Origin: an uncultured Clostridia bacterium
Lineage (GTDB): Bacteria; Bacillota; Clostridia; Peptostreptococcales; Anaerovoracaceae
NCBI GenBank assembly: GCA_945828095.1
Contig: CALZOZ010000005.1
Span: 1-53,824 of the forward strand
Direction of reading: 5' to 3'
Length of the DNA: 53,824 nt
Within the stretch, counting starts at the first letter, position 1; the number at the start of each line of letters is the position of its first letter. Below, piece by piece: positions 1 to 53,824 of the stretch. A program made the position numbers and the translations under genes. Below the pieces are notes generated by a model, which saw only the letters and a list, made by a program, of their open reading frames with translations, did not search any database and was not told the origin of the DNA.

Positions 1-110
1 ATACAGGGAAAAACAAGGGCAGAATGTCCCTATATATTCCCATATATCTGACTTTTTTCAAAGATTTTCATCAGATTGCAAATACAAACATTATATGTGT
101 AATATGCGTA

Positions 111-148
111 GAAAAAGCCACGAACATCATATGACATTCATGGCCTTT
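111..148 (-). terminator. Rho-independent terminator of the antiporter gene
   Basis: Read on the minus strand, GCCATGAA (137-144) pairs with TTCGTGGC (117-124, one G-T pair) and is followed by a run of T (complement of 111-116). It lies about 70 bases past the stop codon of the minus-strand antiporter gene. Confidence 0.6.
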
Positions 149-160
149 GTCTACAGTCTG

Positions 161-193
161 AATCCGGGCTGAAATGACCAGCCCGGATTTTTT
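161..193 (+). terminator. Plus-strand terminator-like hairpin
   Basis: A perfect 10-bp stem, AATCCGGGCT (161-170) with AGCCCGGATT (180-189), is followed by T residues on the plus strand. It would end transcription arriving from a gene left of the window. Bases 1-110 contain no convincing gene. Confidence 0.5.
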
Positions 194-213
194 AATATTT
201 AAGGTTTAATATT

Positions 214-1539
214 TTACAGAAGCGGAGCTACAAAGATTGCGCAAAGTGCAATCGGAATATTGTAGCAAAGAGCTGTCGGTACGCATGTATCCCAGATGTG
301 ATCGTGCTGTCCGTCAGCATTAAGACCGGATGTAGGTCCAAGAGTTGTATCGGATGCCGGTGAACCTGCGTCTCCAAGAGCGGCAGCCGCTGCGATAAGC
401 ATTACCGTACCGCCTACGCTGAATCCCATCTGTGCACAAAGAGGAACGTAGAGAACTGCAAGTACAGGAATTGTTCCGAAGGATGTTCCGATACCGATGG
501 TAATGATAAGACCGATAACCATCATAACTGCAGCTGCCAGGAACTTGCTGCCTCCCATTATTGAAAGAGAAGCTTCAACCAGTTCTCCTACGGCACCTGT
601 TTCGTTCATTACATTTGCATAACCTGCTGCAACCAGCATGATGAATGCGATTACACCCATGATGGCAAAGCCGTTTTTAACCACAGTTTCCAAATCCTTC
701 ATCTTTACAGCACCACCTGCAACCATGATGATGATTCCTGCCAGGGCACCCAGCGGAAGTGAATCGGTCAGAAGGTTGATAACCAGTGTGCCAACAGCTG
801 CCACCAGAGTCACCCAGTGAGCTGCATTCATTTTAAGTGCTACAGGCTTGCCGTTCTCATCAAGTTCCACAGGTGCAGCACCTACGATTTCGCGATTTTC
901 GTAGTCTCTAGGTTTTCTGAAAACAAAGATTGCAATAGCAAGTCCGATAATCATGGAAGCGCCAAGCGGCCATGTGTAGTGCCATACGTTTCCTATTTCG
1001 ATATTCATTCCGTTTGCACCAAGGTTGTCCGCAATAAGACCCTGGAATATGTATCCGAAACCAAAAGGCAGAGCGATATAAGGTGCCTTAAGACCGAAAG
1101 CCAGTGCTGAAGCAGCACTTCTTCTGTCAAGTCTCATCTCATTCATAAGAGGAAGAAGAGACGGTATTAAAATAGGGATGAAAGCAATGTGTACAGGAAT
1201 CAGGTTCTGTGAACAGCAAGCTACCAGAGCCAGAGCGATTACAAGAGCCAGTGCGTTCTTTCCTACTACATGCGAAATCTTCTGTGAAAGAATCTCGGTA
1301 ATACCTGTATAAGCCATTCCGCTGGCCAGAATTCCCAGCAGAATATAGCTGAGTGCCGTTGTGGCGTTGCCGCCCATACCATCGATAAGTACTCCCATGG
1401 TATCCACAATAGACATTCCTGCCAGGACACCTGCTGCCATCGCTGAAATCAACAGAGAAATCAGTACGTTGATTTTAAGCATGCAGAGCACTATAAGAAG
1501 TACAACTGCAATTACTATTGGGTTGAAAATAATTTCCAT
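214..1539 (-). CDS. Na+/H+ antiporter family protein (YuiF-like)
   Basis: A 441-residue, highly hydrophobic carrier with about 11-12 predicted membrane segments, of the ion-transporter superfamily group annotated as Na+/H+ antiporter family or putative amino-acid permease (YuiF type). Typical signatures are visible: a GIGTSFGTIPVLAVLY segment and, near the C-terminus, LGDAGSPASDTTLGPTSG, an acidic/SDTT motif found across NhaC-like carriers. The start at 1539 is chosen because AAAGGAGT lies 8 bases upstream; a longer frame reaching 1668 has no ribosome binding site and runs over the promoter. A sigma-54 promoter (1586-1601) precedes it, and the divergent small gene at 1941 has one too, so expression is probably switched by the neighbouring activator gene (2288-4366). 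The transported amino acid or ion cannot be deduced; lysine or a related cationic amino acid would fit the context (inference). Confidence 0.85.
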   Translation of the reverse strand: MEIIFNPIVIAVVLLIVLCMLKINVLISLLISAMAAGVLAGMSIVDTMGVLIDGMGGNATTALSYILLGILASGMAYTGITEILSQKISHVVGKNALALVIALALVACCSQNLIPVHIAFIPILIPSLLPLMNEMRLDRRSAASALAFGLKAPYIALPFGFGYIFQGLIADNLGANGMNIEIGNVWHYTWPLGASMIIGLAIAIFVFRKPRDYENREIVGAAPVELDENGKPVALKMNAAHWVTLVAAVGTLVINLLTDSLPLGALAGIIIMVAGGAVKMKDLETVVKNGFAIMGVIAFIMLVAAGYANVMNETGAVGELVEASLSIMGGSKFLAAAVMMVIGLIITIGIGTSFGTIPVLAVLYVPLCAQMGFSVGGTVMLIAAAAALGDAGSPASDTTLGPTSGLNADGQHDHIWDTCVPTALCYNIPIALCAIFVAPLL

Positions 1540-1585
1540 ACATTTTACTCCTTTTACGTGATAAATCGTTACTGTTTTATAACAA

Positions 1586-1601
1586 GCAAGTATCATGCCA
1601 A
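1586..1601 (-). promoter_or_regulatory. Sigma-54 (-24/-12) promoter of the YuiF-like antiporter
   Basis: The minus strand reads TTGGCATGATACTTGC, matching TGGCAY-N5-TTGC with the required 12-base spacing between the GG and GC pairs. The GC element lies 47 bases upstream of the antiporter start codon. Confidence 0.75.
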
Positions 1602-1663
1602 TATCTCGATGTCGAAAAATGTTGAAAAATGAATGCGCTATATAGCGATTTCTGCTGTTTTGC

Positions 1664-1710
1664 ACCATTTATGGGTCATGAGTCATTTTCCGTTGAACCA
1701 TTTTTGAGTC
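1664..1710. promoter_or_regulatory. Paired putative enhancer sites for a sigma-54 activator
   Basis: Two copies of one 14-bp motif, ACCATTTATGGGTC (1664-1677) and ACCATTTTTGAGTC (1697-1710), start 33 bp apart, about three helical turns. Very similar copies, ACCGTTTTCGGTTC and ACCATTTTCGGTTC, lie between the activator gene and the next antiporter (4385-4429), 31 bp apart. This pair sits between two divergent sigma-54 promoters, at about 63-110 bp from the left one and 140-185 bp from the right one, the usual place for upstream activating sites. The remainder of 1540-1940 is AT-rich and shows no gene. Confidence 0.6.
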
Positions 1711-1848
1711 GAAATACATTTTTCCTCTATGTCAGGTGCATCACATTCGGGGATATATTTCTTATATATAATTGAAGATTTTGGCAATTTCCCGGAAAAA
1801 ACGACCTTTTTTCAGTTTTTTTCATCTTTTTTACCCTTTCTCCAAAAC

Positions 1849-1864
1849 TTGGCACGGTATATGC
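1849..1864 (+). promoter_or_regulatory. Sigma-54 (-24/-12) promoter of the 79-residue protein gene
   Basis: TTGGCACGGTATATGC has a perfect -24 element (TGGCAC) and correct 12-base GG-to-GC spacing; the -12 element is ATGC instead of TTGC. It lies 77 bases before the start codon of the small gene at 1941. Confidence 0.7.
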
Positions 1865-1940
1865 AATAAATGTTGGTACAAAGAAAAAAACCAAACAAGC
1901 AATAAAAAATAACTAAAAGATGTACATGGAGGTAATCAAA

Positions 1941-2180
1941 ATGACTAACAAGAAACAGGTTTTAGACTATGCTTTCGAAGAAGCAGTAGGAACAATCAAC
2001 TTAAACTCAATCACCAAAGAAGTTGCTGAAGAAGCAATCGCTACAGCAATGATGGGATATGCTGCTCGTGAAGGATATGAATTCACTAAAGAAGAAGTTC
2101 ACGCTACAATCGTTGCAGGCTTCGAAACTTTAGCTAAGTCAAGAGCTGACTTCACTCTTCAGACTTGGACAATGAAATAA
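1941..2180 (+). CDS. Small protein of unknown function, sigma-54 controlled
   Basis: A 79-residue soluble protein that I do not recognise. It begins MTNKKQVLDYAFEEAVGTIN, is rich in Glu and Ala, has no signal peptide, membrane segment or cysteine, and looks largely helical. GGAGGT ends 6 bases before the ATG at 1941; an in-frame ATG at 1920 lacks this spacing. Codon choice is strongly biased (GCT, GAA, ATC), as in highly expressed genes. It has its own sigma-54 promoter (1849-1864) and ends at a strong terminator (2253-2283), so it is monocistronic. It lies between the YuiF-like antiporter and the sigma-54 activator and shares the enhancer pair at 1664-1710. It could be a small adaptor or modulator of amino-acid metabolism; there is no direct evidence for any function. 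Confidence 0.8.
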   Translation: MTNKKQVLDYAFEEAVGTINLNSITKEVAEEAIATAMMGYAAREGYEFTKEEVHATIVAGFETLAKSRADFTLQTWTMK

Positions 2181-2252
2181 AACCCCTAGATACCCATAGT
2201 AGGTCCTCATCCTACACACCACATACAATAAATAAAGAATAAAGAATGAATC

Positions 2253-2283
2253 AAAAAAGGATGCCCTTGCGGCATCCTTTTTT
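2253..2283. terminator. Bidirectional terminator
   Basis: A 13-bp perfect stem (2253-2265 with 2271-2283) around the loop CTTGC carries an A-tract on the left and a T-tract on the right, so it can end both the plus-strand small gene and the convergent minus-strand activator gene. Confidence 0.9.
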
Positions 2284-2287
2284 CAAG

Positions 2288-4366
2288 CTATAAATTATGT
2301 TTAAGCTTTTTTCTCGCCAGAGTGGTCTGCGGAATTCCCAGGAACTCCGCTGCTTTTCTGGTAGTACCCTTTTTATTTAATGCATATGCGATGATTTTCT
2401 TTTCCTGCTCGTCCATGAGCTGATTAAAGTCAATTGACTCCGCTCCAGCCATTTCCTTGCGGATGTCCATTGTCACCTCTCCCATCACATTTCTGTTCAG
2501 CAGCATATCCACCGCGTAGCCGTCAATAACACGTCCTTTTTCGGCAATATAAAGTCTATGTATTGTGTTTTCAAGTTCACGGACATTGCCCGGCCAGTGG
2601 TATTCTTCAAGCTGCCTGTATGCGTCATCGGCAAAACTCTTTTCTATTCCGTATCTCTGGCTGTAGTTCTTCAGGAAAGCATCGGCCAGACAGCTTATAT
2701 CATCCTTTCTGAATCTCAACGGAGGTACATTTATCAGGCAAATGTTCATTCTGTAGTAAAGGTCTTCCCTGAATTTCCCGTCCTCCACAAGCTTCTTCAG
2801 AGGTATATTGTTAGCACAAATTACACGTACATTTACATGCTTCGGCTGAGTTCCTCCTACACGGTAATATGTATTTTCCTGAAGAACCCGGAGCAGCTTG
2901 GCCTGCATTTCCAGGGAAAGGCTGCCTATTTCGTCCAGGAAAAGCGTTCCGTTGTTGGCCAGTTCGAAATATCCTTCCTTGCCTCCGGCCTGAGCACCGG
3001 TAAATGAGCCCTTCTCATAACCGAAGAATTCCGACTCCGCAAGACTCTCTGAAATAGTGGCACAGTTTATCTTTACACATGGCTTATCCCTGCGCGGGCT
3101 GTTCTGATGAATAAGGTTAAACACCTTCTCTTTTCCTACGCCGGTTTCTCCCTGAATTATGACATTGCAGTCATACTGGGCAACATTGAGAATCTCTCCG
3201 ACCATTTCAGCAGTAACCTGGCTCTTATATATAAATCCGTCTATCTGCTGTGCTGCAGCCTTAGTAGACTCTTTTGAGTATCTTCGAGGTTTGAAATTTA
3301 TCTTTTTCTTTCCCGCATAAAATGCATCCAGCCGGTTGAGTGCCGGCTCCGACTTATTGACAATCTCTACAGCAAAGTCGTAAGCAAAATCGCTGTATCC
3401 ATCAAGTCCATAATGAGTTACATTCTTTTTCAGGCAATCCACCACAAGCAGTCCCTGGGAATAACGGCTGTTCATACTGGTATAACAGATCAGTCCGTTA
3501 TTTTTGGCAATGAGGGCAGCCACGCTTTCGCAGCCTTTAATATTTTCCAGATTGATTACCGCATCAAAGGCTCTGCCATCCTCACCGCTCATAATGTGTT
3601 CAACGGCTTCAACAGGTTTGCTTAAATCGACAAAATATATGCCGTCCACAAGATTACCAAAAACGGTTCGCAGGTCTTCTCTTGTTATACCGTGGAAATA
3701 CGCAGTGTCTATGATAAACTTTACGAGGACACCCTCTTTGCCCTTATCCTTCACCATCTGAGCATAGAAAATGGCCTCTGAAATATTACTTCCTATTATA
3801 GCTGCACTCTCCACTCCCATGGTCTCAATCTCGCGGCCGATTCCGTAAATACTGCCCTCTTCTTCAAGAGCTCTGGCAAGGTGAGTTGTGGCCCTGCTGT
3901 CAGGGTTATCTATCTTTACAAGACGGGAACTTTCAAAACAGATTACATATCCGCTGCACTCTATTTTACTGTAATATTCATCTATCTCACCTATTTTATC
4001 TATATAAGTTGGAAGTCCAGCCAAAGGTGTCAGGCCCACCACGCAGTCTCCTATTTTAAGATCTCCAAGATCAAAGCCGGGAGCCGCCTCCAGTATGGTA
4101 CCTACAAAAAGAGCACTGCTTTCTGTGTATGGATTATGCAGTTTGCCCCTCTCGCTGATTATTTTGATGATTCTTTCCTTTACTTCTTTGTTGTCGTACT
4201 CACATATGCTGCAAAGCTGATAGAAATTTTCTCTCTCAAACACTATGCTGTGCAGACCCACTTTAACTTCTCCCTGGCGCAGCTTAGGCGAATTATCCAG
4301 CTTCCACGCGGTTACCGGCAGGCTACCCGCCGGCTCTAAAACTCTATGCAGTCCAAAGTCACTCAT
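2288..4366 (-). CDS. Sigma-54 activator with a diaminohexanoate-dehydrogenase-like sensor domain
   Basis: A 692-residue enhancer-binding protein. Residues about 380-620 are the sigma-54 AAA+ domain: Walker A GETGVGKE (406-413), the sigma-54 contact loop as GSFTGA (453-458), and Walker B NGTLFLDEIG. The C-terminus (about 650-692) is a Fis-type helix-turn-helix containing RKAAEFLGIPQTTLARKKL. Residues 1-350 are not PAS or receiver: the opening GLHRVLEPAGSLPVTAWKLD and the segment ISERGKLHNP resemble L-erythro-3,5-diaminohexanoate dehydrogenase (Kdd) of lysine fermentation. The dinucleotide loop reads IIGSNISEA rather than a full GxGxxG, so this part probably senses a ligand rather than catalyses (inference). 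The start at 4366 is set by GGAGGAG just upstream. A sigma-70 promoter (4411-4440) drives it, overlapped by the putative enhancer sites, which suggests autoregulation. Confidence 0.9.
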   Translation of the reverse strand: MSDFGLHRVLEPAGSLPVTAWKLDNSPKLRQGEVKVGLHSIVFERENFYQLCSICEYDNKEVKERIIKIISERGKLHNPYTESSALFVGTILEAAPGFDLGDLKIGDCVVGLTPLAGLPTYIDKIGEIDEYYSKIECSGYVICFESSRLVKIDNPDSRATTHLARALEEEGSIYGIGREIETMGVESAAIIGSNISEAIFYAQMVKDKGKEGVLVKFIIDTAYFHGITREDLRTVFGNLVDGIYFVDLSKPVEAVEHIMSGEDGRAFDAVINLENIKGCESVAALIAKNNGLICYTSMNSRYSQGLLVVDCLKKNVTHYGLDGYSDFAYDFAVEIVNKSEPALNRLDAFYAGKKKINFKPRRYSKESTKAAAQQIDGFIYKSQVTAEMVGEILNVAQYDCNVIIQGETGVGKEKVFNLIHQNSPRRDKPCVKINCATISESLAESEFFGYEKGSFTGAQAGGKEGYFELANNGTLFLDEIGSLSLEMQAKLLRVLQENTYYRVGGTQPKHVNVRVICANNIPLKKLVEDGKFREDLYYRMNICLINVPPLRFRKDDISCLADAFLKNYSQRYGIEKSFADDAYRQLEEYHWPGNVRELENTIHRLYIAEKGRVIDGYAVDMLLNRNVMGEVTMDIRKEMAGAESIDFNQLMDEQEKKIIAYALNKKGTTRKAAEFLGIPQTTLARKKLKHNL

Positions 4367-4384
4367 TTTCTCCTCCATGCACGC

Positions 4385-4429
4385 ACCGTTTTCGGTTCAC
4401 GTGTTGCTTTATTGTACCATTTTCGGTTC
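4385..4429. promoter_or_regulatory. Paired putative enhancer/operator sites
   Basis: ACCGTTTTCGGTTC (4385-4398) and ACCATTTTCGGTTC (4416-4429) start 31 bp apart; the first has a perfect ACCG-N4-CGGT dyad. They lie about 110-150 bp upstream of the sigma-54 promoter at 4538 and match the pair at 1664-1710. The right site falls inside the -35/-10 spacer of the activator's own promoter and the left one in its untranslated leader. Confidence 0.65.
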
Positions 4430-4440
4430 GCATTTGTCAA
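4411..4440 (-). promoter_or_regulatory. Sigma-70 promoter of the sigma-54 activator gene
   Basis: On the minus strand, TTGACA (4435-4440) and TACAAT (4411-4416) are separated by 18 bases. It lies 45 bases upstream of the activator start at 4366. Confidence 0.75.
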
Positions 4441-4537
4441 TATAAGCGCAGGAATATAATCAGTCGTCCTTTGGAGTTTATCGTTCTAAAGTCTATATTT
4501 CAACGCTTTGCTAAGTATTTGCTAAAAATTTGTCGAA

Positions 4538-4553
4538 TTGGCACGAAATTTGC
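4538..4553 (+). promoter_or_regulatory. Sigma-54 (-24/-12) promoter of the NhaC-family gene
   Basis: TTGGCACGAAATTTGC matches the TGGCAC-N5-TTGC consensus exactly and lies 57 bases before the start codon at 4610. Confidence 0.88.
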
Positions 4554-4609
4554 TAATTAATGTGGACGTATTATATACCCAACATTTAAAGAAAAGGAGA
4601 AATCATCAA

Positions 4610-6091
4610 ATGAACTTTTTAAAGGCTTTTATTAAGTTCGTTCCTGTATTCATTCTCGCTGGATTGATGATTCAGGGACAAGACGCAATGATTGCAGCAC
4701 CTCTCGCTTTCTTATGCGCAGTTGTAGTTGCAATGCTCGTTGCAAAGAAAAAATGGCAGGAATGCTTAGACTCTGCTATGGATTCTGTAAAGAACATCTT
4801 AGTGGCTTTATTCATCCTTATGCTGGCTTATGTAATGGCTAACTGCTTCATGAGCTTCGGCGTAGGCGCATCAGTAGTAAACATCGCATTAAAACTCGGT
4901 GTTACTGCTAAGACTGTTGCTTGCGTAGGTCTTGTTTGTACCGGTGTACTTTCAGTTGCAACAGGTACTTCATGGGGAACCTTCGCAGCATGTGCACCAA
5001 TTTTCTTATGGTTATCACACATCGTAGGCGGAAACGTTTATCTTACTGTATGTGCTATCGCCGGCGGAGCTTGCTTCGGAGACAACATCGGTCTTATTTC
5101 CGATACTACCATCGTATCCTCCGGTATCCAGGGCGTACAGGTTACAGACAGAATCAGACACCAGGGTGTTTGGTCAGTTGCCTGCCTTGTTTTAGCTGCT
5201 ATCGCATTCTTCGTAGCTGCTACAGTAATGGGATTAAACGGAACAGGCGATGCTTCCACAGTTATGGACAACATCACTCCTGAAATCCAGGCTTTCCTTG
5301 AAGAGGAACGTCCTGCAGCACTTGACCTTCTCAACCAGGTTGCTGACGGTGTTGCTCTTTACATGGTAATTCCTCTGGTTCTGGTAATCGTTCTCGCAGT
5401 TATGGGTGTTAACACATTTGCTTGTATCGGAAGCGGTATCGTTTCTTCATACCTCTTAGGTCTCGTTGCAGGAACTGCTTGCGATGTTCAGACATTCTTA
5501 GATGACTATGTTTTCACAGGTATCGAAGATGCAGGTGCTTGGGTAATTCCTATGATGATGTGGGTTGCAGCATTCGGTGGTGTAATGCAGTGCATGGACG
5601 CTTTTGCTCCTTTAGCAGCACTCATCGCAAAGATGTCAAAGAAGGTAAGACACTTACTTGGATGGAACGCAGTTCTTTCCTTACTCGGCAATGTGGCTCT
5701 TGCTGACGAAATGGCTCAGATCGTTACAATCGGACCGGTTATCAAGCAGGTTACAGAAGACAACGTTGTATGCGAAACAGAAGAAGCTGCTTACAAGCTG
5801 AAGCTGAGAAACGCTACCTTCGGAGATGCTATGGGCGTATTCGGTTCACAGCTGATTCCTTGGCACGTATACCTTGGTTTCTATGTAGGTATTGCTGCTG
5901 GAGTATATCCGCTGGTAGAACTTACAAACATGGACTTCATCAAGTACAACTTCATGGCTATGATCGCTGTTGCTTCACTTCTCATCTTAACATTCACAGG
6001 ACTTGACAGATTCGTTCCTATGTTCAAGATGCCTACCGAACCTGAAGTTCAGTTAAAGAAGAACCTCAAGAAGGATCAGCAGGCTGCATAA
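4610..6091 (+). CDS. NhaC-family Na+/H+ antiporter-like carrier
   Basis: A 493-residue integral membrane carrier of the NhaC family. It shows the family's signature blocks: GTSWGTFAACAPIF near residue 125 and GGACFGDNIGLISDTTI near residue 160 (the FGD...SDTT motif), repeated in looser form as LLGNVALADEMAQIVTIGP and TFGDAMGVFGSQLIPW in the C-terminal half. About 11-12 membrane segments are apparent and the C-terminus is lysine-rich. AAAAGGAG precedes the ATG at 4610; an upstream extension to 4538 would overlap the promoter and is rejected. Transcription should depend on sigma-54 and the divergent activator, whose sensor domain points to lysine-type fermentation. An amino-acid/Na+ exchange role is therefore as plausible as pure Na+/H+ antiport (inference). 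Codon bias suggests high expression. Confidence 0.9.
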   Translation: MNFLKAFIKFVPVFILAGLMIQGQDAMIAAPLAFLCAVVVAMLVAKKKWQECLDSAMDSVKNILVALFILMLAYVMANCFMSFGVGASVVNIALKLGVTAKTVACVGLVCTGVLSVATGTSWGTFAACAPIFLWLSHIVGGNVYLTVCAIAGGACFGDNIGLISDTTIVSSGIQGVQVTDRIRHQGVWSVACLVLAAIAFFVAATVMGLNGTGDASTVMDNITPEIQAFLEEERPAALDLLNQVADGVALYMVIPLVLVIVLAVMGVNTFACIGSGIVSSYLLGLVAGTACDVQTFLDDYVFTGIEDAGAWVIPMMMWVAAFGGVMQCMDAFAPLAALIAKMSKKVRHLLGWNAVLSLLGNVALADEMAQIVTIGPVIKQVTEDNVVCETEEAAYKLKLRNATFGDAMGVFGSQLIPWHVYLGFYVGIAAGVYPLVELTNMDFIKYNFMAMIAVASLLILTFTGLDRFVPMFKMPTEPEVQLKKNLKKDQQAA

Positions 6092-6121
6092 GCTTAAAAT
6101 TTAAACTTAACAGTAATTACG

Positions 6122-6149
6122 GGCAGGCCGTTTCGGTCTGCCTGTTTTA
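6122..6149 (+). terminator. Rho-independent terminator
   Basis: GCAGGCC pairs with GGTCTGC (one G-T pair) around a short loop, followed by TGTTTTATT, 31 bases after the NhaC-like stop codon. Confidence 0.8.
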
Positions 6150-6240
6150 TTATTTATAGCCTGCCTTCTGTAATATTTCCCTGTCGTGGGAATAAAGTAT
6201 TACATGACCGGGTACTCAATCTGCCCGTCGGAGGTTGTAA

Positions 6241-7113
6241 ATGAAAAAAACGGATTATCTTCTTTTGCTTTTTTTAGTGCTGCTCATGGGCGCAGGAATC
6301 CTGACCTATATAGGCTCCTGCAGCAGAATGGCTTCAGCCCATACTCCCCTGTCCCTTTCTGACTCACGTGCATCCGTGGACATACCCATCCTTATGTACC
6401 ACAGCATTTCCAAAGACGCCTCCGGTGAAAACGAATATACCATTTCTGCATCACGGTTTGAAAAAGATTTAAAGTGGCTTCAGGATAACGGATACACCAC
6501 GATTTTTCCTTCACAGCTTGCCGCCTATGTAAATGAGGGTGCAATGCTTCCCGCAAAGCCCGTTATATTAAGCTTTGACGATGGATTTGCAAACAACTAC
6601 CTCTACGCCTTCCCGCTGCTCCAAAAGTACAATATGAAGGCCGTTATAGCCCTTATAGGCGTTGAATCGGACAGAAGCTCCGGTGATATTTACCGCAGCC
6701 AGGAGTACGGCAATATGACCTGGGGCGAGGCGGCAATTCTGGCTCGTTCAGGATTGGTGGAACTGGCCAGTCATACCTACGATCTTCACACCATTTCCGC
6801 TGCACGCAAAGGCGCAGATAAAAGTCCCGGTGAAAGTGCTGCGGACTACAGACAGGTTCTGACTGAGGATCTTACTAAAAATCAGGAGCTCATAGAAGCA
6901 GCTTCAGGCAAGGCCCCCGTTACTTTTGCATGGCCCTTTGGCGCATATCCTGCGGATAGAAGCGCTGACCCGATTTTAAGAGACATAGGCTTTGACTTAA
7001 CATTTACATCGTATCAGCACACCAGCACAGTGGAAAAAGGCAATCCTGAAAGCCTCTACGGGCTGGGAAGATATCTTCGCACGCCTTCCTTTGACATTAA
7101 GAAAATTATTTGA
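6241..7113 (+). CDS. Polysaccharide deacetylase (NodB domain), membrane-anchored
   Basis: A 290-residue extracytoplasmic carbohydrate esterase of family 4, probably removing N-acetyl groups from cell-wall glycan. Residues 5-25 form an N-terminal hydrophobic anchor or signal. The NodB domain spans about 48-280: IPILMYHSI, the metal/catalytic motif LSFDDGFANN (two Asp), the histidine motif ELASHTYDLH, and the late motif FAWPFGAYP. GGAGGT lies 5 bases before the ATG. Length and motif order are normal for one-domain clostridial deacetylases. A small membrane-protein gene follows after 44 bases in the same direction and may be cotranscribed. The exact substrate (peptidoglycan or another polymer) cannot be told. 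Confidence 0.9.
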   Translation: MKKTDYLLLLFLVLLMGAGILTYIGSCSRMASAHTPLSLSDSRASVDIPILMYHSISKDASGENEYTISASRFEKDLKWLQDNGYTTIFPSQLAAYVNEGAMLPAKPVILSFDDGFANNYLYAFPLLQKYNMKAVIALIGVESDRSSGDIYRSQEYGNMTWGEAAILARSGLVELASHTYDLHTISAARKGADKSPGESAADYRQVLTEDLTKNQELIEAASGKAPVTFAWPFGAYPADRSADPILRDIGFDLTFTSYQHTSTVEKGNPESLYGLGRYLRTPSFDIKKII

Positions 7114-7157
7114 TAAAATAGGCTCATAACATAAGATTGAATTAGGAGGGCTTACCG

Positions 7158-7325
7158 ATGATGCACAAAAGCAACGATAAAAATGAAGGAAAAAATGTAG
7201 ACGTAACGGTTAATGTAGACGTATCCAAGATAGTAAGAAATGTAGCTGTAGCAGGAGTTCTCATCGTGGGAATAATCTTCGGCTGCAATACCTACAGAAA
7301 GCTTTGCGAGTGGGAAGAAGAGTGA
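7158..7325 (+). CDS. Small single-span membrane protein
   Basis: A 55-residue reading frame below usual ORF-length cut-offs. AGGAGGG lies 7 bases before the ATG at 7158 (a second ATG follows immediately). The product has a polar N-terminus with an alternating VDVTVNVDVSKIV stretch, one hydrophobic segment (about residues 29-42, VAVAGVLIVGIIFG) and a charged tail ending EWEEE. It ends just before a strong plus-strand terminator (7355-7392), so the deacetylase and this gene form a likely two-gene unit. Function is unknown. Confidence 0.65.
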   Translation: MMHKSNDKNEGKNVDVTVNVDVSKIVRNVAVAGVLIVGIIFGCNTYRKLCEWEEE

Positions 7326-7354
7326 TTCATTTTCGGTTCGCGAATAAAAAGTAC

Positions 7355-7392
7355 GCCGCAGGACACTTCTATCAGTGACTGCGGCTTTTTTT
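7355..7392 (+). terminator. Rho-independent terminator
   Basis: GCCGCAG (7355-7361) pairs with CTGCGGC (7379-7385), followed by seven T. It overlaps the last codons of the convergent minus-strand gene ending at 7372. Confidence 0.85.
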
Positions 7393-7560
7393 ACGGCAGC
7401 TGCCGGACATAGCGCACCCCGTGCAGCTGCTTCCGCATCCACAGGAGGACTTTCCCTCCTTCTTATTTTTTATCATTCGAAGGATGGCTGCAGCAAGAGC
7501 TGCTGCCACAACCGCTCCTATCACTATAGTCCCTATGTTGTTTGAAATCCAGTTGAGCAT
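7372..7560 (-). CDS. FeoB-associated Cys-rich membrane protein
   Basis: A 62-residue protein with one N-terminal membrane segment (about residues 10-28), a basic stretch IKNKKEGK and a cysteine cluster SSCGCGSSCTGCAMSGSC, the pattern of the small proteins usually encoded beside the ferrous-iron transporter FeoB. AAAGGA lies 9 bases before the ATG. No feoA or feoB is present in the window, so it stands alone. It is divergent from a DtxR-type regulator, and a GTTAGC-N4-GCTAAC palindrome sits just downstream of its -10 element, so repression by a metal-loaded regulator is likely (inference). The last codons overlap the terminator of the convergent gene pair. Confidence 0.8.
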   Translation of the reverse strand: MLNWISNNIGTIVIGAVVAAALAAAILRMIKNKKEGKSSCGCGSSCTGCAMSGSCRKKSRSH

Positions 7561-7615
7561 TAGTAAAAATCCTTTCCCACCTTTATGTAAATGAATTGCA
7601 TGTAGCCAATACGCA

Positions 7616-7631
7616 GTTAGCTTATGCTAAC
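7616..7631. promoter_or_regulatory. Putative DtxR/MntR-type operator
   Basis: A perfect GTTAGC-TTAT-GCTAAC palindrome lies 9 bases downstream of the -10 element of the FeoB-associated gene promoter, where a bound repressor would block initiation. It resembles operators of metal-dependent DtxR-family regulators. Confidence 0.6.
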
Positions 7632-7640
7632 CATGTATTA

Positions 7641-7670
7641 ATAATACACGCTTTTATGTCACATTGTCAA
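7641..7670 (-). promoter_or_regulatory. Sigma-70 promoter of the FeoB-associated protein gene
   Basis: On the minus strand, TTGACA (7665-7670) and TATTAT (7641-7646) are separated by 18 bases, about 80 bases upstream of the start at 7560. Confidence 0.65.
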
Positions 7671-7732
7671 TATATGATTTACATATTTTTTTGTATATGT
7701 TATAAAAGTTGAAAAATACTTCAAAATATGCT

Positions 7733-7750
7733 AACCTATATGCATAGGTT
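7733..7750. promoter_or_regulatory. Putative operator before the DtxR-family gene
   Basis: A perfect AACCTAT-ATGC-ATAGGTT palindrome lies 46 bases before the regulator start codon; the preceding GCTAAC repeats a half-site of the operator at 7616. A possible promoter, TTGAAA-17-TAACCT, overlaps it, consistent with autoregulation. A second inverted repeat, AAGCTCC/GGAGCTT, follows in the leader. Confidence 0.5.
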
Positions 7751-7795
7751 CAAGCTCCTTTATACATAATACGGAGCTTTGGAAAGGAGACAGCG

Positions 7796-8158
7796 ATGGC
7801 TTTACAGGAATCCGGTGAAATGTATCTGGAGACTATCTACATATTATTACAGGAAAATCCCTCAGTCCGTGCCATAGACGTAGGTGAATATATGGGTTTC
7901 AGCAAACCCAGCGTCAGCAGGGCCATGGGTCTTCTCAAAGATTCTGGATATGTTACTACTGACGGCAGCGGATACATCTCTCTCACAGAATCGGGCAGAC
8001 ATATTGCAGAAAAAATCTACGAAAGGCACACCCTTCTGTCCGAGATGTTCGTTTCCCTCGGTGTTGACGAGAAAACCGCTTCAGAGGACGCCTGCAAAAT
8101 TGAGCATGTCATAAGTGACACCACTTTCAGCGCATTAAAAAAGCATTTTGGCCGTTAA
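7796..8158 (+). CDS. DtxR/MntR-family metal-dependent regulator (short form)
   Basis: A 120-residue transcriptional regulator. Residues 1-60 form a winged helix-turn-helix (ESGEMYLETIYILL, then VGEYMGFSKPSVSRAMGLLKDSGYV), typical of DtxR/MntR/IdeR proteins. Residues 65-115 match the dimerisation and metal-binding domain (ERHTLLSEMFVSLGV, EDACKIEHVIS), with the His/Glu/Cys/His ligand-type residues present. The SH3-like third domain is absent, as in MntR-like short members. AAAGGAG precedes the ATG. It is divergent from the FeoB-associated gene, and palindromic operators lie in the shared region, so it probably senses Fe2+ or Mn2+ and controls both. Which metal it senses cannot be read from the sequence. 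Confidence 0.88.
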   Translation: MALQESGEMYLETIYILLQENPSVRAIDVGEYMGFSKPSVSRAMGLLKDSGYVTTDGSGYISLTESGRHIAEKIYERHTLLSEMFVSLGVDEKTASEDACKIEHVISDTTFSALKKHFGR

Positions 8159-8160
8159 CC

Positions 8161-8211
8161 AAAATGCTGCGCAAAATCACAAAATGCTGCGCAAAATCAC
8201 AAAATGCTCGC
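8161..8211. repeat. 20-bp tandem repeat, 2.5 copies
   Basis: AAAATGCTGCGCAAAATCAC occurs twice back-to-back (8161-8180, 8181-8200), followed by a decayed partial copy AAAATGCTCGC. The first copy can also pair with the end of the upstream gene (GCATTTTGG near 8141 with CCAAAATGC), forming a terminator-like hairpin around the stop codon. Confidence 0.9.
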
Positions 8212-8217
8212 AAAAAA

Positions 8218-8450
8218 ACAACATCGTACCTTCCGACCGGAAAAATCGGGCTAAATCGGAGGTTGATGTTGTATTTTATTTGAAAATTTAACATTTTTAC
8301 AACGCAAACGGTAAAAAATGAAGTTTGCGTTGTATTAGTTTAGAGAATCAGTGATTTTATACAACATAGTGCCCTATTTCAGGCCATAAAAAGGGTTAAA
8401 ATGGAAGGAATGTTGTATGAAAATCAAAATTTCTTAGCTTCATACAACAT
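8218..8450. repeat. Array of hairpins sharing an ACAAC stem motif
   Basis: Consecutive inverted repeats all begin or end in ACAAC/GTTGT: ACAACATC (8218-8225) with GATGTTGT (8265-8272), enclosing an inner stem; a perfect 12-bp stem at 8298-8309 with 8323-8334; ATACAACAT (8359-8367) with ATGTTGTAT (8410-8418); and the same right arm extended to 12 bp with 8439-8450. The last two stems are mutually exclusive. No coding sequence lies here. It may be an extragenic palindromic element or a structured RNA. Confidence 0.75.
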
Positions 8451-8504
8451 CATCAAGCCGTTAGAGCTTCTCCACTCCAACCTCAGGCATTGAGACATAA
8501 AAAA

Positions 8505-8578
8505 TGGAGCGGACAACGGGAATCGAACCCGCCCCCTCAGCTTGGGAAGCTGATATTCTACCGATGAACTATGTCCGC
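8505..8578 (-). tRNA. tRNA-Gly (anticodon CCC)
   Basis: On the minus strand a 74-base cloverleaf starts GCGGACA and ends TGTCCGC-T-CCA with CCA encoded. The anticodon stem TCAGC/GCTGA encloses the loop TTCCCAA, giving anticodon CCC. The T-loop GGTTCGAATCC is canonical. It lies downstream of rsmE on the same strand. Confidence 0.96.
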
Positions 8579-8627
8579 ACCTTTTATTCGTTTATAGGAT
8601 AACACAAAAACTTCAGAATGTAAATAG

Positions 8628-8664
8628 GCACCGCAGGCCCTATCAGGGCCCGGCGGCCTTTTTT
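8628..8664 (+). terminator. GC-rich terminator-like hairpin
   Basis: GGCCCT (8636-8641) pairs with AGGGCC (8645-8650), with outer partial pairing of GC-rich flanks, followed by six T on the plus strand. No plus-strand gene obviously ends here. On the minus strand it lies between rsmE and tRNA-Gly. Confidence 0.45.
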
Positions 8665-8701
8665 AGCTGCGTCTTGGCTGCATTTTAGCTGTGTTTCCAT
8701 A

Positions 8702-9505
8702 TTACAGTTCCAGTTCGTACATTATCATGGCAAGTGCCGCAAGTCCCGCCGTCTCCGTCCGGAGTATGGTCTTACCCAGCGTCACTGTGGCGGCCCCGGC
8801 GGCTTTCAGCTTTTCTATCTCGCCCTCTGAAAAGCCGCCCTCAGGCCCGATAATCAGGGCCACACGCAGGGCCTGAGGCCCCGTCCGCCCGGTGCTCTCC
8901 CGGCCCGGCTGCACCGCGGCGGGCGGCGGGGCCGCAGAGGACTGTGTGGCCGTCCTTAGAAAGTCCTTTATAGTCAGTCCGTCCTCATTTTCGTATGGAC
9001 AGATAATCAAATCGTAATTTGGCAATTCGGCCAGCATCTTATCAACATCATAGCTTTCGGTAACACGAGGAATTAGTCCTCTCTTACACTGCTTGACAGC
9101 CTCTGCCGCAATTTTGTTCCAGCGTTCCAGCTTCTTCCCAAAATTGCCTTTCTCAACGACAACCGTTCTTTCCATAAACACAGGAACGATAGTATCTACA
9201 CCCATTTCCACGGTCTTCTGAATTACCGTTTCCATCTTGGAGGCCTTTGGCACCCCCTGATACAATGTCACCCTCGTTGCCGGTTCTGTGGCGAATTTCT
9301 GTTTGTCCAGTATTTTGAGAGTTGCACAATCCTCCGTCAGCTCCTCAAGACAGGTTTTGTATTCCCAGCAGTCACCGTCGGATATGTCCAGCTCCATTCC
9401 CGGCCGTGCGCGGAGCACCTTGCGCAGGTGATGGAGGTCATCCTTATTTTCCAGATATATATGTGCTCCGCTTACGGCGGAGGGATCCACAAAAAACTTG
9501 CTCAT
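8702..9505 (-). CDS. rsmE: 16S rRNA (uracil1498-N3)-methyltransferase RsmE
   Basis: A 267-residue SPOUT-class methyltransferase that methylates U1498 of 16S rRNA using S-adenosylmethionine. The N-terminal PUA-like part (1-75) includes DDLHHLRKVLRARPG; the knotted C-terminal domain has LYQGVPKASKMETVIQKTVE, EAVKQCKR and the cofactor loop IIGPEGGFS followed by LGKTILRTETA. The protein is about 20 residues longer than usual because residues about 186-213 are an Ala/Pro/Gly/Ser-rich linker encoded by very GC-rich DNA (about 8860-8945), unlike the rest of the gene. The linker lies just before the SAM-binding loop. The gene starts 15 bases after prmA, the common clostridial order, so the two are cotranscribed. 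Confidence 0.95.
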   Translation of the reverse strand: MSKFFVDPSAVSGAHIYLENKDDLHHLRKVLRARPGMELDISDGDCWEYKTCLEELTEDCATLKILDKQKFATEPATRVTLYQGVPKASKMETVIQKTVEMGVDTIVPVFMERTVVVEKGNFGKKLERWNKIAAEAVKQCKRGLIPRVTESYDVDKMLAELPNYDLIICPYENEDGLTIKDFLRTATQSSAAPPPAAVQPGRESTGRTGPQALRVALIIGPEGGFSEGEIEKLKAAGAATVTLGKTILRTETAGLAALAMIMYELEL

Positions 9506-9520
9506 GCATTTTTTCCTTTC

Positions 9521-10486
9521 CTATAGTGATGCCACTACAGCGCACCACATTCCATCCTGACGAACCTCCAGAATCCTAAAGCCCAGCCCTCTCATGGTGT
9601 CTACCACTTTCACGACTTTTTCATCGAGAATTCCTGAGGAAATATATACTCCGCCCGGCAGCATATGGGAAGCAACATCCCGGCTAAGAAGCATTACCAG
9701 GTCTGCCATCAGGTTGGCCACTACCACATTTGCCTTGAAATCAACGCCTTTGGTAAGATCTCCGTACTGTGCCCTTGCCACGTTTTCCACATGGTTCAAA
9801 GCGATGTTTTCTTTTGATATATCCACTGCCACAGGGTCTATTTCAATTCCCAGTACTTCTCCTGCTCCCAGAAGCGCACCTGCAATGGACAAAATTCCCG
9901 AGCCGCATCCCACATCAAGCACCTTATCCCCCGGTTTCATATATTCCTCCATCAGTCTGATGCAAAGTGAAGTAGTCTCGTGGGTTCCTGTTCCAAATGC
10001 CATACCCGGATCTATTTCCAGAACCTTTTCTCCCGGCTGGCTTTCATAGTCCTCCCATGTCGGCTTGACTACTATTGTTTTTCCTACCTTCGCCGGCTTG
10101 AAGTATTCCTTCCATTTGTCTTTCCATCCGCTGTCGTCACACAGAGTCATTTCAACACTCAAAGGTCCTAAATCCGCCTCTTCTCCAAAAAGTCCGGAAG
10201 CTGCCTGACTCTTCAGTCCGTCAACTGCATGTCTCAGATTTTCCGCCGCTGCCCTTCCTTCATCGTCATCGTTCATGTATACCGTCACCTGCGGTTCCTT
10301 GTCCCTGAGCACCAATACGCTTTCGTCCACATAGTCCCAGTCATAGTCGTTTTTCTTGTCTAGAAGGTCATCTATGTCTGACGGGTCTTCTACCACCGCG
10401 TCCGTGATTCCAACCTCCATCAATGCCGCCAGCAAGGGTTCAATACCCGCCCGGCTGGTCTTTATATCAATCTGAATATATTTCAT
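9521..10486 (-). CDS. prmA: Ribosomal protein L11 methyltransferase PrmA
   Basis: A 321-residue enzyme that methylates ribosomal protein L11. The N-terminal substrate-recognition part has KYIQIDIKTSRAGIEPLLAA; the class I SAM fold follows with DPGMAFGTGTHETT, the motif I glycine loop VLDVGCGSGILSIAG and the motif IV-like VVANLMADLV. The start at 10486 is set by GGAGGACT 5 bases upstream; a longer frame to 10543 lacks one and would overlap the promoter. It heads a prmA-rsmE operon driven by the promoter at 10534-10562. In many Clostridia prmA follows dnaJ; here dnaJ lies more than 40 kb away. Confidence 0.96.
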   Translation of the reverse strand: MKYIQIDIKTSRAGIEPLLAALMEVGITDAVVEDPSDIDDLLDKKNDYDWDYVDESVLVLRDKEPQVTVYMNDDDEGRAAAENLRHAVDGLKSQAASGLFGEEADLGPLSVEMTLCDDSGWKDKWKEYFKPAKVGKTIVVKPTWEDYESQPGEKVLEIDPGMAFGTGTHETTSLCIRLMEEYMKPGDKVLDVGCGSGILSIAGALLGAGEVLGIEIDPVAVDISKENIALNHVENVARAQYGDLTKGVDFKANVVVANLMADLVMLLSRDVASHMLPGGVYISSGILDEKVVKVVDTMRGLGFRILEVRQDGMWCAVVASL

Positions 10487-10533
10487 GATTAAGTCCTCCG
10501 CTTCAAAGTTCTTTCCTACAATTCTATAGCAGT

Positions 10534-10562
10534 ATTGTACCAAAAAATTATAGCAAATACAA
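10534..10562 (-). promoter_or_regulatory. Sigma-70 promoter of prmA-rsmE
   Basis: On the minus strand, TTGTAT (10557-10562), a 17-base spacer and TACAAT (10534-10539). The rest of 10563-11017 is AT-rich and has no gene I trust; a 22-bp inverted repeat with AGCGTAA/TTACGCT arms near 10950-10971 precedes the MerR gene. Confidence 0.6.
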
Positions 10563-11017
10563 CGAAATCATCTTATCTATGCTGTCTATATCGATGCTCC
10601 GAAAAGAAAGCAAGCAGTAGTTTTATGCATTTTTTTCCTCCAAAACCCGCAAACCCTTGAAAATAAAATCGAAATCAGAAAACGCCTATAAGGCTAATCT
10701 TTGAAGCCTACAATAAATTTCGGAGAATATGGAATTGCTACCATATATTACAAGAATAATTCAGCATTTCCATCGATTTCAACAAAATCTGAGCAATCAC
10801 GCAGAAAGTGTTTTTCCTATTTTACAATTATTATGCGGTCTGTAGCCGTTGGTGAGAAAAAAATGTATAAAAACCATGTAAGTTGCTTTCCATATCAAAA
10901 TTATTCCGCAGAAAAAGCCCCCATCACACGCTCATTTATGGTAAAATTAGCGTAAACCAGTAATTACGCTGCCATAAAGCATAGAACGCATAGCAAAGGA
11001 AGAAGGAGGCCCGCAAA

Positions 11018-11845
11018 ATGAAAAAGAACAGGGAATATTTTACCACCGGTGAGTTTGCTAAAATATTCGGAGTCAAGAAACAGACCTTGTTTCATTACGA
11101 CCAGTGCGGAATTTTCAAACCCGACATTATCGGGGAAAACGGCTATCGCTACTACTCCTTCACCCAGCTGGAGTCATTTGCCGTTATCCTCATGCTCCGC
11201 GAGCTTGATGTACATATTAAAGAAATAAAAGAGCATATGGATCACCATTCTCCGGAAGGGCTTATCTGCCTGCTGAAGTCCAAAGAAACTCAGATTGACA
11301 ATAAAATTGATTACCTGAAATGGTCCAAACGCTGCATTGAAAACAAAATAAAAATCACCCGTGAAGGCCTCAATGCTCCCATTGGTGAAATAGTCTTTAC
11401 AAACGATTCAGATGAATATCTGGTTACCACCGACTACAAGGGCGCCGATGACGAAAAAGCCGTAACCGAAGCCGTAGGAGACCACTTTGCTTTCTGCCAG
11501 AGCCTTGGACTGAAAGGCACATATCCTATAGGTGCCGTCATTCCACGCAGCTCGGTAACAGAATCAGGCTATAAATATTCCCGTTTTTACACAGCAGTAC
11601 GCCCTGAAGAGCTGGCTGCTGCCGGATACACCGGAGCCACACTGGATCAGGGCGGTAATTTTCTCGCTATATATGACAATCACGGCTATGCCAACGTACA
11701 TTCCAGCTGTCTGAAGCTCCTCCAATATGCCGAAGCCCACAATCTTACAGTGGGGGACAGGTTCTATGAGGATGTTATTTGGGATGATCTTTCTACGGAG
11801 GGATATTATAACTATCTGGTTAGAATCTCCATCAAGGTCAGATAG
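11018..11845 (+). CDS. MerR-family regulator with GyrI-like effector domain
   Basis: A 275-residue regulator. Residues 7-75 are a MerR winged helix ([21 protein letters not shown], then [24 protein letters not shown]), followed by a helical dimerisation segment (about 80-118) and a C-terminal domain of the GyrI-like small-molecule-binding type (about 125-275; [21 protein letters not shown]), as in multidrug regulators such as BmrR/BltR. AGAAGGAGG precedes the ATG. Such proteins bind promoters with a 19-bp spacer and activate efflux genes. No efflux gene is adjacent, but a MerR-type promoter stands before the transporter at 36293 in the same window. The acyltransferase gene downstream is convergent. 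Confidence 0.85.
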
Positions 11846-11882
11846 CATCTTTCCCCTAAGTCAACATATATTCTCAGGTCGG

Positions 11883-12938
11883 TCACTGCTTCAGAAGGTT
11901 TTGAACCCGCGCCAGAAGGTTTTTACAGCGGTCAATAAGCCCCAGGAAGACCTTCCACAATCCCTCTACCACGAAATCATACATTTTTACCACCGGCTTT
12001 GAGCTTAAAACAAGGACACACAGCCCTGCCAGAGCAAATATCATCAGGTAGTAGACAACCTGGTTTTCCGGCAGCACACCGAAAAGAATAGTATGTTTCT
12101 TGACCAGGTACCTTACTATGACATGCAAAATATATATCGGCATAGTGTTCATTCCAACATATGACAGATAATTTCTCCTGCCGGGGAGAATGTTCAGCAG
12201 AAGAATAATCCATCCGCAGTTTGTCGCCATAACAATCACCCTGCCAATGATATCCCAGTACCACGAAATTCCCAGCGCGCCGGCAGGTCTCTTTAAAAGA
12301 TAAAACTCCACCGGCAGCTGCGGCACACAAAATGCAAGCACACATGATATACCTGTCAATGCAGTGCCAAGCAGCAGGCAGTGCCATTTTTTAAGGCACT
12401 GCACCTTTTTTATCTGATCTTTGGTGCAATAAACTGCTATAATGAAAAACGGGAAGAATGATATCAGTCTTCCAAGTCCGAATATATCAGTCAGGAAAGG
12501 TATCTGACCGGCCAGCAGATACATAAGAACGCTCAGCGCCAGAATGTGTGGAACCCTCATCCATTCCTTAGTGAAATATCTGTAGAAAAACAGCACCCAC
12601 AGATACCACATAGCAAAAGGCGGTGTAGCAAGATTCCAGTTGGCACTTCCCCATATTATGTACCTTACGCAGTAAAAGAAAGGAATTCCCAGAATGTACG
12701 GCCACATAAGCGTGTGAAAAGAAGTCTGCTTCGACCTGTCAGGATTTTTTGAGAAAAACCCTGATAGAAAAATAAGAGCATGATTGACGTTTGAAATTAA
12801 TGTTATGTATATCACACCACCCAGAGAAGCCTGCGAAAAATTGCCTGCCACCCTTGTAAAGTGCAATACAAGAACGAGCACAATCAGCAGTCCTCTGAAG
12901 GTATCAAACATATAATCTCTCTGCTTTATTTCTCCCAT
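11883..12938 (-). CDS. Acyltransferase-3 family membrane protein
   Basis: A 351-residue integral membrane protein with about 10 predicted membrane segments and the acyltransferase-3 opening RDYMFDTFRGLLIVLVLVLHFT, including the family's conserved Arg and His. Such proteins O-acetylate or otherwise acylate cell-surface polysaccharides or peptidoglycan, taking acyl groups across the membrane. The late segment LSYVGMNTMPIYILHVIV is also typical. It starts 18 bases after the glpK stop on the same strand, so it is probably cotranscribed with glpK; no clear Shine-Dalgarno is seen, which suggests coupling. The acyl acceptor is unknown. Confidence 0.8.
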   Translation of the reverse strand: MGEIKQRDYMFDTFRGLLIVLVLVLHFTRVAGNFSQASLGGVIYITLISNVNHALIFLSGFFSKNPDRSKQTSFHTLMWPYILGIPFFYCVRYIIWGSANWNLATPPFAMWYLWVLFFYRYFTKEWMRVPHILALSVLMYLLAGQIPFLTDIFGLGRLISFFPFFIIAVYCTKDQIKKVQCLKKWHCLLLGTALTGISCVLAFCVPQLPVEFYLLKRPAGALGISWYWDIIGRVIVMATNCGWIILLLNILPGRRNYLSYVGMNTMPIYILHVIVRYLVKKHTILFGVLPENQVVYYLMIFALAGLCVLVLSSKPVVKMYDFVVEGLWKVFLGLIDRCKNLLARVQNLLKQ

Positions 12939-12956
12939 TACATTATTTTTTGCTGA

Positions 12957-14450
<1,494 letters not shown>

Positions 14451-14490
14451 TCATCCTCCTTTTTCATGCGCGCCCACAGGGCATGTACGC

Positions 14491-15714
14491 TTATACAAAC
14501 AAGGCCATGATACGGTTGGAGACATTCATTCCCTTCACCGTCAGCCTGATATTATCATCATTTTCTGCAGCAAAGCCGCCCTCAGCGTATTCCTCAAATT
14601 CTTTCCTGACATCCGCTCCGTAAAACTCCCAGATGTCCTTTCCAAATCTCTTTCTGAAGCCTTTCAGGTCTATGCCGTCCGTTTTTCTCAGTCCGGTAAA
14701 AATGTACTCGCACACATCGTCTGCAAGGCTGTTCTGTGAGAAAATTTCCACCGCCGAAACACCGTCTGCCGTCCCGGCCTCCCCACTCCAGCCTTCAAGG
14801 TATTTTTCCACACTGCTCACATTATAAAATCTCACTCCCCTGCCACCTTCACCTATCATATATGAATGGGCCGACGGGCCAAAGCCCAGATATTCTTCCA
14901 GACCCCAGTATTTCATGTTATGCCGGCAGATGTGTGCCCTTCCCAGCGCTGCGTTGGATATTTCATATTGTACAAAACCTTGTGCTCCAAATTGGTCAAG
15001 AGCTTTTTCGTACATGGCACGGTCCGCCTCAGCTTCCGTTTCCCTCATTTCACCCTTTTCCAGTCTGGCAGTAAATGCCGTTCCTTCCATGAATTCAAGG
15101 CTGTATAAAGAAATGTGCTGCGGCTTGAGTGCAAGGGTCTTTTTAACAGTTTCTTCCCAGATTTCTTCCGTCTGCCCCGGTATGGCAAACATCAGGTCCA
15201 GACTTATGTTTTCAAAGCCTGCCTTGCGGGCTTCCTTCACTGTCCTGACTGTATCGGCCGAATTATGGAGTCTGCCAAGAATCTTCAAAACCCCGTCATC
15301 AAAGGACTGCGCACCGATGCTGAGCCTGTTTATCCCAAGTTCACGGAAAGCCGCCAGCTTTTCCTGGGACGCCGTGGCAGGATTGCATTCCATGGATATT
15401 TCCGCTCCCTCTGTCAGGCAAAATCCATTTCTCACCGTCTTTAAAACTGCCTTCAGTTCTTCAGGTTCAAGGAGGCTTGGCGTGCCTCCGCCAAAGTAAA
15501 GGGTATCCGCCTGCCTTTGGTCTCCCGCCTGGGCACCTTTGCCGTATTTTATGCCTGCCGCCTCTATTTCACTGCACAATGCTTTTACAAAGCGGCTCTT
15601 CATGGAGGAGATTTCTGCCTTTCCCATCTGTGCTTCGGCTACAGAGTAAAAGTCGCAGTACGGACACTTTCTCAGACAGAAAGGTATATGGATATATATT
15701 CCTAAATTCTTCAT
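14491..15714 (-). CDS. hemW: Radical SAM heme chaperone HemW
   Basis: A 407-residue radical-SAM protein of the HemN-like group. The N-terminal motif IHIPFCLRKCPYCDFYS carries the CxxxCxxC iron-sulphur triad; LYFGGGTPSLL and the later RLSIGAQSFDDGVL follow the family pattern, with a C-terminal HemN-type domain (QNSLADDVCEYIFTGLRKTDGI). HemW proteins are heme-binding chaperones rather than true coproporphyrinogen oxidases. It follows lepA after 35 bases; the gap contains a short hairpin (complementary CTGAAAG/CTTTCAG arms). The lepA-hemW order is standard in Bacillota. Confidence 0.93.
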   Translation of the reverse strand: MKNLGIYIHIPFCLRKCPYCDFYSVAEAQMGKAEISSMKSRFVKALCSEIEAAGIKYGKGAQAGDQRQADTLYFGGGTPSLLEPEELKAVLKTVRNGFCLTEGAEISMECNPATASQEKLAAFRELGINRLSIGAQSFDDGVLKILGRLHNSADTVRTVKEARKAGFENISLDLMFAIPGQTEEIWEETVKKTLALKPQHISLYSLEFMEGTAFTARLEKGEMRETEAEADRAMYEKALDQFGAQGFVQYEISNAALGRAHICRHNMKYWGLEEYLGFGPSAHSYMIGEGGRGVRFYNVSSVEKYLEGWSGEAGTADGVSAVEIFSQNSLADDVCEYIFTGLRKTDGIDLKGFRKRFGKDIWEFYGADVRKEFEEYAEGGFAAENDDNIRLTVKGMNVSNRIMALFV

Positions 15715-15749
15715 TTTTTCATATTGCCTTTCAGGCCTCTGAAAGCCTG

Positions 15750-17558
15750 CTACTTGTTGTCGTCGTATTTCAGAACAGCTGTAAAGGCCTCCTGCGGCAC
15801 CTCTACAGTACCGAACTGACGCATACGCTTCTTTCCTTCCTTCTGCTTTTCCAGCAGCTTCTTTTTACGTGAAATATCGCCGCCGTAGCACTTGGCGATA
15901 ACGTCTTTTCTGAAGGCTTTTACCGTTTCTCTGGCGATTACCTTCTGGCCGATAGCTGCCTGGATAGGCACCTCGAACTGATGCATCGGAATGATTTCCT
16001 TCAGTTTTTCGCATACGAAACGGCCGCGGGCATATGCCTTTGATTCGTGGACTATCATGGAGAAAGCATCCACAAGGTCCTTGTTTAAAAGCACGTCCAT
16101 CTTAACCACGTTGGACTTTTCATAACGAATAAACTCGTAGTCAAGGGAGCCGTAGCCTCTTGTCTTTGACTTTAGAGCGTCGAAGAAGTCGTAGATTACC
16201 TCATTAAGCGGCATCTCATAGTGGAGCTGCACTCTGGTGGGAGTGATGTACTCCATGTGAAGGAGCTTTCCGCGGCGGTCCTGACAAAGCTCCATGATGC
16301 TTCCCACATATTCATTAGGGATCATGATGTCCGCCTTTACTATCGGCTCCTCTATGTGGTCAATTTCCTGCGGTGACGGCAGGTTGGACGGGTTCTGAAT
16401 CATTTCCACAGTTCCGTCTGTCTTTACCACTTTATATATTACACTTGGCGAAGTTGTGATTACCGCCAGATTAAACTCTCTTTCCAGTCTTTCCACAATG
16501 ATTTCCATGTGGAGAAGTCCCAGGAAGCCACAGCGGAATCCAAAGCCAAGAGCTGTAGATGTTTCCGGCTCAAAATGGAAGGCCGCATCGTTAACCTGCA
16601 GTTTTTCCAGTGCGTCCTTTACGTTTTCGTACTTTTCGCCCTCTGCCGGGTAGATGCCGCAGTAGACCATGGACTGTACTTTCTTGTATCCCGGAAGTGT
16701 TTCCTCTGTCGGATTGCTGTCCAAAGTGATGGTATCGCCCACTCTTGCATCGGATACCTGCTTGATGCTGCCGCAGATATATCCTACCTCTCCTGCCTTG
16801 AGTATGTCTGTCGGAACCGGATTAGGTGCACAGATGCCTACTTCGGTTACCTCGTATTTTTTCTTTGTATTCATCAGGCGGATAATGTCGCCTTTCTTTA
16901 CCTGTCCGTCAAAAATTCTGGTGTAAATTATTACGCCCTTGTAGTTGTCATATTTGGAGTCAAAAATCAGGGCCTTAAGCTTGCCGTCGGGGTTGCCGGA
17001 CGGTGCCGGAATATCCTTAACGATTGCTTCCAGAAGTTCTTCTATTCCTATACCTTCCTTTGCCGAAATCAGCGGTGCTTCGCTGGCATCAAGGCCTATT
17101 ACCTCCTCGATTTCCTCCTTTGTCTCGTCAGGGCGCGCCGAAGCTAGGTCTATCTTGTTGAGCACCGGCAAAATTTCTAAGTTCTCGTCCAGGGCAAGGT
17201 ACACATTGGCCAGTGTCTGGGCCTCCACACCCTGAGTCGCGTCCACCACAAGCACTGCTCCCTCGCAGGCAGCAAGGCTTCTGGATACCTCATAAGTAAA
17301 GTCCACATGTCCCGGTGTATCAATCAGGTTGAAAATATACTCATTCCCGTCCTGGCTGTTGTATACAAGTCTGGTGGTCTGGAGCTTAATGGTTATGCCA
17401 CGCTCCCTTTCCAGGTCCATATTGTCGAGAAACTGCTCCTTCATGTCGCGCTGTGAAACCAGCCCTGTCTTTTCTATCAGTCTGTCGGCCAGGGTTGATT
17501 TGCCGTGGTCAATGTGGGCAATTATACTGAAATTTCTTATATATTTCTGGTAGTCCAT
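15750..17558 (-). CDS. lepA: Elongation factor 4 (LepA)
   Basis: A 602-residue translational GTPase of full length that back-translocates or remodels stalled ribosomes. G1 [14 protein letters not shown], the switch region RGITIK, G3 DTPGHVD, and G4 NKID are all intact. The LepA-specific C-terminal domain is present ([15 protein letters not shown] through [27 protein letters not shown]). A sigma-70 promoter (17671-17699) and a structured leader (17595-17660) precede it. hemW follows directly. Confidence 0.97.
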
Positions 17559-17594
17559 TATGTCGTTTGTATCCTCGCATCTTTAAATTTTATG

Positions 17595-17660
17595 GTTGTG
17601 CAAATGCCGCCTTGCTCCTGCTTTCTGCTGAAAGCACCTTCTGGCGTCAGAACACACAAC
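17595..17660 (-). promoter_or_regulatory. Structured 5' leader of lepA
   Basis: On the minus strand GTTGTG (17655-17660) can pair with CACAAC (17595-17600), enclosing two internal hairpins, TTCTG-ACGC-CAGAA and GCTTTC-AGCA-GAAAGC. The transcript from the promoter just upstream would carry this multi-branch fold before the lepA start codon. It is not a riboswitch class I recognise. Confidence 0.45.
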
Positions 17661-17670
17661 TCCAATGTAT

Positions 17671-17699
17671 ATTTTAAAACATAATTGCGAGAATTTCAA
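17671..17699 (-). promoter_or_regulatory. Sigma-70 promoter of lepA-hemW
   Basis: On the minus strand, TTGAAA (17694-17699), a 17-base spacer and TAAAAT (17671-17676), about 110 bases before the lepA start codon. Confidence 0.65.
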
Positions 17700-17704
17700 T
17701 ATTT

Positions 17705-17905
17705 TTATGGAGCTGCCGTGTCCATTGCCGTCTCCGTTGCCGCCTCCATTATACGCACGGCTGCACTCGCCGCCTCTGATGCCTCAGCTGCAATTTTTCC
17801 GCCTGTTCCATACATGTCGCCGCACCGCTTGTCAACCTCCAAAAAAGCCAGCGCCGCGATAAAGAACACAATCATTATCAGAACATATTCGCCAAAATTT
17901 TTCAT
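17705..17905 (-). CDS. Possible small single-span membrane protein
   Basis: A 66-residue frame beginning MKNFGEYVLIMIVFFIAALA, with one hydrophobic segment (7-22) and an Ala/Glu/Thr-rich tail. A weak ribosome binding site (AGGCAGGTG) lies 8-15 bases upstream, and it is itself paired in the hairpin at 17909-17952. It lies between the PD-(D/E)XK-like gene and lepA on the same strand. Hydrophobic start and position support a real gene, but the Ala-rich tail could be an artefact of repetitive sequence. Function unknown. Confidence 0.45.
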   Translation of the reverse strand: MKNFGEYVLIMIVFFIAALAFLEVDKRCGDMYGTGGKIAAEASEAASAAVRIMEAATETAMDTAAP

Positions 17906-17908
17906 AAC

Positions 17909-17952
17909 AAAACACCTGCCTTTTTTCTAGTATGTGTTGGCAGGCGTGTTTT
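17909..17952 (-). promoter_or_regulatory. Hairpin masking a ribosome binding site, or terminator
   Basis: Nearly complementary arms (17909-17920 with 17939-17952) enclose an 18-base loop. On the minus strand the right arm holds GGCAGGTG, the ribosome binding site of the 66-residue frame, followed by TTTTG. It could end transcription of the upstream gene or block translation of the small one. Confidence 0.5.
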
Positions 17953-17990
17953 ATGTAGCTCGTATTTTCGGCAGTCATCATCCTTCGATG

Positions 17991-18803
17991 TCAAATCCCC
18001 ATTAGAGGCATAAGCATGCCGTTTATAATTCTGTTTACCGCCTCCATATCGGTCATGTTATCCGGTCCGTCCGTAGTTACTATCAGGTTGTGGGGCTCAA
18101 AAATCCCGTTATGATAATACAACTGCGTTTTATCTATATCACGCAGCATGTAATTTCTGTCATCCAGCCTGCCCTTATGTTCCCAGTAAACGATGAATCC
18201 GCTAGGAAAAACTATGGTGAAATCCGGATATACCACTTTGATATTGCCATCTTCGTCATAAAGTTCAAGACGTTTTTCATAATAAAATTCAAAACCGGCC
18301 GCGTGCAGGGCTTCCGCCATTATCAGCTCACCCTTGGATCTCACCCTCAGGTTAAATGATGTGACATGCCTTAACTCTTCCGGCTTGTAAGGATTCTCAG
18401 ACTGGTGCACCTTTTTGGCGAGGCCTGTTTGTTGAAACACCTTTTCAGTCAGTTCCTCGTCGGCTCGGTATGCCTTAGGGAGCATTGCCTCTATGGCCTC
18501 ATCACTGCAATCTCTGTAGTTTTCGAGTACATATTCCCTGACGGCAATATTGTCTTTTATAATCTCCACCATCAATTCAGCCTTTTTTCGCTGTTTTATT
18601 TTATATATGGTTATCATCATCTTTTTCCCGGCATATTTTGCCTTTTGTTCTCCGGGCATTGTTATATAGTAGCGCCTATGACCATTTACATTTTTCCTCA
18701 AGGTCAATCTTCCTACCGGTGCAGTCTTAATAATATTGCTGCACTTCGCCAATTTCATTTTTTCCGCTTGTAGGCCAATCCTGATATAATCTCTAAAATC
18801 CAT
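17991..18803 (-). CDS. PD-(D/E)XK nuclease-like protein of unknown role
   Basis: A 270-residue soluble protein. The N-terminal 100 residues are Lys-rich with helices (IYKIKQRKKAELMVEIIKDN). The C-terminal half carries a PD-(D/E)XK-like core: RSKGELIMAEALHAAGFEFYYE (the early Glu), YPDFTIVF (the PD motif) and IVYWEHKGR (the ExK-type element, E-H-K). This suggests a metal-dependent nuclease fold like those in mobile or restriction systems. The start at 18803 is set by GGGAGAAAAGAA; an extension to 18830 has none. The upstream 430 bases have no gene but hold the TAAACCA hairpin array. It interrupts the usual gpr-spoIIP-lepA run, suggesting insertion. The activity is an inference from the motif spacing only. 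Confidence 0.7.
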   Translation of the reverse strand: MDFRDYIRIGLQAEKMKLAKCSNIIKTAPVGRLTLRKNVNGHRRYYITMPGEQKAKYAGKKMMITIYKIKQRKKAELMVEIIKDNIAVREYVLENYRDCSDEAIEAMLPKAYRADEELTEKVFQQTGLAKKVHQSENPYKPEELRHVTSFNLRVRSKGELIMAEALHAAGFEFYYEKRLELYDEDGNIKVVYPDFTIVFPSGFIVYWEHKGRLDDRNYMLRDIDKTQLYYHNGIFEPHNLIVTTDGPDNMTDMEAVNRIINGMLMPLMGI

Positions 18804-18920
18804 TTCTTTTCTCCCATATAATATTGTCACGCTTAAATTACATTTATTTTCAGTTATATTATACCATTATTTCTTATCATTGTAAATTATTTTTTCTCTT
18901 GTATTTTCAGTTTTATCTAG

Positions 18921-19185
18921 AGTAAACCATTCATAACGAAGTTTCAACGTTCTTAGCTAGTAGGTGGTTTACTGTTCTCGCGTGCCTTTGTAATTCTCTT
19001 ATATCTCAGCAAAATCTCAAACACAAAAAATAAACCAGTTGCAGTTCTATTTCAATGATTTAGAGACTTTCTGGTTTATTATTAATGTTTCCACATCCAA
19101 ACTTGTGGAAGAAACTATCTCAGCACTCAAAAAAGTAAACCACTAGCTAAATAATTTCAACACTTGTAAGGATTCTTGGTTTATT
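18921..19185. repeat. Three regularly spaced 52-bp hairpin repeats (TAAACCA/TGGTTTA)
   Basis: Three units of nearly equal length have complementary ends: AGTAAACCA...TGGTTTACT (18921-18973), AATAAACCAG...CTGGTTTATT (19029-19080) and AGTAAACCA...TGGTTTATT (19134-19185). Loops are 32-35 bases, each containing TTTCAA near the middle. Unit starts are 108 and 105 bp apart with AT-rich 53-55 bp spacers. The region lies between the nuclease-like gene and spoIIP and contains no gene. Confidence 0.8.
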
Positions 19186-19232
19186 CCACTCATTAAATGG
19201 CTCACAGCGCAAACAGTCAAGCAGACTACACA

Positions 19233-20111
19233 CTAATACCCTGCCTTCAGTGTATCGGCCAGCACCTTTCCGAAGACTTTGGCCGTGTTTCTGGCCTCAT
19301 CGATGTCATTGCGGTTGTAACCTATCTCAAGGAGCATGTAACGGGAGGACAGATCCTGATTATAGCGGTAGCCGCGTTCCAGTACCTTTCCTTCAAACCC
19401 GTTGAAGTCCGTGGAAGCCCTACGATTCAGCTGCCGTATGAATTTAAGATTTGAATCATAGGTAGGAACCGCGTTGCTGACCACAAAAGAATACCTTGCA
19501 CATTGTTTTCCTTCAACTGATACCGACGATGCCTTGGAATCAGAAGAGATGGCATCTCTATGCAAATCTATGACGCATTTTACGGTCGGATATTTTTTTA
19601 AAAGCTTTTCTATGGTCTCGTAAGATCGACTGTATGACTGGCTGTATGAAGGATTGTCGTGAAGAGTCTGATCATGAACTGAGGCAATGCCCTCGTCCTT
19701 AAGTGCCTGAGCCAGCACCGTACCTACATCACGCACAGTGTTTTCTTTCTTTTTTGTGTGATAATTCCCCTCAGATGCCGGAAGATATGACTCTGTTGCA
19801 TGAGTGTGAACTATGAGAACTGCCGGTTCGTCTCCAAAGACAACAGGTTCAGGCTTTTCTTCTTCGTTAAGCGGCTCTGCACCGTTTTTATTATTGCCGG
19901 AACCGTCAGTCAGCGAGTTTTCATTGTCACGGGAATCTGCCAATTCCAGATTGAGATTAGGATATGAGGTGGAAATGCACATCACTCCAAAGTCAGAGGC
20001 AGTCATTCCCATATCCCCAAAGTCAGCCGCACCGTTCTCACCCGAACTGCAAAAGAGCACAGTACTCAGCAGATAAACTCCCATCAGTATCAGTCCAAAA
20101 CCTTTTTTCAT
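19233..20111 (-). CDS. spoIIP: Stage II sporulation protein P
   Basis: A 292-residue sporulation autolysin that, with SpoIID and SpoIIM, degrades septal peptidoglycan and drives engulfment. Residues 1-25 are an N-terminal hydrophobic anchor. The catalytic SpoIIP domain (about 100-290) includes LIVHTHATESYLP, NTVRDVGTVLAQALKDEGI, CVIDLHRDAI and LLEIGYNRNDIDEARNTA, with the zinc-type His and Glu residues of the family. GGAGAC precedes the ATG at 20111; the codon before it is TTG. It follows gpr after 78 bases on the same strand, the common clostridial pair. Confidence 0.93.
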   Translation of the reverse strand: MKKGFGLILMGVYLLSTVLFCSSGENGAADFGDMGMTASDFGVMCISTSYPNLNLELADSRDNENSLTDGSGNNKNGAEPLNEEEKPEPVVFGDEPAVLIVHTHATESYLPASEGNYHTKKKENTVRDVGTVLAQALKDEGIASVHDQTLHDNPSYSQSYSRSYETIEKLLKKYPTVKCVIDLHRDAISSDSKASSVSVEGKQCARYSFVVSNAVPTYDSNLKFIRQLNRRASTDFNGFEGKVLERGYRYNQDLSSRYMLLEIGYNRNDIDEARNTAKVFGKVLADTLKAGY

Positions 20112-20189
20112 CAAAGTCTCCTACTACTAGGTAACCCATCCTGACACTCCGCCCCGGCGTCGCAAAAGGTCCCCAAAATTTCTATTACC

Positions 20190-21077
20190 CTATGAATATA
20201 TGCCCGGATGAAGTGTTATATTTATGGCATTTGAAATAATGTCGGAGAAATCCTTTATTATGGCATCAATGTCGGTTGAGGTCACAATCATGTCCATGTC
20301 CCGGCTTTCGATGTAGTTTTCAAGCTTTGTTTCAACCATTGGATCATTGATTTTTTCTGCGGCCTCTATAAGAAGGGTGCGTGAGTCTATTACCGTCGGC
20401 ACTCCAATGGAAATAACCCGGCATCCCATAGTTTTTTCGGTGATTTCCTTTCTGTTATTTCCCATACCGGCACCGGGGAAAATACCTGTATCGCACACCT
20501 GAATTGTCGTGCTCAGCCTTCCTATATCCCTTGCAGCCAGGGCATCAATGCATATCAGCACATCAGGCTTTACCAGTCCCGCCGTCCTTTCGATGAGGTC
20601 GGCCGTTTCCATTCCCGTCACACCTGTCACTGAAGGGTTAAAGCCGCTTACATTGGCCATTTCCCAGTCTCCGTCACATTCAAAAATCCTGAAAAGATGT
20701 GATGTAATCTTCACCTTGTCAACCGTGTGAGGCCCTAGACTGTCAGGGGTTACCTTTTCATTGCCAAGCCCGACTACAAGCACTTTTAGAAAATAATCAA
20801 ATTTTATCAGTTCCTTTAGCCTGTCTGCCAGAGCCCGTGCTGTTCTTTCCTTGATGCTGTCCTTTTCATCCAGAACGCCCTTTACCTCAAGAGTTATATA
20901 GGTTCCTCTGGGCTTGCCGAAGACTTTTTCCCCCTCTTCCTCTGTAATTGTAATTTCGATGACAGAAATATCGTCATCAATCTGACTCTCTTTTTTAATA
21001 TATCCCTGTGCACGCTGGCCGGCTTCATCGAGAAGCTGCGATCTTTCCACAGCCAGGTCGGTTCTGTAGTTAAGCAT
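20190..21077 (-). CDS. gpr: Spore germination protease GPR
   Basis: A 295-residue aspartic-type endopeptidase that degrades small acid-soluble spore proteins during germination. Recognisable blocks are YRTDLAVERSQLL (near the self-processing site), VVGLGNEKVTPDSLGPHTV, SVTGVTGMETADLI, CIDALAARDI and DTGIFPGAGMGNNR. AAGGAGG precedes the ATG. It is somewhat shorter than the Bacillus enzyme (about 370), as usual for Clostridia. It is cotranscribed with spoIIP and lies just past the ald terminator. Confidence 0.95.
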   Translation of the reverse strand: MLNYRTDLAVERSQLLDEAGQRAQGYIKKESQIDDDISVIEITITEEEGEKVFGKPRGTYITLEVKGVLDEKDSIKERTARALADRLKELIKFDYFLKVLVVGLGNEKVTPDSLGPHTVDKVKITSHLFRIFECDGDWEMANVSGFNPSVTGVTGMETADLIERTAGLVKPDVLICIDALAARDIGRLSTTIQVCDTGIFPGAGMGNNRKEITEKTMGCRVISIGVPTVIDSRTLLIEAAEKINDPMVETKLENYIESRDMDMIVTSTDIDAIIKDFSDIISNAINITLHPGIYS

Positions 21078-21127
21078 GATAAATTCCTCCTTCTTTGTTA
21101 TTCTGCCGCCCCAGGGCTGTTTTTATG

Positions 21128-21164
21128 AGAAAAAAAGACATACCCGATGTAATCAGGTATGCCC
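21128..21164 (-). terminator. Rho-independent terminator of ald
   Basis: On the minus strand GGGCATACC and GGGTATGTC arms pair around ATGTAATCA-type loop sequence, followed by seven T. It separates ald from gpr. Confidence 0.88.
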
Positions 21165-21199
21165 AAGAAAAAAAGTATATAAATATGTAAAAAAGGAAA

Positions 21200-22369
21200 T
21201 TATTTGAACTCATCGTAAAAGTTTTCGGATTTTGTAACTGTCGCTGCCGGAGCAGGGTCAAGTTTTCTGTCTGCGATTCCGAGAATAACTTCAGGCTTAA
21301 CCCAAGGTCTGCCCTGGATGCCGCTGGTTTCCTCATGAGTGAGGTATCCTTTGTAGGCTGTAAGGCTTCTTCTCAGGAAACCGTCTCTTGCGCAGGCTTC
21401 TTCAAGACCGTTGTTCATAATTGAACGGAAGTGATTTACAATACCTGCAGCATAAGCAACAGAAGTTGAGCCTGCAATTGCTCCCGGAATGTTGCTTACA
21501 CAGTAGTGCACAACGCCTTCTTCAATGTAAATAGGATCATCATGAGTGGTTTCGTGGAAGGTTTCAATACATCCCTCATCGTTGCTGACATCTACAATTA
21601 CAGAACCTCTTCTCATGGAAGCTACCATCTCTCTTGTGATCATTGCTTCCTTGGCATTCTTCGGCCATCTTACGCAGTTGATTACCAGATCTGTTGTAGG
21701 GAGCTCCTTAGTCAGGTTATATTTATTGGAAATAATAGTATTGACTTTTCCGTCATACTTTGTGGCAATATCTCTCAATGCACCGATATTTATATCTGCT
21801 ACAGTTACCCACGCACCCATAGTCTGAAGAACTTCGATAGCACCTTTACCTACTGTACCGCATCCGCATACCAGCGCCTTGATTCCCGGAGCTGCGCCAA
21901 GTCCGCTTACGAACTTTCCGCTGCCGCCGTTGGTGCTCATCATAGACCAGAGACCCATGAAAGCTCCTGCCTTGCCTGCAGCCTCGCAGTTAGGAGAACC
22001 ATATCTGTGTGAATCCTCTGCAGTAATTGCAATAACCTTCTTTTCGAGGAGAGCATCAACTTCTTCCCTGTGAGCAGCCGGATGGATGCAGCAGTAAATC
22101 ATCTGTCCCTCTCTCATAAGATCATATTCGCTGGCCTCGATTTCCTTAACCTTTGCTACAAAATCACAAGTAGCCCAGATTTCTTCGTTAGTTGCCAGAA
22201 TGGTTGCACCCGCTGCCGCATATTCTTCATCGTCAAAGCCTGCTGCATAACCTGCCATGCTTGCCACATAAACTTCGTGGCCGTCGCCGACGATAAGACT
22301 TACTTCAGCAGGAGTGGCAACTACTCTGTACTCACCGTTTTTAATGTCCTTTAAAACTCCAAATTTCAT
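21200..22369 (-). CDS. ald: Alanine dehydrogenase/PNT-family protein, probable alanine dehydrogenase
   Basis: A 389-residue protein of the alanine dehydrogenase/transhydrogenase N-terminal family, expected to interconvert L-alanine and pyruvate plus ammonia with NAD. It shows the opening KDIKNGEYRVVATPAEV, the substrate-region KVKE and CCIHPAAH, a Rossmann loop CGCGTVGKGAIEVLQTMGAWV, and the late block GVVHYCVSNIPGAIAGST (VVHYCVxNMPG in classical Ald). The middle is more divergent from classical Ald (CEAAGKAGAFMGLWSM instead of the usual PMSEVAGRMA-type sequence), so a related amino acid substrate is possible. AAAGGAAG precedes the ATG at 22369. It has its own sigma-54 promoter (22418-22433) and enhancer-like pair, downstream of the activator gene that probably controls it. 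Confidence 0.85.
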   Translation of the reverse strand: MKFGVLKDIKNGEYRVVATPAEVSLIVGDGHEVYVASMAGYAAGFDDEEYAAAGATILATNEEIWATCDFVAKVKEIEASEYDLMREGQMIYCCIHPAAHREEVDALLEKKVIAITAEDSHRYGSPNCEAAGKAGAFMGLWSMMSTNGGSGKFVSGLGAAPGIKALVCGCGTVGKGAIEVLQTMGAWVTVADINIGALRDIATKYDGKVNTIISNKYNLTKELPTTDLVINCVRWPKNAKEAMITREMVASMRRGSVIVDVSNDEGCIETFHETTHDDPIYIEEGVVHYCVSNIPGAIAGSTSVAYAAGIVNHFRSIMNNGLEEACARDGFLRRSLTAYKGYLTHEETSGIQGRPWVKPEVILGIADRKLDPAPAATVTKSENFYDEFK

Positions 22370-22417
22370 TTCAATACTTCCTTTCGTGTTGCAAATCTCT
22401 TTATGCCACATATATAA

Positions 22418-22433
22418 GCAAAAGCCGTGCCAA
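22418..22433 (-). promoter_or_regulatory. Sigma-54 (-24/-12) promoter of ald
   Basis: The minus strand reads TTGGCACGGCTTTTGC, a perfect TGGCAC-N5-TTGC match, 48 bases upstream of the ald start codon. Confidence 0.9.
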
Positions 22434-22509
22434 CATTTACAAACGAAAAGAAGATGTTGAAATTTCAACATCTTCTCCATATGATGCATATTCATTTTAT
22501 GATGTGTCT

Positions 22510-22567
22510 GCCCGTTTTTGAGCGCGCGCGAATCCATGAGACCATTTTAAAGCGCTCATTTTTGTGC
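22510..22567. promoter_or_regulatory. Paired putative enhancer sites upstream of ald
   Basis: GCCCGTTTTTGAGCGC (22510-22525) and GCTCATTTTTGTGC (22554-22567) lie about 77-134 bp upstream of the ald sigma-54 promoter. Near-identical partners occur upstream of the nhaC sigma-54 promoter (25694-25730). Site centres are about 43 bp apart, close to four helical turns. Confidence 0.65.
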
Positions 22568-22581
22568 ATGTCGCAACTGGG

Positions 22582-24000
22582 CTATAGACCGTACTCCTTC
22601 ACCTTGCGGCTAAGGGTCTGTCTAGGAACATCAAGAAGCTGGGCCGCTTTAGTTATATTGCCGTCAGCCTCGCTAAGCGCCCTGCTTATCAGCTTCTTTT
22701 CATATCCGGAAACCATATCTGCAAGGGCCCCCTGCTCATCAGGCAGCTCGATGGTCTCTGCCGCGGCCGGTTTAAGAGCCTCTTCCGCCATATCCATGCA
22801 CGAAAGCCGGCCTGAAACGTGTCTGTATTCAAGAGTATCGGATTTATCGTCGGCCACACAAACTGCCGCAGCTATGGCACTTTCCAGTTCCCGTACATTT
22901 CCCTGCCATCTGCATTCTGAGAGAGCATCATAAACCAGCGGTTCAACTTTATGTATTCTCTTACCGAACATGGCATTATATTTTCCGATAAACAGGTTTG
23001 CCAAAAGGGGTATATCTTTTTTCCTATCACGAAGGGACGGTATCTCAACCATCAGTACTGCCAGCCTATAAAATAAATCTCTCCTGAAGCGTCCGTCTGC
23101 AATTACATCCTCCAGTTTTTCGTTGGTAGATGAAATGATGCGCACATCTACATGGCGTACATCCTTTCCCCCTACTCGCCGGAATGTTCCATCCTGAATT
23201 ACCCTGAGAATCTTCGGCTGCAGCTCCATAGGCATTGAGTTTATTTCGTCAAGGAAAAGCGTCCCGCCGTCGGCCAGTTCCAAAAGGCCCATGTTATCCA
23301 CAGCGCCGGTAAAGGCACCTTTTGAGGTCCCGAATAAAATACTTTCTATCAGGTTAGCCGGTATGGATGAGCAGTTCTGCACCACAAAAGGCTTGTCTGC
23401 CCTCTTGCTGAGATTATGCAGAGAATGAGCCACCAGCTCCTTTCCCGTTCCCGTTTCACCGTATATCAGCACAGGCAGGTCAGATTTGGCGAATTTGGCT
23501 ATGTTCTCCTTCATCTCAATCATTCCGCTGTCGCAGGTATGAATATCGTCCACCGTATAAACCGCCTTATCATCAGCTCTGTGAAGGCTTTCCACTTTGT
23601 TGTATGCGTAAAGCACCTCATCTTTTATTTCTACACCGCCCGTTTCCTTAGGAGGGTCGGATACAACAGAAAGATCTATAGCACCGACTATGGAACGTCC
23701 GCTTTTTATCGGTACGGAGAGGGATGTAATGTGTATCGGCTTCTGTCCTACGCTCTTCAGTTCCTGATTTTCCACATAAATAGGCACGCCGTTTCTCATA
23801 GCGCGATATGTGCTGCTGTTGTTTTCGTCCAGGTTTTCATATACATCCAGGAATTTTTTGCCCACAACCTCGTAGTTCTCGTCCTTCTCGTTCATTTTAT
23901 TGTTGAACTTGGCCGAAAAAAGGATTTCTCCCTCAACGTTTATTATGGTAATTCCTTCAATGTATCCGATGTCTTTAAATAGTTTTTTTATTTCTTCCAT
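22582..24000 (-). CDS. Sigma-54-dependent activator with PAS-like sensor domain
   Basis: A 472-residue enhancer-binding protein. Residues 1-115 resemble a PAS-type sensor (EGITIINVEGEILFS ... SLSVPIKSGRSIVGAIDLS); 155-390 are the AAA+ domain with Walker A GETGTGKE (181-188), sigma-54 contact loop GAFTGA (228-233) and Walker B GGTLFLDEIN; 435-472 are a Fis-type helix-turn-helix (NITKAAQLLDVPRQTLSRKVK). AAGGAAA precedes the ATG at 24000; a longer frame to 24069 has no such site. It is flanked by ald and an NhaC-family gene, each with a perfect sigma-54 promoter and matching enhancer-like sites, so these are its likely targets. The absence of a receiver domain implies direct sensing of a small molecule, perhaps an amino acid (inference). 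Confidence 0.93.
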   Translation of the reverse strand: MEEIKKLFKDIGYIEGITIINVEGEILFSAKFNNKMNEKDENYEVVGKKFLDVYENLDENNSSTYRAMRNGVPIYVENQELKSVGQKPIHITSLSVPIKSGRSIVGAIDLSVVSDPPKETGGVEIKDEVLYAYNKVESLHRADDKAVYTVDDIHTCDSGMIEMKENIAKFAKSDLPVLIYGETGTGKELVAHSLHNLSKRADKPFVVQNCSSIPANLIESILFGTSKGAFTGAVDNMGLLELADGGTLFLDEINSMPMELQPKILRVIQDGTFRRVGGKDVRHVDVRIISSTNEKLEDVIADGRFRRDLFYRLAVLMVEIPSLRDRKKDIPLLANLFIGKYNAMFGKRIHKVEPLVYDALSECRWQGNVRELESAIAAAVCVADDKSDTLEYRHVSGRLSCMDMAEEALKPAAAETIELPDEQGALADMVSGYEKKLISRALSEADGNITKAAQLLDVPRQTLSRKVKEYGL

Positions 24001-24110
24001 GTCAAGTCTTTTCCTTACACTATTTCTGCATACTTTGATACCTTCCGGCTTACAGCCTATCAAGACCATTTTAATATATCATCGATGAATTCACAAGCAC
24101 AAAATCCATA

Positions 24111-24146
24111 CAAAAACACCCCTGATTGAATGCCGGGGTGTTTTTG
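24111..24146. terminator. Bidirectional terminator
   Basis: An 11-bp stem (24112-24122 with 24135-24145) with flanking A- and T-tracts lies 34 bases past the nhaC stop on the minus strand. Confidence 0.88.
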
Positions 24147-24179
24147 CGTTTGGTGTGATAGTTTTTTGCTTTATCTAGA

Positions 24180-25586
24180 TTATAAAGAAGTAAATCCTAA
24201 AATCAGGTATCCGATAAATGCCAGCACGCCACAGGTAAGTGAATATGGAAGCTGTGTCTTAACGTGGTCAATGTGGTCGGCACCTGCACCTGTTGATGCA
24301 AGGATTGTAGTATCTGAAAGCGGTGAGCAGTGGTCTCCGAATACGCCGCCGCCTGCTACTGCTGCGAAGCATGCTACAACCAGAGTTGTAAGCTGTCCGT
24401 CTGTATAAGCAAATGCCAGAGGCAATGCTATAGGCATGCAGATTGCAAATGTACCCCATGAGGAACCTGTTGCAAATGCCATAATGCATGCTACTACAAA
24501 GATGATTGCAGGAAGTACTGCCGGCGTCAGGAATCCGCTGCAGGATGAAACGATGAAGTTCGCTGTTCCCATGGTCTTGGAAAGTGCATTTACTGAATAT
24601 GCAAGTGCAAGAAGGGTAACTGCAGGAACGCCGCTCTTAATACCAACTGTAACTGTTTCCATAACTTCCTTGAAAGGAATTCCCTGAATCAGCATGCTTA
24701 CAGCCATGAAGATGCAGGTGTAAAGGAATGCTTCCATTGTCTTTGCGGAACCTAATGTGAAGAATGTTCCCAAAGCGATGGTGATGATCATTACTACAGG
24801 TACTACGAAGTTTAATGCTACATTCGGCTTAATTCCTTCATAAGGCTTCATTTCTATAAGCTCTTTTCCGATAAGCGGAGTAGCTCCGTCTCTTAAAACC
24901 TTACCTTCTTCTATAGCTCTCTTTTCTGCCTTTTTCATAGGACCGTAATCCTTTACAATGCCGCTGGCAACAAGTCCAACCAGGACTACTGCGAATAAAG
25001 GATAGAAGTTTAATGGAATCGCCTTAAGGAATAAAGCCTGTGCATCATCCTGAGTAACGATGCATCCAACACCTACAGCAAGGCTCATAAGATATGCAGC
25101 CCATCCTGTTACAGGTACCAGTACACTTACAGGAGCAGCTGTTGAGTCTGCGATGTAGGAAAGCTTTTCCTTGGAAATCTTAGCTCTGTCTGAGATGTCT
25201 CTCATAACTGTTCCTACGAACAAAGGAGAGAAGGAGTCAGAGAAGTATACGAAGATACCTAGAACCCAGGCAACAAGCTGAGTTCCTTTTCTCGAAAGAT
25301 TCTTATTGTGAACCCAGTCAGAGAACGCCTGAATGGCACCGGTCTTATGGAAAAATGCTACGATGATTGCGATGTAAAGGTTCAGCAGCATTACCCATGA
25401 GAAACTGGTAGTTCCACAGGCCTCTTTAATGATTGTAGGTAATCCCAGCAGACCCTGTCCGGAAACAAGTGTGCCTACAAAGCATGCTACGAGAAGTGCA
25501 ACGATTGTATTCTTTGTTGCAAATGATAATACGATTGCGATAATTGCGGGAAGTAACGATATCCAACCCATCGTTTCTAATTCCAT
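24180..25586 (-). CDS. nhaC: NhaC-family Na+/H+ antiporter
   Basis: A 468-residue membrane carrier of the NhaC family with about 11-12 membrane segments. Two internally repeated signatures are clear: YFSDSFSPLFVGTVMRDISD in the first half, and GSSWGTFAICMPIALPLA with GGGVFGDHCSPLSDTTILAS near the C-terminus (the FGDxxSPxSDTT motif). AAAGGAGG precedes the ATG. A perfect sigma-54 promoter (25628-25643) and two enhancer-like sites (25694-25730) stand upstream, matching those before ald, so it is coordinated with alanine metabolism by the adjacent activator. It may exchange an amino acid with Na+ or H+ rather than act only in pH homeostasis (inference). Confidence 0.9.
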   Translation of the reverse strand: MELETMGWISLLPAIIAIVLSFATKNTIVALLVACFVGTLVSGQGLLGLPTIIKEACGTTSFSWVMLLNLYIAIIVAFFHKTGAIQAFSDWVHNKNLSRKGTQLVAWVLGIFVYFSDSFSPLFVGTVMRDISDRAKISKEKLSYIADSTAAPVSVLVPVTGWAAYLMSLAVGVGCIVTQDDAQALFLKAIPLNFYPLFAVVLVGLVASGIVKDYGPMKKAEKRAIEEGKVLRDGATPLIGKELIEMKPYEGIKPNVALNFVVPVVMIITIALGTFFTLGSAKTMEAFLYTCIFMAVSMLIQGIPFKEVMETVTVGIKSGVPAVTLLALAYSVNALSKTMGTANFIVSSCSGFLTPAVLPAIIFVVACIMAFATGSSWGTFAICMPIALPLAFAYTDGQLTTLVVACFAAVAGGGVFGDHCSPLSDTTILASTGAGADHIDHVKTQLPYSLTCGVLAFIGYLILGFTSL

Positions 25587-25627
25587 GATTAGTCCTCCTT
25601 TGATTATTTGTCATGGCGACATAATTA

Positions 25628-25643
25628 GCAAATACCGTGCCAA
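25628..25643 (-). promoter_or_regulatory. Sigma-54 (-24/-12) promoter of nhaC
   Basis: The minus strand reads TTGGCACGGTATTTGC, a perfect consensus match, 41 bases upstream of the start codon. Confidence 0.9.
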
Positions 25644-25693
25644 AAAACCGTCGCAGCTTCTAAGGCTTGAAAATCCAACACTTTATTTTTATC

Positions 25694-25730
25694 GCCCGTT
25701 TCGGAGCGCTGTCTGTGCCCATTTTTGTGC
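25694..25730. promoter_or_regulatory. Paired putative enhancer sites upstream of nhaC
   Basis: GCCCGTTTCGGAGCGC (25694-25709) and GCCCATTTTTGTGC (25717-25730) match the two sites upstream of ald one for one. Centres are about 22 bp apart (two helical turns), 50-87 bp upstream of the sigma-54 promoter. Confidence 0.65.
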
Positions 25731-25857
25731 TTATTATTGGGTCAAAATCTGCTCATTTGCGGGCAAGAAAAACAGTGCATCAAAATCAATGCACTGTTTT
25801 CCTAGGAACATTTCTAAAATTGTATTTTAGAAAATATCCATATGATAAATAATCTTG

Positions 25858-27297
25858 TTATTCTTCTGCTGTCTCAACCTTCTTCATCATCTTGCCACGC
25901 ATGCTCTTTCCATTCGTATTGAATACTCCAATACCTGTAATCGCACAGATAATCGAACAAACAGGGCAGATAAGCGGCAGGAAAGCATATGGCAGATATG
26001 ACAGTGTAGGCACTCCCAGCACACCTGCTGTGTATATTGCCGCTGCAGACCATGGCACAAGGAAAGAGAAAATCGTTCCCCCGTCCTCAAGGGTTCTTGA
26101 AAGAACGTACGGTGCGATTTGAGCCTTCTTGTAAGAGTTCTGAAAAACTTCTCCAGGAAGGAGGATAGCCATATACTGTGATGTAGTAAGCATTACTGTA
26201 GCAAGACATGAGATTAATGTAGCTATTATCAGGTTGCAAGGTTTTGCAATCTTCTCCTTGAAGGTATCGAGTATTGCTGATAAAACACCCATCTCATACA
26301 TCAGTTCACCCAGTTCAAGGGTAAAAATGCAGTAAACTATTGTTGACATCATTGCATTAATTCCACCCCTGTTGAGAAGTTTTGCTACGGCTGCATTCTC
26401 AAATTCTCCGCTGAATCCTGCAGACATGGCTGTTACCACCTGATTGAATGTGAACTGCGGCTGAGCTATAAGTGCAGCTACAACACCAGCGATAGCTCCT
26501 ATCATAAGTGCAATCATTGCCGGAACTTTTTTTGCAACCATAATTATTGTTAAGACAGGAACAATCAATAAAAGAATTGATATATTAAACGTTTCATCAA
26601 GTACATTCATTATATCGTTGATACCCTGAAGCGATTCTTCTGTTGCAGTATTATATTTCAGACCCATAATGAAATATAATACTGTCGAAAGCAGAAATGC
26701 AGGAGTTATGGTCCATAACATGGATTTAATATGCTCAAATACACCCGTACCAGACGCTGCCGGTGCCATATTGGTGGTGTCGGAGAATGGGGACATCTTG
26801 TCTCCGAAAATTGCGCCGGAAACCGACATGCCTGCAACCAATCCAGGATTTATGTCCATACCGTAACCTATTGCCATAAAAGCAACGCCTATGGTACCCA
26901 ATGCCGCATAAGAGGATCCGGTAAAGAAAGATACTATACAGCATACTATGAATCCTATCGCCAAAAATGATGCCGGTGTGAATATTTTCAGTCCAAAATA
27001 GATTATGGATGGTACAATTCCTGAGATCATCCAGCTTCCTACAACCATGCCGACAGAAATCAAAATCATGCCAATCAGTGCGAACTTCTTAAATCCCGTC
27101 AGAATTACTTCCTGAAGGTGTTCCATACTCATTCCGGTACATACTGCAATAATGCATACCGCAAAGAGCGCTAAAATAAATGTTACCATCGTGTTAATCT
27201 TTAAAATTGCCAATCCAACTGACATAATCGCTGCAACAACGATAAAGGTAAAAATTGCCATTGGGAGTCCTACTGTTTTTTTCTCACTATTACTCAT
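25858..27297 (-). CDS. NhaC-family antiporter in the hyuAB cluster
   Basis: A 479-residue NhaC-family membrane carrier. Conserved blocks: FTGSSYAALGTIGVAFMAIGYGM, GAIFGDKMSPFSDTTNMAP, and the C-terminal-half repeat SQYMAILLPGEVFQN / DGGTIFSFLVPWSAAA. GGGAGG lies 7 bases before the ATG at 27297; the frame to 27324 is not used. It starts 29 bases after hyuB on the same strand and is therefore the last gene of a hyuA-hyuB-carrier operon. It probably imports the substrate or exports a product of the HyuAB amidohydrolase (inference). No sigma-54 promoter is seen here, unlike the other two NhaC-type genes. Confidence 0.88.
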   Translation of the reverse strand: MSNSEKKTVGLPMAIFTFIVVAAIMSVGLAILKINTMVTFILALFAVCIIAVCTGMSMEHLQEVILTGFKKFALIGMILISVGMVVGSWMISGIVPSIIYFGLKIFTPASFLAIGFIVCCIVSFFTGSSYAALGTIGVAFMAIGYGMDINPGLVAGMSVSGAIFGDKMSPFSDTTNMAPAASGTGVFEHIKSMLWTITPAFLLSTVLYFIMGLKYNTATEESLQGINDIMNVLDETFNISILLLIVPVLTIIMVAKKVPAMIALMIGAIAGVVAALIAQPQFTFNQVVTAMSAGFSGEFENAAVAKLLNRGGINAMMSTIVYCIFTLELGELMYEMGVLSAILDTFKEKIAKPCNLIIATLISCLATVMLTTSQYMAILLPGEVFQNSYKKAQIAPYVLSRTLEDGGTIFSFLVPWSAAAIYTAGVLGVPTLSYLPYAFLPLICPVCSIICAITGIGVFNTNGKSMRGKMMKKVETAEE

Positions 27298-27326
27298 TGT
27301 TCTACCTCCCGGTAAACTTCTCAATT

Positions 27327-28985
27327 CTATAGTGCAATATCAATTCCTGCTTCCTCAATCCATTTTTTATCAATTATACCTTCACGGAATTCCCTTTTAA
27401 TTATTTCCGGATCTCTTTCAGAAACCGGTCCGTAACCACCTGCTCCGGCAGTAACCATCTCAACGATATCGTCCTTTTCCAGTTTAACATTTCTCGGCTT
27501 AGGACTGTCAGAAATTACTTTGCCGGCTCTGTATATTTTAATGCTTGAATTTCCTCCAGGCTGACCTCCTTCCAGGCCCCATGGACGAATCACTGCCCTC
27601 TCTGTAGCCGCACCGACAAGTACTGTATCCTTGCTTTCTTCGAGAATACGTATCGTTCTTATTATCCCCATTCCGCCCCGATACTTTCCTGCTCCGCAGC
27701 TGTTCTCTGAAAGTGCGTATTTTTCAACCATCAGGGGATATTCCATTTCCAATGCCTCAACCGGAAGATTGGATGTGTTTGTCATATGTACATGCACTGC
27801 ATCCAGACCGTCTTTGTTATATCTGGCACCTGAGCCGCCTCCGATTGTCTCCACATAGATATACGGCTGTCCGCTGCGTTCATCTGTCCCTGCAAAAGAG
27901 AAAAAGCTCATTGCACCATTACCTGCAGCTACCACCTTTTCCGGATTCATTTTTGAAAAGGCTCCAAAAATCACGTCTGCTATCCTCTGTGCTGTTGTTT
28001 CACGATCCCCCGTAGGAGCCGGTTCCGTAGCCCATACAAGACTTCCTGATTCTGCGACAATATTTATACTTTCAAAAAATCCCGAATTTGCTGGTATTGT
28101 GTTATCAAGAATAGACATCATGGAATAGTATACAGTCGCTTTGAGAGCACACGGCACGCAGTTATAAGGGCCGCTTACCTGAGGGCAAGTACCGGTAAAG
28201 TCAAATGTAATGTCATCTCCTTTTATCACAATCTTGGTCTTTATAAGTAAGTTCTTGTTCCCTGCACCATCATCATCGAGGTAATCTTCAAAACAGTACT
28301 CGCCGTCCGGCAATTCCGCTATAGCAAGTCTTGCTTTTCTTTCTCCATACTCAAGCCATTTTATACAGAACTCATTGTATGTGTCGATTCCGATTTTATC
28401 TATCAGCTCAATAAGCTTATCAGAACCATACTGATTCGTTATAATCTGTGCATTCAGGTCCCCATGACGTTCATACTTCATCTGGAAATTAAGCATGATT
28501 AAATCCATTACATCCTTTACCAGAGTGCCCCTGTCATACAGCTTAACCACAGGAATTCTGAGACCCTCATCATAAATAGTCGTCCCTTTTCTACTCTTGT
28601 CCGCATGATGTCCTGTATTCACCATAAATGCAACAAGCTCTCCATTGTAAAAAACAGGTTTAAGAAGCACTATGTCAGGAAGATGTGAGCCACCTCCGCT
28701 ATACGGATCATTTGCAATAAATATGTCACCATCATGAATATCTTCAACGTTATATTTTTGTGTCAACACTTCTACTGCACCTGACAGTGAACTGAAGTGC
28801 AGAGGAATATGCTGGGCGAGAGACAGGAGTTTTCCGTTACGATCAAATACAGCAACAGAAAGATCCTTTCTTTCTTTTATGTTGGTGCTATATCCGGTTT
28901 TAGACAGTATCACACCCATCTGTTCAGCTATAGAAGTAATGCTGTTTGCCACAATCTCAAGTGTTATGGAATTTATCTCTTTCAA
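27327..28985 (-). CDS. hyuB: Hydantoinase B/oxoprolinase-family subunit
   Basis: A 552-residue HyuB-family subunit, which with HyuA forms ATP-dependent amidohydrolases such as N-methylhydantoinase or 5-oxoprolinase, or acetone-carboxylase relatives. Family blocks: ITSIAEQMGVILSKTGYSTNIKERKDLS, HIPLHFSSL, FIANDPYSGGGSHLPDI, PAPTGDRETTAQRIADVI, GGSGARYNKDG and SENSCGAGKYRGGMG. I place the start at a TTG (28983-28985), 8 bases after AGGAGG; an in-frame GTG at 28994 overlaps the ribosome binding site. That site overlaps the hyuA stop, so translation is coupled. The true substrate is unknown. Confidence 0.9.
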   Translation of the reverse strand: MKEINSITLEIVANSITSIAEQMGVILSKTGYSTNIKERKDLSVAVFDRNGKLLSLAQHIPLHFSSLSGAVEVLTQKYNVEDIHDGDIFIANDPYSGGGSHLPDIVLLKPVFYNGELVAFMVNTGHHADKSRKGTTIYDEGLRIPVVKLYDRGTLVKDVMDLIMLNFQMKYERHGDLNAQIITNQYGSDKLIELIDKIGIDTYNEFCIKWLEYGERKARLAIAELPDGEYCFEDYLDDDGAGNKNLLIKTKIVIKGDDITFDFTGTCPQVSGPYNCVPCALKATVYYSMMSILDNTIPANSGFFESINIVAESGSLVWATEPAPTGDRETTAQRIADVIFGAFSKMNPEKVVAAGNGAMSFFSFAGTDERSGQPYIYVETIGGGSGARYNKDGLDAVHVHMTNTSNLPVEALEMEYPLMVEKYALSENSCGAGKYRGGMGIIRTIRILEESKDTVLVGAATERAVIRPWGLEGGQPGGNSSIKIYRAGKVISDSPKPRNVKLEKDDIVEMVTAGAGGYGPVSERDPEIIKREFREGIIDKKWIEEAGIDIAL

Positions 28986-28997
28986 CTGCCCCACCTC

Positions 28998-31043
28998 CTA
29001 TACTCTCTCAATCATCATATTCAGGTACTTATCCACTGTGGCCTTCTGACCTCCGAGGATTATCGTCGTACTATCCATCTGCTCCACAATTGCAGGCCCA
29101 TAGATTATGTTGCCATTTCTTAGTTTTTCTCTGTCATACAGACCATAATCAGAATATTCACCATTCCCTTCGTACACTCTGCGTGTTCCAATAAGTGCCT
29201 TTGATGAATCTTCACCATCGTATTCATCCTCATTAATAACCGGATATACTATATCTCCAATTGCAGATAACCCAAAGTTTACAATCTGTACTACATCATC
29301 CGAACTGAATGAGTAGAGTCTCTCATATGCTATTGTGAATTCTTCTCTGATTTTATCGGCAGACGAAATTATAGTTTTATCAATTGGTACTCTTATTTCA
29401 TGATTCTGTCCCTTGTATCTCATATCAAGGAAGTATTCTCTGCTGCGCTTTTCAGAATCTATTTTTTCTTCGTCAAACCACATGTCGGCCTCACGTTCCA
29501 GGAGGTTGAACTGTTTCTCCAAGACGTTGTGACATTGGTCGTTCACTTCCATTACATTTGTCTGCACAAAATCTCTTCTCATGTTTTCTGTAAGAAGTCC
29601 GTATGCTGCCAATAGTCCCGGAGTTTTAGGAATTAGCGCTTTCTTTATCATCATTTCATCGATGAGTTCAGCCGCATGAAGCGGGCCTGATCCGCCAAAT
29701 GCAACAAGACAGAATTCACTTGGATTGTATCCTTTAGCAACTGTTACATTTTTGATTTCTTTAATGATATTTGAATTGCTGACAGAAATTATTCCTCTTG
29801 CTGTCTCCATCACATCCATATGTATCCTGTCAGCTAGTCGTTTCACTGCTGCTTTAGATAATTCTGCATTTATAGGAAGTCTTCCTCCCAACAGAACCTC
29901 ATTGTTAAGGTGTCCTAAGACTACACGGGCGTCGGTTATTGTCGCTTCTTCACCTCCACGCTTATAGCATGCCGGCCCCGGACTTGCACCTGCGCTCTGT
30001 GGGCCTACCTTGAGTATCCCACCGCTGTCAATCCATGCTATACTTCCCCCTCCGGCACCAATAGTCGATATATCTATTGATGGAATTCTAACCGGATATC
30101 CGCTTATGGTTTTTTCATCTGAAGCTTCAAATCTTCCATTTACCACCAGACTAATATCTGTGCTTGTCCCTCCTATATCCACAGTTATCAGATCTTTTTC
30201 TTCAATCAAATCTGTGATATACTGTGCCCCTACTACTCCGGCAGCAGGACCTGATAAAGCAGTCTTGACAGGATACTTCATTGACTCGTCAATGGACATC
30301 AGACCTCCGTTGGAATGATTAATATAAGTATTTTCTATTCCTATGGATTTTAATGTGCTTTTAAGGTTGTTCATATACTTTCGTACTTCAGGTCCGACGA
30401 AAGAATTTATAACAGTGCCGCAAAGGCGCTCATATTCTCTGAACTGCTTTGACAAATCGCTGGATATTGTAAGGAAAACGTCTGGGCATTTTTCTTCTAT
30501 AATTGCCTTTATCGATTGCTCATTGTCAGGGTTCAGGTATGCATTAAGCAACATGACTGCAACAGCTTTAACCTGATTTTCCCTCATGGCTTCAACAATC
30601 GGCAGAAGTTCTTCCTCCTTGAGCTCCCGAACAATATTACCTTTATAGTCTGTTCTCTCACTAACTTCAAATCTGCAATCCCGTGAAACAAGTGTTTTAA
30701 CCTTATCTGCCTGCAGGTTGTACAAATCCGGTCTTTTTTGTCTGCCGATCTCAAGCAGATCTCTGAACCCGCCTGTTGTTATAAGCGCGGTTTTAGCACC
30801 TCTCCCCTCAAGAATTGCGTTTGTAGCAACCGTTGTGCCATGCATAAACCTGCTTATATCTTCTCCTGCAAAACCATTTTCTTCCGCTATTACCTTCACA
30901 CCTGATACAACCGCCTCAGACTGGTCATAAAGGGACGATGGCAGTTTATACACCATAAGCTCTCCGCTTTTTTCATCTATGGCGCATATATCTGTATTGG
31001 TGCCGCCTACATCCACTCCAATACGAATCGTTTTGCTTCCCAT
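28998..31043 (-). CDS. hyuA: Hydantoinase A/oxoprolinase-family subunit
   Basis: A 681-residue ATP-binding subunit with the actin-like phosphate loop IRIGVDVGGTNTDICAID, the second nucleotide motif DLITVDIGGTSTDISLV, the ALSGPAAGVVGA block and FGGSGPLHAAELIDEM, in the order of HyuA/OplA-family N-terminal and central domains. It probably phosphorylates and opens a cyclic amide such as a hydantoin or 5-oxoproline together with HyuB. AAAGGAG precedes the ATG at 31043; a frame to 31064 lacks a site. It heads the operon divergent from the LysR regulator at 31176. Confidence 0.9.
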   Translation of the reverse strand: MGSKTIRIGVDVGGTNTDICAIDEKSGELMVYKLPSSLYDQSEAVVSGVKVIAEENGFAGEDISRFMHGTTVATNAILEGRGAKTALITTGGFRDLLEIGRQKRPDLYNLQADKVKTLVSRDCRFEVSERTDYKGNIVRELKEEELLPIVEAMRENQVKAVAVMLLNAYLNPDNEQSIKAIIEEKCPDVFLTISSDLSKQFREYERLCGTVINSFVGPEVRKYMNNLKSTLKSIGIENTYINHSNGGLMSIDESMKYPVKTALSGPAAGVVGAQYITDLIEEKDLITVDIGGTSTDISLVVNGRFEASDEKTISGYPVRIPSIDISTIGAGGGSIAWIDSGGILKVGPQSAGASPGPACYKRGGEEATITDARVVLGHLNNEVLLGGRLPINAELSKAAVKRLADRIHMDVMETARGIISVSNSNIIKEIKNVTVAKGYNPSEFCLVAFGGSGPLHAAELIDEMMIKKALIPKTPGLLAAYGLLTENMRRDFVQTNVMEVNDQCHNVLEKQFNLLEREADMWFDEEKIDSEKRSREYFLDMRYKGQNHEIRVPIDKTIISSADKIREEFTIAYERLYSFSSDDVVQIVNFGLSAIGDIVYPVINEDEYDGEDSSKALIGTRRVYEGNGEYSDYGLYDREKLRNGNIIYGPAIVEQMDSTTIILGGQKATVDKYLNMMIERV

Positions 31044-31142
31044 TAGTTCTCCTTTCCGAATCATCTTTTGCTGATGGTTTCTTTTGTGCTAATTTTAGCA
31101 TTGATTTATTATTAAATCTAATATATAATTATCTATATATTC

Positions 31143-31158
31143 ATAAATTTAAATTTAT
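31143..31158. promoter_or_regulatory. Palindrome in the hyuA-lysR intergenic region
   Basis: A perfect 16-bp palindrome (ATAAATTT|AAATTTAT) lies 18 bases before the lysR start codon in very AT-rich DNA. LysR proteins usually bind such dyads between divergent genes; given the base composition, chance is possible. Confidence 0.35.
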
Positions 31159-31175
31159 AAATAAGGCGTTAAGGT

Positions 31176-32060
31176 ATGGAACTTCTTCAACTGAAATATT
31201 TCTTAGAACTATGTGAGACTCAACACGTATCCAAAACAGCTGAAAAGCTGAATATCTCCCAGCCATCTCTCAGTTCAACGATTAAAAAACTTGAAAAAGA
31301 GCTGGGTGCCCCTCTGTTTGTTCGCAAAGGCAGAAATCTTGAATTGTCTGAATATGGTCAAGTATATAAAGATTATATTCAACAGGCCTTTTTTGCAATG
31401 GAAAATGGTCGCAGACAGATTAAACTTATGAGAGATGAAGACGAAAAAAGCATCAATCTTGGAATTTTAAGCCCTTATGTCTGGAATGACACCTTCCGTT
31501 CATTCAGAGAGCAATATCCTGATATAAAAATAAACCAGTTTTCAATTGAGGGATTTAAATTTCTCAGTGCTATCATAGATGGCAGAATTGATATGTACAT
31601 CGGTGGAGTCAACAATATCTACAATGAAAAAATTGAATACGAAACGTTATACGATGACGAAATGGCTATCCTTATGCATAAATCACACCCTTTTGCCCGC
31701 AGAAAAAAAATAAGTCTGACCGAATGTTGCAATGAAAAGTTCATTAATCTTGACAGCAGCACAAACCTTCAGAAATTTATTTCAACTATGTATCAGGACG
31801 CCGGTTTTGAACCCAATGTGATTATGGTTTGTGACTACACTCTGCGTGATCAGATGGTCATAGAAAACTACGGGATTTCCATAACTACAAAACTGTCTGC
31901 GATGCAATGTAAGTCAGATAAAGTCACTTACGCAATTATTACGGAACCGGCACAAAGGCGAAAGCTTGGAATTGCATGGCGAAAAAATGCAGTTTTTACT
32001 AAATCTATGAAGCTTTTTTATGATTTTGCGAAAGATTATTATCGAAATGTAGAAATATAA
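31176..32060 (+). CDS. LysR-family transcriptional regulator
   Basis: A 294-residue LysR regulator. Residues 1-60 form the winged helix-turn-helix (LQLKYFLELCETQHVSKTAE, LNISQPSLSSTIKKLEKELG, LFVRKGRNLELSEYG); residues 90-290 form the periplasmic-binding-like effector domain. The gene is divergent from hyuA-hyuB-nhaC, the classical arrangement for a LysR activator of the neighbouring operon, so its inducer is likely the HyuAB substrate or product. The ribosome binding site is weak (AAGG). Base composition is AT-rich, like the hyu genes and unlike the flanking housekeeping genes. Confidence 0.9.
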   Translation: MELLQLKYFLELCETQHVSKTAEKLNISQPSLSSTIKKLEKELGAPLFVRKGRNLELSEYGQVYKDYIQQAFFAMENGRRQIKLMRDEDEKSINLGILSPYVWNDTFRSFREQYPDIKINQFSIEGFKFLSAIIDGRIDMYIGGVNNIYNEKIEYETLYDDEMAILMHKSHPFARRKKISLTECCNEKFINLDSSTNLQKFISTMYQDAGFEPNVIMVCDYTLRDQMVIENYGISITTKLSAMQCKSDKVTYAIITEPAQRRKLGIAWRKNAVFTKSMKLFYDFAKDYYRNVEI

Positions 32061-32082
32061 ATATGCTTCTCCCAAAAACCCC

Positions 32083-32111
32083 TTGCAATTTCAACATCTT
32101 TCATATATAAT
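32083..32111 (+). promoter_or_regulatory. Sigma-70 promoter of rpsT
   Basis: TTGCAA (32083-32088), a 17-base spacer and TATAAT (32106-32111). The leader that follows contains a small hairpin (GTCC-GCAT ... ATGC-T-GGAC, about 32129-32150) ahead of the S20 start codon. Confidence 0.75.
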
Positions 32112-32186
32112 TCATATTGCGAATTTATGTCCGCATATATAATGCTGGACTAGCTAAAATATTAAGAATAGTGGGGTAAAAAAATT

Positions 32187-32459
32187 ATGGCAAACATTAA
32201 ATCCGCAAAGAAAAGAATCAGAGTTATCGACAAGAAGACTGCAAGAAACAGAAGAATTAAGAACCATCTTAAGGCTGTTTTAAAGGCATTTGAAGCTGCA
32301 ATGGCTGAGGGTAACCTTGAAGTTGCTGCAGAGAAACTGCACCTTGCAGAAAAGAAGCTTATGCAGGCTGCTGCTAAGGGAACTATCTCCAAGCACGCTG
32401 CATCAAGAAAGGTTTCAAGATTAACTAAAAGATTCAACGCTGCAAAGGCAGCAAAATAA
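32187..32459 (+). CDS. rpsT: 30S ribosomal protein S20
   Basis: A 90-residue, Lys/Arg-rich, helical ribosomal protein that binds 16S rRNA early in assembly. It begins MANIKSAKKRIRVIDKKTAR and contains KGTISKHAASRKVSRLTKR, both typical of S20. Codon use is strongly biased, as in highly expressed genes. It is monocistronic between its own promoter and a strong terminator. In many Clostridia rpsT sits divergent from gpr; here they are 11 kb apart, with the ald/sigma-54 and hyu clusters between. Confidence 0.98.
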   Translation: MANIKSAKKRIRVIDKKTARNRRIKNHLKAVLKAFEAAMAEGNLEVAAEKLHLAEKKLMQAAAKGTISKHAASRKVSRLTKRFNAAKAAK

Positions 32460-32510
32460 GTCTCACCCGTCCCCACCCGTGCATAAGTTAAATGCACAGC
32501 AATGAGCGCG

Positions 32511-32542
32511 AAAACCCCGGATGTGTCTCCCGGGGTTTTTTC
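32511..32542 (+). terminator. Rho-independent terminator of rpsT
   Basis: AAAACCCCGG (32511-32520) pairs with CCGGGGTTTT (32530-32539), followed by further T. It lies only 24 bases before the next start codon. Confidence 0.92.
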
Positions 32543-32565
32543 TCACAAAAAATAAGGAGGAAAAA

Positions 32566-34575
32566 ATGGCACGCCAGGGTTTATTCAGTAAAATAAGAAA
32601 GAAAGTTGATAAGGATTATGCAGAAGAATTGCTGGCTGAAGCAAAAGCCGAAAAGGAAGCCCTCAAGGAGCAGAAAAAGCAGGCGGCAATAGCTGAGTAT
32701 AAAGAAAAAAGGACTTTGACTGTGGCAAAATTCTTTGAAGTATCGGGTCTCCCTATGCCTGATGAACTTTCCGACATAAGTCAGACAGTCATAGATCAGT
32801 TCACCGCGGATCCCCGCAGGCTTACAGAACTATCTATATTTATGTACTGGGGCGGCCCTCAGAGCACGAAATATACTTCCGACGCATTGGCTGAAGCAAT
32901 TGAAAAAAAATGTCTGCTCATCATTACCGATACGCCATGCAGCTACACCCGCTCCCTTTTCATAGAAGATAATGGTCAAGGCGAGAATCCTATCTGTTCC
33001 GCCTATATAAATGCCTCACACTATATAAGAAGTCTCCATAAGGCAAAGGTTATCACAGTTACAGGCTCTGTAGGCAAGACATCTACCAAGGAAATGCTGG
33101 AATCTGTTCTGCGTGCCCACTACAGACAGCCTCTTGTATCAAAAGGAAATAACAATTCCATGTTTTCTGTAACACGGAACATACAAAGTATGAAGCGTTT
33201 TCACAATGTCTACCTGCAGGAGGTTGGAGCAAACAGTCCTAAGAGTGTTGAAATCTCCGCTCGCCAGCTGGATGCCGACATGGCCCTTTACACCAATATC
33301 GGTCATTCCCATATTGAAAGCTACGGCAGCCGCGAAGCACTGATTAAGGACAAGCTTTCTCTTTCGGATTTCGGCAAACCCGACGGAATTGCATTTATAA
33401 ATTACGACGACGATGCCCTGATGAGCTACCCGTTCAAACAGTGCACCGTAACCTACAGTCTCAAAAATCAAAATGCGGATTATTTTGCGGAAGACATAGC
33501 CAAGAACGGTACAGGATACGACTTTATCATCGCTGCTAAGACTGAAAACGGCGGATATGATAAAATACCTGCTCATGTAAACGTTCTCGGAGAGCACAAC
33601 GTCCTCAATGCCGTTGCAGCCTTTGCTGTAGGTCGAGCCCTAAAAATAAAGGACGACGAAATTATCGCAGGAATTGCCTCGTACCATCCGTCAGGCATGC
33701 GTCAAAACCTTATAGAAATCGGGCCGTACCATATCTTTGCAGACTGCTACAACTCATCCCTCATGGCCGTAGATAACACCCTGTCTGCCATGGACGAAAT
33801 GGAGCTTCCGGAAGATGGCGGCAGAAAAATTGCTGTGCTGGGAGATGTACTGGAGCTTGGGGATATTTCCGAGGAAACCCACAGACAAATCGGCCGTGTG
33901 GCGGCTTCTCACGATGTCGACCTTCTCCTGGGATTCGGAAAGGACATGGTTTTCGCATGTGAGGAAGCTCTTGCTGCAGGAAAAGATGCCCGTTTCTTCA
34001 GCGACCGCAGCCAGCTGGAGGATGAAATACGAAATGAAATCACCCCGAAGGATATCATCCTGTTCAAGGCTTCCCACGGTATAAACATAGGTGCCACCAT
34101 GGACAGACTCTTCGGAACTGATATAAACGAAAGCACCGAAATCGGCCATAAAATGTTTTATCTTAAAACAGAGGGCGACTTTGAATTTTACATTTTCGAT
34201 ACCAGTGCTTCGATAAAGCGATATCTGGGAACCGATCCGCACCCTGTAGTGCCATCACACATTAATGCTGTGCCTTTCTCTACTGATGAAACTCCTGAGG
34301 CTACAATGCTGCCTGTTGAAAAAATCGGCAAAACAGCTTTCCGCGGCATGACCCATGTAAAAACTGTTACTCTGCCTGAAGGCATTATCAGAATTCGCGA
34401 CGGAGCCTTCAAAGGTTCGGGGCTGACGGAATTTTCCGCGCCAGGCAGCCTGCTTTCCATAGGCGATGAAGCGCTGGCTGATTGTCCGGATCTTGGAAAG
34501 GTATATTTACCTGTAACAATTTTGCAGATGGGAGAGAAGATACTGGAAAACAGCCCCCTTTCGGTGCTGGAATGA
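32566..34575 (+). CDS. Mur ligase (MurF-like) fused to a leucine-rich-repeat tail
   Basis: A 669-residue protein. The N-terminus (about 8-50) is a Lys/Glu-rich, probably coiled-coil segment. The central Mur-ligase domains carry the ATP loop VTVTGSVGKTSTKEML, SKGNNNSMFSVTRNI (which parallels the GN.N...P.T of MurF), YTNIGHSHIESYGSREALIKDK and LGEHNVLNAVAAFAVG, then DCYNSSLMAVDNTLSAM and VLGDVLELG. This pattern fits UDP-MurNAc-tripeptide:D-Ala-D-Ala ligase or a close relative. Residues about 585-669 are a BspA-like leucine-rich-repeat region (IGKTAFRGMTHVKTVTLPEG, then IRIRDGAFKGSGLTEF), not a normal part of MurF (about 450-470 residues). The start at 32566 follows AAGGAGG; a frame to 32521 overlaps the terminator. 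It could be an auxiliary MurF paralogue. Confidence 0.82.
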   Translation: MARQGLFSKIRKKVDKDYAEELLAEAKAEKEALKEQKKQAAIAEYKEKRTLTVAKFFEVSGLPMPDELSDISQTVIDQFTADPRRLTELSIFMYWGGPQSTKYTSDALAEAIEKKCLLIITDTPCSYTRSLFIEDNGQGENPICSAYINASHYIRSLHKAKVITVTGSVGKTSTKEMLESVLRAHYRQPLVSKGNNNSMFSVTRNIQSMKRFHNVYLQEVGANSPKSVEISARQLDADMALYTNIGHSHIESYGSREALIKDKLSLSDFGKPDGIAFINYDDDALMSYPFKQCTVTYSLKNQNADYFAEDIAKNGTGYDFIIAAKTENGGYDKIPAHVNVLGEHNVLNAVAAFAVGRALKIKDDEIIAGIASYHPSGMRQNLIEIGPYHIFADCYNSSLMAVDNTLSAMDEMELPEDGGRKIAVLGDVLELGDISEETHRQIGRVAASHDVDLLLGFGKDMVFACEEALAAGKDARFFSDRSQLEDEIRNEITPKDIILFKASHGINIGATMDRLFGTDINESTEIGHKMFYLKTEGDFEFYIFDTSASIKRYLGTDPHPVVPSHINAVPFSTDETPEATMLPVEKIGKTAFRGMTHVKTVTLPEGIIRIRDGAFKGSGLTEFSAPGSLLSIGDEALADCPDLGKVYLPVTILQMGEKILENSPLSVLE

Positions 34576-34580
34576 AGATA

Positions 34581-34610
34581 AAAAACGCAGGCGGCATGTC
34601 TGCGTTTTTC
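34581..34610 (+). terminator. Rho-independent terminator
   Basis: AAAAACGCAG (34581-34590) pairs with CTGCGTTTTT (34600-34609), just after the Mur ligase stop codon. Confidence 0.88.
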
Positions 34611-34669
34611 TTGTATTTTGCAAATGCAAAAAATAAACTATTTTACTCAGTTTTTTCTTTGACAAAAAC

Positions 34670-34697
34670 TTGACATTCTCCGCAAAAAGAATATTAT
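34670..34697 (+). promoter_or_regulatory. Sigma-70 promoter of the AtoE-like gene
   Basis: TTGACA (34670-34675), a 16-base spacer and TATTAT (34692-34697), about 78 bases before the start codon. A second TTGACA lies 11 bases further upstream. Confidence 0.6.
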
Positions 34698-34774
34698 GTT
34701 TGTATGAACAAAATCTTAGCAAATTTGATTTTGCTCGCATAATATTTATTTAATGTTTTAATAGGAGGATGTAT

Positions 34775-36124
34775 ATGTTTAAGAAATTCACAAACGGATG
34801 CGTTCGTGTAGTTAACAGATGGCTGCCGGATCCATTCCTCTTCGCAATCATTCTTACAATCGTTGTATTCATCGGCTCCATGATCGGAACTCAGCAGGGT
34901 CCTATTACTCTGCTCACTGCATGGGGTAATGACTCAGGTTTCTGGGGACTCTTAGGATTTGCAATGCAGATGGCCCTGGTACTGGTTCTCGGTTCAGCTA
35001 TGGCTTCCGCTTCTGTATGTAAGAGAGGCCTGGGGGCCATCGCAAACGCTGCCAAGGACAAGAAGAGTGCTATCCTTATTGTAACCTTCGTTTCCACAAT
35101 CTGCTGCTGGTTAAACTGGGGCTTCGGTCTTATCGCAGGCGCACTCCTTGCTAAGGAAATCGCACGTCGTGTTAAAGACGTTGACTATCCGCTGCTTATC
35201 GCTGCCGCTTACTCCGGTTTCGTAATCTGGCACGCCGGCCTTTCGGGATCCATTCCTCTTCAGATGGGTGCTGAAGGCGGTACCACCATTCTTGACGTAA
35301 ACTACTATGCAGCAACAAGTGAAACTATTTTCCATCCGGTTAACCTTGCAATGTGCATTGTTATTCTTCTGACAATGCCTCTGGTAAACTGGGCAATGCA
35401 CCCTGATACAGAGCACACAATCCTTGTGGATCCTGCTGTTCTTGTAGAAGATGAAGAAAGGGTTTACACAATCGATACTCCTGCTGAAAAAATCGAGCAC
35501 AGCAAGATTTTATGGGTTATTGTTTTAATTCTTGGATTCGGTTATATCGTATATAACTTTGCTACAAAGGGCTTCAACCTCAGCCTTAATATCGTTAACA
35601 TGATATTCCTCTTCCTCGGTGTACTCCTTCACGGCGACCTGAGAAGATATGTTGACGCTATCGGTGATGCTGCAGGCGGAGCTGCAGGTATCCTGCTTCA
35701 GTTCCCGTTCTACGCTGGTATCATGGGACTTATGGTAGCAAAGAACGGAGACGGCGTATCCCTGGCTGGAATTATCGCTGACTTCTTCGTAAGCGTTTCA
35801 AACGATGTTACTTTCCCTGTATTCACATTCTTATCCGCAGGTATCATCAACTTCTTCGTACCTTCAGGCGGCGGACAGTGGGCAGTTCAGGCTCCTATCG
35901 TAATGCCTGCAGCTACTCAGATGGGTATCGAATACGGCCGTGCTGCAATGGCTATTGCTTGGGGTGACCAGTGGACTAACATGATTCAGCCGTTCTGGGC
36001 ACTTCCTGCACTTGGTATCGCAGGTCTGTCAGCTCGTAACGTAATGGGCTACCTTGTAGTAGTTCTGCTGTACACAGGTGTTATCGCCTGTCTGGGCTTC
36101 GTTGCGTGGGGACTTTTCTTCTAG
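34775..36124 (+). CDS. atoE: Short-chain fatty acid transporter (AtoE family)
   Basis: A 449-residue membrane carrier of the AtoE family, related to citrate/ion transporters, moving short-chain fatty acids such as acetate, acetoacetate or butyrate. Family blocks: RWLPDPFLFAIILTIVVF, CCWLNWGFGLIAGALLAKE, FFVPSGGGQWAVQAPIVMPA and WGDQWTNMIQPFWALPALGI. AGGAGG lies 6 bases before the ATG at 34775; the ATG at 34769 abuts the site. It is monocistronic between promoter and terminator and has codon bias for high expression. It fits an amino-acid fermenter that excretes acetate or butyrate, but import of such acids is equally possible. Confidence 0.92.
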   Translation: MFKKFTNGCVRVVNRWLPDPFLFAIILTIVVFIGSMIGTQQGPITLLTAWGNDSGFWGLLGFAMQMALVLVLGSAMASASVCKRGLGAIANAAKDKKSAILIVTFVSTICCWLNWGFGLIAGALLAKEIARRVKDVDYPLLIAAAYSGFVIWHAGLSGSIPLQMGAEGGTTILDVNYYAATSETIFHPVNLAMCIVILLTMPLVNWAMHPDTEHTILVDPAVLVEDEERVYTIDTPAEKIEHSKILWVIVLILGFGYIVYNFATKGFNLSLNIVNMIFLFLGVLLHGDLRRYVDAIGDAAGGAAGILLQFPFYAGIMGLMVAKNGDGVSLAGIIADFFVSVSNDVTFPVFTFLSAGIINFFVPSGGGQWAVQAPIVMPAATQMGIEYGRAAMAIAWGDQWTNMIQPFWALPALGIAGLSARNVMGYLVVVLLYTGVIACLGFVAWGLFF

Positions 36125-36162
36125 ACAAGTCTGCTGCGAAGACTAACTGAATAACAGTACAT

Positions 36163-36188
36163 AAGGCGGCTTTCGGGCCGCCTTTTTC
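36163..36188 (+). terminator. Rho-independent terminator
   Basis: GGCGGC (36165-36170) pairs with GCCGCC (36177-36182), followed by TTTTT, about 40 bases after the atoE stop. Confidence 0.88.
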
Positions 36189-36232
36189 GTACCTCTTCAG
36201 TGTAAAAATTATGTAAAAATCAAGTTTTCCCC

Positions 36233-36263
36233 TTGACTATACGGTAACCGTATACTTTACAAT
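36233..36263 (+). promoter_or_regulatory. MerR-type promoter with central operator
   Basis: TTGACT (36233-36238) and TACAAT (36258-36263) are separated by 19 bases, too long for normal initiation. A perfect palindrome, TATACGGT-A-ACCGTATA (36238-36254), fills the spacer. This over-long spacer with a central dyad is the hallmark of MerR-regulated promoters. It stands 30 bases before the GPH transporter gene. Confidence 0.7.
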
Positions 36264-36292
36264 GGTTTATGTATCAGAAGAGGTGAAAACAA

Positions 36293-37714
36293 ATGAAATT
36301 AAAATTCTCAACCAAGTTATCATACGGTACCGGCGGCATCTGCGATAACGCCATGTACATGCTGGCCGGTACATATCTGCTTTTATTCCTTACCACCGTG
36401 GCTGGAGTGAGTCCTGCTGTAGCAGGTACTATTTCTGCCATCGGTTCCATCTGGGAAGCTCTTTGTGCACCGGTAGTAGGCTTTAAATCTGACGAAGCAG
36501 TTACAAGATTCGGCCGAAGAAAGCCCTTCCTTCTCGGCGCAGCCTTTCCTGTAGCTATCATAACCAGCCTGCTTTTTACAGCTATAGATGCGTCTCCAAC
36601 TGTAAAAGTCATCTACTATGTAGCCATGGTTATTTTATTCTGGACCTGCTTCTCGTCATTCTTCGTTCCTTACCTGGCATGGGGCTCCGACCTTACAGAT
36701 GACTACAACGAAAGAACAGTGCTGCGTTCCTTCGCCTACGTCTTCAATCAGGTGGGCATGTGTGTAGGCATGGTGCTTCCAAGCATTACTGTGGACTACT
36801 GCATGAATATGGGCAAAACATCCCAGCAGTCATGGCAGATTGTAGGCATGATGACCGGTATATGCGGTGCTGCCGCACTTTTAATCTGTGCCTTGACCAT
36901 TAAGCTGGATGACAAGAAGGACTTTGTAAAACCGCCTAAAAAGAAAAAAGAACCTTTATACAAGATTCTTCCGACTATGATGAAGGGATACTGGGAAATT
37001 CTCAAGCTGAAGCCTGTACGAACCATCATCGGTGCCAGCCTGACCTATCTCATTGCTAACATTACATTCTCCTCCGACAGAGTTTTCTTCATGAAATTCA
37101 ATCTTGGAATGGGCGATAAAGCCATTTCAGCCATGCTCATGGTCATCACCATAGCCGGTGTCTGCTCCGTTCCTTTCATAACCAAACTGGCTGTGAAATT
37201 GGAAAAGAAGAAGGTTTTCATGTACGGAATCGGCATCTGCGGTGTTCTTATGATGGCAAGCCGTTTTGTCGGCGTGGAGGGCAAATTAGGTCTTGTAGCG
37301 GTATGCCTGTTCTATGCATTTGCCAACGCCTGCTACTGGCAGCTGATGCCGTCTATGCTCTATGATGTCTGCGAAGTCGAGGAACTGATTTCAGGGGAAA
37401 AACATTCCGGAGCGGTTATCTCCCTGCAGGCTCTTTCAGAGTCCCTTTCCATAGCGGTAGGTGTTCAGATGCTGGGAATAATTCTGGAAATGTCCGGATT
37501 CAACAGTGAACTTTCGGTTCAGACAGAGCTTGCCCTTACCTGGGTTGAAAATGCCTTTGCATTCATACCGGGAGCTGCTATGGTGCTTATGGCTGTTATT
37601 ATCAGCAGGTACCCTGTCAGCAAAGAGGTCTTCTCCAAAGTAATGGACGCCCTTAACAGACGCAAGTCAGGCGAAGAAGTTGATATTAAAGAATTTGAAG
37701 ATATTTTTGGATAA
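36293..37714 (+). CDS. GPH/MFS-type transporter
   Basis: A 473-residue, 12-segment transporter of the glycoside-pentoside-hexuronide:cation symporter group within the major facilitator superfamily. The opening STKLSYGTGGICDNAMYMLAGTYLLLFLT, the loop-2/3 motif DEAVTRFGRRKPFLLGAA and the loop YLAWGSDLTDDYNERTVLRSF are characteristic. AGAGGTG precedes the ATG. Because the promoter is of MerR type, regulation by a drug or metabolite sensor is likely; the MerR regulator at 11018 is one candidate, though 25 kb away. Substrate unknown: a sugar symporter by family, but the promoter type would also suit an efflux role. Confidence 0.85.
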   Translation: MKLKFSTKLSYGTGGICDNAMYMLAGTYLLLFLTTVAGVSPAVAGTISAIGSIWEALCAPVVGFKSDEAVTRFGRRKPFLLGAAFPVAIITSLLFTAIDASPTVKVIYYVAMVILFWTCFSSFFVPYLAWGSDLTDDYNERTVLRSFAYVFNQVGMCVGMVLPSITVDYCMNMGKTSQQSWQIVGMMTGICGAAALLICALTIKLDDKKDFVKPPKKKKEPLYKILPTMMKGYWEILKLKPVRTIIGASLTYLIANITFSSDRVFFMKFNLGMGDKAISAMLMVITIAGVCSVPFITKLAVKLEKKKVFMYGIGICGVLMMASRFVGVEGKLGLVAVCLFYAFANACYWQLMPSMLYDVCEVEELISGEKHSGAVISLQALSESLSIAVGVQMLGIILEMSGFNSELSVQTELALTWVENAFAFIPGAAMVLMAVIISRYPVSKEVFSKVMDALNRRKSGEEVDIKEFEDIFG

Positions 37715-37751
37715 ATAGCAAAATGCTGCCCTAACATTTAATATAAAACCT

Positions 37752-37790
37752 AAAAAAAGACACCGAATCAATATAAAACGGTGTCTTTAC
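37752..37790. terminator. Bidirectional terminator
   Basis: AAAGACACCG (37756-37765) pairs with CGGTGTCTTT (37779-37788). The A-tract on the left gives a long T-run for the minus-strand acyl-CoA synthetase gene; the plus strand serves the transporter gene. Confidence 0.85.
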
Positions 37791-37818
37791 TTATTTGCTT
37801 ATTTACTTATTTGTTTCT

Positions 37819-39738
37819 CTATTTTTCTTTTTCTGCTGCTTCGGCTTCCTTATCCTTCTGAATCTCTGCGAATCTCTTGATCTTTAAGGTGCTGGTCTTT
37901 TCAAACTGGTCAGTCTTAATCTCAAGTCTCTTGACGCACTTGTAGTTGGTCAGCTTGCGGTTTACCTGCTTGATCTGATTCCAGATAATCTTGTAAATTT
38001 CATCCTCGGTGAAAGGTCTTTCCTGATCCTTCTTTTCCTTGCCGTGAAGCTCGTTGATGGCATCATAGTCAGGAATTACCTTGGCGGTGATGATCAGTTC
38101 CTTCTCTCCGTTGACTTCCTTGCCGTAAACCATGCACTCTGCGATTTCGGGCACCTTGGCCAGAAGTCCTTCGATTTCCTCAGGATAGATATTCTTACCG
38201 TTTTGTGTAACGATTACGTTCTTGCTTCGGCCTGTGATGTAGAGGAATCCGTCATCATCCATGTAGCCGATATCGCCGGAATTGAACCATCCGTCTTCCA
38301 TAACCTCTGCAGTAGCCTCAGGGTTTTCGTAGTATCCCAGCATTACGGTCTTGCCCTTGATGAGGATTTCCCCCTCGCCCCTTTCATTAGGGTTCTTTAT
38401 CATTATCTCATCGCCGTGAACGGCCTTTCCTGCTGAACCTACTCTTGTATCAAAATCAGGTGTCAGGGCTGCAATAGGCGCGGTCTCAGTGAGTCCATAT
38501 CCCTGGAGGAAGAGCAGTCCGATGTCTTCAAACCATTTGCCCACCTTCATGTCTATAGGAGCAGCAGCACTTACAAGAAGTCTCAGACGGCCGCCCAGGC
38601 TGGCGTAAATGTCCTTAAATACCTTTCTCTTTACATCAATACCTACATTGCGCAGACCGTTGGTAAGACGAATCATAGTGTTTACCATTGATTCCTTTCC
38701 GCTCTTTGCAATGGCCTGGTTAATCTTCTTATGTAGTGCCTCAAGTAAAAGCGGCACAGCAATTATTGCTGTAGGCTGCGTAGCCTGCATGTCAGGAACC
38801 AGATGTTTAAGGCCCTGGCATACTGCTATTGATGCGCCCACTGCCATCGGGTATATGAATCCGATGGTTGACTCATAGGTATGATGAAGCGGCAGCACTG
38901 AAAACAATCTATCCTCAGGTGTAAGCATTACATAAGGTGTTACTGCGTTTACGTTGTATGCCAGATTGGTGTTTGAAATCATAACACCTTTGGATGCTGA
39001 AGTTGTTCCGCTGGTAAAAATGAGCACGGCAAAAGCATCCGGGTCGATTTCCTTGTCCATAAGGCTGGTATCCCCCATACTGGTAAATACACGGCCTTCT
39101 TCCATTACATAGTTGAAGCCCACAAAACGTTCGTCCTTTTCATCAAATCCTGCATCAGACTTCATTTCGATACAATATTTTACCCCCGGACATTTAGCAG
39201 CGGCTTTCTTTACCAGATCCTTCATCTTTGGGGAGAAAATAACTGCTGCTGCTCTGGAACGCTTAATCAGGTTTTCCAGCTCGTTTTCGGGCAGCTCCTT
39301 ATCACAAGGCACAGCAATACCCGCACCGCAAAGGAGTGAAATGTAGGAAACATACCAGTCGTAGGTTGTCTCGCTGATAATAATTACCCTTTCGTCTTCC
39401 AGTTTCAATGCCCTTGTAAGGCCTGTACCAAAGTCGATTACATCCTTTCGGAACTGTCCATAGGTGATTTCCTCAAAGCCTTTCTTCTTATTAAAGGTTT
39501 CCAGTATAAATTCCTTATCGGCATAAATGGTTGTTGACCGATCGAATATTTCTTTAATAGTCTTATAGTCGGTGCCAGGGTAGCATTCGTGGTGTCCGTG
39601 TTTACCGGGCAGCTTTTCCTTCATTCTGTCAAGGTCTTCTGCGGTATATAATTTTTTAAGCTCTTCAATCTCTTCAAATTCCTTCATTTTGAATTTAGGA
39701 AGCTTGAAGTTCGGTATTTTTTTCAAAATTCTTGCCAT
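37819..39738 (-). CDS. Long-chain acyl-CoA synthetase-like AMP-forming ligase
   Basis: A 639-residue ANL-superfamily adenylating enzyme that would activate a fatty acid to acyl-AMP and then acyl-CoA. Motifs: the P-loop-like LIFTSGTTSASKGVMISN, the GYGLTETAP motif, and GWFNSGDIGYMDDDGFLYITGRSKNVIVTQNGKNIYPEEIE-type C-terminal block (its catalytic lysine region follows near LTNYKCVKRLEI). The first 40 residues are unusually Lys-rich and may contact the membrane. GGGGGAG precedes the ATG. It is a single gene between a terminator and the divergent-facing GerA gene upstream on the same strand. Substrate chain length cannot be read. Confidence 0.9.
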   Translation of the reverse strand: MARILKKIPNFKLPKFKMKEFEEIEELKKLYTAEDLDRMKEKLPGKHGHHECYPGTDYKTIKEIFDRSTTIYADKEFILETFNKKKGFEEITYGQFRKDVIDFGTGLTRALKLEDERVIIISETTYDWYVSYISLLCGAGIAVPCDKELPENELENLIKRSRAAAVIFSPKMKDLVKKAAAKCPGVKYCIEMKSDAGFDEKDERFVGFNYVMEEGRVFTSMGDTSLMDKEIDPDAFAVLIFTSGTTSASKGVMISNTNLAYNVNAVTPYVMLTPEDRLFSVLPLHHTYESTIGFIYPMAVGASIAVCQGLKHLVPDMQATQPTAIIAVPLLLEALHKKINQAIAKSGKESMVNTMIRLTNGLRNVGIDVKRKVFKDIYASLGGRLRLLVSAAAPIDMKVGKWFEDIGLLFLQGYGLTETAPIAALTPDFDTRVGSAGKAVHGDEIMIKNPNERGEGEILIKGKTVMLGYYENPEATAEVMEDGWFNSGDIGYMDDDGFLYITGRSKNVIVTQNGKNIYPEEIEGLLAKVPEIAECMVYGKEVNGEKELIITAKVIPDYDAINELHGKEKKDQERPFTEDEIYKIIWNQIKQVNRKLTNYKCVKRLEIKTDQFEKTSTLKIKRFAEIQKDKEAEAAEKEK

Positions 39739-39803
39739 TAGTTCTCCCCCTATTCATTGTGCGTTCTTAAGCCCTGATGAATCGGCTTCAATGATATATT
39801 TTA

Positions 39804-41330
39804 TCATGATTTGGTACGAAAAATCAACCTTTTTAATTTTGCCCAGTTAAAAGGTATAAGTGGATAGAGGTACGAATCTCCCGAAAGTGTGTTAGTTGAG
39901 GCCATGGCAATGAAGCTTGCAGCTGCCGCCGCTGCTGCTCCGGCAATACCAAAAAGCTGCGCACCAATAAGCATGAGAATTCTGCTGAACTTCATGGCAT
40001 AGCTTAGTTCAATGCTGGGCTGAGTAAAGGCTGCCAAGGCAACTACCGCCATGCAAAGAATTGTCTGGGAAATAAACCATCCTGACTCTATACTGAACTC
40101 GCCCAGTATCAGGGCTCCTATTACGGAAAGGGACATGCCCAGTGATGTCGGCGTATTAAGCGATGCCAGCTTCAAACCGTCTACGGCTATTTCAAGCAAA
40201 ATGAACTGCCAGAAAATCGGTATGGCAAAATCCTGGTCAGGCACAAAGAAGCTCAGTACCTCCGGCGTAAAGTCCTGGTATTCCGCCAGTATAAGGTACA
40301 CCGGTGTCAGGAAAAGGATAACAAGGAAGTTGATGATTCTTATCATTCGAAAATAGTTTCCTGTGAGCCTTGGAAAGTAGTAATCATCTACATCCTGAAA
40401 AAACTCAAAAACGCTGACAGGCAGCAGCATGACCGTAGGCGAATTGTCCACGATGATGGCCGCCTTGCCTTCGGCAAGGTGTGCGGCAATAATATCAGGC
40501 CTCTGGGTATAGCGGACCTTGGGGAACGGGTTCAGCCTGTTTGCCGCACCCAGAGCCTCGAGAAGGCGCTCAAGGAGGCTCTGGTCGGCCACAGAAAGGA
40601 TGTCTGCACCGCCGCTTGTTCTTTGCCTGGAGTTTTGCCCCATGTCCTTCAGGCTCTTATCAAGCTTGTTGATGAGCTTCATGTCCACCTTGTTCTTGAG
40701 GTAGACCACCGCCACATCTGCCTTACTGACACTGCCCACGTTGTATGCCTTAAAAATAAGATTATTATCACGGATTCGCCGTCTTATAAGAGCGACGTTT
40801 TCCATAAAGTTCTCGGTGAATCCGTCCTTTGCACCTCGGAGGGTCTTTTCTTTGTCCGGTTCCTCCACAGACCGGGACGGGTATTCACGGCAGTCTATAA
40901 TTATTATGCGGTCCAGACCCTCCACAAGCAAAGGCACCAGACCTGCGTACAGCTTAGGCAGCATCTGATTATAGCAGTCAACCGCCTGCTCCCAGGTCAA
41001 AGCATCGGAAGGTGCCTTCATGCCGGTGGCTGCCTCCTGCCCTCTGACACATCCTGTCTTCGGCTCTATAATAGTGGTATCCAGGAACGGCAGCACCGTC
41101 TCTATAAATCTGTGACTGGAGGAAACCTCACGCAGCGAAGCCGCCGGGACGGCCATCAGGTAGGCGAGTATTCGCTGAGTTTTCTCGCCGTCAGTCAGGC
41201 CGTCCACGAAGAACATGCTGGCCCGGCGGCCTCCTATTATGAGCTTCCTCTCAAGTAAATCAAAACTTTCCCCTACGGGAAGCTCCTTTTTCAAAATCTC
41301 CATATATAAATCAAATGAAGTGGTATCCAT
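39804..41330 (-). CDS. GerA-family spore germination protein (GerAA/SpoVAF-like)
   Basis: A 508-residue inner spore-membrane protein of the GerA family: a cytoplasmic N-terminal region (about 1-300), then about 5-6 membrane segments. Family blocks: PDKEKTLRGAKDGFTENFMENVALIRRRIRD, the YIGRSKADVAVVYL-like GSVSKADVAVVYLKNKVD, VDNSPTVMLLP and DYYFPRLTGNYFRMIRI. GGAGGG precedes the ATG at 41330. No gerAB/gerAC partners follow, so it is either an orphan germinant-receptor A subunit or SpoVAF, which is usually next to spoVA genes; sequence impressions (single gene, short N-terminus) lean to the SpoVAF type. A forespore sigma factor promoter is expected but I could not identify one with confidence. 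Confidence 0.88.
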   Translation of the reverse strand: MDTTSFDLYMEILKKELPVGESFDLLERKLIIGGRRASMFFVDGLTDGEKTQRILAYLMAVPAASLREVSSSHRFIETVLPFLDTTIIEPKTGCVRGQEAATGMKAPSDALTWEQAVDCYNQMLPKLYAGLVPLLVEGLDRIIIIDCREYPSRSVEEPDKEKTLRGAKDGFTENFMENVALIRRRIRDNNLIFKAYNVGSVSKADVAVVYLKNKVDMKLINKLDKSLKDMGQNSRQRTSGGADILSVADQSLLERLLEALGAANRLNPFPKVRYTQRPDIIAAHLAEGKAAIIVDNSPTVMLLPVSVFEFFQDVDDYYFPRLTGNYFRMIRIINFLVILFLTPVYLILAEYQDFTPEVLSFFVPDQDFAIPIFWQFILLEIAVDGLKLASLNTPTSLGMSLSVIGALILGEFSIESGWFISQTILCMAVVALAAFTQPSIELSYAMKFSRILMLIGAQLFGIAGAAAAAAASFIAMASTNTLSGDSYLYPLIPFNWAKLKRLIFRTKS

Positions 41331-41430
41331 GACTGCCCTCCTGTTCCAAAACACCTTGATTTTGTTCCATTTTGGAACAAAATCTAGCCTTTTGGAAAAA
41401 CTTTTTTCTCACATTTATTTTCCCAACTTA

Positions 41431-41459
41431 TTGATATTTAATACTTTTACTGTTAAAAT
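41431..41459 (+). promoter_or_regulatory. Sigma-70 promoter of gltX
   Basis: TTGATA (41431-41436), a 17-base spacer and TAAAAT (41454-41459), 72 bases before the gltX start codon. The leader between shows no clear T-box. Confidence 0.6.
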
Positions 41460-41530
41460 TAAGTGTTAGAGTGTAATTGAGGTGCACCCCAATACGAGCA
41501 AACCGCGAACTAAAAACGGAGGATTAACAT

Positions 41531-43189
41531 ATGGACTATAACAAACTGGCGGAGCTTCTTTTTCCGCACATTACCAAAACACCTGAAGATTATGAAGCAC
41601 TTTATCCCGAAAGACAACTCCCCGAAGGCGCTAAGGTAACCAGATTGGGACCGAGCCCTACCGGCTTCATCCATCTGGGCAACCTGTACGGAGCTTTCGT
41701 AGACGAAAGACTTGCCCATCAGTCAGGCGGCACATTTTTCCTGAGAATCGAAGATACAGATGATAAGCGTTATGTGGAAGGTGCAGTTGAAATCATCATC
41801 AATTCCCTGCGCTTCTTCGGCATCAACTTCGACGAAGGCGCTACCATGGAAGGAGATATGGGCAGCTACGGCGACTATACTCAGAGCAACAGAGGAGAGA
41901 TTTATCAGTGCTTTGCAAAGAAACTTGTAAGTGAAGGAAAAGCCTATCCTTGCTTCCTAACCGAGGATCAAATTGCAGAGATTCGCTGCCAGCAGGAGGC
42001 TATGAAGCTTACCCCGGGAATCTACTGCCAGTTTGCAAAGTGCAGAGTTCTCACCTATGAGCAGATTGAAGAAAATATAAAGGCCGGTATGCCTTATGTA
42101 ATAAGACTTAAATCCGACGGAGACATGAGCCTTCCGGAAGAGCAAAGACGCAGAATCCATGTGCAGGACGCAATCCGCGGCATATTAGACATGCCTGCCA
42201 ACGATCAGGACACTGTAATTCTGAAAGCTACAGGCATTCCGACATATCATTTTGCCCACGTTGTGGACGACCACCTTATGAGAACCACCCATGTTGTCAG
42301 AGGCGCAGAATGGCTGCCGTCCCTGCCTATCCATGTTGAGCTTTTTGAGAAACTAGGCTGGGAACCGCCGATTTACTGCCACACCGCACAGCTGATGAAG
42401 CTGGACGAAGAAGGCAACAAGCGTAAGCTTTCCAAGAGAAAGGACCCTGAACTTTCACTGGACTACTATCGCAACCAGGGCTACCATCCTGCAGCAGTCC
42501 GCGAGTACCTGCTGACCATTCTTAACTCAAACTTCGAGGAATGGCGTATTGCGAACCCTGATGCCGACATCGATGAATTTGAATTCACCACAGAGAAAAT
42601 GTCCACCTCCGGTGCACTTTTCGACCTGAACAAGCTCAACGATATCAGCAAGGACGTACTCCTTAAGATCAGCGCCGCAGACCTCTTTGACTTCCTCAAG
42701 AACTGGGCAGCTGAGTTCAAGCCGGAAATCATGCACATGTTTGATGACAGAGCATATCTTGAAAAGATTCTCGATATCGGACGCGATGGTGCAAAGCCGC
42801 GTAAGGACCACATCTACGCTCAGCAGATGGTGGAAAACATCAGCTACTTCTTCGACGATATGTTCAAGATTGAAGACAGCTTCCCTGCTGAAGTTGAAGC
42901 CGCAGGAGACACCGCAGCCATACTGACAAAGTACCTTGAAACTTATGACCACAGCGACGATCAGGAAACCTGGTTCAACAAGATCCGTGCGATTACCGAA
43001 GAACTGGGCTACGCTGTAAAGCCTAAGGATTTCAAGAGGAATCCGGATCAGTACAAAGGCCATGTAGGACATGTCAGCACAGTAATCCGTGTTGCCCTCA
43101 TGGGTCGCCAGCAGTCACCGGATGTCTGGGAAATTCAGCAGATTCTCGGTGAAGAACGTACCAGAGAACGCCTCAGCAGATTTATCTAG
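41531..43189 (+). CDS. gltX: Glutamyl-tRNA synthetase
   Basis: A 552-residue class I aminoacyl-tRNA synthetase charging tRNA with glutamate. The HIGH-equivalent motif is in GPSPTGFIHLGNLYGA, the FLRIEDTD block follows, and the KMSKS-equivalent is KRKLSKRKDPELS. A clostridial-type C-terminal anticodon-binding region ends RTRERLSRFI. It is somewhat longer than the typical 485-residue enzyme, matching the longer subgroup often seen in Clostridia. Whether it also mischarges tRNA-Gln depends on gatCAB elsewhere. CGGAGG precedes the ATG. Confidence 0.96.
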   Translation: MDYNKLAELLFPHITKTPEDYEALYPERQLPEGAKVTRLGPSPTGFIHLGNLYGAFVDERLAHQSGGTFFLRIEDTDDKRYVEGAVEIIINSLRFFGINFDEGATMEGDMGSYGDYTQSNRGEIYQCFAKKLVSEGKAYPCFLTEDQIAEIRCQQEAMKLTPGIYCQFAKCRVLTYEQIEENIKAGMPYVIRLKSDGDMSLPEEQRRRIHVQDAIRGILDMPANDQDTVILKATGIPTYHFAHVVDDHLMRTTHVVRGAEWLPSLPIHVELFEKLGWEPPIYCHTAQLMKLDEEGNKRKLSKRKDPELSLDYYRNQGYHPAAVREYLLTILNSNFEEWRIANPDADIDEFEFTTEKMSTSGALFDLNKLNDISKDVLLKISAADLFDFLKNWAAEFKPEIMHMFDDRAYLEKILDIGRDGAKPRKDHIYAQQMVENISYFFDDMFKIEDSFPAEVEAAGDTAAILTKYLETYDHSDDQETWFNKIRAITEELGYAVKPKDFKRNPDQYKGHVGHVSTVIRVALMGRQQSPDVWEIQQILGEERTRERLSRFI

Positions 43190-43192
43190 ATC

Positions 43193-43225
43193 AAAAACCC
43201 CGCTCATTATGATGCGGGGTTTTAT
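43193..43225 (+). terminator. Rho-independent terminator of gltX
   Basis: AAAACCCCGC pairs with GCGGGGTTTT around TCATTATGAT, 4 bases past the stop; the A-tract lets it also serve the convergent folate operon. Confidence 0.88.
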
Positions 43226-43253
43226 TACATCTCGGTATCAATTCTAAGTTCAT

Positions 43254-44078
43254 TTACAGTTCCTTCAGCATCTGCTCAGCCGTCTTGCCCAGAATCGGGT
43301 GGCGTTTGCCGGGAGCGATTTCAGCCAGCGGCTCCAGCACAAACCGGCGAAGATGCATTTCAGCATGAGGAATGATTAAATCATCTGTTTCCACGATTTC
43401 ATCATCGTACATGAGGATATCTAAATCAAGGGTGCGCGGGCCCCAGCGAATAATCCTCTCTCTGTGAGCCTCATGCTCTATTTCATGAAGACGGCAGAGA
43501 AGTTCCTGGGGCTGCATTAAAGTCTTAAGCAGCAGGCCGCCGTTAAGAAAATCGTCCTGCTCCACACCGCCGTAAGGCTCTGTAATAATGTATGTCGAAA
43601 CCTTTTCCACACTGCATCCCGGTGTCTGATCCAAAGCCTTTACAGCTCCGTCCAGATACGCCTTCTTATCTCCCATATTTGAACCAAGGGCGATGTATGC
43701 ATAATGCCAGAACCTTGTAATCTCTACAGAAACGGTCTCCAGAGGGAGCCCAACGGGAGCCCATGGTTTCTTTAATTCCAGGGTAACACCCTTAAGGAGA
43801 GGATATCTGAGCAGCAGTGCCTCGCAAAGGTTTTCTGCCGCAGCCTCAATGAGCTTAAAGGTGTGTTCCTTCATGTACCCGGTCATAAAGCTGCTTACCT
43901 CTCCGTAGTCGATGGATGTGGTCAGATTGTCTGATTTCCCCGGAGTACGGGTGTCAAGGTACATGGTCAGGGAAATAAGAAATTTCTGCCCCAGCCTGTT
44001 TTCCTCGGCAAAAACTCCGTGGTTTGCGAAGACCTCAAGATTCTTAATAAGTATTTTGTCATAGCAGGAATATTTCAT
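43254..44078 (-). CDS. folBK: Bifunctional dihydroneopterin aldolase / HPPK (FolB-FolK)
   Basis: A 274-residue fusion enzyme of folate biosynthesis. Residues 1-120 are FolB (dihydroneopterin aldolase: KILIKNLEVFANHGVFAEENRLGQKF, TSIDYGEVS); residues 125-274 are FolK (hydroxymethyldihydropterin pyrophosphokinase: YIALGSNMGDKKAYLDGAVKAL, then HRERIIRWGPRTLDLDILMYDDE and IPHAEMHLRRFVLEPLAEIAP). The start at 44078 follows AGGAAGAGG; an ATG at 44102 is only 2 bases from its GGAG. The fusion is common in Clostridia. It is the last gene of a folE-HD-folP-folBK operon. Confidence 0.95.
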   Translation of the reverse strand: MKYSCYDKILIKNLEVFANHGVFAEENRLGQKFLISLTMYLDTRTPGKSDNLTTSIDYGEVSSFMTGYMKEHTFKLIEAAAENLCEALLLRYPLLKGVTLELKKPWAPVGLPLETVSVEITRFWHYAYIALGSNMGDKKAYLDGAVKALDQTPGCSVEKVSTYIITEPYGGVEQDDFLNGGLLLKTLMQPQELLCRLHEIEHEAHRERIIRWGPRTLDLDILMYDDEIVETDDLIIPHAEMHLRRFVLEPLAEIAPGKRHPILGKTAEQMLKEL

Positions 44079-44117
44079 TTTGCCTCTTCCTTCCTTGCCC
44101 ATATCTCCTGTATAATC

Positions 44118-44936
44118 CTACAGGCCTGTTTCCTTTAAAATAGCCTGTGTCATGCGAATGGCTCTCATGTTTTCCTTTACATCGTGTACTCTAACAAAGG
44201 CCGCGCCTTTTTCCACGCCCATCACCGTAGTAACCAGTGTGCCCTCTACTCTCTGATCCGAAGGCAGGTCCAATGTCAGGCCTATGACTGATTTTCTCGA
44301 TGTAGCAAGAAGAATCGGGAATCCAAGTTCCTTCATCCTCTCCAATCGGTTAATAGCGATGAGATTGTGCTCATATGTCTTGCCAAAACCCACACCCGGG
44401 TCCAGAATAATGTGTTCATCCGGGATTCCGGCTTTGCGTGCGATTTTAACTGACTCTTCAAGGTCTGCAAGCATATCGTCCATGAAACTTTCGTATTCGG
44501 CCTTTTCGCGATTGTGCATCAGGCAGCACGGCACATCATATTCAGCGATGAGTTCTGCCACCTTAGGGTCATATTTAAGTCCCCAGATGTCGTTTACCAT
44601 GTCTGCGCCTGCCTTAAGGGCAGCCTCCACAACCTGACCTTTATAGCTGTCGATGGAGACCGGAATATCGAAATTGGCCTTTATCATCTCTATTACAGGC
44701 ACCACCCTTGAAATTTCTTCTTCTATGGTTATCTGAACATGACCGGGGCGGGTGGATTCTCCGCCTACATCTATAATGGAAGCACCTTCTTCTATCATTT
44801 CAGCCACATGCTTTTTGGCTTTTTCTATGTCGGTCCACTTTCCGCCGTCAGAAAATGAATCCGGCGTAACGTTAAGTATTCCCATTATGTAGCAGTCTGA
44901 TGTCACATCAAAGCTTCGGTTTCCTATTTTCATCAT
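44118..44936 (-). CDS. folP: Dihydropteroate synthase
   Basis: A 272-residue TIM-barrel enzyme joining hydroxymethyldihydropterin pyrophosphate to p-aminobenzoate; the sulfonamide target. Motifs: MGILNVTPDSFSDGG (pterin site), IIDVGGESTRPGH, SIDSYKGQVVEAALKAGADMVNDIWG, ILDPGVGFGKT and LLATSRKSVIG. AAGGAGG precedes the ATG. It stands 38 bases after the HD-protein gene. Confidence 0.97.
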   Translation of the reverse strand: MMKIGNRSFDVTSDCYIMGILNVTPDSFSDGGKWTDIEKAKKHVAEMIEEGASIIDVGGESTRPGHVQITIEEEISRVVPVIEMIKANFDIPVSIDSYKGQVVEAALKAGADMVNDIWGLKYDPKVAELIAEYDVPCCLMHNREKAEYESFMDDMLADLEESVKIARKAGIPDEHIILDPGVGFGKTYEHNLIAINRLERMKELGFPILLATSRKSVIGLTLDLPSDQRVEGTLVTTVMGVEKGAAFVRVHDVKENMRAIRMTQAILKETGL

Positions 44937-44974
44937 TTTTTCCTCCTTGCCGCTGCTTAATGATCAGCTCGCGG

Positions 44975-45457
44975 TTATATGGTAATTTCAAGATTCTTTT
45001 TTTCATCACTCCACTTGCATTCTCGCTGTGCGGAGCAAATCATACACATTCTGGATTTTTTATCAGCTCTGAAAATCAGTCCGGCCATGTCCTCTGCCGA
45101 CCCGCTCTCTTCTTTGCGGTGTGACAGAATCGCCTGGGTAATCTCCCTTTGCTCTTCCTCGTCAAATCCACAATCAGAAAGAATTGTCTCCGCCAGCATA
45201 GCACTTCCTTCCTCGTGGCTGATGCCCTCTTTATACTCAAGGTGTCTGCCTATGTCGTGAAGAAGGGATGCTGCATAAATGTTTTCCTTGGGGAATCCCA
45301 GTCCCTTTTCCAGATTCTCAATATATGCCAGTCGCGCCACATCGAAAAAATGCTCTGCATCATGGCGGCAAAAAATCCTGTCCCTCTCCAGCTCCTCAAT
45401 CTCTCTCAGACTGCTTTGCCATAAAGGGTGATTATATATTCTGTTTACTCTATCCAT
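44975..45457 (-). CDS. HD-domain phosphohydrolase in the folate operon
   Basis: A 160-residue HD-superfamily protein. Metal-ligand motifs are in order: the first His in RHDAEHFFDVARLAY, the HD pair in SLLHDIGRHLEY, the helix EGSAMLAETIL, and a late Cys-rich segment RMCMICSAQREC. The start codon overlaps one base beyond the folE stop (TGA-T-ATG), so it is translationally coupled to folE. The operon has FolE, FolP and FolBK but no phosphatase for dihydroneopterin triphosphate; this enzyme is a natural candidate for that missing step (inference from context; other nucleotides are possible substrates). Confidence 0.82.
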   Translation of the reverse strand: MDRVNRIYNHPLWQSSLREIEELERDRIFCRHDAEHFFDVARLAYIENLEKGLGFPKENIYAASLLHDIGRHLEYKEGISHEEGSAMLAETILSDCGFDEEEQREITQAILSHRKEESGSAEDMAGLIFRADKKSRMCMICSAQRECKWSDEKKNLEITI

Positions 45458-45458
45458 A

Positions 45459-46016
45459 TCACTTATGTTCCAGCATGCGGTAAAAACTGTTCTGAAGTTT
45501 TTCATTATTGTCAAAAATTCCTCTGGTCACCACAGTCACGGTTTTAGTCCCCGGCTTTTTAATGCCGCGCATTGTCATGCACATATGCTCCGCTTCCATA
45601 AACACCATGACTCCCTGCGGTTTCAGTTCTTCCATAAAGGCATCGGCCACCTGAGCAGTCAGACGTTCCTGAAGCTGAAAACGTTTTGCATAAACCTCTA
45701 CGGTTCTGGCTATTTTGCTCAGTCCTACAACCTCTCCATCAGGAATATAGGCCACAGCAGCCGTTCCATAGAATGGCAGCATGTGATGTTCGCAGAAAGA
45801 ATAGAAAGGTATATCCTTTTCCATGACCATATCATTATCGTCAACGTGGAATTTTTTTGCCAGATGGACTGCCGCATCGTCGGTATAACCGGCAGCAAGT
45901 TCCTCGTACATTCTGGCAATCCGGTCAGGTGTTTCCACCAGACCCTCACGGGTTATGTCCTCTCCTATTCCCTCCAGTATTAACTTTACGCCTTCTTTAA
46001 TCTTTTCACTGTTCAT
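45459..46016 (-). CDS. folE: GTP cyclohydrolase I
   Basis: A 185-residue enzyme converting GTP to dihydroneopterin triphosphate, the first step of folate synthesis. Zinc and catalytic motifs: [46 protein letters not shown] and [11 protein letters not shown] (the Cys and His ligands intact). The start at 46016 follows GGGAGA. It heads the folate operon. Confidence 0.97.
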
Positions 46017-46057
46017 TGTTTTCTCCCGCATACTTTCCAGCCGCCGGGGCGACTGTT

Positions 46058-48166
46058 TTATCTTTTTGTCTTTACGGATATCTTGGTATACGGCGTGTAA
46101 ATCAGTTCTCCGTTGATTTCTCTGACGCCGCGTATCTTATACCAGTAAGTGGTGTTAGGATTTACATCTCTGAAGTTTGTAACGCTTTTTTCTTTTGAAT
46201 CCTTGGTAGTATATATCTTCTTAAAGCCTGATGTCTGCTTGGTTGAACGATATACCTGATAGTAGTCTACATCATAGCCTGAGTTCTTTTTCTTCCATTC
46301 AACCTTTATCTGCTGTCCTGAAAGTTCAGTGGCTTTAGCAGAGACTACCGTTGTTTTCTCTACGCCGGCAATAAGCTTAGCCGCTTTGGCCTCCCTGGCA
46401 TCCTTATCCAATGCTGAAACGGTAAGGGTGACTTCCTTCTTTCCTTCTCCGAATTTTGCTGTCTCTGAAGCGGTAACAGTTATGGTCACAACACCCGGCC
46501 CGACTACAGTTACTCCGCCCTTGTTGCTTACCTTTGCCACCGACTCATCTGATGACTTGTAGGTCAGTGTTCCATCTCCGTCTGATTTTGCATTAAGATT
46601 GAACATCTTGTCAAGCTCTGTACGTTTATATTTCGTATAGGATGTAGTGACAACCTGTGCCGGATTTTTTACTGTCAATGTAAAGGACTTGGACGCACTT
46701 CCTACACTTCCTGTAGCTGCCGCCTTTACGGTAATGGTCGTAGTTCCCGGTCCCTTTACAGTTACTGTTCCGTCTGATGACACTGTCGCCACAGATGTAT
46801 TGCTTGAAGTATATGATATCTTAGCCCCGCTGTACTTGAGAGATACATTCAGGTTAAATGGTGCCTCATTTACCTGGGCTGTAGTCTTCTGGTTTCCTAT
46901 TTTTATGGTCTGCCCTGTCTGGTTGATCTGATACTGAGCAGTCTTCGTACCGCTGTAATTTCCCTTAAAGGTTATCTTGACAGTGGCTGTACCGGCTTCC
47001 ACAGCATTGGAAACGGTATATGTATAGTCAAGGTTGTTTTTCAAAGTTCTGCCCATGTCATCCGTTACAGTGATGCTGGACGGCTTCTGCTCTGTTCCAG
47101 TGTAATCCATATCCGGAATATCTGCAACCCTTATACCGCTTAAATTTGTAGAAGGCTTAATTTCAAAAGGCACCATCTGGTAGTCGCTGTAAAGTCCCTT
47201 TCCCATTATCATGGCATAGGCTGTTCCTGCCTGAGTGTTGTTCACGTACCTTACATTGTAATCCACGCCTTCTGTAAGAGGCACTCCTCCCAGACTTACA
47301 GATACTGAAGGTGTAAATGACTGTCCTCCGATGTATGTATAAGATGAGGAGCCTGTCAGCACAACCTGAGCATTTGCCAGTGAAGACGGGGTGGTCGGCT
47401 GCGGATTTCTGTCTATGTACCAGAAGTTACAGTCATTGCTCGCGCTGATACCGGAAACCTTTCCCGATGAAGCATACTGCCACCAGATATAGTCGCCTTT
47501 GAAGTCGCACTGTGAATTATACTGAGCTGCCCATATAGGGTAATCTTTACCCAAAGCGGCCCCGTCTATAGTATTATTAAGAAAGTTCAGGTTAGCGTAA
47601 ATGCCCGGCTTGTAACCGAGGAGTTTTACTTCTTCGCAGAAAGCTCTTGCTATTTTGGTTGCTTTGGTTTTGCTCAACTTAGCCTGAGTCAGCCTTCCTG
47701 CCGAACCGCCGCTGAACTCATAGTCCATAAATATAGGCAGATCCAACTCGTAGACTCCTGCTTCATGCATCAGTTCCACTGCATATCTGGCCTCTGCAAT
47801 AGCCTCCATCTCATCGATGGCCTGTGAGAAGAAATAGATTCCCACCAGCATTCCTGCCGCCTTTGCGCCCTGAATATTCTGCTTAAAATTATCGTCTGAA
47901 TACATTTTTCCTGCTGCGCCGTATCCTCTGCCGCCTACTCTCACGACAGCAAAGTCTATGCCGTCAGCCTTGGCCTGCTGCCAGTTAATGGTTTTCTGAT
48001 ATATGGAGACATCCAGTCCGTTTACCATCACACTGTTGTCGAATCTGCTGTTATGTGAGTATGTCTTACCCGTATATCTGGACACAGATGTCCCCGCAAA
48101 AGCAAAGGCGGTTGTAAACACCAGTGCCCCTATTAAAATCAAGCTGGTCAGTACCTTTTTTCTCAT
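46058..48166 (-). CDS. Secreted GH25 lysozyme with Ig-like and fibronectin-like domains
   Basis: A 702-residue exported muramidase. Residues 1-24 are a clear signal peptide ([20 protein letters not shown]). The GH25 domain spans about 47-235: [18 protein letters not shown] (catalytic Asp 52 region), [35 protein letters not shown] (the D-x-E pair) and IWWQYASSG. It is followed by two Ig-like repeats ([17 protein letters not shown] and [15 protein letters not shown] types), two Big2-like domains ([32 protein letters not shown]) and a C-terminal fibronectin-III-like domain ([20 protein letters not shown]). No LPxTG or SLH anchor. GGAGGG precedes the ATG at 48166. It probably remodels the cell's own wall or lyses competitors. 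Confidence 0.92.
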
Positions 48167-48221
48167 TACAAAATTCCCTCCTATTTTTTCTTTTGTGCCT
48201 TGATGCGCATCATCTAGCTGC

Positions 48222-49955
48222 TTAAGCACCCTGTGAATAGTTCTGCAGTTCCTCTTCCTCCAGAATTCTGTATGCAACCTTACCCACAAGGGTCTTAGGC
48301 ATATCGTCTCTGAACTGTATGTCTGAAGGCATAGCATACTTGGCCACATATTTGCTGCAATGTTCCAGAATTGCCTCACGTGCCTCTTCCTCTGATACCT
48401 TAAGACCCGGCTTAAGTACTACAAAAGCCACAACTCTCTGCATCTTCAGCGGATCAGGCACTCCGATGACACAGCTCATATGAACATATTCGTGAGCATC
48501 CAGCACATTTTCTATCTGAGACGGGTAAACATTGTATCCGCTGGTCACGATCATTCTCTTGATTCTCTGGCGGAAATAGATAAAACCGTCCTCGTCCATC
48601 ATGCCCAGGTCTCCTGTGTGAACCCATGTAAGACCGTCTGCATGTCGTTTTAAAGTGTTTGCCGTCTCCTCAGGATTATTTATATACTCCATCATCACCG
48701 TCGGTCCGGCCAGGCATATTTCACCCTCTTCTCCGTAAGGAACCTCTTCCTCAGTACCGGGTTTTACAATCTTATAGAATGTATCCGGGAAAGGCAGCCC
48801 GATGGAGCCTTCCTTTGCCCAGTGAGAAGGTGTCAGGCAGCTTGCAGTGACGCATTCAGTAGTTCCATAGCCTTCACGCACCGGAATGGTAGCACCGTGT
48901 TCTCTGAGGAAAGCATCAAAACGCTTTTTAAGTTCTATGGACAGTGAATCGCCTCCGCTGAAAACTCCCTTAAGGCATGACAAATCCACTCTGTCAAGGG
49001 TCTTCAGTCTTAGCAGTGCCTCATAAAGGGTAGGCACCCCTGCGATAAAGTTCGGTTTATGCTTTTTAAGAAGCTTTGCATAGCTCTGAGGGTTAAATCT
49101 CGGGATAAGCAGGCATCTGCCTCCGTTTGCAAGCATGGAATGTATGCACACTCCCAGTCCGAAGCCGTGGAAAATCGGCATTACCGCCAGCATCTTGTCT
49201 CCCGGTTTGAACATAGGATTTGTGGCTATTATCTGCTGGCAAAGTGCGTTAAAGTTAAGATTTGAAAGCAGAATGCCCTTGGTGGTTCCCGTAGTTCCTC
49301 CGCTGTAAAGAATAACTGCCGGGTCCTGAGATTTTCTTTCCACATGGAAAGGGCCGTGATAATTGTTTCCGTCTTTCAAAAACTTTTCCCACCATACGAT
49401 TTCAGCGTTAGCAGGAACTTTCTTAATCTTGCGTCCCTGTGCCAGATAGTAACCTTTTTTCTTGATTGGGCTGAGCACATCCTTGATGCTGGTTAATATC
49501 AAGCTTCTGATAGGCACGTTGCCTCTGATGTTTTCGAACTTGCCGTAGAACTGATCTAAAGTAATGCAGACAACACTGGCCGATTCCTTCAGATAAAACT
49601 CAATTTCCTTTTCGCTTGAAAGGGGATGAACCATGTTGGCAATAGCTCCGATTTTGTTAATGGCATAAAACATAATAACAGCCTGGGGAGCGTTAGGCAT
49701 GCAGATGGTAACTCTCTCACCCTCTTTAACGCCGATGGCGGCCAGTGCTCTTGCACACTCGTCCACTTTTTTGATAAAGTCCTTGTACTTTACTTTGCCT
49801 CCCATAAAATCATAGGCTATGTAATCTGGATAATTTACTGCAATTTCAGCTACTCTGTCGTACATTGAGCCTTGAAAATATTCAAGGTGAGCAGGTACAC
49901 CACCAAGATTCTTAATCCATGGTGTCCTTACATTCATATTGTCATAATTATTCAT
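48222..49955 (-). CDS. AMP-forming acyl-CoA synthetase-like ligase
   Basis: A 577-residue ANL-superfamily enzyme. Motifs: VILYSGGTTGTTKGILLSN (phosphate-binding loop), REGYGTTECVTASCLTP, GLTWVHTGDLGMMDEDGFIYFRQRIKRMIVTSGYNVYPSQIE-type hinge block, and the C-terminal PKTLVGKVAYR with the catalytic lysine context. The likely substrate is a medium- or long-chain fatty acid. AGAGGT precedes the ATG. Its start overlaps the stop of the upstream E2/CAT-like gene by 8 bases, so the two are translationally coupled and likely work together (inference). Confidence 0.9.
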   Translation of the reverse strand: MNNYDNMNVRTPWIKNLGGVPAHLEYFQGSMYDRVAEIAVNYPDYIAYDFMGGKVKYKDFIKKVDECARALAAIGVKEGERVTICMPNAPQAVIMFYAINKIGAIANMVHPLSSEKEIEFYLKESASVVCITLDQFYGKFENIRGNVPIRSLILTSIKDVLSPIKKKGYYLAQGRKIKKVPANAEIVWWEKFLKDGNNYHGPFHVERKSQDPAVILYSGGTTGTTKGILLSNLNFNALCQQIIATNPMFKPGDKMLAVMPIFHGFGLGVCIHSMLANGGRCLLIPRFNPQSYAKLLKKHKPNFIAGVPTLYEALLRLKTLDRVDLSCLKGVFSGGDSLSIELKKRFDAFLREHGATIPVREGYGTTECVTASCLTPSHWAKEGSIGLPFPDTFYKIVKPGTEEEVPYGEEGEICLAGPTVMMEYINNPEETANTLKRHADGLTWVHTGDLGMMDEDGFIYFRQRIKRMIVTSGYNVYPSQIENVLDAHEYVHMSCVIGVPDPLKMQRVVAFVVLKPGLKVSEEEAREAILEHCSKYVAKYAMPSDIQFRDDMPKTLVGKVAYRILEEEELQNYSQGA

Positions 49956-50823
49956 AATCTACCTCTTGGTCTGCCGGAAGCTCCAGAAGCTCCGGATGCT
50001 GCAATAAGTGCTTTAACAGTTTTATTGTCTTTGAATAGTAATAACCGTCGGCAATTCGTTCGTCTATGGTAAGCCCAAGGTCGATGGTTTCCTTCATAGT
50101 CACGTTTCCCTTTTCATCGTAGAAAGGACTCAGCTTTTTTTCACCGATTATGACAAAAAGTGAATTGGTGCCCCAGTTGGAAAGATGGTGATAACCGGAC
50201 TTAAGCTTTATTGAGCCCAGGTTTGTTATGAAGCAGGAAGCATAGTTAGGATCGGTCTTTACTAAAAATTCCGGTACCCTACCATAAAAGTCCAGCTTTC
50301 TGAGAATCCACATCACAAATGTGAGAACCGGCTTTGGAAGTTTTTTCAGTCCTTCCATGCCCGCTGTGGAATTGTCCGGTGCATCTCCTCGGCAGCTGTG
50401 AATCTCATCCATTATCTTCCGATGTACGGTGTCCAGAGTTGTATCCGGCTCAAAAGGAATAAATGCCAGAGCCTCGTGAGCCTCGTCCTTAAACTCTTTC
50501 TTGACCACAAAACCCATGGTCAGTTCATTTCTCTGATAAATTCGGTATCCCTGTATAAACCGATTCATCTTAGGTCTCAGAGTGATAGTCTTTACCAGAG
50601 CCGCAATGAGCACCTGGAAGAACTTATACAGGTCGCCCTCGTTGTTTCTGTTCTTTTCCTCGAGATATCTGTTTATAGGTTCCAGATCGATTCTCTCGCT
50701 GATGAAAGCCTCGTTATCTGCCCTGTTAGGGTATATGTACGGCATAATAGTGTGCAGTGCATCCAGATCTCTCAGCCAGACACCGTCCCGTCTGTCTCCT
50801 CGTTTTCTCTTTTTCTTATCCAT
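49948..50823 (-). CDS. CAT/E2-fold acyltransferase-like protein lacking the usual catalytic His
   Basis: A 291-residue protein resembling the catalytic domain of 2-oxoacid dehydrogenase E2/chloramphenicol acetyltransferase: IDLEPINRYLEEKN, FQVLIAALVKTITLRPKMNRF, ASCFITNLGSIKLKSGYHHLSNWGTNS-type core and a C-terminal LTIDERIADGYYYSKT. The HxxxDG active-site motif appears as DERIADG (254-260), with Glu 255 in place of His and the Asp-Gly kept. No lipoyl or peripheral-subunit-binding domain is present. The start at 50823 follows AGAGGA. It is coupled by overlap to an acyl-CoA synthetase-like gene, so it may take an acyl-CoA or acyl-AMP partner; with an altered active site it may be non-catalytic. 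Function unknown. Confidence 0.78.
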   Translation of the reverse strand: MDKKKRKRGDRRDGVWLRDLDALHTIMPYIYPNRADNEAFISERIDLEPINRYLEEKNRNNEGDLYKFFQVLIAALVKTITLRPKMNRFIQGYRIYQRNELTMGFVVKKEFKDEAHEALAFIPFEPDTTLDTVHRKIMDEIHSCRGDAPDNSTAGMEGLKKLPKPVLTFVMWILRKLDFYGRVPEFLVKTDPNYASCFITNLGSIKLKSGYHHLSNWGTNSLFVIIGEKKLSPFYDEKGNVTMKETIDLGLTIDERIADGYYYSKTIKLLKHLLQHPELLELPADQEVDYE

Positions 50824-50991
50824 TGTGTTCCTCTTTTTGCTATATTCACCTGTAACATGTAAAATGTACATTCATGCAAGCCTTTTTAAAATCATGTGCG
50901 TGGCAAACATTTTTTCATTATACCATATTTTTCGATAAAATTCTACCGAAAGGCGGTATTAACCATTTTTTCCCAATAAAAAAGAGCTGCT

Positions 50992-52140
50992 CTAGCTGAA
51001 CAACTCTTTTATTTTTTCTGCGAATCCGCTTTTTTTCTGGTAGCAATCCTCGGTAACGGCCTTTCCCATTTCCTCAATTGCCTTTTTCTGCTTATGGTTG
51101 AGTTTTGTAGGCACTTCCAGATTAACCTTTACATAAAGATCACCCTTTGCTTCGCGCTTCAGGTACTTGATACCCTTTTCCTTCAGACGGAAAGTGGTTC
51201 CCGGCTGAGTTCCTGCAGGAATCTTATAGGAAACCTTGCCTTCCAGAGAAGGCACTATGATTTCTGCGCCCAGAGCCGCCTGATCAAAGCTGATAGGAAT
51301 TTCAAGGTAGAGGTCCGCTCCCTGTCTCTTGAATACCTTATGCGGTTTAACATTAAGCACGATATATAAGTCACCTGCCGGTCCTCCGTTGTAACCCGGT
51401 TCGCCCTGACCTCTGATAGGAATTACGCTTTCGTTATCAACGCCTGCAGGAATGTCCACTGTAATGGTTACATTCTTGCGGATGCGTCCTGTTCCCTTGC
51501 AGTCAGGACATGCTTCCTCTATAACCTGGCCGGTGCCTCCGCACTGGTCACAGGTAGTAACACTCTGGAACTGTCCGAAAGGAGTTCTCTGCATCTGGCT
51601 GATCTGGCCTGTTCCGTTACACTTCGGACATGTCTTCTTGGATGTTCCCGGCTTGGTTCCTTCGCCGTTACAGGTGCTGCATGCCACGTATTTACTCAGT
51701 TCTATAGTCTTCTTAGTACCAAAAGCTGCCTCTTCAAATGTGATGGTGATGGCCTTCTGAAGATCTTTTCCCTTACGCGGGCTGTTAGCTCTGCGCTGCT
51801 GACCTCCGCCTCCAAAACCGCCGAAAGCGCCGCCGAACATATCAAAGATATCATCAAAACCAAATCCGCCGCCTCCGAATCCTCCGAAGCCGCCACCGCC
51901 AAAGCCGTTAGGATCTACTCCGGCGTGGCCGAATCTGTCATACTTGCTCTTTTTGTCGGGGTCAGACAGTACGCTGTATGCTTCATTGATTTCTTTGAAT
52001 TTTTCTTCAGCTTCTTTATCGCCCGGGTTTTTATCAGGATGATACTTCATGGCCATCTTTCGGAAAGCCTTTTTTATTTCATCATCGCTTGCGCCCTTTT
52101 TTAAGCCAAGCACTTCATAGTAATCGCGTTTTTCTGCCAT
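50992..52140 (-). CDS. dnaJ: Chaperone protein DnaJ
   Basis: A 382-residue type I J-protein, DnaK co-chaperone. J domain (1-70) with the HPD tripeptide (YHPDKNPGD), a Gly/Phe-rich region (about 75-120), four CxxCxGxG zinc repeats ([32 protein letters not shown]) and the C-terminal substrate-binding domains ([20 protein letters not shown]). GAGGAAG precedes the ATG. It follows dnaK on the same strand, but the 224-base gap holds one long hairpin, which may separate their expression. prmA, often next, is far away in this genome. Confidence 0.97.
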
Positions 52141-52173
52141 AATCTTCCTCTTCTAAATACAAATCACATGATA

Positions 52174-52357
52174 ATATATGAGCTGCAGACGGCGATTTTT
52201 CGCATAATTGCTGCTGTTTCACGCACAAGCAAGGAAAGAGAATGGAGTAAGGAAAAGTTCTGACAGCGTAGCTGGACAGAATTTTCCACCCATTCTCTCC
52301 GATGCGAGCAGATGAAACAGCCAATTGTGTGAAACCAGCCGTCTGCAGCATTATATA
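52174..52357. repeat. Long imperfect inverted repeat between dnaK and dnaJ
   Basis: Nearly the whole intergenic region folds on itself: AATATAT ends; GCTGCAGACGGC (52182-52193) with GCCGTCTGCAGC (52338-52349), 12 bp perfect; CATAATTG with CAATTGTG (one G-T); GCTGTTTCA (52213-52221) with TGAAACAGC (52313-52321); GAGAATGG (52238-52245) with CCATTCTC (52290-52297); GGAAAA with TTTTCC; TTCTG with CAGAA; CAGC with GCTG around a GTA loop. There is no T-run directly after the outer stem on the minus strand. Confidence 0.85.
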
Positions 52358-52364
52358 TTATCCA

Positions 52365-53824
52365 TTATTTATCGTCATCTACAACTGTGTAGTCTGCATC
52401 CACTACATTGTCATCTGCCGAACCTGCCTGAGCTCCGCCCATGTTAGGACCTGCGCCTGCACCCATGTCAGGGCCTGCACCAGCAGCTGCCTGTGCAGCC
52501 TGTGCCTGCTCATAAAGCTTGGTTGAGATGATGTGGAACTTTTCTGTAAGAGCTTCTGTCTTTTCCTTGATCTGATCTGCAGTTCCGTTGTTGAGAACAG
52601 CCTGAAGCTGATCCTTGGCATCAGTAATCTGAGTCTTTTCTTCTTCGGTAATCTTGCCGTCAAGTTCCTTCAGTGATTTTTCTGTTTCGTAGATTAAGGA
52701 TTCAGCTCTGTTTCTGAGTTCAACCTCTTCCTTTCTCTTCTTATCCTCTTCAGCATACTGTTCAGCTTCCTTAACCTTTCTGTTGATTTCATCTTCGGAA
52801 AGGTTTGTTGAGGAAGTGATAGTAATTCTCTGTTCCTTACCTGTTCCCATATCCTTTGCAGATACATTTACAATACCGTTAGCGTCGATATCAAATGTAA
52901 CCTCGATCTGAGGAATTCCACGAGGAGCCGGAGCGATTCCTGTAAGCTGGAATCTGCCGAGAGTGGTATTACCTGCTGCCATTTCTCTTTCACCCTGCAT
53001 TACATGGATGTCTACTGCTGTCTGGTTGTCAGCTGCGGTTGAGAAGATCTGGCTCTTCTTAGTAGGAATAGTTGTATTTCTTTCGATTAACTTGGTAGCT
53101 ACGCCGCCGAGAGTTTCGATGGAAAGCGATAACGGTGTTACATCGAGAAGAAGTACGTCGTGAACTTCACCTGTCAGTACGCCTGCCTGAATAGCTGCAC
53201 CTACTGCAACACATTCATCCGGGTTGATGCCCTTGAAAGGTTCCTTGCCTGTTACTCTCTTAACAGCCTCCTGAACTGCAGGGATTCTTGTGGAACCGCC
53301 AACCAGGATAACCTTTGCGATATCTGCTGTAGTAACGCCTGCGTCCTTCATAGCCTTATTCATAGGCTCGATAGTTCTCTGTACCAGGTGTTCTGTCAGC
53401 TGGTCGAATTTAGCTCTTGTAAGGTCTACATTCATGTGAAGAGGACCCTCTGCAGTAACTGTGATGAAAGGCAGGTTGATGTTGGCTGTCTGCGAGGATG
53501 AAAGTTCCTTCTTTGCCTTTTCTGCTGCTTCCTTCAGTCTCTGAAGAGCCATATTGTCAGCTCTCAGGTCAACACCGTGTTCCTTTGCAAAGTTGTCAGC
53601 AAGGTAGTTCATGATTACTTCGTCGAAGTCGTCGCCGCCAAGGTGAGTATCGCCGTTTGTTGCCAGAACTTCGAATACGCCGTCACCCAGTTCAAGGATG
53701 GATACATCGAATGTACCGCCGCCCAGGTCGTATACAAGGATCTTGTGTGAACCTTCTTCTTTATCAAGTCCGTATGCCAGTGAAGCAGCTGTAGGCTCGT
53801 TGATGATTCTCTTTACATCAAGAC
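52365..53824 (-). CDS. dnaK: Chaperone protein DnaK (5' end outside the window)
   Basis: The C-terminal 485 residues of the Hsp70 chaperone; the gene continues past the right edge, so roughly the first 130-140 residues are missing. Visible: the nucleotide-binding domain signature [20 protein letters not shown] followed by [14 protein letters not shown], the [17 protein letters not shown] segment, [18 protein letters not shown], the linker [19 protein letters not shown], the substrate-binding domain, the lid helices and a Gly/Ala/Met-rich tail ending in EDD-like [13 protein letters not shown]. hrcA and grpE, expected upstream, would lie outside the window. Confidence 0.98.

Follow-up and report, generated by a model that had tools for sequence, protein, structure and literature searches.

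A conserved three-helix small protein encoded beside sigma-54 activators with a Kdd-like sensor domain in Anaerovoracaceae

In many anaerobes, gut bacteria among them, amino-acid fermentation is under the control of sigma-54 activators. Two sigma-54-dependent products are described as acting back on their own activators, namely PspA on PspF (PMC3068692) and RtcAB on RtcR, where the ligand-sensing domain is bound (PMC9650030). In GlnK-AmtB, a small soluble regulator is paired with a transporter (PMC3831643). With respect to regulon content, one survey describes PrdR/OrdR-type AAA+ activators of amino-acid-fermenting Clostridiales, which control amino-acid catabolism and NhaC carriers via UAS and sigma-54 promoters (PMC6615313).

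The locus described here lies in a 53,824-nucleotide stretch of DNA (the window) from an uncultured Clostridia bacterium of the Anaerovoracaceae, and centers on a small gene next to a sigma-54 activator and two carriers. The PrdR/OrdR-type regulons resemble this locus in that UAS and sigma-54 promoters place NhaC carriers under an AAA+ activator. The regulatory domains listed in that survey include no dehydrogenase-like (Kdd-like) sensor, and the part of its regulon table covered here contains no comparable lone gene for a small helical protein (PMC6615313). The likeness to PspA-PspF and RtcAB-RtcR would consist of a sigma-54-dependent product acting back on its own activator. The activator here, however, carries a Kdd-derived sensor, unlike PspF, which has no sensor domain (PMC6615313), and unlike RtcR, which has a CARF domain; moreover, no sequence or fold relation of the small protein to PspA or RtcAB was found. 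GlnK-AmtB is similar in that a small soluble protein is co-produced with a transporter, but the small protein here has three helices and no strands and is not of the PII fold, the carriers are NhaC-type, and any binding between them would be hypothetical. Within the literature that our search covered, no paper joining sigma-54 with Kdd or lysine fermentation was found. The genes of the locus are as follows.

214..1539, - strand: carrier T1 (PF03553 and PF13726), Na+/H+ antiporter-type
1928..1932, + strand: ribosome-binding site GGAGG of the small gene (sequence; kept across the genus)
1941..2180, + strand: small gene, 79-aa three-helix protein (ORF, genus homologues, AlphaFold, codon analysis)
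2253..2283, no strand: terminator-like stem-loop common to the convergent small gene and activator gene (sequence; genus-conserved)
2288..4378, - strand: sigma-54 activator gene, with Kdd-like sensor domain (residues about 1-350), AAA+ (GSFTGA) and Fis-type HTH
4610..6091, + strand: carrier T2, NhaC/ArcD-type (PF03553), with codon adaptation as high as dnaK

The small gene encodes a conserved, soluble protein of 79 aa (MTNKKQ...QTWTMK; MTNKKQVLDYAFEEAVGTINLNSITKEVAEEAIATAMMGYAAREGYEFTKEEVHATIVAGFETLAKSRADFTLQTWTMK). Full-length homologues are found in all six genus genomes at 62-94% identity, and in the genus alignment constraint starts precisely at the ATG at 1941, with constrained codons downstream and drifting DNA upstream. 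Specifically, genus comparison gave dS values of 0.6-1.5 and dN values of 0.04-0.32 (dN/dS 0.04-0.41, mostly <0.35), from which we conclude that the ORF is a protein under selection; a non-coding RNA reading of 1941-2180 is ruled out by this codon-level constraint. The gene has no rare codons, and its codon adaptation of 0.78 compares with 0.78 for dnaK, 0.79 for T2 and 0.36 for the activator, although the reference consisted of dnaK and the carrier and therefore contains dnaK and T2 themselves, so that only the value for the small ORF is independent. As this value is at the dnaK/T2 level and far above that of the activator, the product is probably abundant. These results confirm the codon-biased 79-residue protein gene that the initial annotation had proposed for this interval.

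In terms of expression, the small gene looks sigma-54-dependent and served by an enhancer-binding activator of its own, judging by its promoter, the palindromes upstream, the AAA+ neighbor and the presence of rpoN. The corresponding sites are listed below.

1586..1600, - strand: divergent sigma-54 promoter of carrier T1 (kept in five genus loci)
1661..1678, no strand: upstream activator palindrome 1, TGCACCATTTATGGGTCA (genus comparison)
1694..1711, no strand: upstream activator palindrome 2, TGAACCATTTTTGAGTCG (genus comparison)
1849..1864, + strand: sigma-54 (-24/-12) promoter of the small gene, TTGGCACGGTATATGC (pattern scan; genus-conserved)
4382..4399, no strand: upstream activator palindrome 3 (for T2)
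4413..4430, no strand: upstream activator palindrome 4 (for T2), 31 bp from palindrome 3
4538..4553, + strand: sigma-54 promoter of carrier T2 (pattern scan)

The small-gene promoter reads TTGGCAC-N5-ATGC, with GG-N10-GC present, and ends about 75 bp 5' of the start codon; its -24/-12 consensus bases are kept in all six genus genomes. A strict sigma-54 pattern matched nine times genome-wide, with four matches within the window, and the reversed control pattern did not match at all. RpoN itself is encoded in the genome (Sigma54_DBD, E 1.5e-64). The palindromes are of the type TGAACC-N6-GGGTCA and are candidate activator sites. The pair between T1 and the small gene is spaced by 33 bp in 6/6 genus members, the T2 pair by 31 bp in three out of four genus loci examined. 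The sigma-54 promoters of both NhaC-type carriers are preceded by like paired palindromes. A genome-wide scan allowing up to three mismatches returned nine sites, four of them the window's own palindromes, which is supportive rather than independent evidence, the pattern having been derived from the window. Two further sites among the nine adjoin sigma-54 sites of a lysine-fermentation cluster with its own Kdd-type activator. Downstream, the stem-loop at 2253-2283 could terminate both convergent genes, and we therefore regard the small gene as monocistronic. Together with the promoter, this feature supports the lone expression from a -24/-12 site suggested initially.

The neighboring activator combines an AAA+ domain (Sigma54_activat, PF00158, E 5e-64) with an N-terminus homologous to L-erythro-3,5-diaminohexanoate dehydrogenase (Kdd; NF052381, PDB 7DL3) over residues 4-340 (E 4e-16). 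The alignment to Kdd also shows a difference, in that the glycine-rich nucleotide-binding motif IIGANGKSG is altered to IIGSNISEA, and the Kdd-like domain is for this reason probably a sensor rather than an enzyme. Activators with a Kdd-derived sensor are widespread in the bacterial family, and three occur in this genome, at 2288-4378 of the window, at ~530-2596 of contig 68 (L073) and at ~1545-3602 of contig 69 (L074). On contig 68, two tandem kdd genes (L073, 2845-5109) lie in the lysine-fermentation cluster behind the Kdd-type activator, and window-like palindromes occur near the sigma-54 sites of that cluster. One correction concerns the gene at 21200-22369 of the window: it is alanine dehydrogenase-like, the Kdd character belongs to the activator's N-terminal domain, and the true kdd is on contig 68. 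Perfect sigma-54 sites at 22418-22433 and 25628-25643 (- strand) precede the alanine dehydrogenase-like gene and an NhaC-type carrier, and a second window sigma-54 activator (22582-24069) lies between these two genes.

By single-sequence search the small protein seemed to be an orphan of the genus, a picture that was overturned by profile searches. A profile built from the first six sequences, later extended with 44 rows, found relatives across the Anaerovoracaceae, and nothing convincing was found outside the bacterial family in an order-wide profile search or a class-wide search of 341 genomes. Neither Pfam nor NCBIfam gave a match to the window protein at E<=1, and the 44 family members gave no consistent match in Pfam or PHROGs; the family is thus one without a model in Pfam or NCBIfam. 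Several members carry tandem domains in one chain, either triple (L054, L059, L060, L063, L064, L152) or double (L202, L208), and in these forms the C-terminal motif DFxxQxWxMK is confined largely to the final repeat, and L054 has lost it.

Where the surroundings of family copies were read, a Kdd-type activator was found within 500 bp in 24 cases, usually in convergent orientation and otherwise on the same strand. A strong sigma-54 site was found 64-230 bp upstream of 23 of these 24 copies, as compared to two of the 21 copies that lack both an activator and DsdA in their vicinity (Fisher p 1.6e-9, the copies not being phylogenetically independent) and 3.5% of random upstream controls. On the family tree, copies linked to an activator are spread over at least four branches, with seven label changes versus 16.6 after shuffling, in a tree of short sequences with weak resolution. 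The activator is the sole constant close neighbor, whereas the carriers vary (NhaC-type, APC or none in view). These patterns lend support to the earlier placement of a soluble product in one regulon with the neighboring activator and carriers. At the genome level, Kdd-type proteins are encoded in 42 of 42 genomes with a confident copy versus 166 of 298 genomes overall, counts that were made by hand and in which the 42 genomes come from about ten genera and so are not independent.

A third group of copies lies beside the D-serine dehydratase gene DsdA, at a distance of about 7 kb from a Kdd-type activator, and at L202 and L208 DsdA and the activator are both adjacent, joining the two groups. 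At L150, L152, L153 and L209, which are also beside D-serine dehydratase, lactate/malate-dehydrogenase-like and FMN-reductase-like genes are nearby, and three of L150, L152, L153 and L209 contain a giant gene (~1,590 aa). About 21 distant relatives have aroK, gltX/dnaE or LysR as neighbors in place of activator or DsdA; the distant relatives at L062, L217 and L219 have no sigma-54 site and are divergent from LysR-type regulator genes. Homologues lacking a link to sigma-54 or amino-acid genes had been named at the outset as evidence against the proposed role, and these distant relatives, apart from the two with a site, supply such evidence in part, while the presence of Kdd-type proteins in every genome with a confident copy points the other way.

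The link between family and activator runs one way only. Most Kdd-type activators, including the two on contigs 68 and 69 of this genome, have no small gene nearby, and it is absent near seven of the roughly 25 activators most similar to the window's. The small gene is therefore dispensable for activator function. Beside the activator/small-gene pair at L053-L057, L070 and L154-L156, the LysO lysine exporter, PyrR and uracil permease are frequent; a functional link to pyrR/uraA was considered and dropped, as the association holds in some genera only.

The initial annotation had also named structure prediction as a check. An AlphaFold model built with 44 sequences is a confident three-helix bundle (mean pLDDT 91; helices 4-18, 26-44 and 50-77), with no significant match in PDB or viral fold searches. 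Across these 44 sequences only L8, A11, F12, M37 and D70 are near-invariant. This set does not resemble an active site, which led us to propose a protein-binding role, and with no catalytic residues apparent in model or alignment the small protein is predicted to be non-catalytic.

Building on these observations, we favor, at a probability of roughly 40%, a reading in which the small protein is a co-induced stoichiometric protein-binding modulator of the regulon whose most likely target is the Kdd-type activator, a partner that we infer. In this model, the activator would sense a ligand, possibly, if Kdd is a guide, a diamino acid or one of its derivatives, and would then turn on T1, T2 and the small gene jointly. 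As the small protein lacks invariant catalytic residues, it would act by binding another protein, and would do so stoichiometrically. The Kdd-type activator would be the likelier partner, giving homeostatic feedback, with a co-induced carrier as the next candidate. The activator is favored because it is the sole constant close neighbor and because family genomes always encode Kdd-type proteins; the carrier is a close second on account of the high expression level and the promoter architecture common to small gene and carriers. Fusion of two or three copies in tandem would fit a binder that is multivalent or oligomeric, and one docking or regulatory peptide per chain could be provided by the tail motif DFxxQxWxMK. 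A stoichiometric binder fits a protein that is non-catalytic, probably abundant, co-induced with carriers, encoded next to the activator and at times tandem.

Several considerations weigh against this reading. The many Kdd-type activators without the small gene, and the roughly 21 distant relatives away from any activator, are among them. The main target gene of any regulator would also adjoin its activator, and proximity does not name the partner. Codon adaptation at the level of dnaK and T2 should exceed what an inhibitor of a scarce activator needs. Moreover, the genome-level co-occurrence with Kdd-type proteins may stem from a common amino-acid-fermenting lifestyle.

The foremost alternative is that the small protein, staying in the cytosol, binds, gates or stabilizes the co-induced NhaC-type carriers in a GlnK-AmtB-like manner. 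One palindrome pair is common to T1 and the small gene, the codon adaptation of T2 (0.79) and the small gene (0.78) is nearly equal, and GlnK-AmtB offers a precedent. Against this, no such carrier lies near the activator/small-gene pair at L151, L206 and L207, other carrier types or none are in view at the L053, L056, L057 and g20 loci, and neither a membrane segment nor a carrier-binding motif is predicted in the small protein. The PII/GlnK fold is absent from its all-alpha model (pLDDT 91). We consider a carrier partner unlikely, although it is the alternative to be taken most seriously.

Somewhat less likely again is an accessory subunit or stabilizer of an amino-acid fermentation enzyme, such as Kdd or another diamino-acid enzyme, that is produced while the pathway is active. 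The 42 of 42 genomes encoding Kdd-type proteins would agree with this, as would copies that adjoin DsdA or sit near arginase, but no copy was found beside this genome's lysine-fermentation operon (L073), and no enzyme recurs as a neighbor throughout. As for the adaptor or enzyme modulator in amino-acid fermentation suggested by the initial annotation, the proposal is a reasonable one but is not supported in that form, the evidence for it being confined to regulon membership, a non-enzymatic fold and genome co-occurrence.

It is improbable that the small protein is distantly related to the helical YqeY/GatB tail domain and acts on tRNA-dependent processes. The order-wide profile matched YqeY weakly (E 1e-4 to 1e-5), and hhalign gave 94% over 50 columns; UvrB and holin matches were similarly weak, however, with the family profile also matching the UvrB C-terminal hairpin and resembling LL-H holins, and no YqeY structure was among the best 50 PDB fold matches. 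Since several families matched alike, the YqeY, UvrB and LL-H holin likenesses look like those of generic helical hairpins. A peptide precursor with a Nif11/RiPP-like leader and C-terminal core, suggested by the short length, the conserved C-terminus and Nif11 matches to two of 44 members (E no better than 0.08), was rejected as highly improbable, as the GG cleavage motif is absent, no modifying enzyme was recognized among the neighbors, and tandem forms keep the tail at the end only.

With respect to its wider meaning, the finding names a protein family that has no Pfam or NCBIfam model. It is conceivable, though we regard it as doubtful, that this is an undescribed three-helix family, in some members tandem, that binds Kdd-like sensors and so provides feedback on the sigma-54 activators governing diamino-acid uptake and fermentation. 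To our knowledge, the signals and output tuning of sigma-54 activators of amino-acid fermentation are mostly unknown, and a small gene found repeatedly as the dedicated target of activators whose sensor derives from an enzyme would offer a handle on both.
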